From Oscillospiraceae bacterium CM (GTDB lineage Bacteria > Bacillota > Clostridia > Oscillospirales > Oscillospiraceae): 64,000 bases of DNA. Location: positions 1,176,501-1,240,500 of the forward strand of contig CP072107.1 of assembly GCA_022870705.1 (NCBI GenBank). Direction: 5' to 3'. Both the position numbers and the translations under genes were made by a program. Below, piece after piece: positions 1 through 64,000 of this stretch; within the stretch, counting starts at the first letter, position 1; each line of letters starts with the position of its first letter. The notes under the pieces were generated by a model. The model was not told where the DNA came from. It worked only from the letters and a program-made list of their open reading frames with translations, and did no database searches.

Positions 1-1
1 A

Positions 2-1180
2 GCGCTTTTAGAGACGGCCGGCGGCGTCGCCGTCGGCCGTGTTCTTCAAAACCGGCAGACGCCGGAGCCGCGCACGTTTATTGGTGACGGCAAAGTCCGG
101 GAGGTCAAGGCGCTTTTAGATGCGGCGGGCGCAACGCTGGCCGTTTTTGACAATGAGCTGTCGCCTTCGCAGATGCGCGCCCTGTCGGAGGATCTGGCTG
201 TGCGCGTTCTCGACCGTTCGTCGCTCATTCTTGATATTTTTGCCCAGCGCGCGCGCACACGCGAAGGCCGCCTGCAGGTGGAGCTGGCGCAGTATAAGTA
301 CCTGCTCCCGCGATTGACCGGCATGTGGACGCATCTTGAGCGGCAAGCCGGGACATCAGCGCCCATCGGCACGCGCGGCCCCGGTGAAACACAGCTTGAA
401 ACGGACCGCCGCCACATCCGCCGGAAGATCGCGAAGCTGGAGGAGGAGCTCGAAGCTGTCCGTCAGATACGCGCCACGCAGCGCCGCCGTCGAGAGAAAA
501 ACGGCGTTCCCGTCGTCGCGCTCGTCGGTTATACGAACGCGGGGAAATCAACACTTCTCAACAGTCTCACACAGGCGGATATTTCCGCTCAAAACAGGCT
601 ATTTGACACGCTGGACACAACAACGCGCCACCTGAAAATCAGCGACACGCTGGAGGTGCTCGTGTCTGATACGGTCGGTTTCATCCGCAAGCTGCCGCAC
701 CATCTCGTTGAGGCCTTTAAAGCGACGCTGGAGGAGCTGCAGTATGCCGACCTGCTCCTGCACGTTATCGATGCGTCAAGTCCCCTCTGGATTGACCAGG
801 CCCGTGTTGTCGACGCGCTGATATTAGAGCTTGGCGCGGAGGAGACGCCGAGGCTTGAAGTGTTCAACAAGTGCGACAAAGCACTAAGTGTCACGCATCC
901 AAAGGGCAGCGACATGGTGGATATCTCCGCGCGTACCGGTGAAGGCGTTGAGGCGCTCTTTCAAAAGATCGAGGAGATATTAGAAAAGAAAAAGAAAAAG
1001 GTTACGCTGCGCCTGCCGTATGAGCAGGGCGGCATTGTTGAAATGCTCCATCGGGAGGCTTCGGTGACGCGTCTTTCTTATCTGGACGACTGCATTGAAA
1101 TTGAAGCCGTCTTAAATCCAGAGACGTACGGCAGGCTGCAGGGCTTTATGATGGACGAGTCCACAACGGCAAAGGAGTAA
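2..1180 (+). CDS. hflX: GTPase HflX (5' end outside window)
   Basis: Ribosome-associated GTPase of the Obg/HflX superfamily, which acts on stalled or stressed 50S/70S ribosomes. The frame is open from base 2 to the TAA at 1178-1180, giving 392 visible residues. The N-terminal domain begins mid-protein, with the FIGDGKV motif near base 80. The HflX signature GPGETQLE lies near base 380. The G domain has G1 GYTNAGKST, G3 DTVGF and G4 NKCD. A short C-terminal domain follows. Only the first few dozen residues should be missing. The next gene starts 4 bases downstream and has its ribosome-binding site inside the hflX end, so the two are probably co-transcribed. The assignment is secure. Confidence 0.95.
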   Translation, partial: ALLETAGGVAVGRVLQNRQTPEPRTFIGDGKVREVKALLDAAGATLAVFDNELSPSQMRALSEDLAVRVLDRSSLILDIFAQRARTREGRLQVELAQYKYLLPRLTGMWTHLERQAGTSAPIGTRGPGETQLETDRRHIRRKIAKLEEELEAVRQIRATQRRRREKNGVPVVALVGYTNAGKSTLLNSLTQADISAQNRLFDTLDTTTRHLKISDTLEVLVSDTVGFIRKLPHHLVEAFKATLEELQYADLLLHVIDASSPLWIDQARVVDALILELGAEETPRLEVFNKCDKALSVTHPKGSDMVDISARTGEGVEALFQKIEEILEKKKKKVTLRLPYEQGGIVEMLHREASVTRLSYLDDCIEIEAVLNPETYGRLQGFMMDESTTAKE

Positions 1181-1184
1181 ACGT

Positions 1185-1823
1185 GTGGCGTATTTGACGC
1201 CGTCCGGCTATGGCTTGGGCGAGTTGACTGAAAAGAGATCCCGGTTTATCGGTGAAGTTTGGCCCATTGAGACGGAAGCGGCGGCCAAAGCGCAGCTTGA
1301 CGCTGTCAAATCGGCGCATCACGACGCCCGCCATCACTGCTGGTGCTATATCCTGCGCGCCGGCACCGTTGTGCGCTATTCAGACGACGGCGAGCCGCAA
1401 GGCTCGGCCGGCCTGCCCATGCTGGAGGTCTTTCGCCGCGGTGGCATTGAAAATGTTCTCTGCGTCGTCACGCGGTATTTCGGCGGCATTCTTCTTGGTA
1501 CCGGCGGCTTGACGCGGGCCTACTCAATGGCCGCAAAAATGGCGCTTGAGGCTGCCGGAATTGCCGGGATGCGCCAGATGGCTGTTGTTGAGCTTGCTTG
1601 CCCGTATCATCTGTTTGACCGAATTAAAATCGAGATTGAAGCCTTTTCCGGCCTTATTGACAGTGCCCAATATGGGGCCGATATTGCAATAACCGCGGCC
1701 TTTACCGAAGACAAAGCACCGCTTTTTTTGATGCGCCTATCGGACGTAACGGCCGGTTCTGTTACCGGTCACGTCACTGGATGCCGGGAAATGGCGGTTG
1801 AAATTTCGACATCATATGTATAA
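1185..1823 (+). CDS. YigZ/IMPACT family protein (UPF0029)
   Basis: 212-residue member of the YigZ/IMPACT family. The N-terminal UPF0029 domain shows HHDARHHCWCY, the DDGEPQGSAG motif and TRYFGGILLGTGGL, all strongly conserved in the family. The C-terminal part corresponds to the ferredoxin-fold DUF1949 domain. The start is GTG at 1185, with AAAGGAG at 1171-1177 inside the end of hflX. The biochemical role is not established: eukaryotic IMPACT acts in translational control, but bacterial members have no agreed function. The position after a ribosome-acting GTPase fits a translation-linked role but does not prove it. Confidence 0.88.
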   Translation: MAYLTPSGYGLGELTEKRSRFIGEVWPIETEAAAKAQLDAVKSAHHDARHHCWCYILRAGTVVRYSDDGEPQGSAGLPMLEVFRRGGIENVLCVVTRYFGGILLGTGGLTRAYSMAAKMALEAAGIAGMRQMAVVELACPYHLFDRIKIEIEAFSGLIDSAQYGADIAITAAFTEDKAPLFLMRLSDVTAGSVTGHVTGCREMAVEISTSYV

Positions 1824-1895
1824 TATCTTGACGCGAAAGCATCCTTATGTCATTTTGATGCTTCATTTTGGCGCATAATAGATGAGGGGATTACC

Positions 1896-3194
1896 ATGCC
1901 AAACGACGATAAAGCGTTAAAAAATGAAAATAGATGGTACAAGCTCGATAACGCCGCCAAAATTTATCCGGCCGTGACCAATGCAAACCGCGCCAGCGTT
2001 TATCGGATGTCTGTAGAGCTGATGAAAAACGTCAATCCCAAAGTCTTGCAGACAGCGCTGACCCTGACGCTGCGTCGCTTTCCGACTTTTGATGTCCGGA
2101 TGCAGCGCGGCCTCTTCTGGTATTACTTTGAGCATAACCCGGGAAGCGCGACCGTATCCGAGGAACTAGCGCCAATCTGCAGGCCGGTCAACCTGCGCGA
2201 AACAAACGGTTATCTCTTCCGCGTCACGTATTATTACGCGCGGATCAGTCTGGAGGTCTTTCACGCCCTGTCGGACGGGACAGGTGCCATCACGTTTTTG
2301 AAAACGCTTGTCTATCATTATCTCACACTGACCGGCAGGCGGATCGTTCCGGACGAGAGTATCGTTGCCGGAGAGCGCTGCCTCTCACACAGCGAAATTG
2401 AAGACAGCTTTCAAAAGTATTACGATCAGAAAGCCATCGGCAGCCGCGCGGAGGAGGTGGCCTATCAGGTTAAAGGAACGCGGATTCCGCCACAAAATCT
2501 CCGTGTGACACAGGGGATTATCCCGCTTGATGCGTTTAAGCAGCTGGCCAAAGATGCCGGGGCAACAATTACTGAATATACCGCTGCGCTCATGATTGAC
2601 GCCGTGTTCGAAACGCAGCTTAAAGGACGCGGTCACAAGCATCCTGTCAAAGTGTCTATCCCTATCAATCTGAGAAAGCACTTTCCGTCAACAACAATGC
2701 GCAACTTTACCTCCTATATCAATGTGGGGATGACCTTCGGTGCCGGGTCATACGCGTTTGAAGAAATATTGGCTTCTGTCAAAGCGCAGATGCGAGACGG
2801 GATCAAAAAAGACAAGCTGATCGAAAGATTCGGCGCGAATGTTAGTGCCGAGCGCAGCCCTTTCATGCGCTTGACGCCGCTGTTTTTAAAGAACATTGCG
2901 CTGAAAACAGCGTACACGCTGTATGGGGAGCGTCTGGTGACGTCCGTTTTATCAAATATTGGTGTCGTCACGATCCCGGAGTCGATGAAAGCCGATATTC
3001 GGCGTTTTAATTTCATTTTAGGCGCGCCCGTCATGAACGCTTTCAGCTGTGCCGTTTGCTCCTTTGACGGCAGTATGATCGTCTCATTTTCGCGTGTGAT
3101 GGAGGAGGCCGATATTGAGCGCTATTTCTTTCGCTTTCTAGCTGCACGCGGCTTGCAGATCGTCATTGAATCAAACAATGGAGACGGCTTATGA
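1896..3194 (+). CDS. Acyltransferase-like protein of the CoA-dependent condensation fold
   Basis: 432 residues. The HxxxDG signature of chloramphenicol acetyltransferase/condensation-fold enzymes lies at residues 123-128 (HALSDG), where His is the general base. A second half containing a KVSIPINLR stretch completes the usual two-lobed pattern. Related Clostridia proteins are often labelled alcohol acetyltransferase, but the substrate cannot be read from sequence. GAGGGG precedes the ATG. The stop overlaps the start of the next gene (ATGA, 3191-3194), so a zinc-ribbon membrane protein is translationally coupled. This suggests the pair works together at the membrane, possibly on a lipid or cell-wall acyl group (inference). 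Confidence 0.7.
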   Translation: MPNDDKALKNENRWYKLDNAAKIYPAVTNANRASVYRMSVELMKNVNPKVLQTALTLTLRRFPTFDVRMQRGLFWYYFEHNPGSATVSEELAPICRPVNLRETNGYLFRVTYYYARISLEVFHALSDGTGAITFLKTLVYHYLTLTGRRIVPDESIVAGERCLSHSEIEDSFQKYYDQKAIGSRAEEVAYQVKGTRIPPQNLRVTQGIIPLDAFKQLAKDAGATITEYTAALMIDAVFETQLKGRGHKHPVKVSIPINLRKHFPSTTMRNFTSYINVGMTFGAGSYAFEEILASVKAQMRDGIKKDKLIERFGANVSAERSPFMRLTPLFLKNIALKTAYTLYGERLVTSVLSNIGVVTIPESMKADIRRFNFILGAPVMNAFSCAVCSFDGSMIVSFSRVMEEADIERYFFRFLAARGLQIVIESNNGDGL

Positions 3195-3895
3195 AAAACT
3201 GCGATAAATGCCGTGTGTCAGTCAACACACGATACGATTTCTGCCCACTTTGTGGGATGCGCCTGACCGCTCAGCCAAGTGAATCGGATCTTCCAAAAAT
3301 GTCGGGTTTACTGTCTGCGACAGAGCAGCATGATATTTATCCGCGTTATAACGCAAAAGCAAAATACAATCTCACGCTCCGTATTTTAGCGTTTTTATCG
3401 CTTTTTGCAGTGGCTTCAACACTTCTCATTAATCTCTTGACATATCAGGGCATGCTGTGGTCGCTTCTCGTTGCTGCCGGTATCGCCGTATTCTGGGCCG
3501 CCGTTATCTATCCGGTGACCGTCCGTAAAAATATCGGCCATCACATTGCCGTCAACGCCGTCAGTGTTTGTGTCTTTTTTATCACCGCGCATTTTGTTGT
3601 TCGCGCGAAAGGGTGGAGCCTTGATTATGTCGTACCGTTTTTGTTCATCGCGGCGACGACATTTATATCCCTTGTCATCCTTATCAAATGGATGAAATGG
3701 CGCGAATACGCCCTGTACCAGTTTATCACCATCATCTTAGGTCTTCTGCCGGTCATTTCCGTCCTTGCCCATCTCGTGACGACAGCCTGGCCCAGCCTCG
3801 TCTCTGCCGTCTATTCATTCCTCACGCTGCTTGCAATGTTTATTTTCGGCGACAAAAAGTATAAGAACGAGCTGATCAAGCGGTTTCACTTTTAA
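3191..3895 (+). CDS. Zinc-ribbon integral membrane protein (DUF6320-like)
   Basis: 234 residues. The N-terminus is a zinc ribbon with CDKC at residues 4-7 and CPLC at residues 18-21. A polar linker leads to about six hydrophobic segments from roughly residue 60 to 225, ending in a basic tail. This matches the DUF6320 family that accompanies the acyltransferase-like gene upstream in Clostridia (family name from memory). The start overlaps the upstream stop by 4 bases. Function is unknown; it is likely the membrane partner of the preceding protein. Confidence 0.65.
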   Translation: MKNCDKCRVSVNTRYDFCPLCGMRLTAQPSESDLPKMSGLLSATEQHDIYPRYNAKAKYNLTLRILAFLSLFAVASTLLINLLTYQGMLWSLLVAAGIAVFWAAVIYPVTVRKNIGHHIAVNAVSVCVFFITAHFVVRAKGWSLDYVVPFLFIAATTFISLVILIKWMKWREYALYQFITIILGLLPVISVLAHLVTTAWPSLVSAVYSFLTLLAMFIFGDKKYKNELIKRFHF

Positions 3896-3940
3896 CGTAC
3901 CGAAATAATCGAAATTTGACCGCGAAAGTAAAATGCGGTG

Positions 3941-3969
3941 TTGCATTGCGGTATGATTTATGGTATCAT
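3941..3969 (+). promoter_or_regulatory. Promoter of tRNA-Pro
   Basis: TTGCAT at 3941-3946 and TATCAT at 3964-3969 are separated by 17 bases. Predicted initiation is about 17 bases before the tRNA 5' end. Confidence 0.6.
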
Positions 3970-3992
3970 CATTGAGCGTCTAAATTGAATAG

Positions 3993-4065
3993 CCGGGTGT
4001 GGCGCAGTTGGTAGCGCGCTTGACTGGGGGTCAAGAGGCCGCAAGTTCAAGTCTTGTCACTCGGA
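3993..4065 (+). tRNA. tRNA-Pro (anticodon GGG)
   Basis: The cloverleaf can be drawn by hand. The acceptor CCGGGTG (3993-3999) pairs with CACTCGG (4058-4064) with one G-U. The D stem is GCGC/GCGC. The anticodon stem CTTGA/TCAAG encloses the loop CTGGGGG with anticodon GGG at 4026-4028. The T stem GCAAG/CTTGT encloses TTCAAGT. The discriminator base is A4065, and CCA is not encoded. It is flanked by its own promoter and terminator. Confidence 0.95.
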
Positions 4066-4072
4066 CTGAAAT

Positions 4073-4107
4073 AACCGTGTAGTTGCTACGACTACACGGT
4101 TTTTTTA
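4073..4107 (+). terminator. Rho-independent terminator of tRNA-Pro
   Basis: A perfect 10-bp stem AACCGTGTAG (4073-4082) / CTACACGGTT (4092-4101) has a 9-base loop and is followed by a T tract. Confidence 0.9.
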
Positions 4108-4207
4108 TTTCTTAAATAATTGTCTAAAATTTTAAGTAATTGGCTGGCGTTACGACTCTGTTACTACTCATTAAATAGCGTCTGTAATTTTCCGCAAGTC
4201 CGCATAA

Positions 4208-4279
4208 TTCACGTCTTGCTATGCTTATCTGACAGACCGCTTTGGCGTGAACTGGCAGTTGACGCTTGAAAATGAATGA
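4208..4279 (+). pseudogene. Remnant C-terminus of a VOC (PhnB-like) protein
   Basis: In one frame, bounded upstream by a TAA at 4205-4207, the segment reads AYLTDRFGVNWQLTLE before a TGA at 4277-4279. This resembles the conserved end of vicinal-oxygen-chelate/PhnB-family proteins, with DRFGVNW as the typical tail. No start codon or upstream domain exists, so only the last ~20 codons of a decayed gene appear to survive. The rest of the 4110-4286 interval shows nothing else recognisable. Confidence 0.45.
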
Positions 4280-4286
4280 AATCGTG

Positions 4287-4314
4287 TTGAAACATAGAAA
4301 ATAAATGGTATACT
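4287..4314 (+). promoter_or_regulatory. Promoter of the small ACT-like gene
   Basis: TTGAAA at 4287-4292 and TATACT at 4309-4314 are spaced by 16 bases, 32 bases before the start codon. Confidence 0.6.
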
Positions 4315-4345
4315 GCGAGTGAGATATAAATAAGGAGGCATGTAA

Positions 4346-4597
4346 ATGTCAAAAACTATTATGGGTGTCCAGCTGAAAAACCGCATGAAAGACGCCGCTG
4401 AATTCCAGACCATTTTGTCCAAGTATGGCTGCAGCATTCAAACGCGCATCGGCCTGCATGCGGCATCAGAAGACGCGTGCAGTCCTTCCGGCGTGATCTT
4501 ATTAGAATTTCTTGATAATGCCGACGGGGAGATTGCAAAGCTCGAAGCGGAGCTGAAGAAATTTGATAACGTCGCCATGCAGAAAATGGTTTTCTAA
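4346..4597 (+). CDS. Small ACT-like protein (TM1266/putative hydrogenase-system regulator type)
   Basis: 83 residues. A strong AAGGAGG lies 7 bases before the ATG. The pattern of a short beta strand (TIMGVQL), a helix, an RIGLH turn and a closing VILLEFL strand resembles the ~80-residue TM1266-like ACT proteins annotated in Clostridia as iron-only hydrogenase system regulators. The similarity is recalled from family appearance, not computed. No hydrogenase genes lie nearby, so the regulatory role is uncertain. The gene is monocistronic, with its own promoter and terminator. Confidence 0.55.
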   Translation: MSKTIMGVQLKNRMKDAAEFQTILSKYGCSIQTRIGLHAASEDACSPSGVILLEFLDNADGEIAKLEAELKKFDNVAMQKMVF

Positions 4598-4615
4598 AAA
4601 CGCTTTTCAGTCAAT

Positions 4616-4662
4616 AAAAAAGATTCTTCACAGGTTCAGCCCCGTGAAGAATCTTTTTTATT
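4616..4662. terminator. Bidirectional terminator between convergent genes
   Basis: The stem AGATTCTTCAC (4621-4631) / GTGAAGAATCT (4644-4654) is flanked by A and T tracts on both sides. It serves the ACT-like gene on the plus strand and the phosphofructokinase on the minus strand. Confidence 0.9.
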
Positions 4663-4668
4663 TTGACG

Positions 4669-5910
4669 TTATTGCACACGCACTTTTTTGAGATGCGCAA
4701 AACGCGGCAGGCCGTTTTCAACGGCGCGTGTGTTCTCACCTTGAATGAGCGGCAGGGCATACTCTATAAAGTCATTTGTGACGTTGTTGCCTTCGGCGTT
4801 AATCCAGTCGCGCGGAACCTTTTTCTCCGCATTGGCCACGATGGAAAGCGGCTGAAGAATCATGTTGCAGACGTATTGGCCGTTTTGAGAGCCGCGCTCA
4901 AACGCCACCATTTTGCCCGTTTCACCGGCGATAGCACACGAAACGGCATAACGCCCAGCCGCTGTGGCCTCGTCAATGTCCGTCTGGGATGCCAGATGCG
5001 CCCCGCAGCGCTGCAAGAGGCTCAGCTCAATGGCGCGGACTTTTGAGCCGGTATGGAGCTTTACAAGGCCCGCCAGCGTCGCGGCAAGTCCGCCGAGTTG
5101 AACGTGTCCGAACCCGTCGGTGGAGGAGACCTTCGCCTCGGAGACAAACGTCCCGTCGGCGTAGTGCACGCCCTCGGAAACGGCGATGAGGCACTTGTTT
5201 TTCTCGGCGTAAATGCGGGAGACGTCCGACACGAAGTGCTCCATGTTGAAGTCGACCTCTGGGAGATAGATGAGGTCCGGCGGCGCGCAGGAAATGGCGG
5301 CAAGCGCCGCGGCGCCCGTGAGCCAGCCCGCGTGACGCCCCATGATTTCAACAACCGTGACCGTTCCGACATCGTAGACGTGCGTGTCCTTGCAGACCTC
5401 GGCGACGGAAGTCGCTATGTATTTGGCGGCGCTGCCGTAGCCGGGGCAGTGGTCGGTGCCGCACAAGTCGTTGTCAATCGTTTTCGGAATGCCCATGACG
5501 CGGCAGTCATAACCTGATTTCTCCATGAAGCGGCTGACCTTGGCACACGTGTCCATCGAGTCGTTGCCGCCGTTGTAAAAGAAATACCGGATATTGTATT
5601 TTTTAAAAATCTCAAGGATGCGCCGGTAATCCGTCTCGTCTTTTTCAGGGTCAGCCATCTTGTAGCGGCAGGAACCGAGTTCGCTGGAGGGCGTATTGCG
5701 TAAAAGCTCCAGTTCAAAAAGGTCTTCCTGACCCATATCGTAAAGCGTATCGTTTAAAATGCCCATAATACCGTGTGCCGCGCCGTAAACGGCGGTGATT
5801 TCAGGCGCGTCAAGGCTTGCCTTGATAACGCCGTAAGCACTGGCGTTAATAACAGCGGTGGGGCCGCCGGACTGGGCGAAAACGCAGGCGCCCGTCAGTG
5901 TATTTGCCAT
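4669..5910 (-). CDS. PPi-type 6-phosphofructokinase
   Basis: 413-residue phosphofructokinase, cytosolic, interconverting fructose 6-phosphate and fructose 1,6-bisphosphate. The N-terminal loop reads SGGPTAV. The nucleotide/PPi site reads GGND at residues 114-117 where ATP enzymes have GGDG. The catalytic loop is PKTIDND (142-148), and the Lys there is the classical marker of PPi dependence. MGRHAGWLTG follows. With GGND rather than the canonical GGDD, the phosphoryl donor is most likely PPi but not proven. GGAGGT precedes the ATG. The gene diverges from class II aldolase, the next glycolytic step, and the promoters lie between them. Confidence 0.88.
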   Translation of the reverse strand: MANTLTGACVFAQSGGPTAVINASAYGVIKASLDAPEITAVYGAAHGIMGILNDTLYDMGQEDLFELELLRNTPSSELGSCRYKMADPEKDETDYRRILEIFKKYNIRYFFYNGGNDSMDTCAKVSRFMEKSGYDCRVMGIPKTIDNDLCGTDHCPGYGSAAKYIATSVAEVCKDTHVYDVGTVTVVEIMGRHAGWLTGAAALAAISCAPPDLIYLPEVDFNMEHFVSDVSRIYAEKNKCLIAVSEGVHYADGTFVSEAKVSSTDGFGHVQLGGLAATLAGLVKLHTGSKVRAIELSLLQRCGAHLASQTDIDEATAAGRYAVSCAIAGETGKMVAFERGSQNGQYVCNMILQPLSIVANAEKKVPRDWINAEGNNVTNDFIEYALPLIQGENTRAVENGLPRFAHLKKVRVQ

Positions 5911-5943
5911 AAGTTACCTCCAGAGTATCACATCAATCACTTC

Positions 5944-5972
5944 ATACTATCATAATAGCGGCCTAAAATCAA
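5944..5972 (-). promoter_or_regulatory. Promoter of the phosphofructokinase gene
   Basis: On the minus strand, TTGATT (5967-5972), a 17-base spacer, then TAGTAT (5944-5949). Confidence 0.55.
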
Positions 5973-5995
5973 ACGGGAAATACGACCCGTTTATC

Positions 5996-6023
5996 TTGAA
6001 TTGCGTTAAAATTGTGGTAAAAT
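5996..6023 (+). promoter_or_regulatory. Promoter of fba
   Basis: TTGAAT (5996-6001), 16 bases, TAAAAT (6018-6023). The two divergent promoters are only about 25 bases apart, so a shared regulator could act on both. Confidence 0.5.
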
Positions 6024-6061
6024 AATGCAGTGGAAAAAACCTTCTGAAAGGGGAATATATC

Positions 6062-6997
6062 GTGCCAATTGTCACGTCAAAAGACATGTTTCAAAAGGCT
6101 TACGACGGCGGCTATGCCATCGGGGCTTTCAATGTCAATAACATGGAAATAATTCAGGGAATCACAGAGGCGGCAGCAGAGGTGCGCGCGCCGCTGATTC
6201 TGCAGGTTTCCGCCGGGGCGCGCAAATACGCCAAGCACGTCTACCTCATGAAGCTCATTGAAGCGGCGGAGGCCGATACGGGCCTGCCTATCTGCGTTCA
6301 TCTTGACCACGGCGAGAGCTTTGACGTCTGCAAGTCCTGCATTGACGGCGGCTTCACCTCCGTCATGTTTGACGGCTCGAAGCATTCGTTTGAAGAGAAC
6401 ATCCGTTTAACGCGCGAAGTCGTCGAGTACGCGCACGACCGCGGCGTCGTTGTGGAAGGGGAGCTGGGCAAGCTCGCCGGAATCGAGGACGATGTGAACG
6501 TCTCCGATGAAGACGCCTCGTTTACCCATCCGGGCGAGGTAGAGGAATTTGTGACAAAAACAGGCGTTGACTCGCTCGCCATCGCCATTGGGACGAGTCA
6601 CGGCGCGTATAAGTTCAAGCCGGGCCAGACGCCGCGCCTGCGGTTTGACATTCTGGAGGAGGTCGGCCGCCGTCTGCCGGGATTCCCGATCGTTTTGCAC
6701 GGGGCGTCCTCCGTTATTCCGGAACTTGTCAAAATCATTAATGACAACGGCGGCGCGATGCCGGATGCCGTTGGCATTCCGGAGGATATGCTGCGACAGG
6801 CGGCAAAAATGGCCGTCTGCAAGATAAATATCGACTCGGATCTGCGCCTTGCCATGACGGCGGGGATCCGCCAGTATATGGCGCAGAATCCGTCCCATTT
6901 TGACCCGCGCCAGTACCTCACACCGGGACGTGACAACATAAGGGCGCTCGTTAGAAATAAGCTCATTAGCGTCCTCGGGTGCGACGGCAAAGCATGA
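6062..6997 (+). CDS. fba: Class II fructose-1,6-bisphosphate aldolase
   Basis: 311 residues. Zinc-dependent aldolase that cleaves fructose 1,6-bisphosphate to glyceraldehyde 3-phosphate and dihydroxyacetone phosphate. Metal and catalytic residues are visible: HLDH with H80, D82 and H83; EGELG with E132; GTSHGAYK with H180; LHGASS with H213. The start is GTG at 6062, with AAAGGGG about 7 bases upstream. Divergent from the phosphofructokinase, it forms a two-step glycolytic unit. A strong terminator follows. Confidence 0.95.
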   Translation: MPIVTSKDMFQKAYDGGYAIGAFNVNNMEIIQGITEAAAEVRAPLILQVSAGARKYAKHVYLMKLIEAAEADTGLPICVHLDHGESFDVCKSCIDGGFTSVMFDGSKHSFEENIRLTREVVEYAHDRGVVVEGELGKLAGIEDDVNVSDEDASFTHPGEVEEFVTKTGVDSLAIAIGTSHGAYKFKPGQTPRLRFDILEEVGRRLPGFPIVLHGASSVIPELVKIINDNGGAMPDAVGIPEDMLRQAAKMAVCKINIDSDLRLAMTAGIRQYMAQNPSHFDPRQYLTPGRDNIRALVRNKLISVLGCDGKA

Positions 6998-7005
6998 AAA
7001 ACATA

Positions 7006-7036
7006 AAAGGATGAGGCAGAAGCCTCATCCTTTATT
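7006..7036. terminator. Terminator between convergent fba and the GIY-YIG gene
   Basis: A perfect 12-bp stem AAAGGATGAGGC (7006-7017) / GCCTCATCCTTT (7022-7033) with a 4-base loop, A-rich before and T-rich after. Confidence 0.88.
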
Positions 7037-7042
7037 TATGCG

Positions 7043-7387
7043 TCAGTAGAGCAGATCGAGCGAAAATTTGTCTCGCCAGAGTTCTTTTAAAACTTTTAAA
7101 TCGTCACGGAATTGTTCGGCCGTCTGGGTGTCACTTTTATCGAGTGTTTCCAATACTTGAAAAGTAAAGGCAGTGGCAGAGTCCTTTTCCCAATCGGCCT
7201 TGAGCTTGGGGGTTACGCAGGAGTTCATTTGCTTTGCAAATTCAAATCGGTTTTGCGCCGCCAGAATATCGGGTGCGGCGTCTAAAAGCACCTTGCCATT
7301 GACAGTGTTTTTGATGATAAAAACACCGCCTGTCTGCTGGCGCTCTTTATAATCGGTGATTTGCTGTTTTCTGTGCTCTTTATCCAT
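7043..7387 (-). CDS. GIY-YIG nuclease family small protein
   Basis: 114 residues from the ATG at 7387; a TTG at 7399 in the same frame is possible but sits too close to its Shine-Dalgarno. The motif GGVFIIKN occupies the GIY-YIG beta-strand position, followed by an LLDAAPDILAAQNRF helix. This is like the ~115-residue Firmicutes proteins given this family name. The usual catalytic Tyr pair is degenerate, so nuclease activity is doubtful. The start lies one base past the stop of the DUF6530-like gene, so the two are coupled. Function unknown. Confidence 0.6.
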   Translation of the reverse strand: MDKEHRKQQITDYKERQQTGGVFIIKNTVNGKVLLDAAPDILAAQNRFEFAKQMNSCVTPKLKADWEKDSATAFTFQVLETLDKSDTQTAEQFRDDLKVLKELWRDKFSLDLLY

Positions 7388-7388
7388 T

Positions 7389-7868
7389 TTAATAACCAAG
7401 TTCCTTTAAAAGTGCCGAGAGGCGGTGCAGGCGCTCGCTTAAGAGCTCGTCATCCTTCATAAGCGCGTCCCGCAGGAGCACAACATCCGCATCAAGCATC
7501 GGATTATCGGTGCAGACAGAAACATCCAGCGCACCGCCCTGTATCGCGACGCGGTCAATCGTCGTGTTTTCCGGGTCATAGAGCTTTGGGAAGCGATAAG
7601 ATTCCTGCAGATACGCTTTCGTTTTGCATATAAGCATGGCAAGGTCTAAAACCCGGTGCAGCGGCATCTCTTCCGACTGGCGCGACCATTTTTCGCCGGT
7701 ATAACGCCAGATCTTCGCCGAAACGTCAACTTTTCCGCGGTCGTTCCATTGCGCAAGGCCGACGGAAAGCCCCTTCGCGTCGGAATTTCCGGCGTACCGA
7801 CCGTCAATTCTGTCGTAATCCGCTGAGACGATGACGGGCTTGTGCTTGAGTGTTGTTGGAATTTTCAT
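7389..7868 (-). CDS. DUF6530-like protein
   Basis: 159 residues, with the opening LKHKPVIVSADYDRIDGRYA and a NSDAKGLSVGLAQW motif. This is a conserved Clostridia family of unknown function (DUF6530 from memory). There is no signal peptide or membrane segment. It is the first gene of a two-gene operon with a GIY-YIG-like protein, transcribed from a strong promoter with a palindrome just downstream of its -10. Regulation therefore looks tight, perhaps by a small DNA-binding repressor, but nothing in the protein states its role. Confidence 0.6.
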   Translation of the reverse strand: MKIPTTLKHKPVIVSADYDRIDGRYAGNSDAKGLSVGLAQWNDRGKVDVSAKIWRYTGEKWSRQSEEMPLHRVLDLAMLICKTKAYLQESYRFPKLYDPENTTIDRVAIQGGALDVSVCTDNPMLDADVVLLRDALMKDDELLSERLHRLSALLKELGY

Positions 7869-7885
7869 TTTACACCTATAAATAT

Positions 7886-7900
7886 TTAGTAAATTACTAA
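7886..7900. promoter_or_regulatory. Putative operator palindrome
   Basis: Perfect inverted repeat TTAGTAA-A-TTACTAA, immediately downstream of the minus-strand -10 and overlapping the expected transcription start. The position is typical of a repressor site. The cognate regulator is not identifiable here. Confidence 0.55.
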
Positions 7901-7903
7901 TTT

Positions 7904-7933
7904 AGTATAACGGATGATGATATATTCTGTCAA
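7904..7933 (-). promoter_or_regulatory. Strong sigma-A type promoter for the DUF6530/GIY-YIG operon
   Basis: On the minus strand, consensus TTGACA (7928-7933), an 18-base spacer and TATACT (7904-7909). Confidence 0.75.
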
Positions 7934-7934
7934 G

Positions 7935-7967
7935 AAAAAAACAGGCGGGACAAATCGTCCCGCCTGT
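7935..7967 (-). terminator. Terminator of nadB-nadC
   Basis: Stem ACAGGCGGGAC (7941-7951) / GTCCCGCCTGT (7957-7967) with six T residues following on the minus strand (7935-7940). Confidence 0.88.
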
Positions 7968-7983
7968 ACGCGTCTTTAATTAC

Positions 7984-8826
7984 TCAACGAAATTTTAAAC
8001 TGATATCGAGCGCTCGAACAGAGTGGGTGAGCGCACCGACGGAAATAAAGTCAACGCCTGTCTCGGCGACAGCCTTTAAATCACGGTCGCCCATATTGCC
8101 GGAGGCTTCCGTCAGCGCCCGCTTGTCGATAAAGCGAACGGCTTCGGCCATTGCCTCAAGCGTCATGTTGTCAAGCATGATGATATCGGCGCGCGCATCA
8201 AGCGCCTCGGCGATTTGCGAAAGCGTTTCCGTCTCCACCTCGATCTTTAACGTATGCGGCGCGTTTTTCCGTGCCGCCTCAACGGCTGCCCGGATACCAC
8301 CGGCGGCGACGATATGATTGTCTTTAATCAAAACGCCGTCCGACAGGCCAAAGCGGTGGTTTCTGCCGCCGCCGCAGGATACGGCGTATTTTTCAAGCAC
8401 GCGCAGGCCGGGCGTCGTTTTGCGCGTGTCAACAATCGCGGCGGCTGTCCCTTGAAGGTGCAGGACGGCCTCACTCGTCCGTGTGGCGATGCCGGATAGA
8501 TGCTGAATGAAATTTAAAGCCGTTCGCTCGCCGGTTAAAATGCTGCGGGACGGGCCCTGAATTTCGGCGATGATCGCGCCCTTATCGACGTGGTCGCCGT
8601 CCTGAAAGAGCGGTGTCACGTCAACGCGGGTGTCAAGCAGCTGAAAAACACGCTGTAGGACGGTCATGCCGCAGAAAACGCCAGATTCCTTGGCGATAAA
8701 CACAGCTTTTGAAGCGGCTTCTGCCGGAACACAGGAGAGCGTTGTCACGTCGCCGGTGCCGATGTCCTCCAAAAGGGATGCAGAAATAAGGGTGTCAAGC
8801 CCAATGTCGTCCAGATAACCTGTCAT
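7984..8826 (-). CDS. nadC: Nicotinate-nucleotide pyrophosphorylase (carboxylating)
   Basis: 280 residues. Quinolinate phosphoribosyltransferase: quinolinate plus PRPP gives nicotinate mononucleotide, CO2 and PPi, the third step of de novo NAD synthesis. Family motifs are visible: EDIGTGDVTT near the N-terminus, GERTALNFIQHLSGIAT, DTRKTTPGLR with the substrate-binding Arg/Lys, GGGRNHRFGLSDGVLIKDNH, and the C-terminal SVGALTHS. Length is normal. The start overlaps the nadB stop by 4 bases. No nadA lies next to it. Confidence 0.96.
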   Translation of the reverse strand: MTGYLDDIGLDTLISASLLEDIGTGDVTTLSCVPAEAASKAVFIAKESGVFCGMTVLQRVFQLLDTRVDVTPLFQDGDHVDKGAIIAEIQGPSRSILTGERTALNFIQHLSGIATRTSEAVLHLQGTAAAIVDTRKTTPGLRVLEKYAVSCGGGRNHRFGLSDGVLIKDNHIVAAGGIRAAVEAARKNAPHTLKIEVETETLSQIAEALDARADIIMLDNMTLEAMAEAVRFIDKRALTEASGNMGDRDLKAVAETGVDFISVGALTHSVRALDISLKFR

Positions 8827-10367
8827 AAGGCATCCTCCCTGTAATGTGAACCGATGCTGTCTGTGCGCTGCAGCGCCGCCTTTAAAATAGCCAGCGCAAC
8901 AGTTGCCATGTTCAGTGTTTCGAGATACAGGCTCGACGCATCAAAAACATCTTCAAGCTTACTTAAGATATATTCGACTTTTTCAATAGCTTCCTGAAGC
9001 CCTTCTTCATGGCGGATAACGTAGCCGTTTTCATTCATGATGTCTTTAATTTTCTGGCGCAGGGCAGCATAGTCGAGCGTTGATTTTTGCCGGAGGGGTA
9101 TGACCGGCAGACTGACTTTAGCGGCGGGAGACCCGGTCTTCAAATGACGGCTGATGTCCTCGGCGGCTCGGCGGCCGAAAACAAGACATTCAAGCATGGA
9201 GTTCGAGGCCAGACGATTGGCGCCGTGAACGCCTGTAAAAGCAGCCTCACCGGCGGCATAGAGACCGGGTATCGTTGACCGGCCTTTTAAATCGGTCTGG
9301 ATACCGCCCATCAGATAATGCTGAACGGGGCAGACAGGAATAAAATCACGCGCGATGTTGATACCACGGCGCAGACATTCTTGATAAATTGTCGGAAAGC
9401 GGTGTTTCAAAAACTCTTCGGACTTGGCTGTGATGTCGACAAAAACATGGTCGTCACCCGTTTTCTGCATCTCCCGGACGATTGCCCTGGCGACAATATC
9501 GCGCGGGGCAAGCTCGGAAAGTTCGTGCGTCCCAGCCATAAAACGGACGCCCGCTTTGTTTTTTAAAAGGCCGCCCTCACCGCGAACGGCTTCGGAAATT
9601 AAAAACTCTCGGTCTTCTGGGACGGGGCTCCACAATCCGGTCGGATGAAATTGAATAAATTCAAGATTTTTTACGGCGGCCCCGGCGCGCATTGCTGCGG
9701 CAATGCCGTCGCCTGTCGCGACGGAGGGGTTTGTCGTCGCTTTATAAACCTGACCAATGCCGCCCGTCGCGATCACAACGTGAGACGTTTCGATGAGAAG
9801 AAAGTCCTCACCGGTTTTTTTGATGATGACGCCGGAGACGGCGCCGAGCCGATCTGTCAAAATATCATAGAAGCACGTGTCATCCGAAAAAGAGATATTC
9901 TTGCGCAGCGAGACGATGTGGGCAAGCGCCTTCACGGTCTCACGGCCCGTTGCGTCGCCGCCGGCATGGACGACCCTGTTTTTACGATGGCCGCCCTCGC
10001 GCGTGATCTGCAAGTCGCCGCTCTCATTGATATCAAACGGAACGTTGAGCGAAACAAGCTTCGCAATGTCGCCCGGCCCCTCGTCAACAAGGACGGTGAC
10101 AGCGGCCTTGTCGCACAGCCCGGCACCGGCAATGAGTGTGTCCTCCAGGTGGAGGCGAGGCGTGTCGTCGCTTGAAATGGCCGCCGCGATGCCGCCCTGC
10201 GCAAACCAGGAATTCGACATGTCAATCTTGTCCTTGGCTAAAATGAGGCAGGAGTATTGCTCGTCAATATGCAGCGCCGTATACAGCCCGGCAAGACCTG
10301 CGCCGACAATGACAACATCATAGCGCCGTTTCTTGTCAATATTGATCGTGCCGTCAATTGCAAAGCG
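8823..10367 (-). CDS. nadB: L-aspartate oxidase
   Basis: 514 residues from the GTG at 10367, chosen because GAGGTG lies 6 bases upstream; the frame stays open to 10421 without a better site. FAD enzyme oxidising L-aspartate to iminoaspartate. The FAD-binding VVIVGAGLAGLYTAL is near the N-terminus, then SSWFAQGGIAAA. The catalytic-region QFHPTG, GGIQTD and ASNSMLECLVFGRRAAE motifs follow. First gene of nadB-nadC. The product needs quinolinate synthase (NadA), which is not in this window. Confidence 0.95.
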   Translation of the reverse strand, partial: RFAIDGTINIDKKRRYDVVIVGAGLAGLYTALHIDEQYSCLILAKDKIDMSNSWFAQGGIAAAISSDDTPRLHLEDTLIAGAGLCDKAAVTVLVDEGPGDIAKLVSLNVPFDINESGDLQITREGGHRKNRVVHAGGDATGRETVKALAHIVSLRKNISFSDDTCFYDILTDRLGAVSGVIIKKTGEDFLLIETSHVVIATGGIGQVYKATTNPSVATGDGIAAAMRAGAAVKNLEFIQFHPTGLWSPVPEDREFLISEAVRGEGGLLKNKAGVRFMAGTHELSELAPRDIVARAIVREMQKTGDDHVFVDITAKSEEFLKHRFPTIYQECLRRGINIARDFIPVCPVQHYLMGGIQTDLKGRSTIPGLYAAGEAAFTGVHGANRLASNSMLECLVFGRRAAEDISRHLKTGSPAAKVSLPVIPLRQKSTLDYAALRQKIKDIMNENGYVIRHEEGLQEAIEKVEYILSKLEDVFDASSLYLETLNMATVALAILKAALQRTDSIGSHYREDAL

Positions 10368-10470
10368 CACAGGATCACCTCGGTTAAGATTAAACCGGAT
10401 ATAACGAGGTATACCCGGCATCGGACGTTTTTATTAAACTAGCATGCGGCCGTGGCCGTTGCAGGCTAAC

Positions 10471-10494
10471 ATAATACCGCTTAGCAGGTATTAT
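10471..10494. promoter_or_regulatory. Inverted repeat over the nadB -10/start region
   Basis: Perfect ATAATACC (10471-10478), 8-base spacer, GGTATTAT (10487-10494). It overlaps the nadB -10, so it is a good candidate operator for NAD-responsive repression. The regulator is unidentified. Confidence 0.5.
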
Positions 10495-10518
10495 AGCATC
10501 ATGCGTTGTGAATAACAA
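10490..10518 (-). promoter_or_regulatory. nadBC promoter
   Basis: On the minus strand, TTGTTA (10513-10518), 17 bases, TATAAT (10490-10495). Its -35 lies inside the spacer of the divergent ABC-F promoter. Confidence 0.65.
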
Positions 10519-10534
10519 CTGTTTATGCTATAAT
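10506..10534 (+). promoter_or_regulatory. Promoter of the ABC-F gene
   Basis: TTGTGA (10506-10511), 17 bases, TATAAT (10529-10534). It overlaps the oppositely directed nadBC promoter. Confidence 0.65.
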
Positions 10535-10581
10535 GCGTTGACGAATTCAACAAATTTCGCGCCATCCATCCGGAGTCACAT

Positions 10582-12441
10582 ATGATTGATTTATCCGTTC
10601 AAAATATCAAAAAGTCGTTTGAAGACGGCAAAAATCTGCTTGACGGCCTGTCGTTTGACGTGACCGCAGGCGAACGCGTTGGCCTGCTTGGCCGAAACGG
10701 TGCCGGGAAGACGACGCTTTTTCGTATCATCGCCGGTGACCTCACGCCGGACGAGGGCGTTATTGCCATCCCTAAATCGCGTCGTCCAGGGCTTTTGTCA
10801 CAAATTCCGCATTTTCCACCTGCATACAGAACTGAGGATGTGCTTATTTCAGCGCAGCAGCGTCTTTTAGAAATGAAAGCACGCATAGCGAGCCTGACAG
10901 ACTTGATGGCGCATGGGGCGACGACTGAACAGCTCCGGGAATACGATGTGCTGGCTGACACGTTTGAGCGCTGCGGCGGGTATGACTTAGACTACGCGCG
11001 CAACAAAGTGGCAAATGGCTTGGAAATCCCCCAAAAACAGCGTGAGCAGCTTTTCTCAACCCTATCAGGCGGTGAGAAAACGCGTGTCAATCTGGCGCGT
11101 CTTATCTTAGAGGATACGGACATTCTTTTGCTCGACGAGCCGACGAATCATCTCGATTTAAACGCCTGCGCCTGGCTTGAGGATTATTTAAAAAAATACA
11201 AGGGCACCGTTCTCGTCATTTCACACGATCGCTATTTTCTTGACAGTGTCGTGACGCGGACGATTGAAATCTCAAATGGAAAGGCTGCGCATTACGCGGG
11301 CAATTATTCATTCTACGTCGCGGAAAAAGCGCGGCGCTTTGAAGAACAGCAAAAAATATATGATCGTGAGCAGCACGAGGCCGCGCGCCTGCAGGCAGCG
11401 GCAGACCGTTTGGCCCAGTGGGGGACAGGCAATAAAAACCTTATGAAAAAATCAGCGGCAATCGAAAAGCGTATCGACCGCGTTTTGACAACAGCAAAAC
11501 CGACGCGCGAGAAAAACCCGAACGCCCGCTTTTCCGAAAAGGACTTCCGCGGTGACGAGGTGCTGAAGCTGCGCGGTGTTTCCAAGCGCTTTGGCGAAAG
11601 GGATCTGCTGCGGAATATTGAACTGTTGATTGAGGGCGGCGAGCGTATCGCGCTGCTTGGCGCAAACGGGGCAGGGAAGTCAACACTGCTTCAAATCCTG
11701 CTCGGGACGCTGCGCCCCGACGCGGGCGCTGTCCGGTTAGGGCCGTCCGTCAAGACGGCTTTTTTAGAACAGGCGGTCACTTTTGCGCACCCCGAGCGAA
11801 CGCTCCTCGACACCCTCGTGTACGCCGACAATTGTACGCCGCAGACGGCCCGCAACAGGCTTGGCGCATTTCAATTTACAGGAGAGGATGTCTTTAAATC
11901 CGTCTTTGAGCTATCCGGCGGCGAGCGCAGCCGGTTGCGGCTGTGCCAGCTGATGCAGGACGATATCAATTTCCTCGTACTTGACGAGCCGACAAACCAT
12001 CTCGATATCGCCTCACGCGAGTGGATTGAAAATGCCGTTGATTCGTTCGGCGGAACGCTCCTATTCGTCTCGCACGACCGGTATTTCATCAGCCGTTTCG
12101 CCACAAGAATCTGGCTTCTTGAAAACGGCTGCGTAACCGATTTCAAAGGGACTTATGAGCATTTCCGCGCCATGACGGCGCAGCCAGCTTCAAAACCAGC
12201 CCCTGCCGCCAAGGAGACGGCGAAGCAGACGCGAAAAAAAGGCGCGCCGTCGCCGGACAAGGTACTGGCCCGGCTCGAGCGCGACATAGCATCATTAGAG
12301 GATCAACTGCGCGATTTGGCAGCGGAGAAAGAAACGTTTTGTACCGATTACGAAAAGCTTTTGCTCCTTGACGCGCGCGAGACGGCGCTTCAAGCTGCAC
12401 TCGATGAAAAAATCAACGCTTGGGAAAGCCTTGCGCAATAA
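10582..12441 (+). CDS. ABC-F family ATPase
   Basis: 619 residues with two ABC domains and no membrane segments, as in ABC-F proteins that act on the ribosome. Domain 1 has Walker A GRNGAGKT at 37-44, signature LSGGEKTR and Walker B ILLLDEPTNHLD. A charged linker (the P-site tRNA-interaction motif region) of about 80 residues follows. Domain 2 has GANGAGKST, LSGGERSR and FLVLDEPTNHLD. A Lys/Ala-rich segment and a C-terminal coiled coil close the protein, as in the YdiF/Uup branch. Whether it is a housekeeping translation factor or gives ribosome protection cannot be told from sequence; the housekeeping setting favours the former. Confidence 0.9.
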   Translation: MIDLSVQNIKKSFEDGKNLLDGLSFDVTAGERVGLLGRNGAGKTTLFRIIAGDLTPDEGVIAIPKSRRPGLLSQIPHFPPAYRTEDVLISAQQRLLEMKARIASLTDLMAHGATTEQLREYDVLADTFERCGGYDLDYARNKVANGLEIPQKQREQLFSTLSGGEKTRVNLARLILEDTDILLLDEPTNHLDLNACAWLEDYLKKYKGTVLVISHDRYFLDSVVTRTIEISNGKAAHYAGNYSFYVAEKARRFEEQQKIYDREQHEAARLQAAADRLAQWGTGNKNLMKKSAAIEKRIDRVLTTAKPTREKNPNARFSEKDFRGDEVLKLRGVSKRFGERDLLRNIELLIEGGERIALLGANGAGKSTLLQILLGTLRPDAGAVRLGPSVKTAFLEQAVTFAHPERTLLDTLVYADNCTPQTARNRLGAFQFTGEDVFKSVFELSGGERSRLRLCQLMQDDINFLVLDEPTNHLDIASREWIENAVDSFGGTLLFVSHDRYFISRFATRIWLLENGCVTDFKGTYEHFRAMTAQPASKPAPAAKETAKQTRKKGAPSPDKVLARLERDIASLEDQLRDLAAEKETFCTDYEKLLLLDARETALQAALDEKINAWESLAQ

Positions 12442-12446
12442 AACCG

Positions 12447-13076
12447 CTAAAGCGTCCCGAAAATCCGGTCGCCTGCGTCACCGAGGCCGGGGACGATGTA
12501 GCCGTGGCTATTGAGCTTTTCATCAACAGCAGCGACGAAAATAGGAACGTTTGGGTGCTCAGCGTGAACGTGCGCGATGCCCTCCGGCGCGGCAATGAGG
12601 CAAAGAAGCTTAGGGCAAGAGCAGCCGTACTGCTTGAGCGCTGTAATAGCGGCCGACGCGCTGCCGCCCGTTGCCAGCATCGGATCAACAAGAAAAACGG
12701 GCCGCGCGGCGATATCAGTCGGCAGGTTACAGTAGTATTGAACGGGCTTGAGTGTTTCCGGGTCTCTGGAGAGGCCAATGTGGCCGACTCTCGCCGCTGG
12801 TATCAGGCGCAAAACGCCGTCGACCATCCCAAGCCCGGCCCGCAAAACAGCGACGACGGCCGGTTCCTTTCCGGCTATCTTTCGGACGGACGCCGTGGCG
12901 ACCGGCGTTTCGATATTGATCGTTTCCAGCGGCAAATCGCGCGCGGCTTCACAGCATAAAAGCACAGCCAGTTCGGCCACAAGCTCTCGGAAATCTTTGA
13001 CGCTTGTGTTCTTGTCGCGCAGCAGTGCCAGCTTATGATGAATCAGCGGGTGGTCCAGAATATGAAGTACAGCCAT
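12447..13076 (-). CDS. upp: Uracil phosphoribosyltransferase
   Basis: 209 residues. Pyrimidine salvage: uracil plus PRPP gives UMP and PPi. Visible motifs include [14 protein letters not shown] at the N-terminus, [13 protein letters not shown], and the PRPP-binding loop [10 protein letters not shown]. The protein ends in [12 protein letters not shown], the uracil-binding end. Length is standard. It is convergent with the ABC-F gene, 5 bases apart, with no visible hairpin between them. Confidence 0.96.
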
Positions 13077-13105
13077 GCAGGCGCTCCTTTCTATCGTATT
13101 GTCTT

Positions 13106-13798
13106 TTAGAGTGGAAGCCCTTTTTCGCGCCGCTCGCGTTCGGCTTGGGAGGCGCGCAGGTAGGATGGCTGCAAGTCAAGCGCAGAGATAAAGGGCTTAT
13201 TTAAGGCGGCGCGGGCAACACCGTATGCTGTTTGCAGGCGTATAAGCGGCGGCGCGAGCGTGTACAAAACACCCGCTTTTTCAAACTGCTCAGCGCAGAG
13301 CACGGCGCCGTCGCCGACGAAAAGGTACGGCCGCTCCGCACTGTGTGCCTCACAAATCAGGTCTGTCACCACAATGGCACGGTCGGGGCAGACCATTTTT
13401 GGTTCTCCCGTGGTGCCGTCAAACAGCGCATTGTATACCTGGCCGCGCCGCGCGTCCATCACGGGGCAGACAATATGGGATAAATCGGGGCACTGATACG
13501 CCATCGCCACGAGCGTTGACACACCGCAGACGGGGAGGTCAGAACCCAACGCGAGCCCAACGGCAGCAGCCACGCCGATGCGCACGCCGGTAAAGGAGCC
13601 CGGCCCTTGGGCAACGGCAATGCCATCCAGCGCATCAAAACCGATACCGGTATCGCTTAATAGCGCTTCGGCCATTTTCAAGAGCGTTCTGCTGTGCGTG
13701 AGGCCTGAATTTTGAAAGTATTGGGCGATCAGCGTCTCACCGCTCGTCAACGCGACGGACGCTGCTTTCGCCGACGATTCGATGGCCAGTATTTTCAT
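13106..13798 (-). CDS. tsaB: tRNA N6-threonylcarbamoyladenosine synthesis protein TsaB
   Basis: 230 residues. ASKHA-fold partner that holds TsaD in the TsaBDE complex making t6A37 in ANN-decoding tRNAs. Visible are [14 protein letters not shown] at the N-terminus, GLTHSRTLL, and [13 protein letters not shown] with [13 protein letters not shown]. Length is standard for Firmicutes. Its start overlaps the tsaE stop by 4 bases. TsaD is not in the window. Confidence 0.93.
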
Positions 13799-14220
13799 GC
13801 GTGCGCCTCCGGAAAGTCAATGGTTATCCGCCGAGTCGTATCGTTTTCTTTTGTAATCGTCACGCGGACGGTGTTATCGGGAAATGCCGACTCAGCGATT
13901 TCGCTCCACTCGACGGCAATGACGCCGCCTCGGTCGAGATAATCGTCCCAGCCGATGTCGTACAGCGCGTTTGCGTCGTGCAGGCGGTAGATGTCAAAAT
14001 GAAAAAGCGGCACGGAGCCGGAATATTCATTGACGATTGTAAATGTTGGGCTCGTGACGCGCGCTTGTATGCCAAGGCCAATCGCCAAGCCGCGCACAAA
14101 CTGTGTTTTGCCCGCGCCGAGATCACCGCGCAGCGCAACAACGCTGCCGCCCTTTAGTTTGGCGGCGAGGCTTATCCCCGCTGTTGTCGTCTCCTCGGCA
14201 CTGTTTGTCACAATTGTCAT
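13795..14220 (-). CDS. tsaE: tRNA threonylcarbamoyladenosine biosynthesis ATPase TsaE
   Basis: 141 residues from the ATG at 14220, which has a GGGTG about 4 bases upstream; the open frame up to 14259 lacks family similarity. P-loop ATPase of the t6A complex. Walker A is [15 protein letters not shown], followed by [10 protein letters not shown] and FHFDIYRL. The VEWSE motif is near the C-terminus. It is coupled to tsaB by ATGA. Confidence 0.93.
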
Positions 14221-14292
14221 AAAACACCCGTTTTCAAATTGATAGGCCGAGTATACCACTTTTAAACAAAGTGTAAAAGAGTGAATTTCATG

Positions 14293-14321
14293 TTTACGTC
14301 ATGTGTGAAAAATGATAAAAT
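14293..14321 (+). promoter_or_regulatory. Promoter of the rodA-like gene
   Basis: TTTACG (14293-14298), 17 bases, TAAAAT (14316-14321), 41 bases before the start codon. Confidence 0.5.
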
Positions 14322-14362
14322 GATTAGAAGTATCATTTCAAACAAATGACAGGAGCGAAACC

Positions 14363-15511
14363 GTGAAAAAGAAGATGGACGCCGTAATCCGCTATATGAG
14401 AGAAGCGGACATGTTGCTTCTGGCATTGTGTGTCATCAGCACCGTTTACGGCATTATTTTAATTGACAGCGCTGTTCAAAGCAGCGGGAGCACATCGTAT
14501 GTCGTGATACAAACGATTGCGCTTTTACTGGGTATCGGCCTTTTTGTCTTCTTCTCACTCCTGGACATTGACGTCATGGCCGACAAGTCAAAGATTCTCT
14601 ATGTCCTAAGCCTTCTATTCATTTCAACGCTGTTTATCTGGGGCGTTGAAGGCGGTACGGGTAACAGGGCGTGGCTTCGATTTGGATCGATCGGCATTCA
14701 GCCGGCGGAGGTCGTTAAAATTCCGTTTACAATCATCATGGCAAAAATGATTTCCGATTTTAAGGAGCGGCGGACACTCAACGCGACGATGCCGCTTTTG
14801 CAAATCATAGCTGTTTTCGGCGTTATGTTTATATTCATTCTAATCTCGTCGCAAGACCTTGGTTCAGCGCTCGTCTATTTCTTTATTTTATTCATGATGC
14901 TCTTTATCGCGGGGCTGGATTTTCGCTGGATGATTATTGGCGGTGGACTTGTAGCCGCGTTTATTCCGCTGGCTTGGAGGTTTTTCCTTTCGGCATATCA
15001 GAAAGCCCGCATTCTCGCCCCGTATGACCCGACGATCGACCCTTCCGGTCTCTACGTCAACTGGCAATCGAGCCAGAGTAAAATCGCCATTGCCGCCGGG
15101 AACTTCTTAGGGCAGGGCCTTTATAACGGGGCGATGACACAATCCGGTGCCGTTCCAAAGCAGTATACCGACTTTGTTTTTTCCGTTGCCGGGGAAGAAC
15201 TCGGCTTTATCGGCAGCCTCGCGATTATCATTTTACTCATGGCAATAATAATCCGGTGTGTTTACGTCGGCATCCGCTCGAACAACACCGTTGGATTTCT
15301 CGTCTGCTTTGGGCTGGCTGCCATGCTGCTCTTTCAAACCCTGGAGAACATCGGCATGTGCCTTGGCCTGACGCCCGTCATCGGGTTAACGCTGCCGTTT
15401 TTCAGCTATGGCGGTTCGTCAATTGTCACGATGTTTGCCGCGATGGGTATCATATCAGGTATTAAAATGCGCCCGAAACCGACGCATTTTCGCGGTCTTG
15501 ATAATTATTAA
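14363..15511 (+). CDS. rodA: SEDS peptidoglycan polymerase, RodA/FtsW family
   Basis: 382 residues with about ten membrane segments. It polymerises lipid II glycans with a cognate class B penicillin-binding protein. Landmarks are NRAWLRFGSIGIQPAEVVK, SSQDLGSALVYF with the catalytic Asp region, and GAVPKQYTDFVFSVAGEELGF. The C-terminal LTLPFFSYGGSS is the SEDS signature. The start is GTG at 14363 with AGGAG upstream. RodA is preferred over FtsW from overall pattern and lack of a division cluster, but the paralogue choice is tentative. Confidence 0.85.
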   Translation: MKKKMDAVIRYMREADMLLLALCVISTVYGIILIDSAVQSSGSTSYVVIQTIALLLGIGLFVFFSLLDIDVMADKSKILYVLSLLFISTLFIWGVEGGTGNRAWLRFGSIGIQPAEVVKIPFTIIMAKMISDFKERRTLNATMPLLQIIAVFGVMFIFILISSQDLGSALVYFFILFMMLFIAGLDFRWMIIGGGLVAAFIPLAWRFFLSAYQKARILAPYDPTIDPSGLYVNWQSSQSKIAIAAGNFLGQGLYNGAMTQSGAVPKQYTDFVFSVAGEELGFIGSLAIIILLMAIIIRCVYVGIRSNNTVGFLVCFGLAAMLLFQTLENIGMCLGLTPVIGLTLPFFSYGGSSIVTMFAAMGIISGIKMRPKPTHFRGLDNY

Positions 15512-15583
15512 TCAAAAAAAAGAGGATTTTAGGGTTCGGCGCGGTATAAGAAATTGTACGGAAAAAATGCGGAGGCGTTATTT

Positions 15584-16594
15584 ATGACTGTCAGGCAGCA
15601 ACGCGAAGAGCACGAGCGCCTCATCATCCTGCCGCCCGGTGTGCGATCGGAAGCGACAAAAGGCCGTGCCGTCACGGAACAGGAAAGTGACGTGCGTACC
15701 TGCTTTCAGCGCGACGTTGACCGCATCATCCACAGCAAGTCGTTCCGGCGCTTGATGCATAAAACACAGGTATTCCTTCAGCCGGAGGGTGACCATTACA
15801 GAACGCGTCTGACACACACGATCGAGGTGGCCCGCATCGCGCGGACGATCGCGCGCGCCCTCTTGCTCAACGAGGATTTGACAGAGGCGATCGCTCTGGG
15901 GCATGATCTCGGCCACACGCCGTTCGGTCACGCCGGAGAGCGCGCGCTGAACCTCATTTTATCCGACTTCGGCGGTTATAACCACGCGCTGCAAAGCCTC
16001 CGCGTTGTTGACAGGCTTGAAAAGGACGGGCAAGGTCTGAATCTGACATATGAAGTTCGCGACGGCATAGTCTGCCACACCGGCGACACAATTCCGGAAA
16101 CGCTGGAAGGGCAGGTCGTCCGTCTGGCGGACAGAGCCGCTTACATCAATCACGACGTCGATGACGCCGTTCGCGCCGGTATTTTGTACGAAACCGATAT
16201 ACCGCAGGAAATTGCCTGCGCACTGGGTGACCATTACAGCCTTAGGATCGATACGATTATTAAGGACATTATCGTTGCCAGCGCCGACAGAACAGCCATC
16301 CGCATGAGTCCCGGCGTCACGTTTGTTTTCAACAGCTTTCGCAGCTTTATGTTTGAGCGTGTTTATACAAATATGCGCGCGAAAAGCGAGGAAAAAAAGG
16401 TCTACGGCATCTTGTCCGCCATTTTTGATTATTACCGCGATCACCCCGAGCACTTGCCGCCGGAATACCGCCACATTGCCGACAGCGACGGTATTGAGCG
16501 TGCCGTCTCCGATTATGTCTCCGGCATGACGGATAAATATGCCATGTCACAATATAACACGCTGTTTATCCCGGAGGCGTGGCAGGTTAAATAA
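15584..16594 (+). CDS. dgt: Deoxyguanosinetriphosphate triphosphohydrolase-like protein
   Basis: 336 residues from the ATG at 15584, preceded by GGAGG; the frame upstream is open but unlike the family. HD-domain dNTP triphosphohydrolase, which cuts dNTP to deoxynucleoside and triphosphate. Metal ligands are seen in TRLTHTIEVARIAR (His), LGHDLGHTPFGHAGE (HD) and a later DRAAYINHDVDD (Asp). Gene order dgt-dnaG-rpoD is typical of Clostridia. No clear promoter was found in 16595-16770, so read-through into dnaG is plausible. Confidence 0.92.
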   Translation: MTVRQQREEHERLIILPPGVRSEATKGRAVTEQESDVRTCFQRDVDRIIHSKSFRRLMHKTQVFLQPEGDHYRTRLTHTIEVARIARTIARALLLNEDLTEAIALGHDLGHTPFGHAGERALNLILSDFGGYNHALQSLRVVDRLEKDGQGLNLTYEVRDGIVCHTGDTIPETLEGQVVRLADRAAYINHDVDDAVRAGILYETDIPQEIACALGDHYSLRIDTIIKDIIVASADRTAIRMSPGVTFVFNSFRSFMFERVYTNMRAKSEEKKVYGILSAIFDYYRDHPEHLPPEYRHIADSDGIERAVSDYVSGMTDKYAMSQYNTLFIPEAWQVK

Positions 16595-16770
16595 GTTTTT
16601 CCATGTGTGTTCCTCTCTAAAGCTGCCAAAATCACGCTTGTGTATAAAACAGCCCCGGAGATGGTATAAATACCGTGATAACAGGAAAAGCCTGAAATTG
16701 CATGCCTTGATCCAGTCAATCCGCTTTTTTGTCAAGCCCTCGGCGCGCACAAGAGGAAAGGACGGTTAAC

Positions 16771-18531
16771 ATGGCTTTTCCCGAATCGTTTCTGGACGAG
16801 CTGATTTCAAAAAATGATATCGTCGACGTCGTCGGCAGCTATGTCCGCCTGATGAAGAAAAGCGGTAGCAATCTTTTCGGTCTTTGTCCGTTTCACAGTG
16901 AAAAAACACCGTCTTTTTCCGTCAGCCCCGATAAGCAGATTTATCATTGCTTCGGCTGCGGGAAGGGTGGGGGCGTCGTCAATTTTGTGATGGAAATTGA
17001 AAATCTCTCTTATGTCGACGCCGTTCACGTTTTGGCCCAGCGATCCGGCATGGTGGTTCCCGATTTGAAATCGTCAAAGGAAACACAGAGTAAGAGAGCC
17101 CGCCTTTTGGAACTCAACCGCGACGCGGCGCGTTTTTTTTATTCCGTTTTACAGACGCCACAGGGCACGGCAGCCAGAGCGTATATTGAAAAGCGTGATA
17201 TTTCCAAGGCCATGGTCACGCGCTTCGGCCTTGGCGCCGCGCCGGACGATTGGACGGCCCTATCCATTGCGATGCACAAACTTGGCTACACGCGTCAGGA
17301 GCTTCTCGATGCCGGGCTTGTGAAGCTCAGTCGCCGGGATGAAAAAAGCGTTTACGACACGTTTCGAAACAGATTGATGTTTCCCGTTATAGACGTCCGC
17401 GGCAGCGTCGTCGGTTTTTCAGGGCGCATACTCAACGATGGCGAACCCAAATACCTCAACTCGCCCGATACACTTGTTTTTGACAAAAGCCGCAACCTTT
17501 TTGCGATCAATCTTGCGAAAAAGACAAAGTCAGACATGCTGATTTTGGCGGAGGGGAATATCGACGTTGTCGCCCTGCACCAGGCCGGCTTTGACGGGGC
17601 TGTCGCCTCACTCGGCACGTCGCTGACGGAAGATCAGGTTCGCCTTATGTCGCGGTACACACAGAACGTGGCCGTTGCGTATGACGGTGACACGGCCGGT
17701 ATCAAAGCGGCACAGCGCGCACTGGGCCTGTTGGAGAAGGCCGGACTCAATGTCCGCGTCCTGCGCCTGCAGGGGGCGAAGGACCCTGACGAATTTATTC
17801 AAAAATTCGGTCGTGACGCGTTTTCCGTCCTGATAGAACGCAGCGAAAACCATATCGATTATCGCCTGACGTTGATCCGCGAAAAACACGATTTATCGTC
17901 CGATGCCGGAAGGCTTGATTACCTTGCCGAAGCCACAACCATGCTCTCCCGCATTGACAACGCTGTCGAGCGTGAAATATATGGCGCGAAGGTCGCCGAA
18001 ACGGCCGGCGTCTCTTCTGAAGCCGTTAAAAATGAGGTGAAAAAGGCCTTCAAAAAGCGTCTTTCTGCTGAGAAAAAGCGCAAAGACCGTGCCGAGCAAA
18101 ACGTGGAAAATGTCCGACAGCCAACAGACAGAGCAATCCGGTATGAAAACGTCTATTCAGCGACAGCAGAGGAAGGTGTTGTTCGCCTCGCCGTCCTAGA
18201 CAGCGCCATGTGCGATGTTGCGGACAAGCTTGATTTTACGGAAGCTGACTTTTCATCACCTTTTTTAGCTGATGTTTTTGCCATCATCCGAAAACGCCGT
18301 CAGGCCGGTCTGGATGTCACGACGGCAGCGCTTTTAGCAGAGCTCGGCTCATCAGAGGCCTCGCAGCTATCCGTTATTTTGCAACGACCGGAGTCGCTGG
18401 CCAACGCGAATAAGGCCATGCGAGATTACATAGATAAAATAAGAACAGAGCAAAAAAAGAGAACCGCCAAGGAGGATCCCCTCCTTGTATTGGCGTCTTA
18501 CAGAGACAAATCAGGGTGTGGAGGAAAGTAA
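16771..18531 (+). CDS. dnaG: DNA primase
   Basis: 586 residues from the ATG at 16771 with AGGAAAGGA upstream. Makes RNA primers at the replication fork. The N-terminal CHC2 zinc site has C39, H42, C60 and C63, within [11 protein letters not shown] and [10 protein letters not shown]. The catalytic Toprim domain contains [14 protein letters not shown] and [13 protein letters not shown]. The C-terminal helicase-binding part is more diverged. The TAA stop overlaps the rpoD ATG by one base, so the two are coupled. Confidence 0.96.
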
Positions 18532-19697
18532 TGGATATAAAGAAAAAGCCCCGTGAAGAGGAAAACACGGAAAAGACAAAAGAGCAGGACAATGAAGAGC
18601 GCCTGACAGCGCTGATTGAAGAAGGAAAAAAGCGCGGCAGGCTTAGCTCGAAGGATCTTCTTGATGTCTTGGAAGAAATGAACCTCGAACAGGAGCAGAT
18701 TGATCGCTTTTATGACACGCTCGAAAATTTTAATATCGAAACAAGTGATGGCGACGATAATACATTCCTCGCTACTGATGAATTGACGCCGGAAATTGAA
18801 GAGCTTCAGGAAATCGAAAGCCTGAACGAAGATGAGCTCGTCGACCCGGAGACACTTGTTGACACCTTCAGTGTCGATGACCCCGTGCGGATGTATCTCA
18901 AGGAGATCGGCAAAGTCAACCTCTTGTCCGCTGATGATGAGATCGAGCTCGCTATGCGTATGGCGGAAGGTGATAAGGAAGCCAAAAAACGCATGGCGGA
19001 AGCCAATCTCCGTCTTGTCGTCAGTATCGCCAAGCGGTATGTCGGGCGTGGGATGCTTTTCCTTGATTTGATTCAGGAAGGCAATCTCGGCCTTATAAAA
19101 GCCGTTGAGAAATTTGATTACTCAAAAGGCTATAAATTTTCAACGTATGCCACATGGTGGATTCGCCAGGCCATCACGCGGGCCATCGCCGACCAGGCGC
19201 GGACGATTCGTATTCCGGTCCATATGGTTGAAACAATTAACAAGGTTATGCGCATTTCACGCCAACTGCTTCAGGAGCTCGGCCACGATCCGTCACCGGA
19301 GGAAATCGCAGAGGATATGGGGCTGCCAGTCGAAAAGGTACGCGAGATTTTGAAAATTGCGCAGGAACCTGTCTCGCTGGAGACGCCCATCGGTGAGGAG
19401 GAGGACAGCCATCTCGGTGATTTTATTCCCGACGAGGATGCCTCGGAACCGGCGGAGGCTGCTTCGTTTACGCTGTTGAAGGAACAGCTCTCCGACGTAC
19501 TTGGGACACTGACGCCGCGCGAAGAAAAGGTTCTGCGGCTCCGTTTCGGCATTGAGGACGGACGCACACGCACGCTTGAAGAAGTGGGCAAGGAATTCAA
19601 TGTCACGCGTGAACGTATCCGTCAGATCGAGGCCAAAGCCCTCCGCAAACTCCGCCATCCAAGCCGCAGCAAAAAGCTAAAGGATTTCCTGAACTAA
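18531..19697 (+). CDS. rpoD: RNA polymerase primary sigma factor
   Basis: 388 residues from the ATG at 18531, with GGAGGAAA ending 5 bases upstream. Housekeeping sigma-70 (SigA). An acidic region 1.1 is followed by [11 protein letters not shown] (region 1.2). [25 protein letters not shown] and [13 protein letters not shown] carry the core-binding and -10-recognising regions 2.1-2.4. Region 3 follows, and region 4 contains [28 protein letters not shown]. Size is standard for Firmicutes. Confidence 0.97.
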
Positions 19698-19705
19698 CCA
19701 TAATT

Positions 19706-19775
19706 AATTCTCCGGGGCGCAAGCGCCCCCCGAGACGCTTGTCGTTACGGGCCTTTTGGCGGAGAATTTTCCTTT
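19706..19775 (+). terminator. Nested hairpin after rpoD
   Basis: Outer arms AATTCTCCG (19706-19714) / CGGAGAATT (19760-19768) enclose an inner GGGGCG-CAAG-CGCCCC. A TTTTCCTTT tail follows. Probably the rpoD terminator, though the two-level structure is larger than usual. Confidence 0.55.
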
Positions 19776-19823
19776 ATAAGTTGACATAATGATTCTTTGA
19801 GTGCCCAATATTATCCGTCGTCC

Positions 19824-19852
19824 TTCACAAAATATTGTGAATATTTTGTGAA
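19824..19852. repeat. Perfect 13-3-13 palindrome, putative operator
   Basis: TTCACAAAATATT (19824-19836), GTG, AATATTTTGTGAA (19840-19852). Nested inside is TTCACAA-AATA-TTGTGAA, and TTGTGAA occurs again as a direct repeat. It lies in the 400-base gap between rpoD and the corrinoid-protein gene, with no gene beneath it. It looks like a site for a dimeric regulator. Confidence 0.55.
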
Positions 19853-20008
19853 TTAATAAACAGATACCGTCATTGTCACGATAAGTGACCCAAACACATC
19901 GGGTATTCTGTCTATAATGCTTTAATATTTTGCTGATATGACAACAAATGGCAGACGCAAAACGCCTGGTGTTTTTGAAAAACGATAGCATTTCAGGTGT
20001 AAATTCAT

Positions 20009-20014
20009 TATAAT
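20009..20014 (+). promoter_or_regulatory. Candidate -10 element of the first corrinoid gene
   Basis: Consensus TATAAT at 20009-20014, 90 bases before the start. The -35 position (19986-19991) is a poor match, which fits activator dependence. Confidence 0.4.
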
Positions 20015-20103
20015 AGTAACATAAATTTTAAATTCAGGTTAAAACCTTGTCAATTCCATGTGAAACTTGTCACAGAACACAGAAGAGCGTCGAGGAGAAA
20101 ACG

Positions 20104-20742
20104 ATGACCACGTTGGAAAAAATCAGTGATTTTCTGCAAAAAGGCCGAATTGCGAAAGTCAAGGAATTGGTTGCGCAAGCCTTACAAGAAAACATAGCGC
20201 CGCAGGTTATCATCGACAAAGGTCTGCTGCACGGCATGACGAGCGTCACTGAAAAGTTCAAAACGGAAGATGTTTTCATTCCGAATATCCTTGTATCATC
20301 CCGAGCCATCAATGCCGGTCTTCAGGTTCTCAAGCCCTATTTATCAGCCGACAATACAGCGCCGGGGGTTGTTGTCATCGGAACCGTTAAAGGGGACGTG
20401 CATGATATCGGCAAAAATATTGTGCGTGTGATGATGGAGACAAAAGGCCTGAAGGTGTTTGATCTTGGCGTTGATATATCAGCCGAGCGTTTTTATAATG
20501 CGGCCGTTGAATGCAACGCCGACATCGTTTGCTGTTCAGCACTTTTAACTGCCACGATGGAGGAAATCCGTCACGTTATCGACTATTTTAAAGAAAAAGA
20601 TTACCGGGACAAAGTTAAAATCATGATTGGCGGCGCCCCGGTGACACAGCGCTACTGCGAGCACATCGGTGCCGATTTATATACCGATAATGCCATTGAC
20701 GCCGCGCAGGTTGCTTATAACATCTGCATCGGTTCCAGATAA
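20104..20742 (+). CDS. Corrinoid (B12-binding) methyl-carrier protein
   Basis: 212 residues from the ATG at 20104, which has GAGGAG upstream. It has the two-domain layout of MtbC/MtaC-type carriers: a helical cap domain (residues ~1-85) and a Rossmann-like B12 domain. The cobalt-ligand motif is GDVHDIGKN with H100; SALLTATM and IGGAPVT complete the DxHxxG-SxL-GG signature. These proteins shuttle methyl groups between a substrate-specific methyltransferase and a folate or coenzyme acceptor. No substrate methyltransferase is adjacent. Downstream is a PocR/AraC regulator that may control it. Confidence 0.9.
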   Translation: MTTLEKISDFLQKGRIAKVKELVAQALQENIAPQVIIDKGLLHGMTSVTEKFKTEDVFIPNILVSSRAINAGLQVLKPYLSADNTAPGVVVIGTVKGDVHDIGKNIVRVMMETKGLKVFDLGVDISAERFYNAAVECNADIVCCSALLTATMEEIRHVIDYFKEKDYRDKVKIMIGGAPVTQRYCEHIGADLYTDNAIDAAQVAYNICIGSR

Positions 20743-20759
20743 CACTTGCATCTTTTCAT

Positions 20760-20799
20760 ATCCGTTTTGCCCGTTTGTGCCGGCAAAACGGATTTTTTA
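20760..20799 (+). terminator. Terminator of the first corrinoid gene
   Basis: 12-bp stem ATCCGTTTTGCC (20760-20771) / GGCAAAACGGAT (20782-20793) followed by a T run. Confidence 0.9.
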
Positions 20800-20868
20800 C
20801 GCACGCGCCATGGTGATGGCTGATATTTTTGTAAAATCATCAAGTCCTGACTGATGAAAAAATGAAAG

Positions 20869-20897
20869 TTGACAAAAACCGAATTCAGATTTATTCT
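20869..20897 (+). promoter_or_regulatory. Promoter of the PocR/AraC regulator gene
   Basis: TTGACA (20869-20874), 17 bases, TATTCT (20892-20897); a strong sigma-A type match. Confidence 0.7.
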
Positions 20898-20944
20898 ATT
20901 AGTTAATATGTTTATATTAAATACTTGTAAAGGAGGGGCTGACC

Positions 20945-22177
20945 GTGCTGCAAAGCCTCCAGGAAAAATGCGTCAAATATCAAAAACATTTTTCCGAACT
21001 TCTCGATATCGGCTGCAAAATTGTCGACGTGCCGGACAAGGAACCGCCTTCTCTTTTACACGAAGACGAACTGAAGAACTTCTGCGCACACTGTACGTTT
21101 GAGAAAAACGAGCTTGCCACACATCTGTACGGCTGCCATGAGGCGCACCGCTGGAACGGCAAGTATATTTATTACTGTCCGCTGGGGCTAACCTTTATCG
21201 CCGCCTCTATTTCCGACAGTGCCGGTGAATTAACGGCCGGTCTCGTGCTCGGCCCCTTTGTCATGGGAGAAATGCAGGACGTTTTGTATGATCTCCCGAA
21301 TCCGGATATGGCGTGGGCCGTGTCGCAGCTCAGTGAGTTTTCGACGAAAAAGGTTCAGCATATTTCTGAAATCGTCTCTGTCGTCACGGCACATATCTCA
21401 GGTGTCGAGCACCAGAATATGTTGTATGATCAGGAAAAGATCCTGAAGGAAATTTACGTCGCCAAAGATTACTACGAAGATATGGACACGCAGAGTGCCG
21501 ACATGCTGCTCCAGTTTGAAAAAGACTTGCGCATCGCCGTTTTGCGCGGCGAAAAAAGCTCGGCGCTTCAGATGCTCAATGAAATGCTGGCGCATATATA
21601 TGTTTACTCTAATTTTGACATCAGCGCTATCAAGGCACGTCTTTTGGAGCTGCTTGTCATCCTGTCGCGCGCAACAATTGAAGCGGGGGCGGACCCGACC
21701 GAGACGTTCCGCCTGTCGGAAAACTTTATCCTACAAATCGAATCTTACGTCGATGTCGACCAGTTGGCTTTCTGGATATCCGATATCGTTCGCCGCTTTA
21801 TTGTCCAAGCGTTTGACCTCGCACAGGTGAAACACTCCGACGTTGTTTTCAAAATCACCAATTACATTAAGAAAAACTGTGCTGAAAAGCTGACGCTTGA
21901 TTCTCTGGCCAAGGAGGTTTACCTGAGCAAATCGTATCTCAGCAGTATTTTCAAACAGGAGACCGGCATGAGTCTGACGGCGTATATCACAAAGGTGCGT
22001 GTTGAAAAAAGCAAAAAAATGCTTCTGGAGGACTGCATCAGTCTCGCTATCATCTCAACGCAATGCGGCTTTAAAGATCAGAGCTACTTTACAAAGGTCT
22101 TCAAAAAGGAAACGGGCGTCTCGCCGAAGCGCTTTCGCAACAACTACTTCGGGGATACGTCGGACGCCGATATATAA
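20945..22177 (+). CDS. PocR-domain AraC-family transcriptional regulator
   Basis: 410 residues, GTG start at 20945 after AAGGAGGGG. The N-terminal ~170 residues match the PocR sensory domain: CAHC near residue 48, a GCHEAHRW motif and YYCPLGL supply the family's conserved Cys set. A helical linker follows. The C-terminal ~100 residues are a double helix-turn-helix AraC domain: LTLDSLAKEVYLSKSYLSSIFKQ, then DQSYFTKVFKKETGVSPKRFR. PocR domains are proposed to sense small hydrocarbon derivatives or corrinoid-linked substrates. Its position between two corrinoid-protein genes suggests control of this methyl-transfer locus. Confidence 0.85.
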   Translation: MLQSLQEKCVKYQKHFSELLDIGCKIVDVPDKEPPSLLHEDELKNFCAHCTFEKNELATHLYGCHEAHRWNGKYIYYCPLGLTFIAASISDSAGELTAGLVLGPFVMGEMQDVLYDLPNPDMAWAVSQLSEFSTKKVQHISEIVSVVTAHISGVEHQNMLYDQEKILKEIYVAKDYYEDMDTQSADMLLQFEKDLRIAVLRGEKSSALQMLNEMLAHIYVYSNFDISAIKARLLELLVILSRATIEAGADPTETFRLSENFILQIESYVDVDQLAFWISDIVRRFIVQAFDLAQVKHSDVVFKITNYIKKNCAEKLTLDSLAKEVYLSKSYLSSIFKQETGMSLTAYITKVRVEKSKKMLLEDCISLAIISTQCGFKDQSYFTKVFKKETGVSPKRFRNNYFGDTSDADI

Positions 22178-22181
22178 AAGA

Positions 22182-22212
22182 AAAAATGCCCGGGCCAAAG
22201 CCCGGGCTTTTA
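22182..22212. terminator. Bidirectional terminator
   Basis: Perfect GCCCGGGC (22188-22195) - CAAA - GCCCGGGC (22200-22207) with A-rich 5' and T-rich 3' flanks, between the convergent regulator and second corrinoid gene. Confidence 0.88.
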
Positions 22213-22226
22213 TTATCCAATTCAGA

Positions 22227-22865
22227 TCACCCTCTGACGAGCTCCAGCGCTTTTGTAGCAGCTGTGGCGGCGTCCGGCGTATACGCATCGGCACCGATTT
22301 CGTCGGCAAACGCTTGGGTGATGGGCGCCCCGCCGACCATGATCTTCACCTGGTCTTTACAGCCGGCGTCAATCATTGCCTGAACGGTATGTCGAAGCGA
22401 ATCCATCGTTGTCGTCAAGAGCGCTGAAGCGCCGACAACTTTACAGTCAGGGTTTTCCCGAACCGCTTCAACAAATTTTTCTGCCGGAACATCGACGCCC
22501 AAGTCAATCACTTCAAAACCGGCCGATTCTATGAGAAGCGCGACAAGGTTCTTACCAATGTCATGGAGATCACCGGCAACAGTTCCGATGATGTATTTGC
22601 CGTGCTTGGCACCTGTTCCGGCGGCAAGAAACGGCTTTAATATCTCAACGCCTTTTTTCATCGTTTTAGCGGCAACAAGCATTTCAGGTACAAAAATTTC
22701 GTTTGCTTGAAACTTCGCGCCGACAATGCCCATGGCGTCTATCATGCCTTCATTGAGAATTGTATTCGGGTCATCACCATCAGCCAGCGCTTCCTGAACG
22801 ATGCCTTCGATCAGCTTGACCTTCCCTAATTCGACGGCATTGGCGACATCTTTGATTTTTGACAT
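22227..22865 (-). CDS. Corrinoid (B12-binding) methyl-carrier protein
   Basis: 212 residues, same architecture as the product of 20104-20742. Cap domain, then GDLHDIGKN with cobalt-ligand H101, SALLTTTM and VGGAPIT. It is the last gene of the minus-strand folate C1 run, directly after a methyltetrahydrofolate methyltransferase, its likely partner. The GGAGGAAT-type ribosome site is clear. Two such carriers within 2.2 kb, on opposite strands, bracket the regulator. Confidence 0.92.
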   Translation of the reverse strand: MSKIKDVANAVELGKVKLIEGIVQEALADGDDPNTILNEGMIDAMGIVGAKFQANEIFVPEMLVAAKTMKKGVEILKPFLAAGTGAKHGKYIIGTVAGDLHDIGKNLVALLIESAGFEVIDLGVDVPAEKFVEAVRENPDCKVVGASALLTTTMDSLRHTVQAMIDAGCKDQVKIMVGGAPITQAFADEIGADAYTPDAATAATKALELVRG

Positions 22866-22913
22866 GCGAAAATTCCTCCTGTCAAATAGTGTGTTCAGTA
22901 TGTTGATACGGCG

Positions 22914-23720
22914 TCACGGTTTATTCTTTTGACCAAAGAGGCCTCGACGATAAGCACCAATAAAATCAAGGCACATTTCGTCATTTCCGAGAAGAGCTTC
23001 CGTCGCAAAAATCATGCCCATCAAATCCTGATTTAATGGGTCAAGAACGGCACTGTCCATTCCTGCGTTCATCGCCAAAACAGTAAACGCCTGGTTAATG
23101 AGTCTGCGTGCAGGGAGATTGAAGGAAATATTCGAAACAGCGCCGGACAGATGTACGGTGGGGTACGTCTTTTTTATATGTGTCATGACCTCGCAGACCA
23201 TGGCAATGCCGTCTTCCGACGTGCAAAGCATTTCAATCAGCGGATCGATGTGAATTTTTGACGGTTCAATGCTGAAGGTTTTGGCTTTTTTCATGATTTG
23301 CTCAAAAACATCAATGCGTTTTTGGGCCGTCCGCGGGATTCCTGTGTCGTCACACAAAAGCGCCATGACGTTCCAGTCCGTCCCGGTGATGGCAGGGAAG
23401 ACGACGTCCATTTTATCGCCCTCTCCGGAAACGGAGTTGATAAGGCCAGGCTTGTTGCAAAACTGCATCGCGCTCATACACGTGCGCGCATCGGGGCTGT
23501 CAACGGATATGGGCGTATCCGTCTCGTTTTGGATAAGGTCAATCATCCACCGAAGTGTCTCAAGCTCGTTTTCCTTGACGGCTGCGCAAACATCGATGTA
23601 AGCCGCCCCGGCGGCCGCCTGCATCGCGGCAAGAGTCCGGATGTAGGCGGCGTCACGGTCGGCGATTGCCTTGGCACACGACGGTATGGAACCGTTGAGT
23701 TTTTCGGCAATAATAATCAT
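22914..23720 (-). CDS. Methyltetrahydrofolate:corrinoid methyltransferase
   Basis: 268 residues. TIM-barrel pterin-binding enzyme of the MetH/AcsE family that moves the methyl group between methyl-THF and a corrinoid protein. Visible are IIIAEKLNGSIP at the start, AGAAYIDVCAA, PISVDSPD, LINSVSGE, the MALLCDDTGIP stretch and HLSGAVSNISF, equivalent to the conserved GLSNIS pterin motif. It starts 5 bases after folD. Its partner is most likely the adjacent corrinoid protein. Whether flux runs towards folate (demethylation) or acetyl-CoA cannot be decided without CO dehydrogenase genes. Confidence 0.9.
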   Translation of the reverse strand: MIIIAEKLNGSIPSCAKAIADRDAAYIRTLAAMQAAAGAAYIDVCAAVKENELETLRWMIDLIQNETDTPISVDSPDARTCMSAMQFCNKPGLINSVSGEGDKMDVVFPAITGTDWNVMALLCDDTGIPRTAQKRIDVFEQIMKKAKTFSIEPSKIHIDPLIEMLCTSEDGIAMVCEVMTHIKKTYPTVHLSGAVSNISFNLPARRLINQAFTVLAMNAGMDSAVLDPLNQDLMGMIFATEALLGNDEMCLDFIGAYRRGLFGQKNKP

Positions 23721-23725
23721 ATCGC

Positions 23726-24574
23726 TTAAAGAGATTTCTTCGCGGCTTCGACAACGTGGGAAACGAGAACGGACGTTGTGACCGTTCCGACACCGCCGGG
23801 AACCGGCGTTACCGCGCCAACGATGGACTCGGCGTCGTCAAACTTCACGTCACCGCAAAGCTTGAAGTCTTCCGTCATATTGATGCCGACATCGACAACA
23901 ACCTGACCGGGTGCGAGATATTCCTTCGTCACGGCGTTGGCTTTACCGGCGGCGACGATGAGGATTTCGGCGGTGCGGGCAACAGCCGGCATATCAACAG
24001 TCTTTGTGTGGCAGACCGTGACGGTTGCGTTTTTGCCCATGAGCATGATGGCGGCCGGTTTGCCGACAACAAGGCTGCGGCCGATCACAACGGCGCGCTT
24101 GCCCTTACAGTCGATTTTGTAGAAATCGAGGATTTCCATGCAGGCCTGCGCAGTGCAAGGTGCAAAGCCGTTGCCGTTACCGGTGAAGACGCCGGCCAGC
24201 GACCCGTCAGTAATACCGTCAATGTCCTTTTCGGGCTTGAGGGCCTGACGGACGGCTTCCTCGTCCAGATGCTTCGGCAGGGGGCGGAAGATGAGAACGC
24301 CGTGGACGTTCTTATCGTTGTTGAGCGCTTCAACATTCTGCATGAGCACGTCCTGCGTAACGTCGGCAGGGAGGACGACGTTCTTGACGGCAACGCCGAC
24401 TGTATCGCAGCGCTTCATCGCGCCCTTTTCGTAGGAAATGTCGTCATCTCTCTCGCCGACGCGCAGAATCGCCAGCGTCGGTGTGACGCCCTTTTCCTTT
24501 AAGACGGCGATTTCAGCCGTCATTTTTTCGTTCATCGCGGCGACAACTGCCGCGCCTTTTAATACTTCAGCCAT
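23726..24574 (-). CDS. folD: Methylene-THF dehydrogenase / methenyl-THF cyclohydrolase
   Basis: 282 residues. Interconverts 5,10-methylene-, methenyl- and 10-formyl-THF with NAD(P). DDISYEKGAMKRC carries the catalytic Tyr/Lys region, GVLIFRPLPKHL follows, and KDIDGIT is conserved. The nucleotide-binding VVIGRSLVVGKPAA and the terminal PVPGGVGTVTTS are textbook. Lies between fchA and the methyltransferase in the C1 operon. Confidence 0.96.
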   Translation of the reverse strand: MAEVLKGAAVVAAMNEKMTAEIAVLKEKGVTPTLAILRVGERDDDISYEKGAMKRCDTVGVAVKNVVLPADVTQDVLMQNVEALNNDKNVHGVLIFRPLPKHLDEEAVRQALKPEKDIDGITDGSLAGVFTGNGNGFAPCTAQACMEILDFYKIDCKGKRAVVIGRSLVVGKPAAIMLMGKNATVTVCHTKTVDMPAVARTAEILIVAAGKANAVTKEYLAPGQVVVDVGINMTEDFKLCGDVKFDDAESIVGAVTPVPGGVGTVTTSVLVSHVVEAAKKSL

Positions 24575-24585
24575 TTATTGATCTC

Positions 24586-25203
24586 CTATCTGAGACGTTT
24601 GATGACGGAATCATAGATCGCGTCAGCCTGCGCACAGTACTTTGTGAGGAGCGCGTCGGCTTCCTTTTCGATCTCGGCGGCATGCGCCTTATCCATCATC
24701 GATTTTGTGTTGATGAAGACGTTGAGGCTGGCACCCATCAGAGCCGATTTGCAGAAGACAACGCCGACACCGACGTCGGAGAGCGCAAGGGCAGAGCCCT
24801 TAGCAGCAAGCTCTTCATGGAGCTCAATGGCTTTGCAGCAGGCGCGCATAATGTCCATCGGAACGGAGCAGGCGGCCTTGAGAGCGTCTTCCATGATCTT
24901 ATCTCTGTTCGGGTCGTCCTTGGGAATGCCGTAAGCTTTGGACAGGGGCTCGAAAACGACGGCGTCCTCGTCGACGAGCTTCAGAAGGTCTTTCTGGAGC
25001 GCGGCGGCCTTATCCATGATTTTGAGGATATCAGCTTCAACATCGGCATACTTTTTCTTGCCGACCGTCAGGTTGCCGACCATGGAACCAAGCGCGGTGC
25101 CGATGGCGCCGACAAGGGCGGATGCGCCGCCGCCGCCGGGAACGGGAGCTTTTGACGCGAGCACTTCAACAAATTCGTTGCAGTTAACTGTAACAAAAGA
25201 CAT
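24586..25203 (-). CDS. fchA: Methenyl-THF cyclohydrolase / formiminotransferase-cyclodeaminase family
   Basis: 205 residues from the ATG at 25203, 7 bases after AAAGGAG; an ATG 6 bases earlier is too close. All-helical FTCD_C-type protein with PVPGGGGASALVGAIG near the N-terminus and GNLTVGKKKY. In purinolytic and acetogenic Clostridia it hydrolyses methenyl-THF. Having both fchA and folD gives two possible cyclohydrolases. Part of the C1 run. Confidence 0.92.
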   Translation of the reverse strand: MSFVTVNCNEFVEVLASKAPVPGGGGASALVGAIGTALGSMVGNLTVGKKKYADVEADILKIMDKAAALQKDLLKLVDEDAVVFEPLSKAYGIPKDDPNRDKIMEDALKAACSVPMDIMRACCKAIELHEELAAKGSALALSDVGVGVVFCKSALMGASLNVFINTKSMMDKAHAAEIEKEADALLTKYCAQADAIYDSVIKRLR

Positions 25204-25252
25204 AGTCATTCTCCTTTATTTTTCGCGGCTTTAGAGCACGCGATGGATGGGG

Positions 25253-25284
25253 CTATGCCGCCAATTCAAAGAATGGCGGCATAG
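25253..25284 (-). other. Intercistronic hairpin between fhs and fchA
   Basis: 11-bp stem CTATGCCGCCA (25253-25263) / TGGCGGCATAG (25274-25284) with no T tail. More likely an mRNA-stabilising or processing element at the 3' end of fhs than a terminator. Confidence 0.5.
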
Positions 25285-25314
25285 CGGCATAGACGAAGAG
25301 AATAGTTGTGATGT

Positions 25315-27075
25315 TTAGAAGAGACCAGAAACCTTGCCTGTTTCGACATCAACGTCGATACGGCGGTATGCCGGGTCAGAGCCTGTGCCGGGCATCATGC
25401 TGATCGTACCGGCCATCGGGCAGAGGAATTTCGCGCCGCCGTACTCGAGAATGTCGCGGATCGGCAGACGCCAATTCGTCGGTACACCCTTGAGCGTCGG
25501 GTCAGAGGAGAGGGACAGGTGGGTTTTAACCATCATTGTCGCGTAGTCGGCATACTTCGGATCCTTCTCGAAGCGCTCAGCCTTCTCGAGAGCAAGCGGT
25601 GCCCAATCAACGCCGTCGGCGCCGTAGATTTCCTTGGCAATTGTCTCAACACGCTGACGCAGCGGCATCTCAAGCGGATAGAGGTATTTGAAATCGACGG
25701 GCTCTTCGCAGGCTTCGACAACAAGGTTGGCGAGCTCGACTGCGCCTTCGCCGCCAAACTGCCAATGCTCGGAGAGCGCGCAGCGGACGTTCTTCTCAGC
25801 GCAGAGCTTCTTGATGAGAGCGACTTCCTCGTCTGTATCGGTGTAGAACTTGTTGATGCAGACGACGGGCTTGATGCCGGACTTGACAACGTTTTTAACA
25901 TGGTGGAAGAGGTTGGCGCAGCCCTTCTCGAGGAGCTCGAGGTTCTGCTGCGTGTATTCGGCGGGGAGGGGACGTCCCGGAACGACGGCCGGGCCGCCGC
26001 CGTGCATCTTCAGGGCGCGGATTGTTGCCACGATGATGGAGACGTTGGGCTTCAGGCCGGACAGACGGCATTTGACGTTCCAGAACTTCTCGAAGCCGAT
26101 GTCGGCAGCGAAGCCGGACTCTGTGACATAGTAATCCCACAGCTTCAGGCCGAGGCGCTCGCCGATGATGGAGGACTGGCCGATGGCGATGTTCGCAAAC
26201 GGGCCAGCATGGACGAGGCAGGGCTGATGCTCGATCGTGTAGCAGAGCGTGGGGTTAATGGTGTTACGCATCCAAGCGCACATAGCACCGTCGACCTCGA
26301 GATCGCGGGCTGTGACAGGCGCGCCACTCTTGCTGTAAGCAAGCACGATGTTGGAAATACGCTCACGAAGGTCTTTGAGGTCACGGGCAATGGCGAGAAT
26401 AGCCATCAGCTCGGAGCCGACAGCGACGCCGAACTTGGAGTTGACTTCAAAACCGTCGTTCTTTGTTGCGCCCATGCCGATGCGGATGTTGCGGAGACCC
26501 TGTGCGCAGAAGTCGATAACCCAGCCGAACTCAATGCGATCGGGATCGATGTCGAGTCTCTTCAGGCCACGCTTGGCGAGCTCTTCATCGGTATAGTTGC
26601 GCTCGTGCTGCATACGGGCGTTGAGAGCGACCATGCCGAGGTTGTGGGCGTTCATAATGTCGTTGATATCGCCGGTGAGGCCGAGGGAGAACTCAGTCAT
26701 CGGGATCAGGAGGGCGTTGCCGCCGCCGGCCGCCGTACCCTTAACGTTCATCGTGGGGGCGCCGGAGGGCTGACGCAGGCAGCCGCCGACGTTCTTGCCG
26801 ATCTTGCCGAGGCCTTCGATGATACCGAGGGAGGTTGTGGACTTGCCTTCGCCGAGCGGTGTCGGGGTGATGGCTGTGACTTCGATGAGCTTGCCGTCCG
26901 GCTTATCCTTGAGGCGCTTCATGATTTTGATGAAGTCGAGCTTCGGTGTCTTTCCGTAGGGGATGATTTCTTCGGGGAGAAGGCCCATCTTCTCACGGAA
27001 ATATTCGACGCCGGGTAAGCTTTTTTCTGCGTCTTCAGCAATTTGCCAGTCTTTGTATTCTCTGGGGTCAAGCAT
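25315..27075 (-). CDS. fhs: Formate--tetrahydrofolate ligase
   Basis: 586 residues from the ATG at 27075, 8 bases after AAGGAGG; the frame upstream to 27192 is not family sequence. ATP-dependent: formate plus THF gives 10-formyl-THF. The P-loop reads [13 protein letters not shown], followed by [18 protein letters not shown] and the [12 protein letters not shown] region. It is slightly longer than the ~556 of many homologues. Codon choice looks more strongly biased than in its neighbours, leaving a 499-codon antisense frame open; this suggests high expression. Entry step of the methyl branch. Confidence 0.96.
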
Positions 27076-27142
27076 GTTTAAGTCCTCCTTAAAAATGTTT
27101 ATATATAAGCTGAAATGCTTATCTACCAAATTGATGCGACGT

Positions 27143-28069
27143 CTAAAGATCCTGAATACCGGACAACTTGACGAGCTGGGCCATGTCGTCATATTTATTC
27201 AAGGCGTAGAGGTGAATACCGCTAACGCCAGCGGCGCGGTAGGCGTCAATGAGGCCGATTGTATAAGCGATGCCCGCTTCTTTAAAGGCGGCCTTTTTTG
27301 CCGCCACGGCTTGTTCGGATTCACCCGGCGCAAAGGGGTTCGGAAAAATCCAGTTCTTCGAAATAATTTCGCAAAGAGCCCTCGGCATCACGCAGCCGTT
27401 TCTGGACAGCGCCATATTGATCGTCGCTCCAGCGTCCAGCACCGGCATGATACCCACGTCGACCGGCATGGTGATACCGGCCTTATGAATTTGATCGAGC
27501 CACCGCCGGAACTGGTCAATATCCCAACAGAGCTGGGTCATGATGAAGTCGGCGCCCTCATCCTGCTTTTGTTTTAAAAAACCGATATCCGCCTCTAGGC
27601 TGCGGCATTGAATGTGGCCTTCCGGAGAACCAGCGACGGCAATCGTAAACCGGCTGCCAAACGCATTTCGGATGAACAAGACGAGCTCTGTCGCGTAGTG
27701 TAAATCGCCCCCTGTCCCGGTCCAGCCGAAGGGAAGGTCGCCGCGCAGGGCGAGAATGTGGTCAATACCGTGGTCAAGGTACGTTTGAAGCTGGCTGCGG
27801 ATTCCGTCCCGCGTGTTGCCGATGCAGGTAAAGTGTGTTATTGGCGTTGCAGCATTGGATTTTTTGACGGCGTCAAGCACCTCAAGATTCCTGCCGGCGT
27901 TGGTTCCGCCTGCGCCATAGGTGCAGGATATATAGTCCGGCTTGAGTGTATACAGCTTTTCTAAAACACCGTTTTTGCCGATCAGCTTTGCCATACCCTC
28001 GTCCGTCTTTGGCGGAAACACTTCAAAGGAAAAGGCCGTGCGTCTTGCCATTGTGTCGCAAACAGTCAT
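27143..28069 (-). CDS. metF: Methylenetetrahydrofolate reductase
   Basis: 308 residues from the ATG at 28069, 8 bases after AAAGGAG. Flavoprotein reducing 5,10-methylene-THF to 5-methyl-THF. [13 protein letters not shown] at the N-terminus carries the catalytic Glu. [22 protein letters not shown] and ALRGDLP follow, with [10 protein letters not shown] in the middle. It leads the minus-strand order metF-fhs-fchA-folD-methyltransferase-corrinoid protein, a near-complete formate-to-methyl route. Confidence 0.95.
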
Positions 28070-28090
28070 GTCGGTAACTCCTTTCAGGAT

Positions 28091-28129
28091 AAAAAGCGTC
28101 TGAGGCTGCGTCTTGCGCAAACGCTTTTT
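28091..28129 (-). promoter_or_regulatory. Leader hairpin upstream of metF
   Basis: AAAAAGCGT (28091-28099) / ACGCTTTTT (28121-28129) with a 21-base loop that can fold further, ending 21 bases before the metF start. On the minus strand the 3' arm ends in five T. It may be an attenuator. The remaining gap to 28323 is AT-rich and holds nothing else I recognise. Confidence 0.4.
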
Positions 28130-28323
28130 ATGTACCGACAAACCCAGATGATTTTAACACCAAGAGGAGATTAAGTAAATATAACAAAGTGCTAAATCGT
28201 ATGTTTATTTGGTTATTAAATACAATAATCCAAAAAAGTCATTCAAAAATACAAAAATTCCGGTATTTTATAAAACACCTTTGACGATTTGGTTTTCTAA
28301 CAGGGAAAATCAGGGCGCACGGC

Positions 28324-28351
28324 GGGCGGCACAGACACTGCCGTGCCGCCC
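28324..28351 (-). terminator. Hairpin after the 156-residue gene
   Basis: GGGCGGCAC (28324-28332) / GTGCCGCCC (28343-28351), 10-base loop, weak T tail on the minus strand (TTTT about 20 bases on). Probable terminator of the lgt-linked unit. Confidence 0.5.
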
Positions 28352-28363
28352 GTCACTGTTCTT

Positions 28364-28834
28364 TTAAAGCTTGAATTCCGGCGGTGTTGATTTTCCGCCC
28401 TCCTGCATATCGTCTTCAGCGTCCCAGACTGTTTCCGAAACCGAAGATGTCTTTTGTGATGTGTCGATGTCGTCTTCGTCATCATCATCTAAAACATCAT
28501 CAACAACGTCGTCGATGTCAGCACCGCTGGCTTTCAGGTCGTCAATTTCTTTCTGCTTTTCGGCAATGACTAAAAGACACGCCGTTATGGCCGTACAGCC
28601 GGGCTCAAAAGCCGGTTCGGGGGATGTGCCGTGCTGCTCAAAGTAGAGCTGGCCGAGCTCGCGGTAAAATCGGCGGATGTTGCCTTTTTCCAGTGCGATT
28701 TCCGTTGTCAGCTTCGTTGTGCGGGCTAGCACCTTTGTTTTTTCCTCGGCAATTTTATAAAGTTCAACGGATTTGTCGGCAATTGTCTCCATCGTGTCCT
28801 TGGCAATCTGCTTGAGATCATCGAAATTTGTCAT
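28364..28834 (-). CDS. Uncharacterised coiled-coil protein with acidic tail
   Basis: 156 residues from the ATG at 28834, preceded by AAGGAGG. Residues ~1-110 are predicted helical with heptad-like hydrophobics (FDDLKQIAKDTMETIADK...), ending in AEKQKEIDDLKA. The C-terminal ~45 residues are very acidic, with DDVVDDVLDDDDEDD, and then Ser/Gln-rich. No signal peptide or membrane segment. Not recognised as a characterised family. It starts 13 bases after the lgt stop and is probably co-transcribed with lgt. Confidence 0.6.
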   Translation of the reverse strand: MTNFDDLKQIAKDTMETIADKSVELYKIAEEKTKVLARTTKLTTEIALEKGNIRRFYRELGQLYFEQHGTSPEPAFEPGCTAITACLLVIAEKQKEIDDLKASGADIDDVVDDVLDDDDEDDIDTSQKTSSVSETVWDAEDDMQEGGKSTPPEFKL

Positions 28835-28847
28835 GATTAAAACCTCC

Positions 28848-29807
28848 TTAAGTGTTCTGTCGGCTGTCACTTGTCTTCGTCTTTAAAGATGTTTTGCGGG
28901 TATTTTTGCTGTCTTTCTTGTGCTGGTCGGGGTCATCTGTTTCCAGCTTGTCGGCAGAATGCAACGTCTCCGAAACGGCGTTGACATAGAGGGGATGCCT
29001 CGGCGTTTTCCGAAGCTGATTGCGCACCAGGATGATAACGGCGGCGGCAACCGACAGCGCGGCGACAAGCTGTGAGACACGGATATCAGTGCCGTGAATA
29101 TAAAGGCTGTCCGTCCGAAGGCCTTCAATCATAAAACGCCCCAGACCGTACCAGGCCACATAAAGCAGAAAAACTTGACCATCATATTTTCTGTATTTTT
29201 TTGAAAAGAAATGAATCAGGACAAAGCCGATGGCATTCCAAAGCGATTCATACAAGAAGGTCGGATGGACGTAAACCGTTCCGGCTGTTGTCGTCAACCC
29301 CATTTTCCACGGCAGATCCGTCTGGCCGCCAAAAGCCTCACGGTTTATAAAGTTGCCCCACCGGCCGACGGCCTGACCAATTAAAAGGCCGAGCGCCCCG
29401 ACGTCAAAGAGAACGCCGACTGGAATTTTTTTGACTTTCGAGTAAATCCAGACGCATAAAACTGCTGCAATGATGCCGCCATAGACGGCAAGGCCGCCTT
29501 CACGGAATTTCAGGATATTGAGCCATTTGCCGGGACCGAAATAGTCTGAGGCGTTGAAGAGGATGTAGTACAGGCGGGCACCGACAATGCCAGAGGGGAC
29601 GGCCCAGATAAATAGGTCGAGCACGTCGTCCTGCGTCAGGCCGAAATCATCGCGTCTTTTTATCACATACAGCGTCGCCAGAACAAATCCGGCGGCAATC
29701 AGAACGGCGTACCAATAAATCGCAAAACCAAACACCGTCATTGCGCGCGGCGGGTTTATAACAAAGTGCTCCCCGAACATCGGGAACGAAATCGGAATCT
29801 CATGCAT
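28848..29807 (-). CDS. lgt: Prolipoprotein diacylglyceryl transferase
   Basis: 319 residues from the ATG at 29807, with GGGTGG upstream. Membrane enzyme attaching diacylglyceryl from phosphatidylglycerol to the lipobox Cys of prolipoproteins. About seven membrane segments; REGGLAVYGG and the Lgt signature GQAVGRWGNFINREAFGG are present, then HPTFLYESLWN. The last ~50 residues form a Lys/Thr/Asp-rich cytoplasmic tail beyond the usual family end, a lineage-specific extension. Confidence 0.94.
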   Translation of the reverse strand: MHEIPISFPMFGEHFVINPPRAMTVFGFAIYWYAVLIAAGFVLATLYVIKRRDDFGLTQDDVLDLFIWAVPSGIVGARLYYILFNASDYFGPGKWLNILKFREGGLAVYGGIIAAVLCVWIYSKVKKIPVGVLFDVGALGLLIGQAVGRWGNFINREAFGGQTDLPWKMGLTTTAGTVYVHPTFLYESLWNAIGFVLIHFFSKKYRKYDGQVFLLYVAWYGLGRFMIEGLRTDSLYIHGTDIRVSQLVAALSVAAAVIILVRNQLRKTPRHPLYVNAVSETLHSADKLETDDPDQHKKDSKNTRKTSLKTKTSDSRQNT

Positions 29808-29849
29808 TGAAACCACCCTTTTATCGGCAATTTAAAAGCTGCCGACCTT

Positions 29850-31127
29850 TCATGCGTCGCCGCTCGGCAAAATAACGGACAGTGCCATCGCGTCCGGCGT
29901 GAGATTGTCACGGACAAAATTTGTCACGTCGTCAGGCGTGATCGCATTCAAAACCTCTGTTGCTTCAAAGGCGTCGTAGCTTCTGAAGTAGGCGTGCGCC
30001 ATGTTGTAACAGACGGCGTCAAAAGCGTTGAGCGCACGGATCTGGCGGCCGAGCGCGGCTTTTTTCTGCCGGTCGAACAAGTCCTTGTCACACCCGTTTT
30101 TGGCGATGGCAAGCGCTTCTTCTTTAATGGCCTCAAAAACCGTGTCGGGATCCTTGCTCTCACCGCCAAGCATGGTGTAAAAGGCCCCGGCAGCCGCTTC
30201 ATACGTTGCCGAAAAGCCGCTGTTGACGAGCCCCTGCTGATACAGCCTGAGGTAAAGCGGGGAGGAGTGCCCCGCCAAAATGTCCAGCGCCAGATTGCCA
30301 ACCAGCTCCTGCCGGAGATAATCGGCCCCGTCTTTGACCGGCTTTGCTTTTGCGCCGATGAGGAAAATCGGTATACTGACGGACATCTTTTTTTCCGTAC
30401 GCCTTATTTCCGGCTCGGAAGATTCCGCCGGGCCGTAATCGCGGCTGGGAATTTCGCCCGCTTCTTTCGGCAATATCCTGCGCGCAAGCTCAAGGATACT
30501 CTCCGGTTCAACATCCCCGGCGACGCAGAGGACCATGTTTGACGGGTTATAAAAAACGGCGTGGCAGTTATACAGCGTGTCGGCCGTTATTTCAGCAATG
30601 CTCTCAACGGTTCCGGCAACAGAGTCCCGCAGCGGGTTGTGGCGATAAAGGGCCTTCATCAGCCCGTAGTAGACGGCATAATCCGGCTCGTCCTCCGTCA
30701 TGCGGATTTCCTGCCCGATGATGCCCTGTTCCTTCTGGACGCTTTCGGGCGTAAAATAGGGGACGGAGACAAATTGGAGCAGAATCTCAAGGTTTTCCTC
30801 AAATTTGTCGATGCTCTCAAAGAAATAAGCCGTAATATCCGACGACGTAAAGGCGTTGGGCGAGGCCCCGTTCGCCGAGAGATTCGCCAGCGCGTTGCCG
30901 TCTTCCGTATCAAACATTTTGTGCTCAAGAAAATGCGCCACGCCCATCGGCGTGTCAATCCACTGCCCGGCACGCTGAAAGCGCCTGTCGGCTCCGCCGT
31001 AATCTGTTGCAAAAAAAGCATATTTTTTGTTATAGCCACGTTTTGGGACGACGAAAACAGTCAGGCCGTTTTCAAGCTTCTCCGTAAACACCTGTTCGCG
31101 GATGCGGTCATACCCTTTACTTTTCAT
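29850..31127 (-). CDS. yfmH: M16 metallopeptidase, YfmH type
   Basis: 425 residues from the ATG at 31127. Pitrilysin-family peptidase with the inverted zinc motif HFLEH at residues 65-69. A downstream Glu in KEQGIIGQEI is the likely third ligand. The second, inactive-type lobe follows. It pairs with the next upstream gene, whose product lacks HxxEH: the active/inactive arrangement of YfmH/YfmF, recently linked in Bacillus to maturation of an EF-P modification. The two reading frames overlap by 11 bases. No efp gene lies in the window. Confidence 0.85.
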   Translation of the reverse strand: MKSKGYDRIREQVFTEKLENGLTVFVVPKRGYNKKYAFFATDYGGADRRFQRAGQWIDTPMGVAHFLEHKMFDTEDGNALANLSANGASPNAFTSSDITAYFFESIDKFEENLEILLQFVSVPYFTPESVQKEQGIIGQEIRMTEDEPDYAVYYGLMKALYRHNPLRDSVAGTVESIAEITADTLYNCHAVFYNPSNMVLCVAGDVEPESILELARRILPKEAGEIPSRDYGPAESSEPEIRRTEKKMSVSIPIFLIGAKAKPVKDGADYLRQELVGNLALDILAGHSSPLYLRLYQQGLVNSGFSATYEAAAGAFYTMLGGESKDPDTVFEAIKEEALAIAKNGCDKDLFDRQKKAALGRQIRALNAFDAVCYNMAHAYFRSYDAFEATEVLNAITPDDVTNFVRDNLTPDAMALSVILPSGDA

Positions 31128-32421
31128 GGACAGCACCCCCTTTGCCAAGACCCGTGAGATAGTAGACCGTGTCGAGTTCAATCCCGGCGGCGACGGCGGC
31201 AACGTCCTCGCGGGTCACGCCGTCGGCCAAGGCTGCCAGCTCGTCCGGCGTGCATTTGATGGATGCGACGGCCTGATCGAAAAAGAGTTCCTCCAGACCC
31301 GTCGGCTTGTCCATCGTGGATTTGACGGCTGTGATGACGGCCCGTTTGGCGGATAAGAGCTCCCAATCGCTGATGTCGCCTTTTTTGACGGCGTCGAGCT
31401 GCGCCAAGATTTCGCGCAGCGCCACGTCAAACTTTGAAAATTCGACGCCGGAGGCAACGGCCATGACGCCCTTGTGCTTTTCAATGACGGAGCTTGCGTA
31501 ATAACAAAGCGATAGCTTCTCGCGAACGTTCATAAAAAGCTTTGAGGTGACGGACGCGCCGAAAACAGCGTTAAAGACCTGCATCGCCGGATAGTCCGGC
31601 GCGCGCATAACGCTGCCCAGCCGGAACCCGATGGCCAATTTACCCTGGTTGACGTCAAACTCGTCAACAAAAGACCGAGGCGCGCCGTCCGGCGCTGTCA
31701 GGACAACGTCTGTGCCGGTCTCGGTGAAGGAACCGGTCCGCGGCAGGGCAGACAGAGCGCTTAAAAGCGCCGCTTCAACGCGCGCGGGTTCATGGGCCCC
31801 AGCGTAAAAAACCTCCATGCGCGACGCGGCGATCAAGTTTTTATAATGCTTCGTCAGCGACATTGGCGTGACGGCTTCCGCTTCCTTTTCATCACCAAGG
31901 CGGCCGATACCGAACGCCTCACCGGCACACATGAGCGCATACAGGCGCTCGACTGAGTAAGCGCGCTTATCATTGATAAGCGATTTGATGTCGTCAATCA
32001 GGTTTTTCTTTTCGCTTTCGACAGCTTCCGCAGTCAACAGACCGCCGTGCGTTTTCGGCGAGAGTAAGAGTTCCCCCAGCAGTGCTGCCACTTTTTCTAA
32101 AATATTTTCGCCCGGCTGTACGAAATCATCGTCAATAAAATCGGCGAGAAAGCCAATACAGTGCATTTCACCCTTTTTCCGCACCATCGGGACAACGCGC
32201 GCGCCGTACAGCGCGTCGAGATAATTGTTCACACGCGCCATATCGGGCAGCGACGATGTGCCCTGTAGCAAGACGCGCGGCAGCAGTGCGTTTTTCGCCG
32301 CTGTTTCGCGGTCAAGCTTTGTGATCAGGTTCATTGACAGACAGCACGTTTTAAACTTATCTGTTTTGACGCATGTGAGTGTCACATCCGGCATTATTTG
32401 TTTTGCGATAACATCCTGCAT
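31117..32421 (-). CDS. yfmF: M16 peptidase-like protein without active site, YfmF type
   Basis: 434 residues from the ATG at 32421, with GGAGG 6 bases upstream. M16 fold, but the zinc motif region reads LLPRVLLQGT, so catalytic His and Glu are absent. Later blocks VESEKKNLIDDIKSLINDK and FNAVFGASVTSKLFMNVREK are typical of the family. It is expected to form the closed heterodimer with the active YfmH-type subunit, whose start lies within its 3' end. Confidence 0.83.
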   Translation of the reverse strand: MQDVIAKQIMPDVTLTCVKTDKFKTCCLSMNLITKLDRETAAKNALLPRVLLQGTSSLPDMARVNNYLDALYGARVVPMVRKKGEMHCIGFLADFIDDDFVQPGENILEKVAALLGELLLSPKTHGGLLTAEAVESEKKNLIDDIKSLINDKRAYSVERLYALMCAGEAFGIGRLGDEKEAEAVTPMSLTKHYKNLIAASRMEVFYAGAHEPARVEAALLSALSALPRTGSFTETGTDVVLTAPDGAPRSFVDEFDVNQGKLAIGFRLGSVMRAPDYPAMQVFNAVFGASVTSKLFMNVREKLSLCYYASSVIEKHKGVMAVASGVEFSKFDVALREILAQLDAVKKGDISDWELLSAKRAVITAVKSTMDKPTGLEELFFDQAVASIKCTPDELAALADGVTREDVAAVAAGIELDTVYYLTGLGKGGAVHEK

Positions 32422-32522
32422 TGGCGGCCTCCGCTTCAAAATTCCCGGTCACGCGGGGATTTTTTGCTCTCCGCGTTCCTTTATAGTATACCTTATTCCA
32501 TAAACTTTGGAAAATGTTTTTT

Positions 32523-35500
32523 TCACTCTTTTTCCGACAGACATTTTTCACCGGCTTTTTCGACGATGACCCGTCCGTCACAGATGGCGCTGCCGTTTAA
32601 CGTGACCGCTGTCTCGCCGCCATTTTTCACTGTGATATGATACGTTCCGGCACTTGTTTGCCAATCCGCTTCATAGCCATCCCAAGAGGACGGCAAACGT
32701 GGTGCGACATGCAAAACGCCGCCGACAAGGTTCAAGCCGAGAAGGTTTTCCAATGCAACGCGCTTAAACCACCCCGCCGCGCCCGTATACCACGTCCAAC
32801 CGCCGCGGCCAATGTGGCCGGGGGCCGAGTAGACATCGGCCGCCAGCACATACGGTTCCGTTCTGTAGACGTCAATCGGCCGGTCCTGCGGCAGCAATGC
32901 TTCCAAAACATCCCATCCGGCGTCCGTCATACCGGACTGAAAAAGACCCATCGCGAGCCAGACAGCCCCATGCGTGTATTGTCCGCCGTTTTCACGGAAG
33001 CCGGGGCTGTAGCCCTTGATATAGCCCGGCGTTGAACCGCCGTCTGCAAAGGGCGGGTCAAACAGGCGCACGACGCTGTCCGGCTTGTCATACAGCTTTC
33101 GGACGGCGCTGGAGAGTGCCGTTTTCACCTTGTCCGGCTCGCCGCCGGCAAAAGCCGCAAAGCTCTGGGCAATCGAGTCAATCCGGCACTCCTCCGACGT
33201 GCAAGAGCCAAGCGGGGCTCCGTCGTCATAGTAACCGCGCAGGAACCAGTCGCCGTCCCAGGAAGCGTTAGAAGCGGCACGGAGGGCATCTGCTGCCTCG
33301 GCAAAGCGAGCGGCTGTGCCGGAATCGTTATTATCCCGGCAGAGTGCGGCCATTTTTTCAGCCGTCACACAGGCAAACCAAGAAAGCCAAACGCTTTCGC
33401 CAGAGCCGAGCGCGCCGACAAGATTCATGCCGTCGTTCCAGTCGCCGCTGCCGATAAGCGACAGTCCGTGCTGACCCGTGCCGCGCGCCAGTACGAGGTC
33501 GACAGCGCGGACGGCATGCGTATAAAGCGGCTCTTGAACAGGCGACAGCAGGGGCTCTTCATAACGTTCCTGCTCGTCTTCCGCCAACGGACTTGACCGG
33601 AGATAGGAGATCGGCACATTCAAAACGTCACGGTCGCCCGTTTTCTCAATATAAAGGCACAGCGTATACGGCAGCCATAATAAATCGTCGCTGCACCGTG
33701 TGCGCACACCTTTGTCGCCGGTGACGCCCTTGTTTTTGACAGGGTGCCACCAGTGCTGGACATCACCCGCCTCGTACTGATGCGCCGCCGCGCGCACGAG
33801 ATGCGCCCGGACGAGCGCGGGCACCTCGTCAATCAGCGCGCCGACGTCCTGCAACTGGTCACGAAAACCGTAAGCGCCGCCGCTTTGATACAGTGAGCTC
33901 CGCCCGAACACACGGCAAGCCAGCGTCTGATACGTTGCCCAGCCGTTTAAATACCGGTTGAGCGCGTCGCTCGGCGTTTTAACGGACATTTTTCCTGTGA
34001 TGGACGCCCACCACGCGCGCGTTTCCTTGAGTGAAGCGGCAGCCGCCAACGGATTTGTCAGCGCGCGGAGCGTTTCGTCCTGATCGCAGCCTGTCACAAG
34101 GACAACCGTTTGAACGGCTTTGTACCGCGCGGCAATGCACGGCAGAAAACCGGCACCGGTCACGCCGTCATAAACGCCCGCCAGTGCGCTTGTTTTCAGA
34201 CAGGTAAATGCGTTAGCCTTCACGTTTGTCGTGACGCGGAAAACGGTATCGGGAAAGTCGGTGTTGTATGGGTTGCGCGCTGTGAAACCGTCGTCATCGT
34301 GCGCGGTGACAACGTAAACTGCGTTTTTATCATCCGGGGCGAGAACAAGGTCAGTCTCGTACGCAATGTCAATATCGATTTCACGGTCGGCAGAAATGAT
34401 GAGAACACGAGCCGAGACGTCCGGCGGGACGAATGCCGTCGTCGTATACAAAACGCCGTCGATTTCCTTTTTCCACGCTGCCCAGCCGAAGCCATATGTC
34501 ACGGCGCAGTCCGGCCCGTCGGGTGATGCGAAAAGCGAAACAGGCCCGGTCGCCGTTAACAGCGCGAGTTTTTCCGTACCAAGGGTCCTGAGACTGTCAT
34601 TCTGCCACTTGTTAATTTTGTTTTCACGCGCGTTTTCGTGCCACAGATGGCCGGTTCCGGCATCTGTTGCCAGAAAGCCGAAATGTTCGTTTGAAAGCAT
34701 CTGGCTCCACGCGTTTTCCGGAAGCCGTCCCGAAAAGGTCACGCTATTGTCGTCGTTATACGTCCAGCCGAGCGCCGGGCGGGCTGAAGCATCCGTCAGC
34801 CGGAGCGGCAGGGGGCGCGCTGACTGACGCGCTTCACTATTTTTCAGTTTTTCACCGGGTGCGATGACGCGCGAGGAAACAGCGAGTACCGTCGATGCCG
34901 ACGGGGCGGCGCTGTCGGCCAAATGAATTCCGCCGCGCGCGCTGACCTTAAAGTCGAGGCCTTTTGCCCGCAAAATATCAAGGATGCCCTCACGCAGACG
35001 GCTTCTGTAGTCACCGGCATCACGCAGGAGGAAAACGAGATCAAAGGCGGCTGCGTTTTCCGATAAAAAGCGGTGCGCCGTAATCAGCTCTTCCGCGGCG
35101 GGAAGATCACAGTCGGATGCCACGGACGCAGTAACAACGGGCAGGTCACCTGATATCCCGTATGCCCAAAGCGCTTTTTGCCCGCTTTTCAGGGCGTCAT
35201 AAGCTTGCTTGTCAAGCCGCCTGTCAATAGAGGGGTAGACGAGCGCCGGTAAGAGCGTCATCGCGTTTTCCAGCTGTTCCGATGTGAGGGACAGGCGACG
35301 CGCCGTTTCATCCAGACGGGAATAAACCGCCGGGCTTTCCGCCGTTAGGATACGCTGGGCGGCGGCGGCGGCTGCCATGTCTGTCGCGGCAGTCGTCAGC
35401 GCGAAGGCGACGCGGCAGGGCACGTTTGGCTTAAGTGTCAGTTTGATGCGGACGAGAACGCAGGGGTCTAAAACGGCACCTTGAGAGCCGCCAGCCGGAC

Positions 35501-38500
35501 GCCGCAGCGCCTGTTTGATCGCCAAAAGCCCGCCGCGGCCCAGCGCTTTCTCGCGCGATGTGTCAAACGTAAACGGCGCCGAGACAGCGAGTGCCAGCGC
35601 GATACCGCGCCCTTTGGCTCGCGGCCGCCGCCGAACGACGACGGCGCCATCAACGAGCGCCGATTCGAGCGACAGTTTAGAAAACGCGGGGTGCGCCTCA
35701 TAATCGGACTGTCGAGCCAAAACAGGCTCAAAATAACAAACGAGTTCCATATCGCGCGCGGCGCTTGACACAACCTCCACAACGCGCTTTTCGCCCGCCT
35801 CGTTTTCAGGCACGGTAACGGTTACAGTGCTGTGCAGGCTGGCGCATTTGGCCGTCAGGCGGGATAACGCGCCGCCGAGCTCGGCTTCATAATGCACATT
35901 GGCATCAAAAAAAGGCGTGGGGAGGAGGGAGACAGTCTCGTCACCGCAGCTTAAAAAGAACGCCATCCCGGCGTTTTCCCCGAACGATTCGTCCGATGTT
36001 TTCGTCAGGGTCACGCCATTCCACACAGAGCTTGTCTGACCCGTTTCTGCGCATAAAACGGTATATGCGCCGTTGCCGATCGGGGTGCAGCGCGGCTTGA
36101 ATATATCGATGCTGTCACTTGTAAACCGCCAGTGGGGGGAGGTGATGCGCGTCGGTTTTTCCGGCACGTCGCGCGGCGGCTGACGCAAAATAATACCGCC
36201 GACGGGGACCTTTTCCTGCAAAAGCTCGGCAAAAGCAGCCATACTGCGATCGCGCATAAAGCGTGTTTGCATCACCCCGTTTTTAAGCGCGTTGTCAAGC
36301 GCTATGAGGCTCATCCCGAGGTGATGCGCCATATATGTTTTGACGATTTCAAAAGGCTTCGCGCGCATTCTGCTTGGTGTGAAGTCCATGGCTTCATAGA
36401 AGCCATACCGCCCCTCGGCTCCAAGCTTGGACAGCCGCCTGAGGTTTTTGACGGCCGACTTCTGAGCGACCGGCAGCGTGAGAAACGTTGCGTATGGGGC
36501 AACGACGCTCTCTCGTCCCATCCCGCGCTTAAGCGCAAGGCGTTGAACGCCGTGCGCCTTATAGCGGTAGGAAAGTGACTGGTCGAATGCGTAAAAAGCA
36601 CTTTCCGACATGCCCCAAGGCATTTTTTTGGCCCGTTTTTTCTGTACGTACAGGCAAAAACGAAGGCTTTCATCAATCAAAGCGTTTTCATAGCACGGGA
36701 GTAAAAGCTCCGGCATGAAGTATTCAAACATCGTCCCCGTCCAGGACGCCATGCCCCGATATCCGTCCTTGGCAACAAGCGAGCGGCCAAGCCGCCGCCA
36801 GTGCTTGCGCGAAATGTCACCGCGGGCAATGGCAATATAGCTCGTCTGTCGGGCTTCAGACGCCAACAGGTCATACCAGCCCGCCGTCATTTCACCGGTT
36901 GAAATGTCGCGTCCAATGCGAAACAGCTGACGTTTCTCATCAAATAAAACGTCAAAACGCATGGCTTTTTCAAGCCGGGCAGCCGTCTCGGCCAGCACCG
37001 GCTCGTTGAGTTCCATAAGGCCCTCGCGCAAGGCGATGAGACAACCGGCAAGGTTGCCGCTGTCAACGGTCGAAACGTAAGCCGGCTGCAAGACAGAGAG
37101 CGTCTGTGTGTCGTACCAATTGTAAAGATGGCCGTTCCACTTCGGCAGCTTGTCAATCGTTGTGAAAATATTTTTAATCACAGTAAGCGCTTTTTCAGGC
37201 TGGCAGACGCCGAGGTCAACGGCGGCTAAAGCCGACAGCAGCGCCAGGCCGATATTCGTGGGCGACGTTCGATGGGCCGTGCCGACGGCCGGCTGCTCCT
37301 GAAAATTATCCGGTGGCAAAAAATGATCCTCCGCTGTCAGCAAATCGTCAAAGAAGCGCCAGATGTCACCGGCGCAACGCGCCAGAAAGAGCTTGTCCTC
37401 AACTGGCAAGACATCTTTTTTCCGCGTGTCCCGACCGAGCGCTATGACAAGTATTGGTGACAGTGCCCAAACGACTCCGACGGCTGCCGCCGCCGGAAAC
37501 GGCGTTAGAAGCATCAGCAGGATGGATACCGAAACAGCAGGCCAGAGGCGTATAATGACGGTATAAACAGTGTTTTTTGACCTTTTTTCCGTATCGGCGG
37601 CCGTCACCCAGCGCAGCAGATGGCGATGAGAAATGAGCATTCTGAAAAGCGCCGTCATAACAGCATGCAGGCAGACCCATGCTTCAAAAGGGAGCAGGAC
37701 AAGCCGGATCAGTGTTTGCAGCAGTTGGCCGCCGAGCCCGCTTATGATGGTGGTGTGATATCGCACCCTGCCGTATCTTTTTTGGAATATCCCGGCAGCA
37801 GAGGCAATGATCAGATGCGATACAGCCGCCAAAACAGCAATCAGGGATGCCCAGAGAAAATCCTTATTATCAAACAGCATACCGATAACAACCGCCGCGA
37901 AGGAAAACACAGGCGTGAGGCTTCGACGCAGATTGTCGGCTATCTTCCAGCGGTCAAGCTGCGACAGGGTGTTTTTGACGCGTGTCCCATCTGCCGTTCT
38001 AACCTTGCCGAACAACCAAGGGAGAGACTGCCAGTCGCCGCGCGTCCAGCGGTGCATTCTGTCATAAAACGTCGTAACCTTGCCGGGAAAACCATCCGTC
38101 AGCTCAATATCGCCAGCATAGACACACCGGAGGTAAGCGCCCTCAAGCAAATCGTGCGACAAGACGGTGTTTTCGGGAAAGCGGCTGTCGAGACAAGCCA
38201 GGTATGCCGCCACATCAATAATGCCTTTTCCAGCAAAGCTGCCTGTGCCGAATAGATTTTGATATATGTCGCTTGTGATGCCGCCGTAAGGGTCAATACC
38301 GCCCTGTCCGGCGAAAATACGTGTATAATCCGTTTGGTTGGCGGCCGCGAGGTCGACAGATATCCGCGGCTGAATCAGACCGCAGCCATGCGTGACGATG
38401 CCGCGAATTTCGTCAATTATCGGCGTATTCAGCGGATGCAGCATGGCGCCTACAAGCTCGCGCGCCGATCCGGCGGAAAGACGTGTGTCGCTGTCGAGCG

Positions 38501-39965
38501 CCAAAACATATCGCGCGCCCATCGCAGCACCGCCGTTTCCCGCCGGACAATACAACGAGGAAGGTCTGCCGTTCAAAAACCGGCAAAGCTCTAAAATAGC
38601 GCCGCGCTTGCGCTCCCAGGCTGTGAATTGACGATCGGCGCTATTAAACCGCCGTTTGCGCGTTAAAAGAAAAAAACCGCCCCCATACGTTTCGTTGAGC
38701 GTGTTGACGGCGTCGGCGGCCGCCTGAAGCGCTGCGCTGTCGTCCACCATTGTTTCGCTCGGTGCGTCCGGCAAGTCGGCCAGCAGGGCAAAAAGCAGAT
38801 TTTTTCCGGCGTCCCGGTTGGCCAGCCTGTATTCCTCCAGAAGCGCTGCCGCGCGTGCGCCGCTTTTAACGTCTGATAGCAGAAGTGAAATGACGCACAC
38901 CGTTTTCGCATCGTCCGGGATGCCTTCCTCGAGCTCTAGGCGAAAAACACGCTGAGGCGGGATAAATCGCAGAACAAAATAATCCGTGACGTTTTTGATG
39001 ATTTCGAAAACAGGGAACAGCAGAAGAAGCGCTATCACTGGCTCGTCAAGCAGAAAGCTGACGAGCAGCGCTATAAAAAAGCTTGATAGGAGTAAAAGAC
39101 CAATATAAAAGGAGCCCTTATGTTCTTTTTTTTCCTTGCCAAGCGGCTTAATAAAAAGGAAGACGCCGACGTGGGCGTTTATTTCTGCCGACAGCGCCAA
39201 AACATGCGCCGCGACATTAAATTCGCTCTGGCCCGTCTCTCGTGCCAGGGCGGCAACAGTACGCCGGTAGGTAAAGCGCGTCTGCTCGTCCATTGTCGGA
39301 TAGATACCGGCAGGGTCCTTGCGGAGTGTTGTTTCAACGCGGTTGACGCACTCAAGAGTTTTGGACGCATCGAAACCAGATAAAAATCGAAGCGATGTAA
39401 AAAGATGCCCCAGATACGCGGCTAGGCCGTCCCCGCAAACATTTTCCGCCATGACAGCACGCAGCTGGCGGCAAACGTCTGCTAAGCTCGTAATCAGCGC
39501 CAGACGGACGGCCGGAACGAACGCAGCCAGCTCGTCCTCCGACAGGCAGACCGTCTCCTGAAAGACATCAAGGAAAACGCCCAATCCATCACCAGAAACG
39601 CGCCCCGCACCGGCGCGGACGAGCGCCTCGGCAGCATGCGCGATAACAAGCGTCTGCTTTTTATGAAAGGCGGCGCGAAGCCGGGGGGAAGCTTTGAGAT
39701 CATGGATGGCGCATTTGCCCTCCCGCTCGGCGATGTACCAGTTGTCCAAAAGCCACTCCAGCGCCTGCGGTATGCTGACGTGCGTTTCGGCATAAGCGGC
39801 GGCGCGCTGCATGACAGCTTTGATGGCGCTCAGATCGGCGAGTGCTTTTGCGGCCGTACCCTTCGTTGAAACACGGCCGTGCGGCGTCATTTCAGCGGCG
39901 GCTTTCGCCGCGCTGTTTTTGAGGTCTTCCGTATTGATGGTCGTGTCATTTTCAGTGCTTGACAT
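32523..39965 (-). CDS. Cyclic beta-1,2-glucan synthase-like protein (GT84 + GH94)
   Basis: 2480 residues from the ATG at 39965 (GGGAGG 12 bases upstream); an open frame to 40088 runs over the preceding terminator and is not used. The architecture follows NdvB/ChvB: an N-terminal soluble region and membrane segments near residues 290-340. A GT84-type glycosyltransferase follows, with a DSD motif near residue 490 and RMHRWTRGDWQ near 640, then further membrane segments up to ~880. A glucoamylase-like middle comes next. A carbohydrate-binding region leads to a C-terminal GH94 phosphorylase-like domain with GSGDWNDGMN near 2175. It should make cyclic or linear beta-1,2-glucan from UDP-glucose at the membrane. 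Domain limits are approximate, and the product is not proven. Confidence 0.88.
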   Translation of the reverse strand: MSSTENDTTINTEDLKNSAAKAAAEMTPHGRVSTKGTAAKALADLSAIKAVMQRAAAYAETHVSIPQALEWLLDNWYIAEREGKCAIHDLKASPRLRAAFHKKQTLVIAHAAEALVRAGAGRVSGDGLGVFLDVFQETVCLSEDELAAFVPAVRLALITSLADVCRQLRAVMAENVCGDGLAAYLGHLFTSLRFLSGFDASKTLECVNRVETTLRKDPAGIYPTMDEQTRFTYRRTVAALARETGQSEFNVAAHVLALSAEINAHVGVFLFIKPLGKEKKEHKGSFYIGLLLLSSFFIALLVSFLLDEPVIALLLLFPVFEIIKNVTDYFVLRFIPPQRVFRLELEEGIPDDAKTVCVISLLLSDVKSGARAAALLEEYRLANRDAGKNLLFALLADLPDAPSETMVDDSAALQAAADAVNTLNETYGGGFFLLTRKRRFNSADRQFTAWERKRGAILELCRFLNGRPSSLYCPAGNGGAAMGARYVLALDSDTRLSAGSARELVGAMLHPLNTPIIDEIRGIVTHGCGLIQPRISVDLAAANQTDYTRIFAGQGGIDPYGGITSDIYQNLFGTGSFAGKGIIDVAAYLACLDSRFPENTVLSHDLLEGAYLRCVYAGDIELTDGFPGKVTTFYDRMHRWTRGDWQSLPWLFGKVRTADGTRVKNTLSQLDRWKIADNLRRSLTPVFSFAAVVIGMLFDNKDFLWASLIAVLAAVSHLIIASAAGIFQKRYGRVRYHTTIISGLGGQLLQTLIRLVLLPFEAWVCLHAVMTALFRMLISHRHLLRWVTAADTEKRSKNTVYTVIIRLWPAVSVSILLMLLTPFPAAAAVGVVWALSPILVIALGRDTRKKDVLPVEDKLFLARCAGDIWRFFDDLLTAEDHFLPPDNFQEQPAVGTAHRTSPTNIGLALLSALAAVDLGVCQPEKALTVIKNIFTTIDKLPKWNGHLYNWYDTQTLSVLQPAYVSTVDSGNLAGCLIALREGLMELNEPVLAETAARLEKAMRFDVLFDEKRQLFRIGRDISTGEMTAGWYDLLASEARQTSYIAIARGDISRKHWRRLGRSLVAKDGYRGMASWTGTMFEYFMPELLLPCYENALIDESLRFCLYVQKKRAKKMPWGMSESAFYAFDQSLSYRYKAHGVQRLALKRGMGRESVVAPYATFLTLPVAQKSAVKNLRRLSKLGAEGRYGFYEAMDFTPSRMRAKPFEIVKTYMAHHLGMSLIALDNALKNGVMQTRFMRDRSMAAFAELLQEKVPVGGIILRQPPRDVPEKPTRITSPHWRFTSDSIDIFKPRCTPIGNGAYTVLCAETGQTSSVWNGVTLTKTSDESFGENAGMAFFLSCGDETVSLLPTPFFDANVHYEAELGGALSRLTAKCASLHSTVTVTVPENEAGEKRVVEVVSSAARDMELVCYFEPVLARQSDYEAHPAFSKLSLESALVDGAVVVRRRPRAKGRGIALALAVSAPFTFDTSREKALGRGGLLAIKQALRRPAGGSQGAVLDPCVLVRIKLTLKPNVPCRVAFALTTAATDMAAAAAAQRILTAESPAVYSRLDETARRLSLTSEQLENAMTLLPALVYPSIDRRLDKQAYDALKSGQKALWAYGISGDLPVVTASVASDCDLPAAEELITAHRFLSENAAAFDLVFLLRDAGDYRSRLREGILDILRAKGLDFKVSARGGIHLADSAAPSASTVLAVSSRVIAPGEKLKNSEARQSARPLPLRLTDASARPALGWTYNDDNSVTFSGRLPENAWSQMLSNEHFGFLATDAGTGHLWHENARENKINKWQNDSLRTLGTEKLALLTATGPVSLFASPDGPDCAVTYGFGWAAWKKEIDGVLYTTTAFVPPDVSARVLIISADREIDIDIAYETDLVLAPDDKNAVYVVTAHDDDGFTARNPYNTDFPDTVFRVTTNVKANAFTCLKTSALAGVYDGVTGAGFLPCIAARYKAVQTVVLVTGCDQDETLRALTNPLAAAASLKETRAWWASITGKMSVKTPSDALNRYLNGWATYQTLACRVFGRSSLYQSGGAYGFRDQLQDVGALIDEVPALVRAHLVRAAAHQYEAGDVQHWWHPVKNKGVTGDKGVRTRCSDDLLWLPYTLCLYIEKTGDRDVLNVPISYLRSSPLAEDEQERYEEPLLSPVQEPLYTHAVRAVDLVLARGTGQHGLSLIGSGDWNDGMNLVGALGSGESVWLSWFACVTAEKMAALCRDNNDSGTAARFAEAADALRAASNASWDGDWFLRGYYDDGAPLGSCTSEECRIDSIAQSFAAFAGGEPDKVKTALSSAVRKLYDKPDSVVRLFDPPFADGGSTPGYIKGYSPGFRENGGQYTHGAVWLAMGLFQSGMTDAGWDVLEALLPQDRPIDVYRTEPYVLAADVYSAPGHIGRGGWTWYTGAAGWFKRVALENLLGLNLVGGVLHVAPRLPSSWDGYEADWQTSAGTYHITVKNGGETAVTLNGSAICDGRVIVEKAGEKCLSEKE

Positions 39966-40045
39966 GGATGTCTGTTTCCTCCCGGCGTCAATAATCTGTG
40001 ATATTTTTTCCCATCCGGAAGTAAATATACCGCAGCTGAAAACGC

Positions 40046-40077
40046 AAAAGACAGCCTCTTTCGAAGCTGTCTTTTTT
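40046..40077. terminator. Terminator after the RsgI-like gene
   Basis: AAAAGACAGC (40046-40055) / GCTGTCTTTT (40066-40075) with A- and T-rich flanks. It lies between the anti-sigma gene and the glucan synthase, so the synthase probably has its own promoter or depends on read-through. Confidence 0.75.
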
Positions 40078-40087
40078 ATCGCCGTCA

Positions 40088-41077
40088 TTAATTTGAGTCG
40101 TCGTCGTTTTCCTCATCGTCGTGATCGCTCGGCTTATTCGTTGACCGTGTTGCTTTTTCGTCCTCGTTATGCTTTTGACTGTTCTGTTCGGACTTGGCGT
40201 GATTTTTCTCGGTTTCTCCAGAATTTTCATGCTTATCGGTATTGCCTGGTTTCTCTGTTTCAATCGCATCGTCGGTATTCGTCACGGCGGGGGACTCATC
40301 CGGCGTCTCATCTGTGTCTGATGATTCTGATTCGTCCGCGTCCTGTCCGTTTTGATGCTGTTCGCGCTTGAGCTCAGTGTATTTTTTTTGGATCTCCGTC
40401 ACCGAAGCATCTTTGTAGTCTTCCACTTTGATCGTCGGGTCCAGCGCCTGAAGCTTTTCTATCAGGTTGAGTTTGCCCGGCGTGATACCAAGCGCAAGGG
40501 CTCTGTCCCGGCGGGCCAGACCGATTGCCTCTGCTTGCACGGCGGCTGTATTGTTTTCGCCCGATACGGCGTCCTCCGCACCCTCTTTGGCTTCCTCCTG
40601 CAATTGCTCCGCCGTCTTATCGTTATTTGACTCGGCCGTGACGGCAATCAGTGTTGACCCGTCATCCATGATAAAGCCGTGATCAGAAGCCGATACAACA
40701 AGCTGTTTGACGGCCTCGCCGACATCGAGGTTCACGAGCGACAATCCTTCTATAATCGTTTTTCCATCGTCGTTGTACGGCGTCACGCTGACGACGACGC
40801 CGAAGGCGTTGATACCCAGCTCGACGCTGGGGTTGATGTCAACGCTGACGTAGGACGTCGGTGTCTTGTAATAGGCGTAAGCGCCGGCCGGTAGGGCGCA
40901 AAAAAGCACAGCGGCGCACGCCACGGCAAAAATCCTTTTTAAAATACGCTTGTTGCCAGTACCGGCTACAGGTGTCAACGGGACGACAGCGCTTTGACTT
41001 TTGATAAAGGCCGCTGTGTCACTTTTTAACAGCGCGTCGGCCGATACGCCTGAGAGCGCTTTTTGAAGTGCGTTCAT
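40088..41077 (-). CDS. RsgI-like membrane anti-sigma factor
   Basis: 329 residues; GGAGG 7 bases before the ATG at 41077. A short cytoplasmic N-terminus (~45 residues) is followed by one membrane segment (ILKRIFAVACAAVLFCALPA). The extracytoplasmic domain starts TSYVSVDINPSVELGIN, the hallmark of the RsgI middle domain. The C-terminal ~100 residues are a highly charged Glu/Asp/Asn/Lys tail. The gene starts 2 bases after the ECF sigma stop. The outside domain presumably senses a signal and releases the sigma factor. Confidence 0.83.
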   Translation of the reverse strand: MNALQKALSGVSADALLKSDTAAFIKSQSAVVPLTPVAGTGNKRILKRIFAVACAAVLFCALPAGAYAYYKTPTSYVSVDINPSVELGINAFGVVVSVTPYNDDGKTIIEGLSLVNLDVGEAVKQLVVSASDHGFIMDDGSTLIAVTAESNNDKTAEQLQEEAKEGAEDAVSGENNTAAVQAEAIGLARRDRALALGITPGKLNLIEKLQALDPTIKVEDYKDASVTEIQKKYTELKREQHQNGQDADESESSDTDETPDESPAVTNTDDAIETEKPGNTDKHENSGETEKNHAKSEQNSQKHNEDEKATRSTNKPSDHDDEENDDDSN

Positions 41078-41079
41078 GT

Positions 41080-41559
41080 CTAATCCTCCAATTTTATTTT
41101 AAGCAGCGTCTTTGCCCGGTGAAGCTGCGAATAAATCGTATTTTCGTTTCTGTCTAATAAACCTGAAATTTCAGAAACCGTATAGCCCTCATAATAAAAG
41201 AGATATATAACATCCTTGTACTTCTTTGGAAGCGAGAGTACTGCTCGTAAAACCTCATGATCCGTTTCATCCTCTGTTGTTAAATCAAAATCTTCAAGAT
41301 ATAGAACATTTTTTCGAAAGAAACTCTTATGTAAATCTTTGCATTTGTTTATGGCAACACGAAGAAGCCATGCCTTTTCATGGGCTTCACTGTCAAATAT
41401 TTTGTTACAGCGCAAAAGCTGCAAAAACACTTCCTGAAAAATATCCTCAACGTCGTCGCGGTTTTTCAGATGGAGAAACGTCACACGACGAATCATGTCG
41501 GCATATTTATCAATCGCCCGGACGACATAATCGCTTGTATCGAAAGTTTTTTGATCCAT
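41080..41559 (-). CDS. ECF-type RNA polymerase sigma factor
   Basis: 159 residues from the ATG at 41559, with GAGAGG upstream. Sigma region 2 (LKNRDDVEDIFQEVFLQLL, KAWLLRVAINKCKDLHKS) and region 4 (LPKKYKDVIYLFYYEGYTVSEISGLLDRNENTIYSQLHRAKTLL pattern) are clear; region 3 is missing, as in ECF factors. It heads a two-gene operon with its RsgI-like anti-sigma factor. Likely autoregulated, but no -35/-10 of its own class was recognised in 41560-41676. Confidence 0.9.
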   Translation of the reverse strand: MDQKTFDTSDYVVRAIDKYADMIRRVTFLHLKNRDDVEDIFQEVFLQLLRCNKIFDSEAHEKAWLLRVAINKCKDLHKSFFRKNVLYLEDFDLTTEDETDHEVLRAVLSLPKKYKDVIYLFYYEGYTVSEISGLLDRNENTIYSQLHRAKTLLKIKLED

Positions 41560-41676
41560 CGTTTTACCTCTCTGCACTTAAAACGATTCGGCAGGCCGAA
41601 TCCTTGCACCAGTTACAAAATTTTTAAAAATTTCAGCCGACGTCATAACGCCGGCTGGAATGAATGATATTTTAGT

Positions 41677-42435
41677 TTATTTCGCGAGCAGGTCCTGCAT
41701 GTCGTAAATGCCCGGCTTCGTGATACCGGCGATGAATTTAGCGGCCTTGACAGCGCCCGCGGCAAAAACGTCACGCGAATAGGCCGTATGCCTGAGCTCA
41801 ATGACCTCGTCAAGCCCGGCGAATATAACGTCGTGCTCACCCACAATCGTCCCGCCGCGGACCGAAGAGATGCCGATTTCGCGGTCGCCGCGCGGTTGCC
41901 GGACACTCTGCCGTTCGTAAATATAAACGGGATCATAGGGGAGGGCGCTTTTCGCGGCGTCGGCAAGCATCAGCGCCGTGCCGCTCGGGGCATCAACCTT
42001 GCGCCGGTGATGGCGCTCGACAATTTCAACGTCGAAGCCCGTACCGAGAAACGGCGCCGTGCGGCGGATGAGATCCATGAGGAGATTAATACCGATGGAC
42101 ATGTTGCCGGATTTAAAGACCGGTATTTTTTTGGCGGCGTCACGCACCATGTCCAGCTGGGCTTCCGAGTAGCCCGTCGTGCAGAGGACGACGGGGAGTT
42201 TTTTATGCGTGCAGCAGACGAGCAGGCTCTCAAGCGCTGCCGGGTTTGAAAAATCAACGGCGACATCTGCCTGTCCGCCGAATTCCATCGGATCGGCGTA
42301 GACAGGGAAGACGTCCGTTTTCGTCGTGTTGACGTCAAAGCCGGCGACGATCTCAATATCGCCTTCCGCCCGTGCCAAACGAGCGACAGTCTTTCCCATA
42401 TACCCGTTACAGCCCGATATGACCATCTTTAGCAT
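41677..42435 (-). CDS. dapB: 4-hydroxy-tetrahydrodipicolinate reductase
   Basis: 252 residues. NAD(P)H-dependent step of lysine/diaminopimelate synthesis. The nucleotide-binding motif is ISGCNGYMGKTV. VDFSNPAA and VLCTTGYSE follow. The catalytic EIVERHHRRKVDAPSGTA carries the His/Lys pair. Last gene of asd-dapA-dapB under a lysine riboswitch. Dipicolinate for spores branches from this pathway, which matters for a spore former. Confidence 0.95.
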   Translation of the reverse strand: MLKMVISGCNGYMGKTVARLARAEGDIEIVAGFDVNTTKTDVFPVYADPMEFGGQADVAVDFSNPAALESLLVCCTHKKLPVVLCTTGYSEAQLDMVRDAAKKIPVFKSGNMSIGINLLMDLIRRTAPFLGTGFDVEIVERHHRRKVDAPSGTALMLADAAKSALPYDPVYIYERQSVRQPRGDREIGISSVRGGTIVGEHDVIFAGLDEVIELRHTAYSRDVFAAGAVKAAKFIAGITKPGIYDMQDLLAK

Positions 42436-42456
42436 ATGCGTTGTCTCTCCCTCTTT

Positions 42457-43344
42457 TTATTGAATGAGACCATGGCGGCGTAGTGACGCGCTGAGCTTTT
42501 CGAGATTCTGCGGTTCCATCTCGCACAGCGGCAGCCGCGGTATACCAACATCCATACCCATCAGATTCATGGCCGCCTTGATGGGGATGGGGTTTACCTC
42601 AATGAAAAGGCGGTCAATGAGCTCTAAGTACTCTAGCTGCAAGGAAGCGCCGCGCCTGAAATCGCCGTCGAGGCAGGATTTTGTCATCTCCGCCATCACG
42701 CCGGGGATAATGTTGGCGGCAACGGAAATAACGCCCTTCGCGCCGAGCACCATCATCGGGACAACCTCGTTATCGTTACCGCTCCAGATGTTCATGTCGT
42801 CACCGCAGGCGGCAAGCGTTGTCGTGAGGAGTGAGAAGCTGCCGGAGGCCTCCTTGATGCCGTTGATATTCGGATGGCGGGAGAGCTCCTTATACGTGTC
42901 GGCCGTGAACGTCACGCCGGTGCGGCTGGGAACATTGTAGAGAATAATCGGCGTTGAGACGCGGTCGGCAATAAATGTGTAGTGCTTGACAAGCCCGCGC
43001 TGCGTGGCCTTGTTGTAGTAGGGCGTCACGAGCAGCAGCGCGTCAGCCTTTGACTTCTCGGCTTCGAGGGACAGCTGGAGCGCCGCCATCGTGTCATTGC
43101 TGCCGGCACCGGCGATGACCTTCACGCGCCCATTGACGTGACGGACACAGAAGTCAACCGCCTCAATGTGCTCGTCAATGCTCTGCGTGGAGCTCTCGCC
43201 GGTTGTGCCGCAGATGGTGATGGCGCTTGTGCCGCCCGCTATCTGAAAATCAATGAGCGCACCGAGCTTTTGAAAATCAATCTTGCCGTCTCGAAACGGC
43301 GTTATAATGGCAACGGACGAGCCGGTAAATACAGGTGTCTTCAT
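42457..43344 (-). CDS. dapA: 4-hydroxy-tetrahydrodipicolinate synthase
   Basis: 295 residues. Condenses aspartate semialdehyde with pyruvate. The substrate-binding ICGTTGESST loop, LLVTPYYNKATQ, the catalytic Tyr in VPSRTGV context, and the Schiff-base Lys in INGIKEASGS are visible. The start is 16 bases downstream of the asd stop. Middle gene of the lysine-riboswitch operon. Confidence 0.96.
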   Translation of the reverse strand: MKTPVFTGSSVAIITPFRDGKIDFQKLGALIDFQIAGGTSAITICGTTGESSTQSIDEHIEAVDFCVRHVNGRVKVIAGAGSNDTMAALQLSLEAEKSKADALLLVTPYYNKATQRGLVKHYTFIADRVSTPIILYNVPSRTGVTFTADTYKELSRHPNINGIKEASGSFSLLTTTLAACGDDMNIWSGNDNEVVPMMVLGAKGVISVAANIIPGVMAEMTKSCLDGDFRRGASLQLEYLELIDRLFIEVNPIPIKAAMNLMGMDVGIPRLPLCEMEPQNLEKLSASLRRHGLIQ

Positions 43345-43359
43345 GGTTATAAAACCTCC

Positions 43360-44448
43360 TTATTTGGCTGTGATGTACCCCTCGGCGCACAGAAGCTCTG
43401 CCATTAAAACGGCACCGCCCGCCGCACCGCGCAGCGTGTTGTGGCTGAGGCATACAAATTTATAATCGTATTGCGTGTCTTCCCGCAGGCGGCCGACAGA
43501 GACGGCCATGCCGTTTTCCAACATCCTGTCAAGCTTCGTCTGTGGTCTGTTGTCTTCCTCAAAATAGTGCAGAAACTGCTTTGGGGCCGAGGGAAGCGAG
43601 AGCGCCTGGGGGCGGCCGCTGAACGACGCCCATCTGGCGCGGATTTCCGCAATGGTCGGCTTTTTGTCGAAAGTCATAAAGACGGCCGCCAAGTGCCCGT
43701 CGGAGGCGGCCACGCGGATGCACTGCGCCGTGACTGACGGGAGCGTGGCTGCTTTGATTTCGCCGCCGTCAACGCAGCCCCAGATTTTCATGGGCTCGCG
43801 CTCTGATTTTTCCTCCTCGCCGCCGATGTAGGGAATGACATTGTCAATCATTTCGGGCCACGTCTCAAATGTTTTTCCGGCGCCCGATATCGCCTGATAG
43901 GTGCACACGAGCACTTTCTTTAGCCCGAATTCGTTCTTGAGGGGGTGCAAAGCGGGGACGTAGCTTTGCAGGGAGCAGTTAGACTTGACGGCGATAAAAC
44001 CCCGCTTTGTCCCCAGCCGTTTTCGCTGACTGTCAATCACTTCAATGTGCTCGGGGTTAATCTCCGGCACAACCATCGGGACGTCTGGCGTCCAGCGGTG
44101 GGCGCTGTTATTGGAGACAACGGGGCATTCAGCCCGCGCGTAGGCTTCTTCTAAGGCTTTGATCTCTTCTTTTTTCATATCAACGGCGGAAAAGACAAAG
44201 TCGACCTTGTTTGCAATGTCGTGAACATCCGTCTCAGCGCATAAAACGATCAGATTTTTTGCGCTCTCCGGTAGCGGCGTCGTCATGGCCCAACGATCGG
44301 AGACGGCCTCTTCATATGTTTTTCCGGCGGAACGCGCGCTGGCTGCGACAACCGTCAACTCAAACCACGGGTGATTTTCCAGCAGGGAAACAAAACGCTG
44401 CCCAACCATGCCCGTTGCGCCGATCACGCCGACTTTATACTTATTCAT
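43360..44448 (-). CDS. asd: Aspartate-semialdehyde dehydrogenase
   Basis: 362 residues from the ATG at 44448, 8 bases after GAGGTG. NADP enzyme reducing aspartyl phosphate. Nucleotide motif VGVIGATGMVGQRFV; catalytic Cys in AVKSNCSLQSYVPAL; active-site Gln in YQAISGAGK. The long form resembles the archaeal/yeast-like branch of Asd rather than the short bacterial one (judged by motif style). First gene of asd-dapA-dapB, downstream of the lysine riboswitch. Confidence 0.94.
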   Translation of the reverse strand: MNKYKVGVIGATGMVGQRFVSLLENHPWFELTVVAASARSAGKTYEEAVSDRWAMTTPLPESAKNLIVLCAETDVHDIANKVDFVFSAVDMKKEEIKALEEAYARAECPVVSNNSAHRWTPDVPMVVPEINPEHIEVIDSQRKRLGTKRGFIAVKSNCSLQSYVPALHPLKNEFGLKKVLVCTYQAISGAGKTFETWPEMIDNVIPYIGGEEEKSEREPMKIWGCVDGGEIKAATLPSVTAQCIRVAASDGHLAAVFMTFDKKPTIAEIRARWASFSGRPQALSLPSAPKQFLHYFEEDNRPQTKLDRMLENGMAVSVGRLREDTQYDYKFVCLSHNTLRGAAGGAVLMAELLCAEGYITAK

Positions 44449-44510
44449 CGTACCCACACCTCAATAAAATGTATTCGTGCGCCTTCATAAATACCGCTAA
44501 AATTATCCAG

Positions 44511-44552
44511 CCTAAAAAAATGAATCAGCAGGCTAGTCAACCGGCTGATTTT
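44511..44552 (-). terminator. Riboswitch-controlled terminator upstream of asd
   Basis: On the minus strand, the stem is AATCAGCCGG (44541-44550) / CCTGCTGATT (44523-44532) with one mismatch. A run of seven T follows (44514-44520), about 65 bases before the asd start. Expression platform of the lysine riboswitch. Confidence 0.8.
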
Positions 44553-44579
44553 GTAATATAATGTCGCCATTAAATAGAC

Positions 44580-44775
44580 GGCAATATTTCAAAAGCAGTC
44601 AGCTCTCCACCTCGTTCAAGGTGACAGTCGCCGGGCTGTTAACCCGAAAACCAGGAGTGCCGCTTCCGATAGCGGCCGTCCTTCGGCGGTCATTCCTTTC
44701 ACGGCAGGTCTTCGGCAAAACCGGACGCCTCGCCGCCGCTACTGATAAGGACCGCGCCTCTGCGCTTAATAATAA
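44580..44775 (-). ncRNA. Lysine riboswitch (L box)
   Basis: Read on the minus strand, the conserved L-box blocks appear in order: GCAGAGGCGCG then TCAGTA; GTGAAAGGAATGACCGCC followed by GAAG; CGACTGTCACC; and GAGGTGGAGAGCTGAC. These match the known Bacillus lysC leader blocks (AGAGGtGCG, GAAAGGgg..CGCCGAAG, GgCTGTCA, GGAGgGCTA). It sits between a promoter and a terminator ahead of asd-dapA-dapB, so lysine binding should stop transcription. Confidence 0.92.
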
Positions 44776-44781
44776 TTATAT

Positions 44782-44810
44782 ATATTAACACAAGATTATT
44801 TTTGTGTCAA
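44782..44810 (-). promoter_or_regulatory. Promoter of the lysine riboswitch/asd operon
   Basis: On the minus strand, TTGACA (44805-44810), 17 bases, TAATAT (44782-44787). Transcription would begin just before the first conserved L-box block. Confidence 0.75.
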
Positions 44811-44882
44811 TAAAAACGCCTGCTGTTTCAGCCGGTTTCTGGTCTTTTATCATGTAGGCCGCTTTTACTGAAAGGTTTTGGA

Positions 44883-46544
44883 ATGAAGAATGTTTTAAGG
44901 CGCTTATTTCATTTGATATTGTCTGCGGTGATTTTAATATCTGCAGCTGTTTTACAGACAGCACAGGCCTACACGCCGCCGTTTACAACCGTGAAAGTCG
45001 GTTTATACTACGGTTCAAGCGCCCTGTCTTCGGCCAATCTCCAGAATGTGACGGGGGCCGGCAGCGGCTATCAGTTCGGCACGCTCGACGGCAGTCGCCA
45101 GTTTGTACCGCTTGGCGTATCGACGGCAGAAACAAAACTGACTGTTTTGCGTGACCGGAACATGGTCTATGACAGCGCGGTCAATTGTTATACGCCCGGC
45201 TCCGCCGGTACCATTGTTGTCGGCTGCTACCACGTCCAGCTCAATACATCGTATGCGACATTTGCCAGTGCGCAAGCGGCGGCAGCCGCGTATGTGAAAA
45301 GCTTCGTAAAGTATTCATGCGGCAGCTTTTACGTCTGTATCGGCGAATTCATTTCCCAGGATGAAGCCGCTTCATACATAACAGCCAACAGTATTCAAAA
45401 TGCCGCCGTCACATCCGGTACATCGAATACCGTCACCGTCGTTAAAACAGGGACGGATACAATCCTCTTTGAGTTTGAAAACGGCACAACGTCTTATCTC
45501 GTTATTTTTCCGCTGTCTAGCGGCGGCGCCAAATGCCAGACGTGGTTTAAAGGTTATAAGTATTATGGCGGCTTTCAGTACTCCCGGCCATCCGGCGGTG
45601 ATTTGACCGTTATTAACTGCGTCAATATTGAAGATTACACAAAGGGCGTTATCCCATATGAAATGTCGAACACGTGGCCGGTTGAGGCCTTAAAGGCGCA
45701 GGCCGTCTGCGCGCGGACATATGTACTGGCCAACATCGGCAAGCACTCGGGCTTCGATGTCTGCACGACGGAGGATTGCCAGGTTTACCGCGGCGTCAGT
45801 TTATCCAACGCCACGACGGACGCGGCCGTTGACCAGACGGCCGGGAAGTACCTGACGTATAACGGCCAGCTGTGCGTCGCTTTTTACTCCTCCTGTGACG
45901 GCGGCGCGACGGAAAACAGCGAAAATGTGTGGGCCTCAGCCGTGCCGTACCTACGCGGCGTCGCCGACCCGTATGAAAAGAACATCACGTCTATTGCCTC
46001 CGGCTATTACTGGACGGTGACGTATACCTCCAGCAGCATCACGCAGCGCCTGCGCAGCAAGGGGTATAACTGCTCGACAATCGTCAGCATGGCTGTGACG
46101 CAGACGACGGCCGTCGGCAATGTTTACAAGGTCACGCTGACAGACGATACCGGCAAGACCTTTACGTTTACTAAAGGGGAGAGCGTCCGCTCGGCCCTCG
46201 GCGTCAGCTCTATTCATTTTACGATCACGACAAGCGGCTCGGACGACTTGTACGTCAACGGCTCCGGCAGCGTGCTCACGGGCGAGCAGGAGACGTACTA
46301 TGCCGTCGGCGGCAGCGGCGTTCCGGCGCTATTGGGGCAGGGCCAGCTGTATGCTGTGGACGGCTCTGGTAGCACCGTTCCTGTCGGCGGCGAGTCGACG
46401 GACAAGACGTTTGTTATTTCCGGCGCGGGAAAAGGCCATAATGTCGGCATGAGCCAGTGGGGCGCTTATTCCATGGCCAAGTACTACGGCAAGACATATG
46501 ACCAGATTTTAACGTTTTATTTTACCGGGGTTACCGTTGGATGA
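44883..46544 (+). CDS. SpoIID/LytB-domain secreted protein
   Basis: 553 residues. A signal peptide (residues ~1-29, ending AQA) is followed by an N-terminal region of ~210 residues resembling a sporulation-related repeat. The SpoIID domain includes VINCVNIEDYTKGVIPYEMS, WPVEALKAQAVCARTYVLAN with the catalytic-type Glu, and CQVYRG. SSCDGGATENSENVW and the closing GHNVGMSQWGAYSMAK follow. SpoIID-type enzymes are lytic transglycosylases acting on denuded peptidoglycan. This one is larger than SpoIID and may be a LytB-like paralogue. The stop overlaps queA by 4 bases. Confidence 0.87.
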   Translation: MKNVLRRLFHLILSAVILISAAVLQTAQAYTPPFTTVKVGLYYGSSALSSANLQNVTGAGSGYQFGTLDGSRQFVPLGVSTAETKLTVLRDRNMVYDSAVNCYTPGSAGTIVVGCYHVQLNTSYATFASAQAAAAAYVKSFVKYSCGSFYVCIGEFISQDEAASYITANSIQNAAVTSGTSNTVTVVKTGTDTILFEFENGTTSYLVIFPLSSGGAKCQTWFKGYKYYGGFQYSRPSGGDLTVINCVNIEDYTKGVIPYEMSNTWPVEALKAQAVCARTYVLANIGKHSGFDVCTTEDCQVYRGVSLSNATTDAAVDQTAGKYLTYNGQLCVAFYSSCDGGATENSENVWASAVPYLRGVADPYEKNITSIASGYYWTVTYTSSSITQRLRSKGYNCSTIVSMAVTQTTAVGNVYKVTLTDDTGKTFTFTKGESVRSALGVSSIHFTITTSGSDDLYVNGSGSVLTGEQETYYAVGGSGVPALLGQGQLYAVDGSGSTVPVGGESTDKTFVISGAGKGHNVGMSQWGAYSMAKYYGKTYDQILTFYFTGVTVG

Positions 46545-47563
46545 AGAAAAGCGACTTCTATTTTGACCTCCCGCCGGAGCTGATCGCGCAAACACCAGCT
46601 GCCGAGCGCGATTCCTCCCGGCTTTTAACGCTTGACAAGGTTTCGGGCGATCTCGCACACCGCCATTTTTATGACCTGCCATTGCTTTTAAAAGAAGGGG
46701 ACTGCCTCGTTATAAATGATTCCCGCGTTATCCCGGCACGCCTATATGGCAGGCGGGAACACGGCGGCGCCGTTGAAGTCGTTCTGCTGCGTGACAGGGG
46801 TGGCGGTGTCTGGGAATGCATGACGCGCCCGGGCCGAAAAACGCGTGCGGGGACGGCGCTTTCTTTTGGCAATGGTGATTTAACAGCCGTTGTAACGGGT
46901 GAAATTGACGGCGGCAACCGCCTATTGACATTTCAATACGACGGTATTTTTATGGAAGTACTTGAGCGCCTTGGCAAAATGCCCCTGCCGCCCTATATCC
47001 ATGAAGAACTCACCGACACCGAGCGTTACCAGACCGTCTATTCCCGTGTTTTGGGATCGGCAGCCGCGCCGACGGCCGGGCTTCACTTCACGCCGGCACT
47101 TTTGGAATCTGTCAAAGCGCGCGGTGTTACAATTTGCGCCGTGACGCTTCACGTCGGTCTCGGCACGTTTCGTCCCGTTAAATCGGAAGAGATTGAAGAC
47201 CACGTGATGCACGCGGAATATTGCGAAATATCGCAGGAGACGGCCGACATCGTGAACAAAACGCGGCGGAGCGGCGCGCGCGTTATTGCCGTTGGCACAA
47301 CGTCCTGCCGGACGCTGGAGTCCCGCGCCGAGGAAGACGGAACGCTCGCGCCATTTTCAGGCTTTACAAACGCCTTTATTTATCCGGGCTACTGCTTTAA
47401 GTGCGTTGACGCACTCATCACAAATTTTCATCTGCCGGAGAGTACGCTTTTGATGCTTGTCTCGGCTCTCGCCGGGCGTGAGCATGTATTAAACGCCTAT
47501 GAGACGGCCATTCAAGCGCGCTACCGCTTCTTCTCGTTTGGCGACGCGATGTTCATCAGCTGA
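46541..47563 (+). CDS. queA: S-adenosylmethionine:tRNA ribosyltransferase-isomerase
   Basis: 340 residues. Converts preQ1-modified tRNA to epoxyqueuosine-tRNA using the ribosyl part of SAM. Family blocks include FDLPPELIAQTPAAERDSSR, LVINDSRVIPARLYG, the APTAGLHFTP motif and VTLHVGLGTFRPV, with CVDALITNFHLPESTLLMLV near the end. Followed by tgt and yajC, the standard order. Confidence 0.96.
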   Translation: MKKSDFYFDLPPELIAQTPAAERDSSRLLTLDKVSGDLAHRHFYDLPLLLKEGDCLVINDSRVIPARLYGRREHGGAVEVVLLRDRGGGVWECMTRPGRKTRAGTALSFGNGDLTAVVTGEIDGGNRLLTFQYDGIFMEVLERLGKMPLPPYIHEELTDTERYQTVYSRVLGSAAAPTAGLHFTPALLESVKARGVTICAVTLHVGLGTFRPVKSEEIEDHVMHAEYCEISQETADIVNKTRRSGARVIAVGTTSCRTLESRAEEDGTLAPFSGFTNAFIYPGYCFKCVDALITNFHLPESTLLMLVSALAGREHVLNAYETAIQARYRFFSFGDAMFIS

Positions 47564-47617
47564 CTGGACGTTTTAAGCAGCGGCAAGCATTTATTTGTTC
47601 AATAAATCGGAGATATT

Positions 47618-48748
47618 ATGTTTAAACGCCATAAACAAGAAGGCCGCGCGCGGCTTGGAGAACTCACAACGGCGCACGGCGTTGTGATGACGCCTGTTTT
47701 CATGAACGTCGGCACGCAGGCGGCCATCAAGGGCGGTCTCTCGTCGGAAGATTTGGAAAACATCGGCTGTCAGGTCGAATTGTCGAACACATACCACCTC
47801 CATATTCGCCCCGGTGACGCGCTCATTAAAAGTCTCGGCGGTTTGCATCCTTTTATGGCTTGGGACAAGCCGATCCTCACCGACAGCGGCGGCTTTCAGA
47901 TTTTTTCACTTTCCGGGCTCCGAAAACTCTCTGAGGAAGGCGTCGCGTTCCAGTCACATGTCGACGGGCGCAAAATCTTCATGTCGCCGGAAGACTGCAT
48001 GCGCATTCAAAGCAATCTCGGGTCAGACATCGCCATGGCGTTTGACGAGTGCGTTGCCATACCGGCTGCCTACGACTATGTGAAGGCCTCCTGCGCCCGA
48101 ACGTCCCGCTGGCTCGTCCGCTGCCGCGACGAGCTCAAAAGGCTTTCAGAAAGTTCTCATGTTATCAACCGCGGGCAGCTGCTCTTCGGTATTAATCAAG
48201 GCGCCGTTTTCCCCGACCTGCGCATTGCCCATATGCAGGAGATTGCCGCCCTCGACTTGCCGGGGTATGCCATCGGCGGCCTTGCCGTCGGTGAAAGCGT
48301 CAGCGAGATGTATGAAACGATTGAGACGGTGGAGCCTTTTATGCCGGCCGATAAGCCGCGCTACCTGATGGGCGTTGGCACCCCCGTCAATATTATTGAG
48401 GCCGTCGCCCGCGGCATCGACTTTTTTGACTGCGTAATGCCGGCGCGAAACGGCCGCCACGGCCACCTGTTCACATGGTCCGGCATTATCAATATCCATA
48501 ACGAAAAGTATAAGGCGGATGATGGCCCCATTGACGGCGACTGCGCGTGTCCTGTCTGCCGCCGCTATTCGCGTGCGTATCTGCGCCATCTCTTTAAGTC
48601 GGGCGAAATGCTGGCGCTCCGGCTCTCTGTTCTCCATAACCTTTATTTCTACAACACGTTAACCGCCCGCATCCGGGACGCTCTGAAGACGGATACATTT
48701 GACGCTTTTCGGGCAAAATATGCTGAAATCCTTGACAAACGCCTTTAA
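47618..48748 (+). CDS. tgt: tRNA-guanine(34) transglycosylase
   Basis: 376 residues. Exchanges G34 for preQ1 in GUN-anticodon tRNAs. VMTPVFMNVGTQAAIKG begins the barrel. TDSGGFQIFSL holds the catalytic base, and the nucleophile Asp lies in GIDFFDCVMPAR. The zinc site CACPVCRRYSRAYLRHL and a later His near HNLYF complete the family set. Part of queA-tgt-yajC. Confidence 0.97.
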   Translation: MFKRHKQEGRARLGELTTAHGVVMTPVFMNVGTQAAIKGGLSSEDLENIGCQVELSNTYHLHIRPGDALIKSLGGLHPFMAWDKPILTDSGGFQIFSLSGLRKLSEEGVAFQSHVDGRKIFMSPEDCMRIQSNLGSDIAMAFDECVAIPAAYDYVKASCARTSRWLVRCRDELKRLSESSHVINRGQLLFGINQGAVFPDLRIAHMQEIAALDLPGYAIGGLAVGESVSEMYETIETVEPFMPADKPRYLMGVGTPVNIIEAVARGIDFFDCVMPARNGRHGHLFTWSGIINIHNEKYKADDGPIDGDCACPVCRRYSRAYLRHLFKSGEMLALRLSVLHNLYFYNTLTARIRDALKTDTFDAFRAKYAEILDKRL

Positions 48749-48819
48749 GCCTATATTTATACTTGCTTTTTTTTGGCGCGGCACGTATAATGCAAGCATT
48801 ACGTTCATGGAGGTACATT

Positions 48820-49113
48820 ATGGAATTTTTTGCTTCACAGTATGGCTCGATCGCAATGATCGTTGTCCTTGTTGTCGTTTTTTATTTCTTCATGATTCGC
48901 CCAGAAAACAAGAAGAAGAAAAAGCTCAAGGAAATGCGCGATACACTTTCCGTCGGTGATGTCATCACGACAATCGGCGGTTTTATCGGCAAGGTTGTCT
49001 CCGTCACAAATGACACCGTCACGTTTGAAACGAGCGAGGACAGGGTTCGCGTTCAGGTTGCCAAATGGGCCATTTCAACGGTCGGAAAAGCCACGGAAGA
49101 ACCACCGAAATAA
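48820..49113 (+). CDS. yajC: Preprotein translocase accessory subunit YajC
   Basis: 97 residues from the ATG at 48820, after GGAGGT. One N-terminal membrane segment (IAMIVVLVVVFYFFMIRP) is followed by a KKKKKLKEMRDTLSVGDVITTIGGFIGKV cytoplasmic domain pattern. Partner of SecDF in protein export. secDF does not follow in this window. Confidence 0.93.
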   Translation: MEFFASQYGSIAMIVVLVVVFYFFMIRPENKKKKKLKEMRDTLSVGDVITTIGGFIGKVVSVTNDTVTFETSEDRVRVQVAKWAISTVGKATEEPPK

Positions 49114-49190
49114 TAAGCTTCTCGTCAGTCATTTTGAGCCCTCTGTGCGAATAGGATGTTGTACAAACTATTTGCACGGGGGGCATTATC

Positions 49191-49601
49191 ATGCGTAAAA
49201 ACGACAATCAAATGAGCCCGGCACGTCAGCTGGCCGTCAGTGTTGTCCTTGGCGCTGTCGTCGGCATTGCCGCCATATTGATCCTGTTTGCCGGTCTCGC
49301 CGCACTTATTGTATCTGGCACTGTGCCGGAAAACCTGATGGTTGCGATTGTTTGTGCCGCGGCATTTGCCGGGGCGCTTATCGGCGCATTTGTTGCCGGC
49401 AGGCGTAACAAAAGCCGTATTGTCGTCGTCGGTGCACTCGTCGGGGCTGTCTTATTCGGCCTCACGCTCCTGGGAGCCTCATTGAACGAAAACGGCAGCC
49501 TCATCAGCTCGCGAACGCCTGTTTATCTTGCCGTCTTTTTATTGGGCGGCGTGCTCGGCGGCGCGCTTAATATGAAAAAAACACATCACAAGCGTGCGTA
49601 A
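49191..49601 (+). CDS. TIGR04086-family membrane protein
   Basis: 136 residues with four membrane helices separated by short loops (AVVGIAAILILFAG, AAAFAGALIGAFVAGR, VVVGALVGAVLFG, LAVFLLGGVLGGAL) and a basic end. Matches the YrzE/TIGR04086 family that follows yajC in many Clostridia. Function unknown. Confidence 0.75.
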   Translation: MRKNDNQMSPARQLAVSVVLGAVVGIAAILILFAGLAALIVSGTVPENLMVAIVCAAAFAGALIGAFVAGRRNKSRIVVVGALVGAVLFGLTLLGASLNENGSLISSRTPVYLAVFLLGGVLGGALNMKKTHHKRA

Positions 49602-49683
49602 TTGTCGAAATTGAACGAGACTGTTTTCAACCAAAAATGCTCTAAAGCGTTTCGAGAGATTGACATAACTGTTTCATTCCGTT

Positions 49684-49723
49684 CTATATATAGGCGCATT
49701 CTAAGCATGCGTCCTATATATAG
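49684..49723. repeat. Long AT-rich inverted repeat
   Basis: CTATATATAGGCGCA (49684-49698) and TGCGTCCTATATATAG (49708-49723) pair over 15 bp with one bulged base. T-rich sequence follows. It lies in the 355-base gene-free gap before spoIIM, which also holds the spoIIM promoter and nothing else recognisable. It could be a terminator or a protein-binding site. Confidence 0.6.
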
Positions 49724-49836
49724 TTCTTTTGTTATTATTTGTTTCTTTTGCAGCCTGTATATTCAATGTTTACATAATCTAATCGACATAATAAATGGAC
49801 ATAATTAACAAACTTTCGAAATATCCACTGTCATCC

Positions 49837-49865
49837 TTGATTCTTGAGCCTGTTTGTACTATAGT
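49837..49865 (+). promoter_or_regulatory. Promoter of spoIIM
   Basis: TTGATT (49837-49842), 17 bases, TATAGT (49860-49865). It lies inside the longest open frame, supporting a translation start further downstream. Confidence 0.5.
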
Positions 49866-49956
49866 GTTTTTACTGTTAAGATTTCAACGGCAGCTCATGC
49901 GCAAAAGCATGGCATTTTTTTCAGTCTTGTCCCATATTTTATATGGGGTGATTGAC

Positions 49957-50586
49957 TTGAACAAAAGATTCTTTGTTTTGTCGCTTCGGGCGGACAGAAC
50001 ACAAAGCACCGGCCTTGTCTTTTGTGCCGTCCTGTTTATCTGCGGCGCGATTGCCGGTACCGTTTCAGCCGGTCTTATTCACGACGGGACAACGCTCCGT
50101 CATTATCTGGAGAGCTATCTATCCTCGTTTTCAGGCGCATCGGCATCAAAGCCAGCGCTTTTTTCAGCTGTTGTGACGAATTTTAAATACCAGCTGCTGA
50201 CCGTTTTCTTCGGTTTATCGGTATTCGGCGTTGTCTTGATCCCGCTTCTGTCGGCAGCACGCGGCTTTTTTCTCTGCTTCTCAGTCTCCGCCATTGTCCG
50301 CCTGTTCGGCGGCCGAGGCGTTTTGCTATCACTGTCGATTTTCGGCATGAACACGCTTTTGACGCTCCCGTGTTTCTTTATCATCGCACTCACCGCCTAT
50401 TCAGCCTCCCTGTCGCTGCTCAAGCGGGCTCTTCCGGGTTCTTTAAAGCCGGCCGCTGAGCTTGTGGACAGGCGCATGCTGCTCTCCTGTGGTCTGTGCT
50501 TTATAGTATTATTTTTCACAGCGGTGGTCGACACATATTTGACGGCGCACCTGATTGCGCTTACCGCTTCGCATATTACTTCATGA
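49957..50586 (+). CDS. spoIIM: Stage II sporulation protein M
   Basis: 209 residues from the TTG at 49957, preceded by GGGGTG. The frame is open back to 49795, but that part overlaps the promoter and is not family-like. About five membrane helices, with the family-type GAIAGTVSAGLI and VTNFKYQLLTVFFGLSVFG segments and a C-terminal helix. SpoIIM forms the DMP complex with SpoIID and SpoIIP, needed for engulfment. Being next to xerD matches the spoIIM-xerD order of Bacillus. Length agrees with B. subtilis SpoIIM (about 214). Confidence 0.82.
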   Translation: MNKRFFVLSLRADRTQSTGLVFCAVLFICGAIAGTVSAGLIHDGTTLRHYLESYLSSFSGASASKPALFSAVVTNFKYQLLTVFFGLSVFGVVLIPLLSAARGFFLCFSVSAIVRLFGGRGVLLSLSIFGMNTLLTLPCFFIIALTAYSASLSLLKRALPGSLKPAAELVDRRMLLSCGLCFIVLFFTAVVDTYLTAHLIALTASHITS

Positions 50587-50601
50587 CGGGAGGTACAAGA
50601 C

Positions 50602-51492
50602 GTGCTTGAATCTGTTTCCTTAAGCGATTTTCAAATATATCTGACGGATGAGAAGCAGGCGTCTAAGAATACGATTTCATCCTATATGCGGGATATCAAT
50701 CAATTTCTCATGTATCTCGAAACAAAAGGTTATACCTCTTTATCGGGTGTCGACAAGGGGGATGTGGAGCGGTATATTGACTGGCTGACGAAAAACGGCA
50801 AGTCGACGGCGACAATATCGCGCTCGGTCGCGTCACTTAAGTGTTTTTTCAATTTTCTGACGGCGGCTGGACGTCTGTCCGGCAACCCGATCTATAATAT
50901 CGAAACTGTCAAAACGGTTAAAAAGCTCCCGCAGATCTTGACGAGCAGGGAAGTAGAGCTTTTATTAGAGCAGCCGGAATGCACCGATATGAAGGGCTAC
51001 CGCGACAAAGCGATGCTGGAGCTTCTTTATGCAACAGGTATTCGCGTCAGTGAACTCATATCGCTCAATGAAGATGATATCAATCTCTCAACCGGTCTTA
51101 TCGTTTGCCGCAACAACGAAAAAGAGCGGATGATCCCGCTTTATCCGGCGGCGATCAAGGCGCTTGCCGATTACATCACGCTCGTACGCCATCAGATGCT
51201 CGCGCTGCCGACGGAAGTGGCCCTCTTTGTCAACATGAGCGGCGAGCGCATGTCGCGTCAGGGCTTTTGGAAGATCATTAAGCACTACCAGGAGAAAGCC
51301 CGGATCGAAAAAGAAATCACGCCGCACACGCTGCGCCACTCCTTTGCCGCGCATTTGCTGGAAAACGGTGCGGATATCCGCTCATTACAGGAAATGCTGG
51401 GCCATGCCGACATCTCGTCGACTCAGGTGTATACGCAGCTTGTCAAAAAGCAACTCAAGGATGTCTACAACAAGTCGCACCCTCGTGCATAA
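50602..51492 (+). CDS. xerD: Tyrosine recombinase XerD
   Basis: 296 residues, GTG start at 50602 after GGGAGG. Chromosome dimer resolution at dif. Catalytic set: R148 (TGIRVSEL), H242 and R245 (HTLRHSFAAHLL), H268 (LGHADISS) and nucleophile Y277. The N-terminal SAM-like DNA-binding domain is intact. Conserved synteny with spoIIM supports XerD as the identity. Confidence 0.93.
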   Translation: MLESVSLSDFQIYLTDEKQASKNTISSYMRDINQFLMYLETKGYTSLSGVDKGDVERYIDWLTKNGKSTATISRSVASLKCFFNFLTAAGRLSGNPIYNIETVKTVKKLPQILTSREVELLLEQPECTDMKGYRDKAMLELLYATGIRVSELISLNEDDINLSTGLIVCRNNEKERMIPLYPAAIKALADYITLVRHQMLALPTEVALFVNMSGERMSRQGFWKIIKHYQEKARIEKEITPHTLRHSFAAHLLENGADIRSLQEMLGHADISSTQVYTQLVKKQLKDVYNKSHPRA

Positions 51493-51556
51493 CCGCAGCT
51501 GCGGGACCATATTCTTCTTCAATTTGTCATACTGAGCCGTGCAAAGAGGCACTGAT

Positions 51557-51584
51557 AAATGCCGGGTAAAAACCCGGCATTTCA
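51557..51584 (+). terminator. Hairpin terminator of xerD
   Basis: AAATGCCGGGT (51557-51567) / ACCCGGCATTT (51572-51582) with a 4-base loop. Between convergent genes, may work in both directions. Confidence 0.7.
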
Positions 51585-51617
51585 CGTTTCTTCGGCAGCG
51601 GCCTCAGCATGATCTTT

Positions 51618-52163
51618 TTATTTTTGTACGGGGTCATTTGACGGCTCCAAAAGCATTTGAATCAGGCGGTTATAGACGGACTCGGCATTCTGCGCAAAGC
51701 CTTTTTCAAGCGTGCGCGCCTGCTGTTCGGTTGAAGCATACAGCTCCATCGACACAAGGTCACTCACACCGTCTGACAGTGACAGTCGCACGGAATAGCC
51801 GCCTTTGCGCCGTATAGCATGGCTCGTTGAAATCATCGATTTTCTATTGAGCCGAAAGCGCATGTCGGCAGCGCTGTGCTCTGCCTTGACGCGAACTGAG
51901 AACGGCAGGCTATTCTCCGTGATTTCACCGTTTTGAACGCCCTTTTCCGTCAGGGTGTACGTATGCCCGTCCGTCTGTAGGTGTGCCGTTTCAACAAGCT
52001 CTGTGACGCATTCGGCAAAATCAAAATAGCTGATGCCCTCGTCACACAGCGTGAGGTCGCTGAGCGTTTCCATAGTGACCGGTTCGGGGAGCCGCCGCAA
52101 AATAAACAAAATCAGAATTTTGATATCCAGCTTGTCCCGTATAAACCCGAGCCGCTCGTCCAT
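51618..52163 (-). CDS. DUF4364 winged-helix protein
   Basis: 181 residues from the ATG at 52163. The N-terminal half reads as a winged helix (ILILFILRRLPEPVTMETLSDL, then TELVETAHLQTDGHTYTLTEKG). The C-terminal half is a beta-rich DUF4364-type domain with YSVRLSLSDGVSDLVSMELY. This family is widespread in Clostridia and presumed to regulate transcription; targets unknown. It lies 3' of the cotJC fragment on the same strand but is probably separate. Confidence 0.75.
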   Translation of the reverse strand: MDERLGFIRDKLDIKILILFILRRLPEPVTMETLSDLTLCDEGISYFDFAECVTELVETAHLQTDGHTYTLTEKGVQNGEITENSLPFSVRVKAEHSAADMRFRLNRKSMISTSHAIRRKGGYSVRLSLSDGVSDLVSMELYASTEQQARTLEKGFAQNAESVYNRLIQMLLEPSNDPVQK

Positions 52164-52312
52164 GATGATGCCGTCCTTCTCTTTTTTGTCTATTATAATA
52201 CAACTGTTCCGCTGCGTATAGCTTTTTTGTGTCGCGAAATAGCGGTCAGTCTGTGTCATCGCTTTTCGATGGAAAAACGGCAGCCGGTTCATGAACCGGC
52301 TGCCATGCTTTT

Positions 52313-52729
52313 TTATCTGTCGAAGCTTGGGTTGACGGCGTAAACGTTTTTCTGGTTCTGCCGCTCGGTGACGAGGCGGAGCGCCTCGCCAAACCGTTGG
52401 AAATGGACGATTTCGCGCTCCCGCAGAAACCGGATGGCGTTATTAACGTCCGGGTCGTCTGAGAGCCTTAGGATATTGTCATACGTTTTGCGCGCTTTCT
52501 GCTCGGCAGCCATATCCTCTGTAAGGTCGGCGATGGTGTCGCCGGATACCTGCATCGTCGCGGCTGTCCACGGTGTGCCGGAGGCAAATTGCGGATAGAC
52601 GCCCGCCGTGTGGTCGACGAAATAGCCTTCCATCCCAGCTGCTTTAACGTCTTCCACCTTCATGTTCCGCGTCAGCTGGTGGACGATAGTGCCGACCATC
52701 TCGAGGTGGCCCAGTTCCTCCGTACCTAT
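52313..52729 (-). CDS. cotJC: cotJC, 3' portion (spore coat manganese-catalase-like), separated by the element
   Basis: The last ~136 codons of CotJC, a di-manganese-catalase-fold spore coat protein. It begins at the recombination core with GTEELGHLEMVGTIV, whose Glu/His are metal ligands, and continues through ADLTEDMAAEQKARKTYDNIL and REREIVHFQRFGEAL. It has no credible start of its own; the open frame beyond the core (to 52750) is element sequence. Joined at TACCTAT to the 5' portion at 55836-56016 it gives a 198-codon protein close to the ~189 of B. subtilis CotJC. As it stands the gene cannot yield a complete product. Confidence 0.88.
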   Translation of the reverse strand: MGTEELGHLEMVGTIVHQLTRNMKVEDVKAAGMEGYFVDHTAGVYPQFASGTPWTAATMQVSGDTIADLTEDMAAEQKARKTYDNILRLSDDPDVNNAIRFLREREIVHFQRFGEALRLVTERQNQKNVYAVNPSFDR

Positions 52730-52742
52730 TTCGTTAACGCAA
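52723..52742. repeat. Left attachment site of the cotJC element
   Basis: Core TACCTAT (52723-52729). Outside it is cotJC coding sequence. Inside it lie GTTAAC (52733-52738) and the arm ACGCAA (52737-52742), which pairs with TTGCGT of the right end in the predicted circle. Confidence 0.75.
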
Positions 52743-52806
52743 TAACACAAATTTTTCTGAGACAGGCAAAGACACCTGCGCGCCCGAATATGATTTTTGG
52801 GGAGGG

Positions 52807-52971
52807 ATGGCGTTGAAAAGCTTAAAGATGATTGATGCGGAACAGCGCGCTGTAAGCGCCGGGTTCATCCGTATTTTTGAAAAGCAGGCCTTACTCGCGC
52901 TACGGCGGCGCTGTTTGCTATCGGAAGGGGCACTCTTTTGGTGCTTTGATCGACTGGAGGCAGACTTTTGA
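52807..52971 (+). CDS. Small protein coupled to the serine recombinase
   Basis: 54 codons from the ATG at 52807, or 52 from the TTG at 52813. GGGGAGGG sits directly before the ATG, so its spacing suits the TTG better. The product begins MALKSLKMIDAEQRAVSAG and is predicted helical with a basic RRRC cluster in the middle. It ends TGA inside the TTGA that starts the recombinase, a 4-base overlap implying translational coupling. No family recognised. Its size and place suggest an accessory or directionality factor for excision (inference). Confidence 0.6.
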   Translation: MALKSLKMIDAEQRAVSAGFIRIFEKQALLALRRRCLLSEGALFWCFDRLEADF

Positions 52972-54443
52972 CAACGCGCGTTGCCGCCTACTGCCGCGTG
53001 TCAACCGAGCTTTGTGATCAGCAAACCTCGTTTGAAAGCCAGAAAACGTTTTTTACCGACTATATTGCTGCCACACCCGGCTGGTCGCTTTATCAAATCT
53101 ACGCTGACGAAGGAATTTCCGGCACGTCGGCAGCCCCGCGCACCGGTTTTCTTGACATGCTTGGCGACGCGAAGCTTGGCCTTTTTGACCTCGTTGTCAC
53201 AAAAGAGATCAGCCGTTTTTCGCGAAATCTCTTGGACACCGTTCGCTACACGCGTGCTTTAAAGCGATGGGGCGTCGGTGTTTTATTTTTAAACGACGGT
53301 ATTTCGACGCTCGATCCGGATGCCGAACTGCGGCTGAATATCATGGCGTCTGTCGCGCAGGAGGAGAGCCGGAAAACGAGCGAACGCGTCAAATGGGGCC
53401 AGCGGCGACGCATGGAGCGCGGCGTTGTCTTCGGGCGCAGTCTCCTCGGCTATACGGCGGTAAACGGCAGCCTGACGGTCGAGCCTTGCGGAGCGGCTAT
53501 CGTCCGCCGGATTTTCAGCCTTTTTTTGGACGGGCGCTGCGGCGTCCGCCAGATTGCGCGCACGCTCACCGAGGACGGCATTTTGACACCATCCGGGAAA
53601 ACAACCTGGTCCGGCGGTGCTATTTATAAAATTCTGCGCAACGAAAAATATTGCGGCGACCTTGTCCAGCGGAAAACCATCACCGTTGATTATCTGTCGC
53701 ACCAAAAGATCAGAAATCCCGACTTTGAAGATTATGTCCGTCTGTTAAACCATCATGAGCCCATCATTCCGCGTGCGACATGGGCAGCCGCCCAAGAAGA
53801 GCTCAATCGTCGTAATACAGCACAAAACGCCGACACATCCCGCGCCGTCCGTTATCCGTTGTCCGGCAAAGTCCGTTGTGGTGTGTGCGGTAAAACGTAT
53901 CGCTGCCGGACGCGCCGCCGCCGCGACGGCAGCTTCTACCGCCTTTGGGTGCCGGATGGCTGCCGGTGTTGTGACGCTGTCCGCTCCCTGCGGGAGGAGG
54001 CTGTTGTCTCCTGCGTGCAGGCGATCGTCTCCGGCTTTGACAGCGCGGTGCTGACGCAAAACCTCTCAAATATCCTCAGGCACTTAAGCGACGTGGCAAG
54101 GCGCGCACAGCCCGCGCACACTGTCACAGCTTTGCGGGATAAGCAGATGAAGCTGACGGATGCGTATCTGTCCGGCGATGTTGATAAGGCTGTCTACAAT
54201 GTTTTAAAAGAGGCGTATCAGCGGGAGGAAAGCGCCTTATGTCATCAAGCTGGATCCGTTGAAACCATATCCGGCAGGGAAAACGAGACGCTCATAGCGG
54301 CGCTGTCAGCGCTTTGCGCCGGTATGCACGATGACGACGTATTTTATCTGAGCCTTGTTGAGTCGCTCACCGTCACAAACGGCGGCGTGACGATCCGCCT
54401 GTTCGGCCTTTCAGCGCCGTTTCAGGCGCAATTTGAGGATTAA
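52968..54443 (+). CDS. Large serine recombinase of the cotJC element
   Basis: 491 residues, TTG start at 52968 with CTGGAGG 6 bases upstream. Resolvase-type catalytic domain: YCRVSTE with nucleophile S12, DEGISGTS, KEISRFSRN and QEESRKTSERVKWG with catalytic Arg residues. The PF07508-type recombinase domain follows (GYTAVNG, ARTLTEDGILTPSGKTTWSG, ILRNEKYCGD). A zinc ribbon lies at about residues 302-334 (CGVCGK and CRCC), then a C-terminal helical/coiled-coil part. Full length with no lesion. It most likely excises the element that carries it. This architecture is the same as skin-element recombinases such as SpoIVCA. Confidence 0.93.
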   Translation: MTTRVAAYCRVSTELCDQQTSFESQKTFFTDYIAATPGWSLYQIYADEGISGTSAAPRTGFLDMLGDAKLGLFDLVVTKEISRFSRNLLDTVRYTRALKRWGVGVLFLNDGISTLDPDAELRLNIMASVAQEESRKTSERVKWGQRRRMERGVVFGRSLLGYTAVNGSLTVEPCGAAIVRRIFSLFLDGRCGVRQIARTLTEDGILTPSGKTTWSGGAIYKILRNEKYCGDLVQRKTITVDYLSHQKIRNPDFEDYVRLLNHHEPIIPRATWAAAQEELNRRNTAQNADTSRAVRYPLSGKVRCGVCGKTYRCRTRRRRDGSFYRLWVPDGCRCCDAVRSLREEAVVSCVQAIVSGFDSAVLTQNLSNILRHLSDVARRAQPAHTVTALRDKQMKLTDAYLSGDVDKAVYNVLKEAYQREESALCHQAGSVETISGRENETLIAALSALCAGMHDDDVFYLSLVESLTVTNGGVTIRLFGLSAPFQAQFED

Positions 54444-54462
54444 CTTTAGCCGCCGGATGTGA

Positions 54463-54468
54463 TATGAT
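54463..54468 (+). promoter_or_regulatory. Possible promoter of the phosphorylase gene
   Basis: TATGAT at 54463-54468, 17 bases after TTAACT (54440-54445). If real, the phosphorylase can be transcribed independently of the recombinase. Confidence 0.35.
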
Positions 54469-54498
54469 AAGGAAAATTCCGGAGAAGGGACGCGCGTT

Positions 54499-55797
54499 AT
54501 GCGGTTTTACGATATCATTCAAAAAAAACGTGATCGACAGGCGCTGACGGACGATGAGCTCCGCTATGCGGTTGACGGTTTTACGGTGGGCGACGTGCCG
54601 GATTATCAGATGGCGGCGTTTCTCATGGCCGTCTATTTCAGCGGGATGGACGCACGCGAGGTCACAACGCTGACGCTGTCCATGCAACAGTCTGGTGACA
54701 GCGTCGATTTGTCCCCGTTTGGCAGTTTGACGGCCGACAAGCACAGCACAGGCGGCGTCGGCGATAAAACAACGCTGATCGCGCTGCCGATTGTCGCCTC
54801 CCTCGGCGTCGTTGTCGCCAAAATGTCCGGCCGCGGGCTTGGACACACGGGCGGCACGGTGGACAAGCTTGAAGCGATCCCGGGCTTTCAGACAACGCTG
54901 ACGCGTGATCGGTTTATACAGCAAGTCAAGGAAATCGGCATCGCCGTCGTTGGCCAGTCGGGCACGCTTGCGCCAGCCGACAAAAAAATGTACGCCTTGC
55001 GCGACGTGACGGCAACGGTTGACAGCATTCCGCTCATCGCGTCGAGCGTCATGAGCAAAAAGCTCGCCTCCGGCACGCAAAACATCGTACTGGACGTGAA
55101 ATTCGGCAGCGGTGCTTTTATGAAAACCCCGGAAGACGCCGCCCGGCTCGCACAGACGATGGTGACGATCGGCAAAGCGGCAGGCCGCAACATGGCCGCC
55201 CTTGTGACGACAATGGACGTGCCGCTCGGGAGCGCCATCGGCAACGCGTTGGAGGTTTTAGAGGCTGTCCGTGTTTTGAAAGGGGAGGGCGGGGCGCTGC
55301 GCGACGTTTCCTGCGCCCTCGCCGCCGAGATGCTCTCCCTATGCCATGGCTGGCCGCACGCGCAAAGCGCCGCGGCGGTGGACGATGCCCTGCAAAGCGG
55401 CCGCGCCCTCGAGAAGTTTCGCCAGTGGATAGCCTATCAGGGCGGCGATACGGCCTTTATTGACGACCCCAAGGCACTTGGCGAAGCACCCGTCCAAGAC
55501 GTTTTCGTCGCCTCCCAAGGCGGCTATTTAACACACCTCAACGCCGAGCTGTTTGGCAAAGCGTCGTCCGCCCTCGGGGCCGGTCGGGAGAAGGCCGTAG
55601 AAGGTGTTGACCCGCTGGCCGGTATTGTGCTTAATAAATCGCTTGGAGATTTCTGCGCCCCCGGCGAGACGCTCGCCGTCTTGCACACAAGCGATAAAAG
55701 CCGCCTCGCTCCCGCCCGCGCCTATCTCAACACCGCCGTTTCATACGGCCCTGACAAGCCATCGCCAGCGCCTCTTATTCACAGCGTTTTACGGTAA
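54499..55797 (+). CDS. pdp: Pyrimidine-nucleoside phosphorylase (element cargo)
   Basis: 432 residues. Phosphorolysis of uridine, thymidine and deoxyuridine to base plus (deoxy)ribose 1-phosphate. N-terminal helical domain (ELRYAVDGFTVGDVPDYQMAAFLMA). The phosphate-binding and signature region follows: DKHSTGGVGDKTTL, MSGRGLGHTGGTVDKLEAIPG and SSVMSKKLASGTQNIVLDVK. The alpha/beta and C-terminal domains run to the usual length. GGAGAAGGG precedes the ATG. Intact, and ends 33 bases before the right core, so it lies wholly inside the element. In many Firmicutes this gene follows spoIIM-xerD with deoB and punA, so it may be a captured local gene. Confidence 0.95.
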   Translation: MRFYDIIQKKRDRQALTDDELRYAVDGFTVGDVPDYQMAAFLMAVYFSGMDAREVTTLTLSMQQSGDSVDLSPFGSLTADKHSTGGVGDKTTLIALPIVASLGVVVAKMSGRGLGHTGGTVDKLEAIPGFQTTLTRDRFIQQVKEIGIAVVGQSGTLAPADKKMYALRDVTATVDSIPLIASSVMSKKLASGTQNIVLDVKFGSGAFMKTPEDAARLAQTMVTIGKAAGRNMAALVTTMDVPLGSAIGNALEVLEAVRVLKGEGGALRDVSCALAAEMLSLCHGWPHAQSAAAVDDALQSGRALEKFRQWIAYQGGDTAFIDDPKALGEAPVQDVFVASQGGYLTHLNAELFGKASSALGAGREKAVEGVDPLAGIVLNKSLGDFCAPGETLAVLHTSDKSRLAPARAYLNTAVSYGPDKPSPAPLIHSVLR

Positions 55798-55815
55798 AGA
55801 ACACAAAAAAGTCTT

Positions 55816-55841
55816 TTGCGTCTACCATATACCTATATCGG
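55816..55841. repeat. Right attachment site of the cotJC element
   Basis: Core TACCTAT (55830-55836). The inside arm TTGCGT (55816-55821) pairs with ACGCAA of the left end in the circle. Outside it, cotJC continues. Confidence 0.75.
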
Positions 55842-56016
55842 TTAACAGCGCTTTGAGCTCCGGGTAAGGCATAGAGTAGCGCTGGCTGAGGTAGCGCAGG
55901 GAAGCGCCGAGTTCGCCGTCCGGCCCGCCGTACTGACTGATGATGAATTTTGCCAGGGCGGGATTGGGTGTTGAGATTTTGACGGGGTATTCGAGCCTTT
56001 TCTGATATTCAAACAT
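55822..56016 (-). CDS. cotJC: cotJC, 5' portion (spore coat manganese-catalase-like), truncated by the element
   Basis: First 62 genuine codons of CotJC from the ATG at 56016, including the N-terminal NPALAKFIISQYGGPDGE block and LGASLRYLSQRYSMPYPE, both characteristic. The frame runs through the core into element sequence and stops after two foreign codons (Ile-Trp) at 55822. The ATG lies 2 bases after the cotJA-cotJB stop, in the classical cotJABC order. A 64-residue truncated peptide is expected until the element leaves. Confidence 0.88.
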   Translation of the reverse strand: MFEYQKRLEYPVKISTPNPALAKFIISQYGGPDGELGASLRYLSQRYSMPYPELKALLTDIGIW

Positions 56017-56018
56017 CC

Positions 56019-57068
56019 TTATTTACCCGCCCCTCTTTCGGCGTATTCCCACGGCCAGGGGTTATTAAGCCATGTGAATTCATCGCCGGATGTAATGTCC
56101 ATAATTGTCTGAGGTCCGTACAGCTGGACGTATTTATCCATGCCCTCTTTCATTAGCTTGTTGAGCGTTTTCAGCATGTCAAGCGCATCCCTGTCATTTG
56201 AATGCGTGTCCAGATAAAGATTGAGCTCGTCGATGGCAAAACCAAGCGCCATCAGCTCGCCCAAAGGTGTTCCGGCGTATGGGTTTGTGTTGTTCGCGAT
56301 GTTCATGAACGGCAAGTCTAGGCCGGGGAAAAGCGTTCCGCGCGTTAACGCCTCATCATTTTGATATGTCGGCGGATTTTTCGATTGGAACGGGACATAT
56401 CCGACGGACAGAGGCGCGCATGGCGGCAGTTCGCCGTTTTTATACCCGCAGGGGGATGTATCTGTCATCGCACCGGAAACATTTTGTTTGCCGGTCATGT
56501 ACGGCGAAACGCCCATGTTCGGCTTTGCCGTCTGCTGCGGCATCATGCCCATGTTCATCGGGGAAACGCCGCTGTTCGGCTTATTCATCATTTCCGGCAT
56601 CATACCGCTGTTGGCGCTCGCCATCGGCGAAACGCCCATGTTCGGTTTTGCCGCCTGCTGCGGCATCATACCCATGTTCATCGGGGAAACGCCGCTGTTC
56701 GGCTTATTCATCATTTCCGGCATCATACCGCTGTTCGCGTTCGCCATCGGCGAAACGCCCATGTTCGGCTTTGCCGCCTGCTGCGGCATCATGCCCATGT
56801 TCATCGGGGACACGCCACTGTTCGGCTTGTTCATCATTTCCGGCATCAACCCGCTGTTGGCGCTGGCCATCGGCGAAACGCCCATGTTCTGCTTTGCGGA
56901 CATATATGGCATGGCGCCCATATTCGGGGCGTTCATGTTATTTGAAGCGCTACCACTGCCCATAACGCCGGCATTGCTGTTTGCCTGTGCACCGGACGGC
57001 ATTGTCTTTGCGCCAGCTGCATATCGCTGCCGCGCGGTACTGCTCGGTTGTACGTAATGATCCTCCAA
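56019..57068 (-). CDS. CotJA-CotJB fusion with Met/Asn-rich repeat domain
   Basis: 349 residues from the TTG at 57068, 7 bases after AAAGGAGG; upstream codons are not coding-like. Residues ~25-190 are low-complexity Met/Asn/Pro/Ser sequence with three 41-residue repeats (MGVSPMASANSG..., NKPNSGVSPMNMGMMPQQAAK) and a partial fourth. Residues ~205-265 match CotJA (YVPFQSKNPPTYQNDEALTRGTLFPGLDLPF pattern). Residues ~269-349 match CotJB (LMALGFAIDELNLYLDTH and NPWPWEYAERG). CotJA and CotJB are normally separate ~80-90-residue inner coat proteins. Mother-cell expression is expected from the sigma-E-like site upstream. Confidence 0.82.
   Translation of the reverse strand: MEDHYVQPSSTARQRYAAGAKTMPSGAQANSNAGVMGSGSASNNMNAPNMGAMPYMSAKQNMGVSPMASANSGLMPEMMNKPNSGVSPMNMGMMPQQAAKPNMGVSPMANANSGMMPEMMNKPNSGVSPMNMGMMPQQAAKPNMGVSPMASANSGMMPEMMNKPNSGVSPMNMGMMPQQTAKPNMGVSPYMTGKQNVSGAMTDTSPCGYKNGELPPCAPLSVGYVPFQSKNPPTYQNDEALTRGTLFPGLDLPFMNIANNTNPYAGTPLGELMALGFAIDELNLYLDTHSNDRDALDMLKTLNKLMKEGMDKYVQLYGPQTIMDITSGDEFTWLNNPWPWEYAERGAGK
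56502..56993. repeat. 123-bp tandem repeats in the coat gene
   Basis: Units start at 56502, 56625 and 56748 (exact 123-base period), with a diverged partial fourth from 56871. 123 is a multiple of 3, so copy-number change keeps the frame. The repeats leave long shadow frames open on the plus strand. Confidence 0.92.
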
Positions 57069-57111
57069 GTGTTTTCCTCCTTTTGTTCTTTGGGAAAGTG
57101 TTTCCCGAACC

Positions 57112-57119
57112 AGTATATG
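57112..57119 (-). promoter_or_regulatory. Sigma-E-like -10 upstream of the cotJ operon
   Basis: CATATACT on the minus strand, one mismatch from CATACA(A/C)T, 44 bases before the TTG start. A weak GAACACG lies at about the -35 distance. Confidence 0.45.
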
Positions 57120-57185
57120 ACAGGTCGTTTTTCCGTGTTCATCCTGCTTTCGCGGCACCGTGCCAGTCTCTTTGCCGAATCCTTT

Positions 57186-57214
57186 TCATAACGTCTTTTT
57201 TCAAGTCATACCAT
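57186..57214 (+). promoter_or_regulatory. Sigma-E-like promoter of cwlD
   Basis: TCATAAC (57186-57192), 14 bases, CATACCAT (57207-57214): good agreement with the mother-cell sigma-E consensus. The leader would be short. Confidence 0.5.
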
Positions 57215-57238
57215 GAAATGAAAGGGGACGTGTTAAAG

Positions 57239-57985
57239 ATGGGCAATCAGAATAAATTAAGGTTTCTTGTCGTTTTACTGTTAACAATCTTCATGATTTC
57301 AGCTGCATTATCCTTTGATTCACCCGCGCTGCGGCGCGTTTTTTCAGGCAATGAGGCAACATCTCGGCAAACACTCATCATCGACGCCGGTCACGGCGGG
57401 GAAGACGGCGGTGCCGTATCGCTCTCGGGCGTGAAGGAGAGCCAAATTAACCTTGAAATTGCAAAAAAGCTGGAGCTCATTGCTGTTTTTTACGGCGTGC
57501 CTGTTGTGATGACACGCACAACAGAAGACCTCGACTATTCCGCCAGCGCGACAACGATCCGGGCGAAAAAAGCGGAGGATCAGAAAAGGCGGCTGACACT
57601 CATTAACAAAACACCGAACGCCGTGCTCATCAGCATTCACCAGAATACGTATCCCAGTGGCAGCCCAAACGGCGCGCAGGTGCTGTACGCGCCGACAGGG
57701 GGGAGCAAGCCCTTTGCCGATGTGATGCAGTCCTCGCTTATTCAGGCGCTCGACCCTAAAAATCGGCGGACGGCATCAAAAATCCCAGATTCTATTCTCC
57801 TGATGAATAATATCAAATGCCCGGCGCTACTCATTGAGTGCGGTTTTCTGACGAACGCCGCTGAGGAACAGCGTTTGCTGACAGACGGGTATCAAATAAA
57901 AATTGCCGCGACCGTCGCGGCGTGTTATCTGACAAGCAGGGCTGGCCTGTATCAGACAGATTTTGGAGGCACCAATGAAAGCTAA
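57239..57985 (+). CDS. cwlD: N-acetylmuramoyl-L-alanine amidase CwlD
   Basis: 248 residues from the ATG at 57239 (AAAGGGG upstream). Zinc amidase_3 enzyme. With PdaA it makes the muramic-delta-lactam of spore cortex. An N-terminal membrane anchor (FLVVLLLTIFMISAAL) is followed by IDAGHGGEDGGA with Zn ligands His and Glu, LISIHQN with the third His, and LIECGFLTNAAE with the catalytic Glu. Length matches CwlD (about 237). Its 3' end overlaps radA by 11 bases. Confidence 0.88.
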   Translation: MGNQNKLRFLVVLLLTIFMISAALSFDSPALRRVFSGNEATSRQTLIIDAGHGGEDGGAVSLSGVKESQINLEIAKKLELIAVFYGVPVVMTRTTEDLDYSASATTIRAKKAEDQKRRLTLINKTPNAVLISIHQNTYPSGSPNGAQVLYAPTGGSKPFADVMQSSLIQALDPKNRRTASKIPDSILLMNNIKCPALLIECGFLTNAAEEQRLLTDGYQIKIAATVAACYLTSRAGLYQTDFGGTNES

Positions 57986-59351
57986 AATAGCATATTATTG
58001 CACGGAGTGCGGCAACGAGACGCCGAAATGGCAGGGTAAATGCCCCGCCTGCGGCAGCTGGAACACGGTTGTTGAACAGCCCGTCGCGACAAAAGTCACG
58101 AAAAGCGCACCCGTTAAAAGCGGTGTGTCATCAGCCCGGACGCCAAAGCTTTTAACGGAGCTTGACGCGTCCGCCGATATTCGGTTTTCAACCGGCCTAA
58201 CAGAGCTCGACCGTGTGCTCGGCGGCGGGGCTGTTGTCGGCTCCCTTGTCCTTGTCGGTGGGCCGCCGGGCATCGGTAAGTCGACGCTGCTGCTCCAAAT
58301 CTGCCGCCATCTTGCTATCGGGAAAAAGATTATGTATGTCTCTGGGGAAGAATCCGGCCGCCAGCTGAAGCTGCGTGCTGAGCGGCTTGGCGTGTCGGGG
58401 AGCGGTCTTTTTGTTTTATCCGAAACAGAGCTCGGGGAAATCTTATCGTCCTGTGAGGTGCTGGGGCCGGACATTATGATCGTCGATTCCATTCAGACGC
58501 TTTATAACGGCGAGCTCTCTTCGTCGCCGGGCAGTGTTGCGCAGGTGCGCGAGTGTACGATGTCGCTTCTCCAGTTTTCAAAAAACAGCGGCTTGACTGT
58601 CTTTCTCATCGGGCATGTCAACAAGGAGGGTGCGATTGCGGGGCCGAAGGTGCTTGAGCACATGGTTGACTGCGTGCTCGCCTTTGAAGGGGAGATGACC
58701 TCTCATTACAGAATTCTGCGCGCGTCGAAAAACAGATTCGGCCCAACAAATGAAATCGGCGTTTTTGAAATGCTGGAGACCGGCCTTGCCGAAGTCGCCA
58801 ATCCGTCAGAGTTGCTGCTGTCTGGCAGGCCGACGGCCGCACCGGGGACGTGCGTCACGTGCGTTCTGGAAGGGACGCGTCCCGTTCTGGCCGAAGTGCA
58901 GGCCCTCGTCGCGCCAAGCAGTTACAACGTCCCGCGCCGCAACGCAACAGGCATTGAATACAATAGGGCAATGATGCTGCTAGCCGTTTTGGAAAAGCGC
59001 GGCGGCCTTCGTCTCGGCAGCTGTGACGCCTATCTCAATGTTGTCGGCGGCCTCTCAATTGACGAGCCCTCTGCCGACTTGGCCGTCGTCCTCGCCCTGG
59101 CGTCGAGTTATCGGGACAAGCCCCTTAAAGACGAGCTCGTCGCTGTCGGAGAAGTCGGGCTGACGGGTGAATTGCGTCCTGTCACCCAGATGAACATGCG
59201 CCTATCGGAAGCAAAGCGGCTCGGTTTTAAATACTGTTTGCTCCCTAAAAACGGTCTGGGGAAAGTCACAGCGCCAGAGGGACTCACACTTTTACAGGCG
59301 TGTAACATTGAGGAAGCCATCCGCCTCGCGCTTGCTTCATCAGAAGGCTGA
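57975..59351 (+). CDS. radA: DNA repair protein RadA
   Basis: 458 residues from the ATG at 57975, with GGAGG 5 bases upstream. Branch-migration helicase in recombination. N-terminal C4 zinc motif (CTECG, CPACG), RecA-like ATPase with Walker A GGPPGIGKST, the KNRFG motif in SKNRFGPTNEIGVFEM, and a C-terminal Lon-like domain (DEPSADLAVVLALASS). The start lies inside cwlD, so they are co-transcribed. Confidence 0.96.
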   Translation: MKAKIAYYCTECGNETPKWQGKCPACGSWNTVVEQPVATKVTKSAPVKSGVSSARTPKLLTELDASADIRFSTGLTELDRVLGGGAVVGSLVLVGGPPGIGKSTLLLQICRHLAIGKKIMYVSGEESGRQLKLRAERLGVSGSGLFVLSETELGEILSSCEVLGPDIMIVDSIQTLYNGELSSSPGSVAQVRECTMSLLQFSKNSGLTVFLIGHVNKEGAIAGPKVLEHMVDCVLAFEGEMTSHYRILRASKNRFGPTNEIGVFEMLETGLAEVANPSELLLSGRPTAAPGTCVTCVLEGTRPVLAEVQALVAPSSYNVPRRNATGIEYNRAMMLLAVLEKRGGLRLGSCDAYLNVVGGLSIDEPSADLAVVLALASSYRDKPLKDELVAVGEVGLTGELRPVTQMNMRLSEAKRLGFKYCLLPKNGLGKVTAPEGLTLLQACNIEEAIRLALASSEG

Positions 59352-59377
59352 TACTCATTTTGTGAATATTTCAGGCC

Positions 59378-59545
59378 TTATGAGATACTTTCGCCGTCAA
59401 GCGCCGTCGCCTGTTTATTTTTTCGGATGAAATGGACGCAGTTTTCTCCGGATGGCTCCGGTATGCCTTTTGAAGCGGCGCGTTCCAACCCGCAGCAACC
59501 ATCTGCCTGATAGACACAGTCTCCGGTGCAGGGAATGAGACTCAT
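59378..59545 (-). CDS. Small Cys-rich conserved protein
   Basis: 55 residues from the ATG at 59545, with GGAGGCGAAGGA upstream. Begins MSLIPCTGDCVYQADGCCGL; Cys at 6, 10, 17, 18 and 36 (C-x3-C-x6-CC pattern), so a likely metal site. Resembles the short Clostridia proteins with CxxxCxYQxxGxC that are often mislabelled as hydroxymyristoyl-ACP dehydratase. Function unknown. Confidence 0.6.
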   Translation of the reverse strand: MSLIPCTGDCVYQADGCCGLERAASKGIPEPSGENCVHFIRKNKQATALDGESIS

Positions 59546-59672
59546 TTTCCTTCGCCTCCCATGCTAGTGTGTGCAGGCTTCAACAAAATATTAGAATGCT
59601 TTTTTTGTCGGAGATTGACGTTTTTAGGATCTTTTTATCTAATCTATACAAACTCCGGTGGTTTTATTCTGC

Positions 59673-59701
59673 TTGTCAATACAAGTCACACAAGGTATAA
59701 T
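59673..59701 (+). promoter_or_regulatory. Promoter of the 108-residue gene
   Basis: TTGTCA (59673-59678), 17 bases, TATAAT (59696-59701). A small CTTGT-CAAT-ACAAG inverted repeat overlaps the -35. Confidence 0.7.
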
Positions 59702-59732
59702 TGATAAGAATTGAATAAAGGGGGAGCGATGA

Positions 59733-60059
59733 TTGAACGTTACACTGGTCGTCAAAGTACTCAATGATGAGCATCAACTGATCGGCGCATATACGAGCCT
59801 CGTAAAACTGCCCTTTTTGCCGATCGTCGGTATGAAATTCAGAAAAAACTCCAACGTCTGGCTTTGGCAGGCAACTGACGGCGAAGAACTCAGCCCGCCG
59901 GTCAAAGCGGTTACATACAATCTCGATAACGATGAGATTTTTTGTCTTTTTGAAGTTAACAAATTTTTGTCCTCAACTTTTTGGACGCCGATTAAAAACA
60001 TAACAAACTGCCATGAACTTAGGCAGTTTGCTGATCATCAATTAGAGCCGCAGTATTAG
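59733..60059 (+). CDS. Hypothetical protein, 108 residues
   Basis: TTG start at 59733 with GGGGGAGCGATGA upstream. A compact, probably beta-rich protein: NVTLVVKVLND, GAYTSLVKLPFLPIVGMKF, then WLWQATDGEELSPPVKAVTYN and an EIFCLFEV strand. No signal peptide or membrane segment. Not recognised. The clear promoter and terminator show it is a real, single-gene unit. Confidence 0.65.
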   Translation: MNVTLVVKVLNDEHQLIGAYTSLVKLPFLPIVGMKFRKNSNVWLWQATDGEELSPPVKAVTYNLDNDEIFCLFEVNKFLSSTFWTPIKNITNCHELRQFADHQLEPQY

Positions 60060-60084
60060 CAATAATACAGCGGCTCTTTTTTAT
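60044..60084 (+). terminator. Terminator overlapping the end of the 108-residue gene
   Basis: AGAGCCGC (60044-60051) / GCGGCTCT (60070-60077), with inner GTATTA/TAATAC pairing and a T run. The stop codon lies in the loop region. Confidence 0.88.
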
Positions 60085-60135
60085 ATTCATATTCAGACCG
60101 CTTGAACCCCCCTCTCGCCCCGTTTTCCCCCACTG

Positions 60136-60165
60136 CATTCAACAAAATTTTTATTTTGTTGAATG
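60136..60165. repeat. Perfect 13-4-13 palindrome before the second recombinase
   Basis: CATTCAACAAAAT (60136-60148), TTTT, ATTTTGTTGAATG (60153-60165). About 90 bases before the recombinase start and upstream of a plausible TAGACC-17-TATGAT promoter (60183-60211). Not a typical terminator; may be an operator. Confidence 0.6.
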
Positions 60166-60253
60166 TTTGGTCAATCCGTCAATAGACCTCCCTGGCAAAA
60201 TGTTGTATGATAATTGTAAAAATGACATCACTTACTGCAAATGAGGAACTCAA

Positions 60254-61279
60254 ATGGACGACAGATTGACGGCCCCCGCCGTGATCCGTGACTTTCTGAC
60301 GTATCACGAAACGATTAAAGGCCACTCCAAAAAAACGGCTGACGAGTATTATCTTGACCTCCGAACCTTTTTCCGGTTTTTAAAGCGGCACAGACGCTTA
60401 GTACCGAAAGACACAGCGTTTGACGATATTTCGATTCAGGACGTCGACCTCGCCGTCGTCCAATCGGTTGCACTTGCCGATATCTACGACTATCTGGCCT
60501 ACCTTGCGCGCGAGCGCACAAAGGCAAGCCGCGGCGGCACGTCTAAGCCTGGCCTGTCCGCAACAACCCGTGCAAGAAAAATCGCGGCGCTCCGCTCTTT
60601 TTTCAATTTCCTATCCGTCAAAACGAAGCAGCTTGATAAAAACCCTGTAGCCGACCTTGACTCTCCGAAGACAACTAAAACGCTGCCGCGATACCTAACG
60701 CTTGAGGAAAGCACGCGCCTATTAACGTCCGTCACCGGTGCAAACCGATCGCGCGACTACTGCATTCTGACGCTTTTTTTAAACTGTGGCCTGCGTATTT
60801 CCGAACTGGCGGGCCTTAACCTCGGCGACGTGCGACCCGACTCGCTGCGTGTGCTCGGCAAAGGCAGCAAAGAGCGCATCGTTTACTTAAACGATGCATG
60901 CTGTGAGGCGCTCAACAGCTATTTGGCGGTCCGAATGGATATAAAACCTGTTGACCGCCGCGCGCTTTTCCTCTCGTCACGGCGGAACCGCGTCTCGACG
61001 GCCACGGTTCACCATCTCGTCAAAACGCACCTGGCGGCGGCCGGTCTTGACGCCGACAAATACTCCTCGCACAAGCTGCGCCACACGGCGGCAACGCTGA
61101 TGCTGCGAAACGGCGTTGACGTCCGAACGCTTCAGGAGCTGCTCGGCCACGAACATTTGAACACGACACAGATTTACACGCACGTCGAAAGTGACAGCCT
61201 GCGCGAGGCTGCGCTGCGCTCTCCCCTCGCCTCCTTAAAGACCCCGAAAAACATGGTTGGCAGCGAAAAAGACGAGTAG
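60254..61279 (+). CDS. Tyrosine recombinase, XerC-like
   Basis: 341 residues. N-terminal SAM-like domain, then the catalytic set R181 (CGLRISEL), Lys near 203-206, H273 and R276 (HKLRHTAATLM), H299 (LGHEHLNTT) and Y308. About 40 residues longer than XerD here, mainly an insertion in the N-terminal domain (residues ~50-105) and a tail. Probably the XerC partner of the xerD product, but a stand-alone recombinase is possible. No phage or insertion-element genes flank it. Confidence 0.85.
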   Translation: MDDRLTAPAVIRDFLTYHETIKGHSKKTADEYYLDLRTFFRFLKRHRRLVPKDTAFDDISIQDVDLAVVQSVALADIYDYLAYLARERTKASRGGTSKPGLSATTRARKIAALRSFFNFLSVKTKQLDKNPVADLDSPKTTKTLPRYLTLEESTRLLTSVTGANRSRDYCILTLFLNCGLRISELAGLNLGDVRPDSLRVLGKGSKERIVYLNDACCEALNSYLAVRMDIKPVDRRALFLSSRRNRVSTATVHHLVKTHLAAAGLDADKYSSHKLRHTAATLMLRNGVDVRTLQELLGHEHLNTTQIYTHVESDSLREAALRSPLASLKTPKNMVGSEKDE

Positions 61280-61298
61280 TGCTATTTGTACAAATTAT

Positions 61299-61345
61299 AA
61301 GCCTCTCTATTGTCGTTTGTGACAACAGAGAGGCTTGGTTTTTAT
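61299..61345. terminator. Terminator between recombinase and sipL
   Basis: Stem AAGCCTCTCT (61299-61308) / AGAGAGGCTT (61327-61336), extended by TTGTC/GACAA, with T-rich 3' sequence. Serves convergent genes. Confidence 0.85.
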
Positions 61346-61353
61346 TTATCTTT

Positions 61354-62889
61354 TTACCGCTGTTTTGGAATGATGAGCAGCTGACCGGCGCCCATGTTTT
61401 CTTCACTGTCCATCTCGTTTGCCGCCAGAATCAGTTTTGAGGAGGAATGGTGCTTCTTGGCAATGTCCCACAGAGACTCGCCGTTTGCGGTGCGCGTCAC
61501 GATTAGTGACGGCTCTTTAGAGCGGTCAAGCGGCATCGTCTCATCGTATGACAGGGCGTCAATCGTTTTAAACGGCACAGCTGTCGTTGCCGTTATCGTC
61601 ATGTCGACAGGAATGCGCAGCTCTATGGCGTTGCCGACAGGGACACCGTAGACGTCCTTCCCGCAGACGGCATTGGCGGTTGAATGCGCGTTCTCCATGG
61701 GTTCTGATGCCGCCGTGACATCAAACTGGCGCATGGCGGACAACACGCGTCCGTCGTCGCTGATATACAGGACACAGACATTCAATGGGCATGACATCTC
61801 GCCGGAACCTGCTGCCAGTGTGACGGCGCCCGGGTGAACATTGAGTGCCAGAACGCGCGAAACGGCACTCGGCGTCTCGAGAACACCGTGAAAAACCGCC
61901 GGGACCTTTGTCTGGCTTCTGTTTTCAAACTGCGCGTCTGTCGTCGTCATATCCAGCGGATACTTGGTGCTGTACAGATCTTTAATATACGACAGTCTCT
62001 TTTTTTCAGACGTGACGCATTGCGCGACGGCATGGATCTCCATGATCAGATTGCGCCCGTCCGGGTTGTGCGGCGACATCTCACTGTCGAAATAGGCGTT
62101 GGTCGGCATGAGAATGATGTGAAAATCATCGTCCTGCCCGGCGTTGTCAAGCTCCATGATCTGAGAAAATTCTGTTGAAAAGTCGGCCTTGGCGGGCTCT
62201 CCGCCGCCCTCCGGCAGATAGAGAAGCATAACGGCGGCGCTGCCACGCAAAATGAGCTTGCTGCCGACCATTTTTGTCTCTTCCGGCGATAGCATGATGC
62301 GGTATTTGAGCATCTCCCCAACGGGCGGATTCCCCGCCGGAACGGCGAGCTCGTCGGAGATGACAAACGTTTTTTCACGAACACCCGTCGTTGTTACAAT
62401 ATCACCGCTGTCTGTCAGCGCTTCGATGCCGGCCTCGCCGTTATCCTCGAGCCCGGCGGCAATCATCGCGTCATCGTCGTTAAAACAGGATACATCCGTC
62501 ATCAGGTTTACGCGGACAATGATCTTGCGTGGGTTGACCATAGAGGCGTCGGCCGACGAGAGTACGGCATTTGCCGTCACACGCGTATTCGGTGAAATAT
62601 CGCCGTTCGGGGCCGTGACGGTAAACGGCACCTCTGTATTGAGCTTGCGAAGACCGCTCTCACCCTCCGGGCAGTACAACACCGTCGCGTCGACGACACC
62701 GCAAATGACCGCCCTGCCGTTATCTGTTGATTTACTCCGCAGAAAAACAGTGCCGTCCGTGTCCACGATACGCAGAATGTCCGGCAGCGCGTCGGGGACG
62801 ATCATCTCCATTGTTTCCTCGTTTGCCATGCTCGCATTGAGCACGCTTTTGACGTAATTTATCTTTTCCTTATTGAGAAAGATGTCCAT
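61354..62889 (-). CDS. sipL: SipL-like spore morphogenesis protein (SPOCS/DUF3794 + LysM)
   Basis: 511 residues from the ATG at 62889, 7 bases after GGAGAGG. Contains repeated SPOCS-type (DUF3794) beta modules: an N-terminal one with DILRIVDTDG, a middle one starting after residue ~160, and a third near residue 320. A C-terminal LysM at ~465-511 follows (NGESLWDIAKKHHSSSKLIL). Length and order match C. difficile SipL, which binds SpoIVA and is needed for spore coat encasement. Soluble, expected in the mother cell. Confidence 0.82.
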   Translation of the reverse strand: MDIFLNKEKINYVKSVLNASMANEETMEMIVPDALPDILRIVDTDGTVFLRSKSTDNGRAVICGVVDATVLYCPEGESGLRKLNTEVPFTVTAPNGDISPNTRVTANAVLSSADASMVNPRKIIVRVNLMTDVSCFNDDDAMIAAGLEDNGEAGIEALTDSGDIVTTTGVREKTFVISDELAVPAGNPPVGEMLKYRIMLSPEETKMVGSKLILRGSAAVMLLYLPEGGGEPAKADFSTEFSQIMELDNAGQDDDFHIILMPTNAYFDSEMSPHNPDGRNLIMEIHAVAQCVTSEKKRLSYIKDLYSTKYPLDMTTTDAQFENRSQTKVPAVFHGVLETPSAVSRVLALNVHPGAVTLAAGSGEMSCPLNVCVLYISDDGRVLSAMRQFDVTAASEPMENAHSTANAVCGKDVYGVPVGNAIELRIPVDMTITATTAVPFKTIDALSYDETMPLDRSKEPSLIVTRTANGESLWDIAKKHHSSSKLILAANEMDSEENMGAGQLLIIPKQR

Positions 62890-62966
62890 CAATCGTCCTC
62901 TCCTTCAAAGAATTCTGCTTAAATATATTTGAAGGTCGGCCTTTTTATGACGGCTTGTTTAAAAGG

Positions 62967-62995
62967 AAAAGCCGCTTTAATGAAAAACGGCTTTT
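62967..62995 (-). terminator. Hairpin downstream of the 49-residue gene
   Basis: AAAAGCCG (62967-62974) / CGGCTTTT (62988-62995); on the minus strand the tail reads TTTTCCTTTT. Confidence 0.6.
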
Positions 62996-63067
62996 AAGAG
63001 CCCCCGGAGCAGCCTTGGCGCTCTGAAAACATAAATTCTCAATTTTTGACCTCCCCTCGCCTTTTCG

Positions 63068-63217
63068 TCAGCACCGGATGAGCATAATGCCGGCCAGTAC
63101 AAGGGCTATGCCAAGAAAAAACCACCACAGTTCAAATGGGAGAATCAGTGCCAGAATGATAAGCACACCGGCTCCCGCTATGTATAGTCCAATTGTTCTA
63201 CACGGCCACCGTCGCAT
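63068..63217 (-). CDS. Small membrane protein, 49 residues
   Basis: ATG at 63217 with AAAGGCGG 8 bases upstream. A basic start (MRRWPCR) is followed by two hydrophobic segments (GLYIAGAGVLIILALILP and FFLGIALVLAGIMLI) around FELWW, ending IRC. A two-helix hairpin with both ends inside is likely. Similar short proteins are common in Clostridia; function unknown. Confidence 0.6.
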   Translation of the reverse strand: MRRWPCRTIGLYIAGAGVLIILALILPFELWWFFLGIALVLAGIMLIRC

Positions 63218-63300
63218 AAACAAAACCGCCTTTCCGAGCACTGCCGATCCGTTAGGTATCGTTACAGTATACGTTCAAGGCGGGTTTCTGTGACGCGACA

Positions 63301-63999
63301 TCATTTTTCCCAGTCGTTTTTCTGCTTTGCCAGCTCATAAAGACGCTCGTAACTCTCATGCCGCGAGGGATGAAGCAGCCCGTTTGCGACGGCCTCCAAA
63401 ACCGCGCAGCCGGGCTCACTGACATGCGCACAGTCAGTAAAACGGCAGTGACCTAAATACGGCGCAAATTCCTGAAAGAGATATGGCAGCTGCTCTTCGT
63501 CATCAAGACGCATCATGTCGGTGTCAAACGCGGAGAAGCCCGGTGTGTCGGCGATCAGCGCGCCGTTTCGCAGTTTATAAAGCTCCACATGGCGCGTCGT
63601 ATGGCGGCCGCGCCCCAGCTTTTGGCTGACGTCGCCGACTTGAAGGCCGAAGCTCGGCTCCAATGCGTTCAGAATGCTCGACTTGCCGACACCGGAATTG
63701 CCCGTGAACGCACAGACCTTCCCCGCTACGGCGTTAAAAAGCGCGTCAATGCCCTCACCAGTCGCGGCGCTTGTACGGATCGTTAAAAACCCCGCGCTGC
63801 TGTAGATGTCATATAGGCTGTCACCACGGGCAATATCGCACTTGTTGACAACGATGATGGCCTCGCAGTCATTCAAGGCGGCAATAGCCGTCATTCTGTC
63901 AACGAGATACGGATCAGTTACCGGGATGACGGCAGAGGTGATGATGACGAGCCTGTCAAGATTGGCAACCGGCGGACGGACAAACGTGTTGCGCCGCGG
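63301..63999 (-). CDS. rsgA: Ribosome small subunit-dependent GTPase A (5' end outside window)
   Basis: The frame is open from the window edge; 232 residues visible, missing mainly the N-terminal OB-fold. Circularly permuted GTPase that checks late 30S maturation. The motifs run in permuted order: NKCD (G4) first, then GNSGVGKSS (G1), TTRHVELY and DTPGFSAF (G3). The zinc-binding domain CRFTDCAHVSEPGC follows. Identity is certain although incomplete. Confidence 0.95.
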   Translation of the reverse strand, partial: PRRNTFVRPPVANLDRLVIITSAVIPVTDPYLVDRMTAIAALNDCEAIIVVNKCDIARGDSLYDIYSSAGFLTIRTSAATGEGIDALFNAVAGKVCAFTGNSGVGKSSILNALEPSFGLQVGDVSQKLGRGRHTTRHVELYKLRNGALIADTPGFSAFDTDMMRLDDEEQLPYLFQEFAPYLGHCRFTDCAHVSEPGCAVLEAVANGLLHPSRHESYERLYELAKQKNDWEK

Positions 64000-64000
64000 C

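Follow-up and report, generated by a model that had tools for sequence, protein, structure and literature searches.

Split cotJC genes in Oscillospiraceae point to a common, apparently unreported cut-and-repair step in spore formation

Introduction

Is a spore coat gene that has been cut in two by a recombinase-carrying insertion a dead gene, or is it put together again when a spore is made? The cotJC locus of Oscillospiraceae bacterium CM (G000) raises this question. We analysed it in a window of 64,000 nt, i.e. the whole stretch of DNA under study, together with the five available congeners (G001-G005) and a wider set of Clostridia.

The cotJC locus of strain CM

The 5' half of cotJC begins at 56016 on the minus strand and matches its family up to codon 62, and the 3' half ends at 52313. 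Both halves match the Mn_catalase/CotJC domain PF05067, and a profile search of the whole genome, a single contig of 2,185,546 bp, gave no second PF05067 match. The locus has the following features:

56019..57158, minus strand: CotJA-CotJB fusion (PF11007 and PF12652), directly upstream of cotJC
55830..56016, minus strand: 5' half of cotJC, codons 1-62, core repeat included (PF05067 profile 1-63, E 4e-18)
55830-55836, minus strand: core repeat ATAGGTA of the 5' junction (attL-like)
52723..55829, strand not applicable: intervening element, 3107 bp, three genes
52723-52729, minus strand: core repeat ATAGGTA of the 3' junction (attR-like)
52313..52729, minus strand: 3' half of cotJC, core repeat to stop codon (PF05067 profile 62-199, E 6e-32), its own start not conserved

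The first-pass annotation had described a 3107-bp element splitting cotJC, with TACCTAT at each breakpoint, and the coordinates bear this out to the base: ATAGGTA (TACCTAT on the plus strand) occurs at both breakpoints, spaced exactly 3107 bp. Joining the halves at this repeat gives, again as had been claimed, a 198-aa CotJC (LLTDIG followed by TEELGHLEM) in frame with no base gained or lost, so that IGTEELGHLEM is restored. The break falls immediately before the conserved EELGHLE stretch. The annotation was right to place the split after codon 62; the range of 55836-56016 that it gave for these codons was not correct, since it covers only 60 of them and codon 62 ends at 55831. The limits given for the element include one core and stop one base short of the other, a convention that leaves the crossover point within the core unspecified.

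The CotJA-CotJB fusion and cotJC form one coat operon. The fusion has a long N-terminal repeat region (56488-57057, NSGVSPMNMGMMPQQAAKPNMGVSP...) unlike the usual CotJA.

Genes carried by the element

Three genes lie in the element on the plus strand, in this order:

52807..52971, plus strand: small protein, 54 aa, candidate recombination directionality factor (RDF) or other partner of the recombinase, conserved in position upstream of it
52968..54443, plus strand: large serine recombinase (LSR), 491 aa, with a TTG start overlapping the small gene (PF00239, PF07508; phrog_95 integrase)
54440..54468, plus strand: sigma-70-type promoter of the next gene, TTAACT-17-TATGAT (TG-extended)
54499..55797, plus strand: pyrimidine-nucleoside phosphorylase (PNP), 432 aa (TIGR02644, 525 bits)

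The full-length LSR between the halves had already been recognized in the first-pass annotation; the small gene and the phosphorylase gene went unmentioned there. The catalytic residues of the LSR are retained, Arg10, Ser12, Arg83 and Arg86 being invariant in the alignment. Its best NCBIfam match is XisF (NF041201) with 104.6 bits, far under the curated cut-off of 375. No phage structural, packaging or lysis gene is found among the three genes. Elsewhere in the same genome, at least five LSR-like matches cluster within ~21 kb (G000:C1:271000-292500; L085, L089-L092).

The PNP gene is intact, full-length and the sole true match in the genome, and the element's copy is likewise the single one in each of the six genus members. 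Outside the genus, PNPs are 45-55% identical and have no adjoining LSR, some of them being next to deoC-like and cdd-like genes (neighbours named by eye). PNP has a sigma-70-type promoter to itself, and comparable hexamers are present in the congeners, which suggests that PNP is expressed in growing cells; the scan count for this promoter is by itself not above chance. We infer that PNP gives the host a reason to retain the element.

Recurrence within the genus

In all five congeners an element of 3.0-3.7 kb, likewise made up of small gene, LSR and PNP, interrupts cotJC at the same codon as in strain CM, and hence the split is not a chance event. In a tree of 102 sequences, the LSRs of the genus group as a single clade (SH-aLRT support 100). 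They are ~49-60% identical in most pairs, and 83% over the first 355 residues between G002 and G004. The synonymous distances between these two species are alike for cotJC (0.44-0.80), LSR (0.86) and PNP (0.66). The single clade and the similar distances indicate an old, inherited element whose PNP-carrying form arose once.

The LSR frame of G002 (L033:3595-5100) contains stop codons in the C-terminal part, apparently via an inserted stretch at the coiled-coil position, and the coiled-coil segment is absent from the LSR of G004; the two enzymes may have lost either their function or the capacity to integrate. Intact cotJC-like genes in G003 and G005 were considered as the excised form and rejected, being paralogues of 35-39% identity. 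G001 has a second, larger element with a different LSR in the same cotJC, near codon 23-30 (L032:5004-7001; L050, G001:C100). It covers at least ~12 kb on its contig and leaves cotJC in three pieces, of which the first ~22 codons could not be located.

Recurrence in the family and beyond

With the PF05067 profile we searched 300 genomes sampled from the family, which is taken to be Oscillospiraceae since one of its members, G164, has a contig in common with Pseudoflavonifractor capillosus An386a (L146 and L200 being one sequence). It matched in 237 of them, and 61 genomes, at least a fifth of the sample, encode both halves of a split cotJC; 18 further genomes have one half only. The splits fall at three sites, codon ~62 (site A, 34), ~30 (site B, 20) and ~134 (site C, 11), with the core sequences TAGGTACAGA, AGTACGGTGGTC and CTCGCAGCAGAG, respectively. 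Some genomes are split twice: eleven show signs of two insertions, G001 not counted. Genomes with a split copy masked by an intact paralogue are missing from these counts, and the relatives include many draft or metagenome assemblies. Elements with both halves on the same contig range from 3.0 to 43 kb, and most such pairs rejoin to about 185-215 aa, a few having a short and uncertain core assigned by script (e.g. L204, L143 and L156). The first-pass annotation had proposed looking in other Clostridia for recombinases at the same codon, and they are there, in the five congeners and in many family genomes at codon ~62.

Of the LSRs in named Clostridia genomes, we inspected the 80 closest; a cotJC fragment lies nearby (within the stretch examined) in 74 cases, and these fragments nearly always begin or end at site A. 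The host families include Oscillospiraceae, Lachnospiraceae, Acutalibacteraceae, Clostridiaceae, Desulfotomaculaceae, Caldicoprobacteraceae and Defluviitaleaceae. Culturable commensals such as Pseudoflavonifractor capillosus An386a (L146) and Flavonifractor sp. An10 (L187) are among those with a split cotJC. The LSRs of sites B and C form separate deep clades in the tree, and those at or near site A in G052 (L201) and G169 (L209) are only distantly related to the main cotJC family, which argues that several recombinase lineages have converged on cotJC. In the core, glycine is encoded by GGT in 58 of 74 split genes vs 4 of 20 intact relatives (p = 3e-6), which would be the outcome if GGTA were required by the enzyme. 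Near-identical site-A LSRs and small proteins are found across Lachnospiraceae genera, e.g. Roseburia and Dorea (L176, L183-L185, L190, L191, L193, L194 and L197), so this LSR branch still moves between hosts.

Six predicted viral contigs of IMG/VR (L225, L226, L230, L233, L239 and L240) carry a cotJC fragment running from codon ~24-30 to ~62-69, as if lying between a site-B and a site-A element.

The small protein and the control region

The small proteins make up a family of ~60 aa with the pattern F..fQ.aiLl.L...g.L...Qy..c...L. Of the 80 named loci, 73 have a member immediately ahead of the LSR and in the same orientation (68 at E < 1e-3; five of the loci with the protein belonged to the training set), and so do nearly all cotJC site-A loci and the smallest elements. 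For LSRs on viral contigs it was clearly found only where a cotJC fragment co-occurs. Searches of Pfam, NCBIfam and PHROG gave no meaningful match and no known RDF. The structure model of the strain CM protein is a two-helix hairpin (pLDDT 83), for which a fold search returned no significant match; an LSR coiled-coil, 5uae_D, appeared at E 9.4 and is a lead only. The protein is similar in size and in its LSR partner to CD1234, the RDF of the Clostridium difficile skin element (72 aa, PMC5025042). We infer that the small protein may be the RDF of the LSR, its activity being part of the inference.

The small gene and the LSR gene are preceded by one putative control region:

52758..52793 (approximate), plus strand: putative sporulation promoter, with a SpoIIID-like box AGACAGGC and a -10-like element AATATGAT, GACA-to-AATA spacing 22 bp

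The 22-bp spacing is identical in all five congeners: throughout the genus, i.e. in six of six members, an (A/C)ATA element upstream of the small gene is preceded at exactly 22 bp by GACAGGCAAA (GACATGCAAG in G005). Among 56 dereplicated upstream regions, an unbiased de novo motif search returned GkACArrC with a log-likelihood of 75, shuffled sets reaching at most 24, and CATAnnnT at about -30. The search was done with the ribosome-binding site removed; with the site left in, it was the sole motif found. Box and ATA are 22 bp apart in ten loci and 10 bp apart in thirteen, a difference of about one helical turn, while no spacing occurred more than three times in shuffles. The GkACArrC box resembles a SpoIIID site, whose consensus we take to be WWRRACARNY; the resemblance is one of sequence alone. 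For C. difficile the SpoIIID consensus is given as KRTAACARK (PMC5025042). Strain CM codes for SpoIIID and has an uninterrupted sigK-like gene, and the -10-like element AATATGAT is an imperfect match to sigma-E or sigma-K.

We also considered GGACAGGCAAA as an arm of the attachment site and rejected it, because it lies at a variable distance from the core (36 or 44-46 bp) and at a fixed one from the -10-like element. In a search of the whole strain CM genome the promoter pattern had a single perfect match, the copy in the element itself, and sites with one or two mismatches were about as frequent as in the reversed control, so no regulon emerged. The same pattern had 68 matches in the viral contigs.

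Selection on the split gene and competing explanations

We calculated dN/dS for the two halves of cotJC in three species pairs sharing an element. The values are 0.011/0.44 and 0.016/0.80 for G002-G004, 0.007/0.57 and 0/0.44 for G073-G216, and 0.013/1.0 and 0/0.51 for G109-G232 (site C), where the 64-codon 3' piece has no replacement change at a dS of 0.51. The ratios are thus about 0-0.03, and the reading frames are kept open in nearly all splits. Judged from these rates, the interrupted cotJC is still under strong purifying selection. A fragment without a promoter or start cannot be selected as such, and hence at some point the cell must produce full-length CotJC. Excision, which was not observed, is the simplest route to it.

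Our preferred explanation, which we regard as likely on the sequence evidence, is that a small, vertically inherited skin-like element resides in cotJC and is excised in the mother cell to restore the gene. The proposal of a skin-like element with precise excision, made before any of these comparisons, gains support from the recurrent in-frame splits, the selection on both halves, the LSR/small-protein module and the conserved promoter. What is inferred is the excision event itself, when and in which cell it happens, what the small protein does and which regulators act, and no assembly examined has a rejoined copy of cotJC.

It is also possible, if rather unlikely, that mobile elements merely use conserved cotJC codons as attachment sites, with excision rare and unregulated and cotJC restored by chance. 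Conserved genes are common targets of LSRs (PMC10083194), some members of the main site-A family are still mobile in view of the near-identical LSRs in several Lachnospiraceae genera, and large elements of up to 43 kb exist. Such elements would hardly leave both halves with near-zero dN over long periods while in place, nor would they be expected to keep a promoter with a SpoIIID-like box at fixed spacing; and in the genus of strain CM the element is ancestral and has no transfer or phage genes.

An inactivating insertion, by which cotJC would be dispensable and its halves mere remnants, could draw on reports that loss of CotJC or a homologue causes little or no spore defect in the species tested (PMC11222575, PMC12122855). 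Decayed fragments in relatives would have spoken for it and against excision. Instead both halves are near dN = 0, and together with the lack of a conserved start in the 3' half this makes inactivation very improbable; we rejected it on dN/dS. Still less credible is a two-part protein, with each half translated on its own and the two polypeptides joining up to function together. An in-frame TTG, GTG or ATG does precede the core in some 3' halves, but only one of 35 site-A 3' halves combines such a start with a strong ribosome-binding site, and three combine an ATG with a moderate site; in the genus of strain CM, the promoter close to the 3' half points away from it, and the break directly precedes the conserved EELGHLE. 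Independent expression of the 3' half was therefore rejected for want of a conserved start. Mis-assembly, conceivable where the relatives are drafts or metagenomes, hardly needs to be entertained, as strain CM is one contig and the arrangement recurs in many independent assemblies, cultured isolates included.

Proposed course of excision

Under the preferred explanation, the element would stay in place in growing cells and in the forespore, where cotJC is presumably not needed, and would supply the cell's only PNP from its own housekeeping-type promoter. In the sporulating mother cell, a mother-cell sigma factor and SpoIIID might switch on the small-protein/LSR unit, and the small protein would turn the LSR towards excision. 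The LSR would then recombine the two ATAGGTA sites, giving a 3107-bp circle and an intact cotJC for the spore coat. The terminal mother cell would thus have a restored cotJC, and the spore chromosome would keep the element with its PNP.

Relation to known elements

Developmental excision that restores a gene is also known from the fdxN element (XisF) of heterocyst-forming cyanobacteria, which differs from the cotJC element in phylum, host gene, size and regulation; by the cut-off, the LSR studied here is not of the XisF family.

The closest parallel is the skin element of sigK (B. subtilis, spoIVCA; C. difficile skinCd, LSR CD1231 and RDF CD1234), which shares with the cotJC element an LSR inside a mother-cell sporulation gene, core repeats and precise repair. 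Sigma-E and SpoIIID control the recombinase gene spoIVCA in B. subtilis (PMC517825) and the RDF gene CD1234 in C. difficile (PMC5025042); the cotJC element has a SpoIIID-like box, with no expression data. Unlike skin, it interrupts a coat protein gene and not a regulator, sigK being uninterrupted in strain CM, it is only 3.1 kb with no phage genes, and its small protein, matching no known family, lies directly upstream of the LSR with one promoter before both. The gin element of gerE (B. cereus ATCC10987, PMC5595907) is likewise non-phage and is excised at sporulation time by an LSR with a small factor (GirC, GirX) at a 9-bp core. However, gin has 28.6 kb and three recombinases compared with 3.1 kb and one, and the host genes differ. 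SPbeta in spsM, vfbin in spoVFB and yin in yabG are also excisable elements interrupting sporulation genes (PMC4191935, PMC10747680). They are large prophages or prophage-like, each at one site in one or a few species, whereas cotJC is hit at three sites across the family and beyond.

Diverse LSRs converging on one conserved coding site were also described by Durrant et al. in 2022 (PMC10083194). The targets given in the accessible part of that paper are magnesium chelatase, prolyl isomerase and competence genes; cotJC is not named there, nor is a developmental promoter or partner protein described. A 2023 paper lists sigK, spsM, spoVFB and gerE as interrupted sporulation genes and adds yabG, and cotJC is absent (PMC10747680). 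The C. difficile R20291 prophage phi027 is reported to adjoin a cotJC-like gene directly, the gene being downstream of attR (PMC11222575, PMC12122855). The first-pass annotation knew of no description of cotJC as a host gene, and our search of the literature for cotJC with integrase, prophage or skin found no report of a split cotJC either; it covered open-access literature only, and an earlier description is not excluded.

Significance

Taken jointly, and with less assurance than for the element of strain CM alone, we favour the view that cotJC is a major unreported target of developmentally excised elements in Clostridia. It would be used by at least three unrelated LSR lineages at three sites, sometimes two at once, the commonest lineage having its own small-protein/LSR module under mother-cell control, and in the genus of strain CM it would hold a domesticated element with the cell's only PNP. 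Annotation pipelines likely label such split genes as fragments or pseudogenes.

The split loci provide a large natural series of LSR/partner-protein pairs with known attachment sites, and the strain CM element is a minimal 3-kb form bearing a metabolic gene of which the genome has no other copy. The reason for the accumulation of elements in a single short coat gene becomes a testable question. If the view is right, cotJC would join the short list of genes repaired by DNA excision (sigK, spsM, spoVFB, gerE and yabG), and would do so apparently very commonly, in gut and environmental Clostridia where gene-repairing excision has been little studied. The split cotJC thus points to a common and apparently unreported cut-and-repair step in spore formation.
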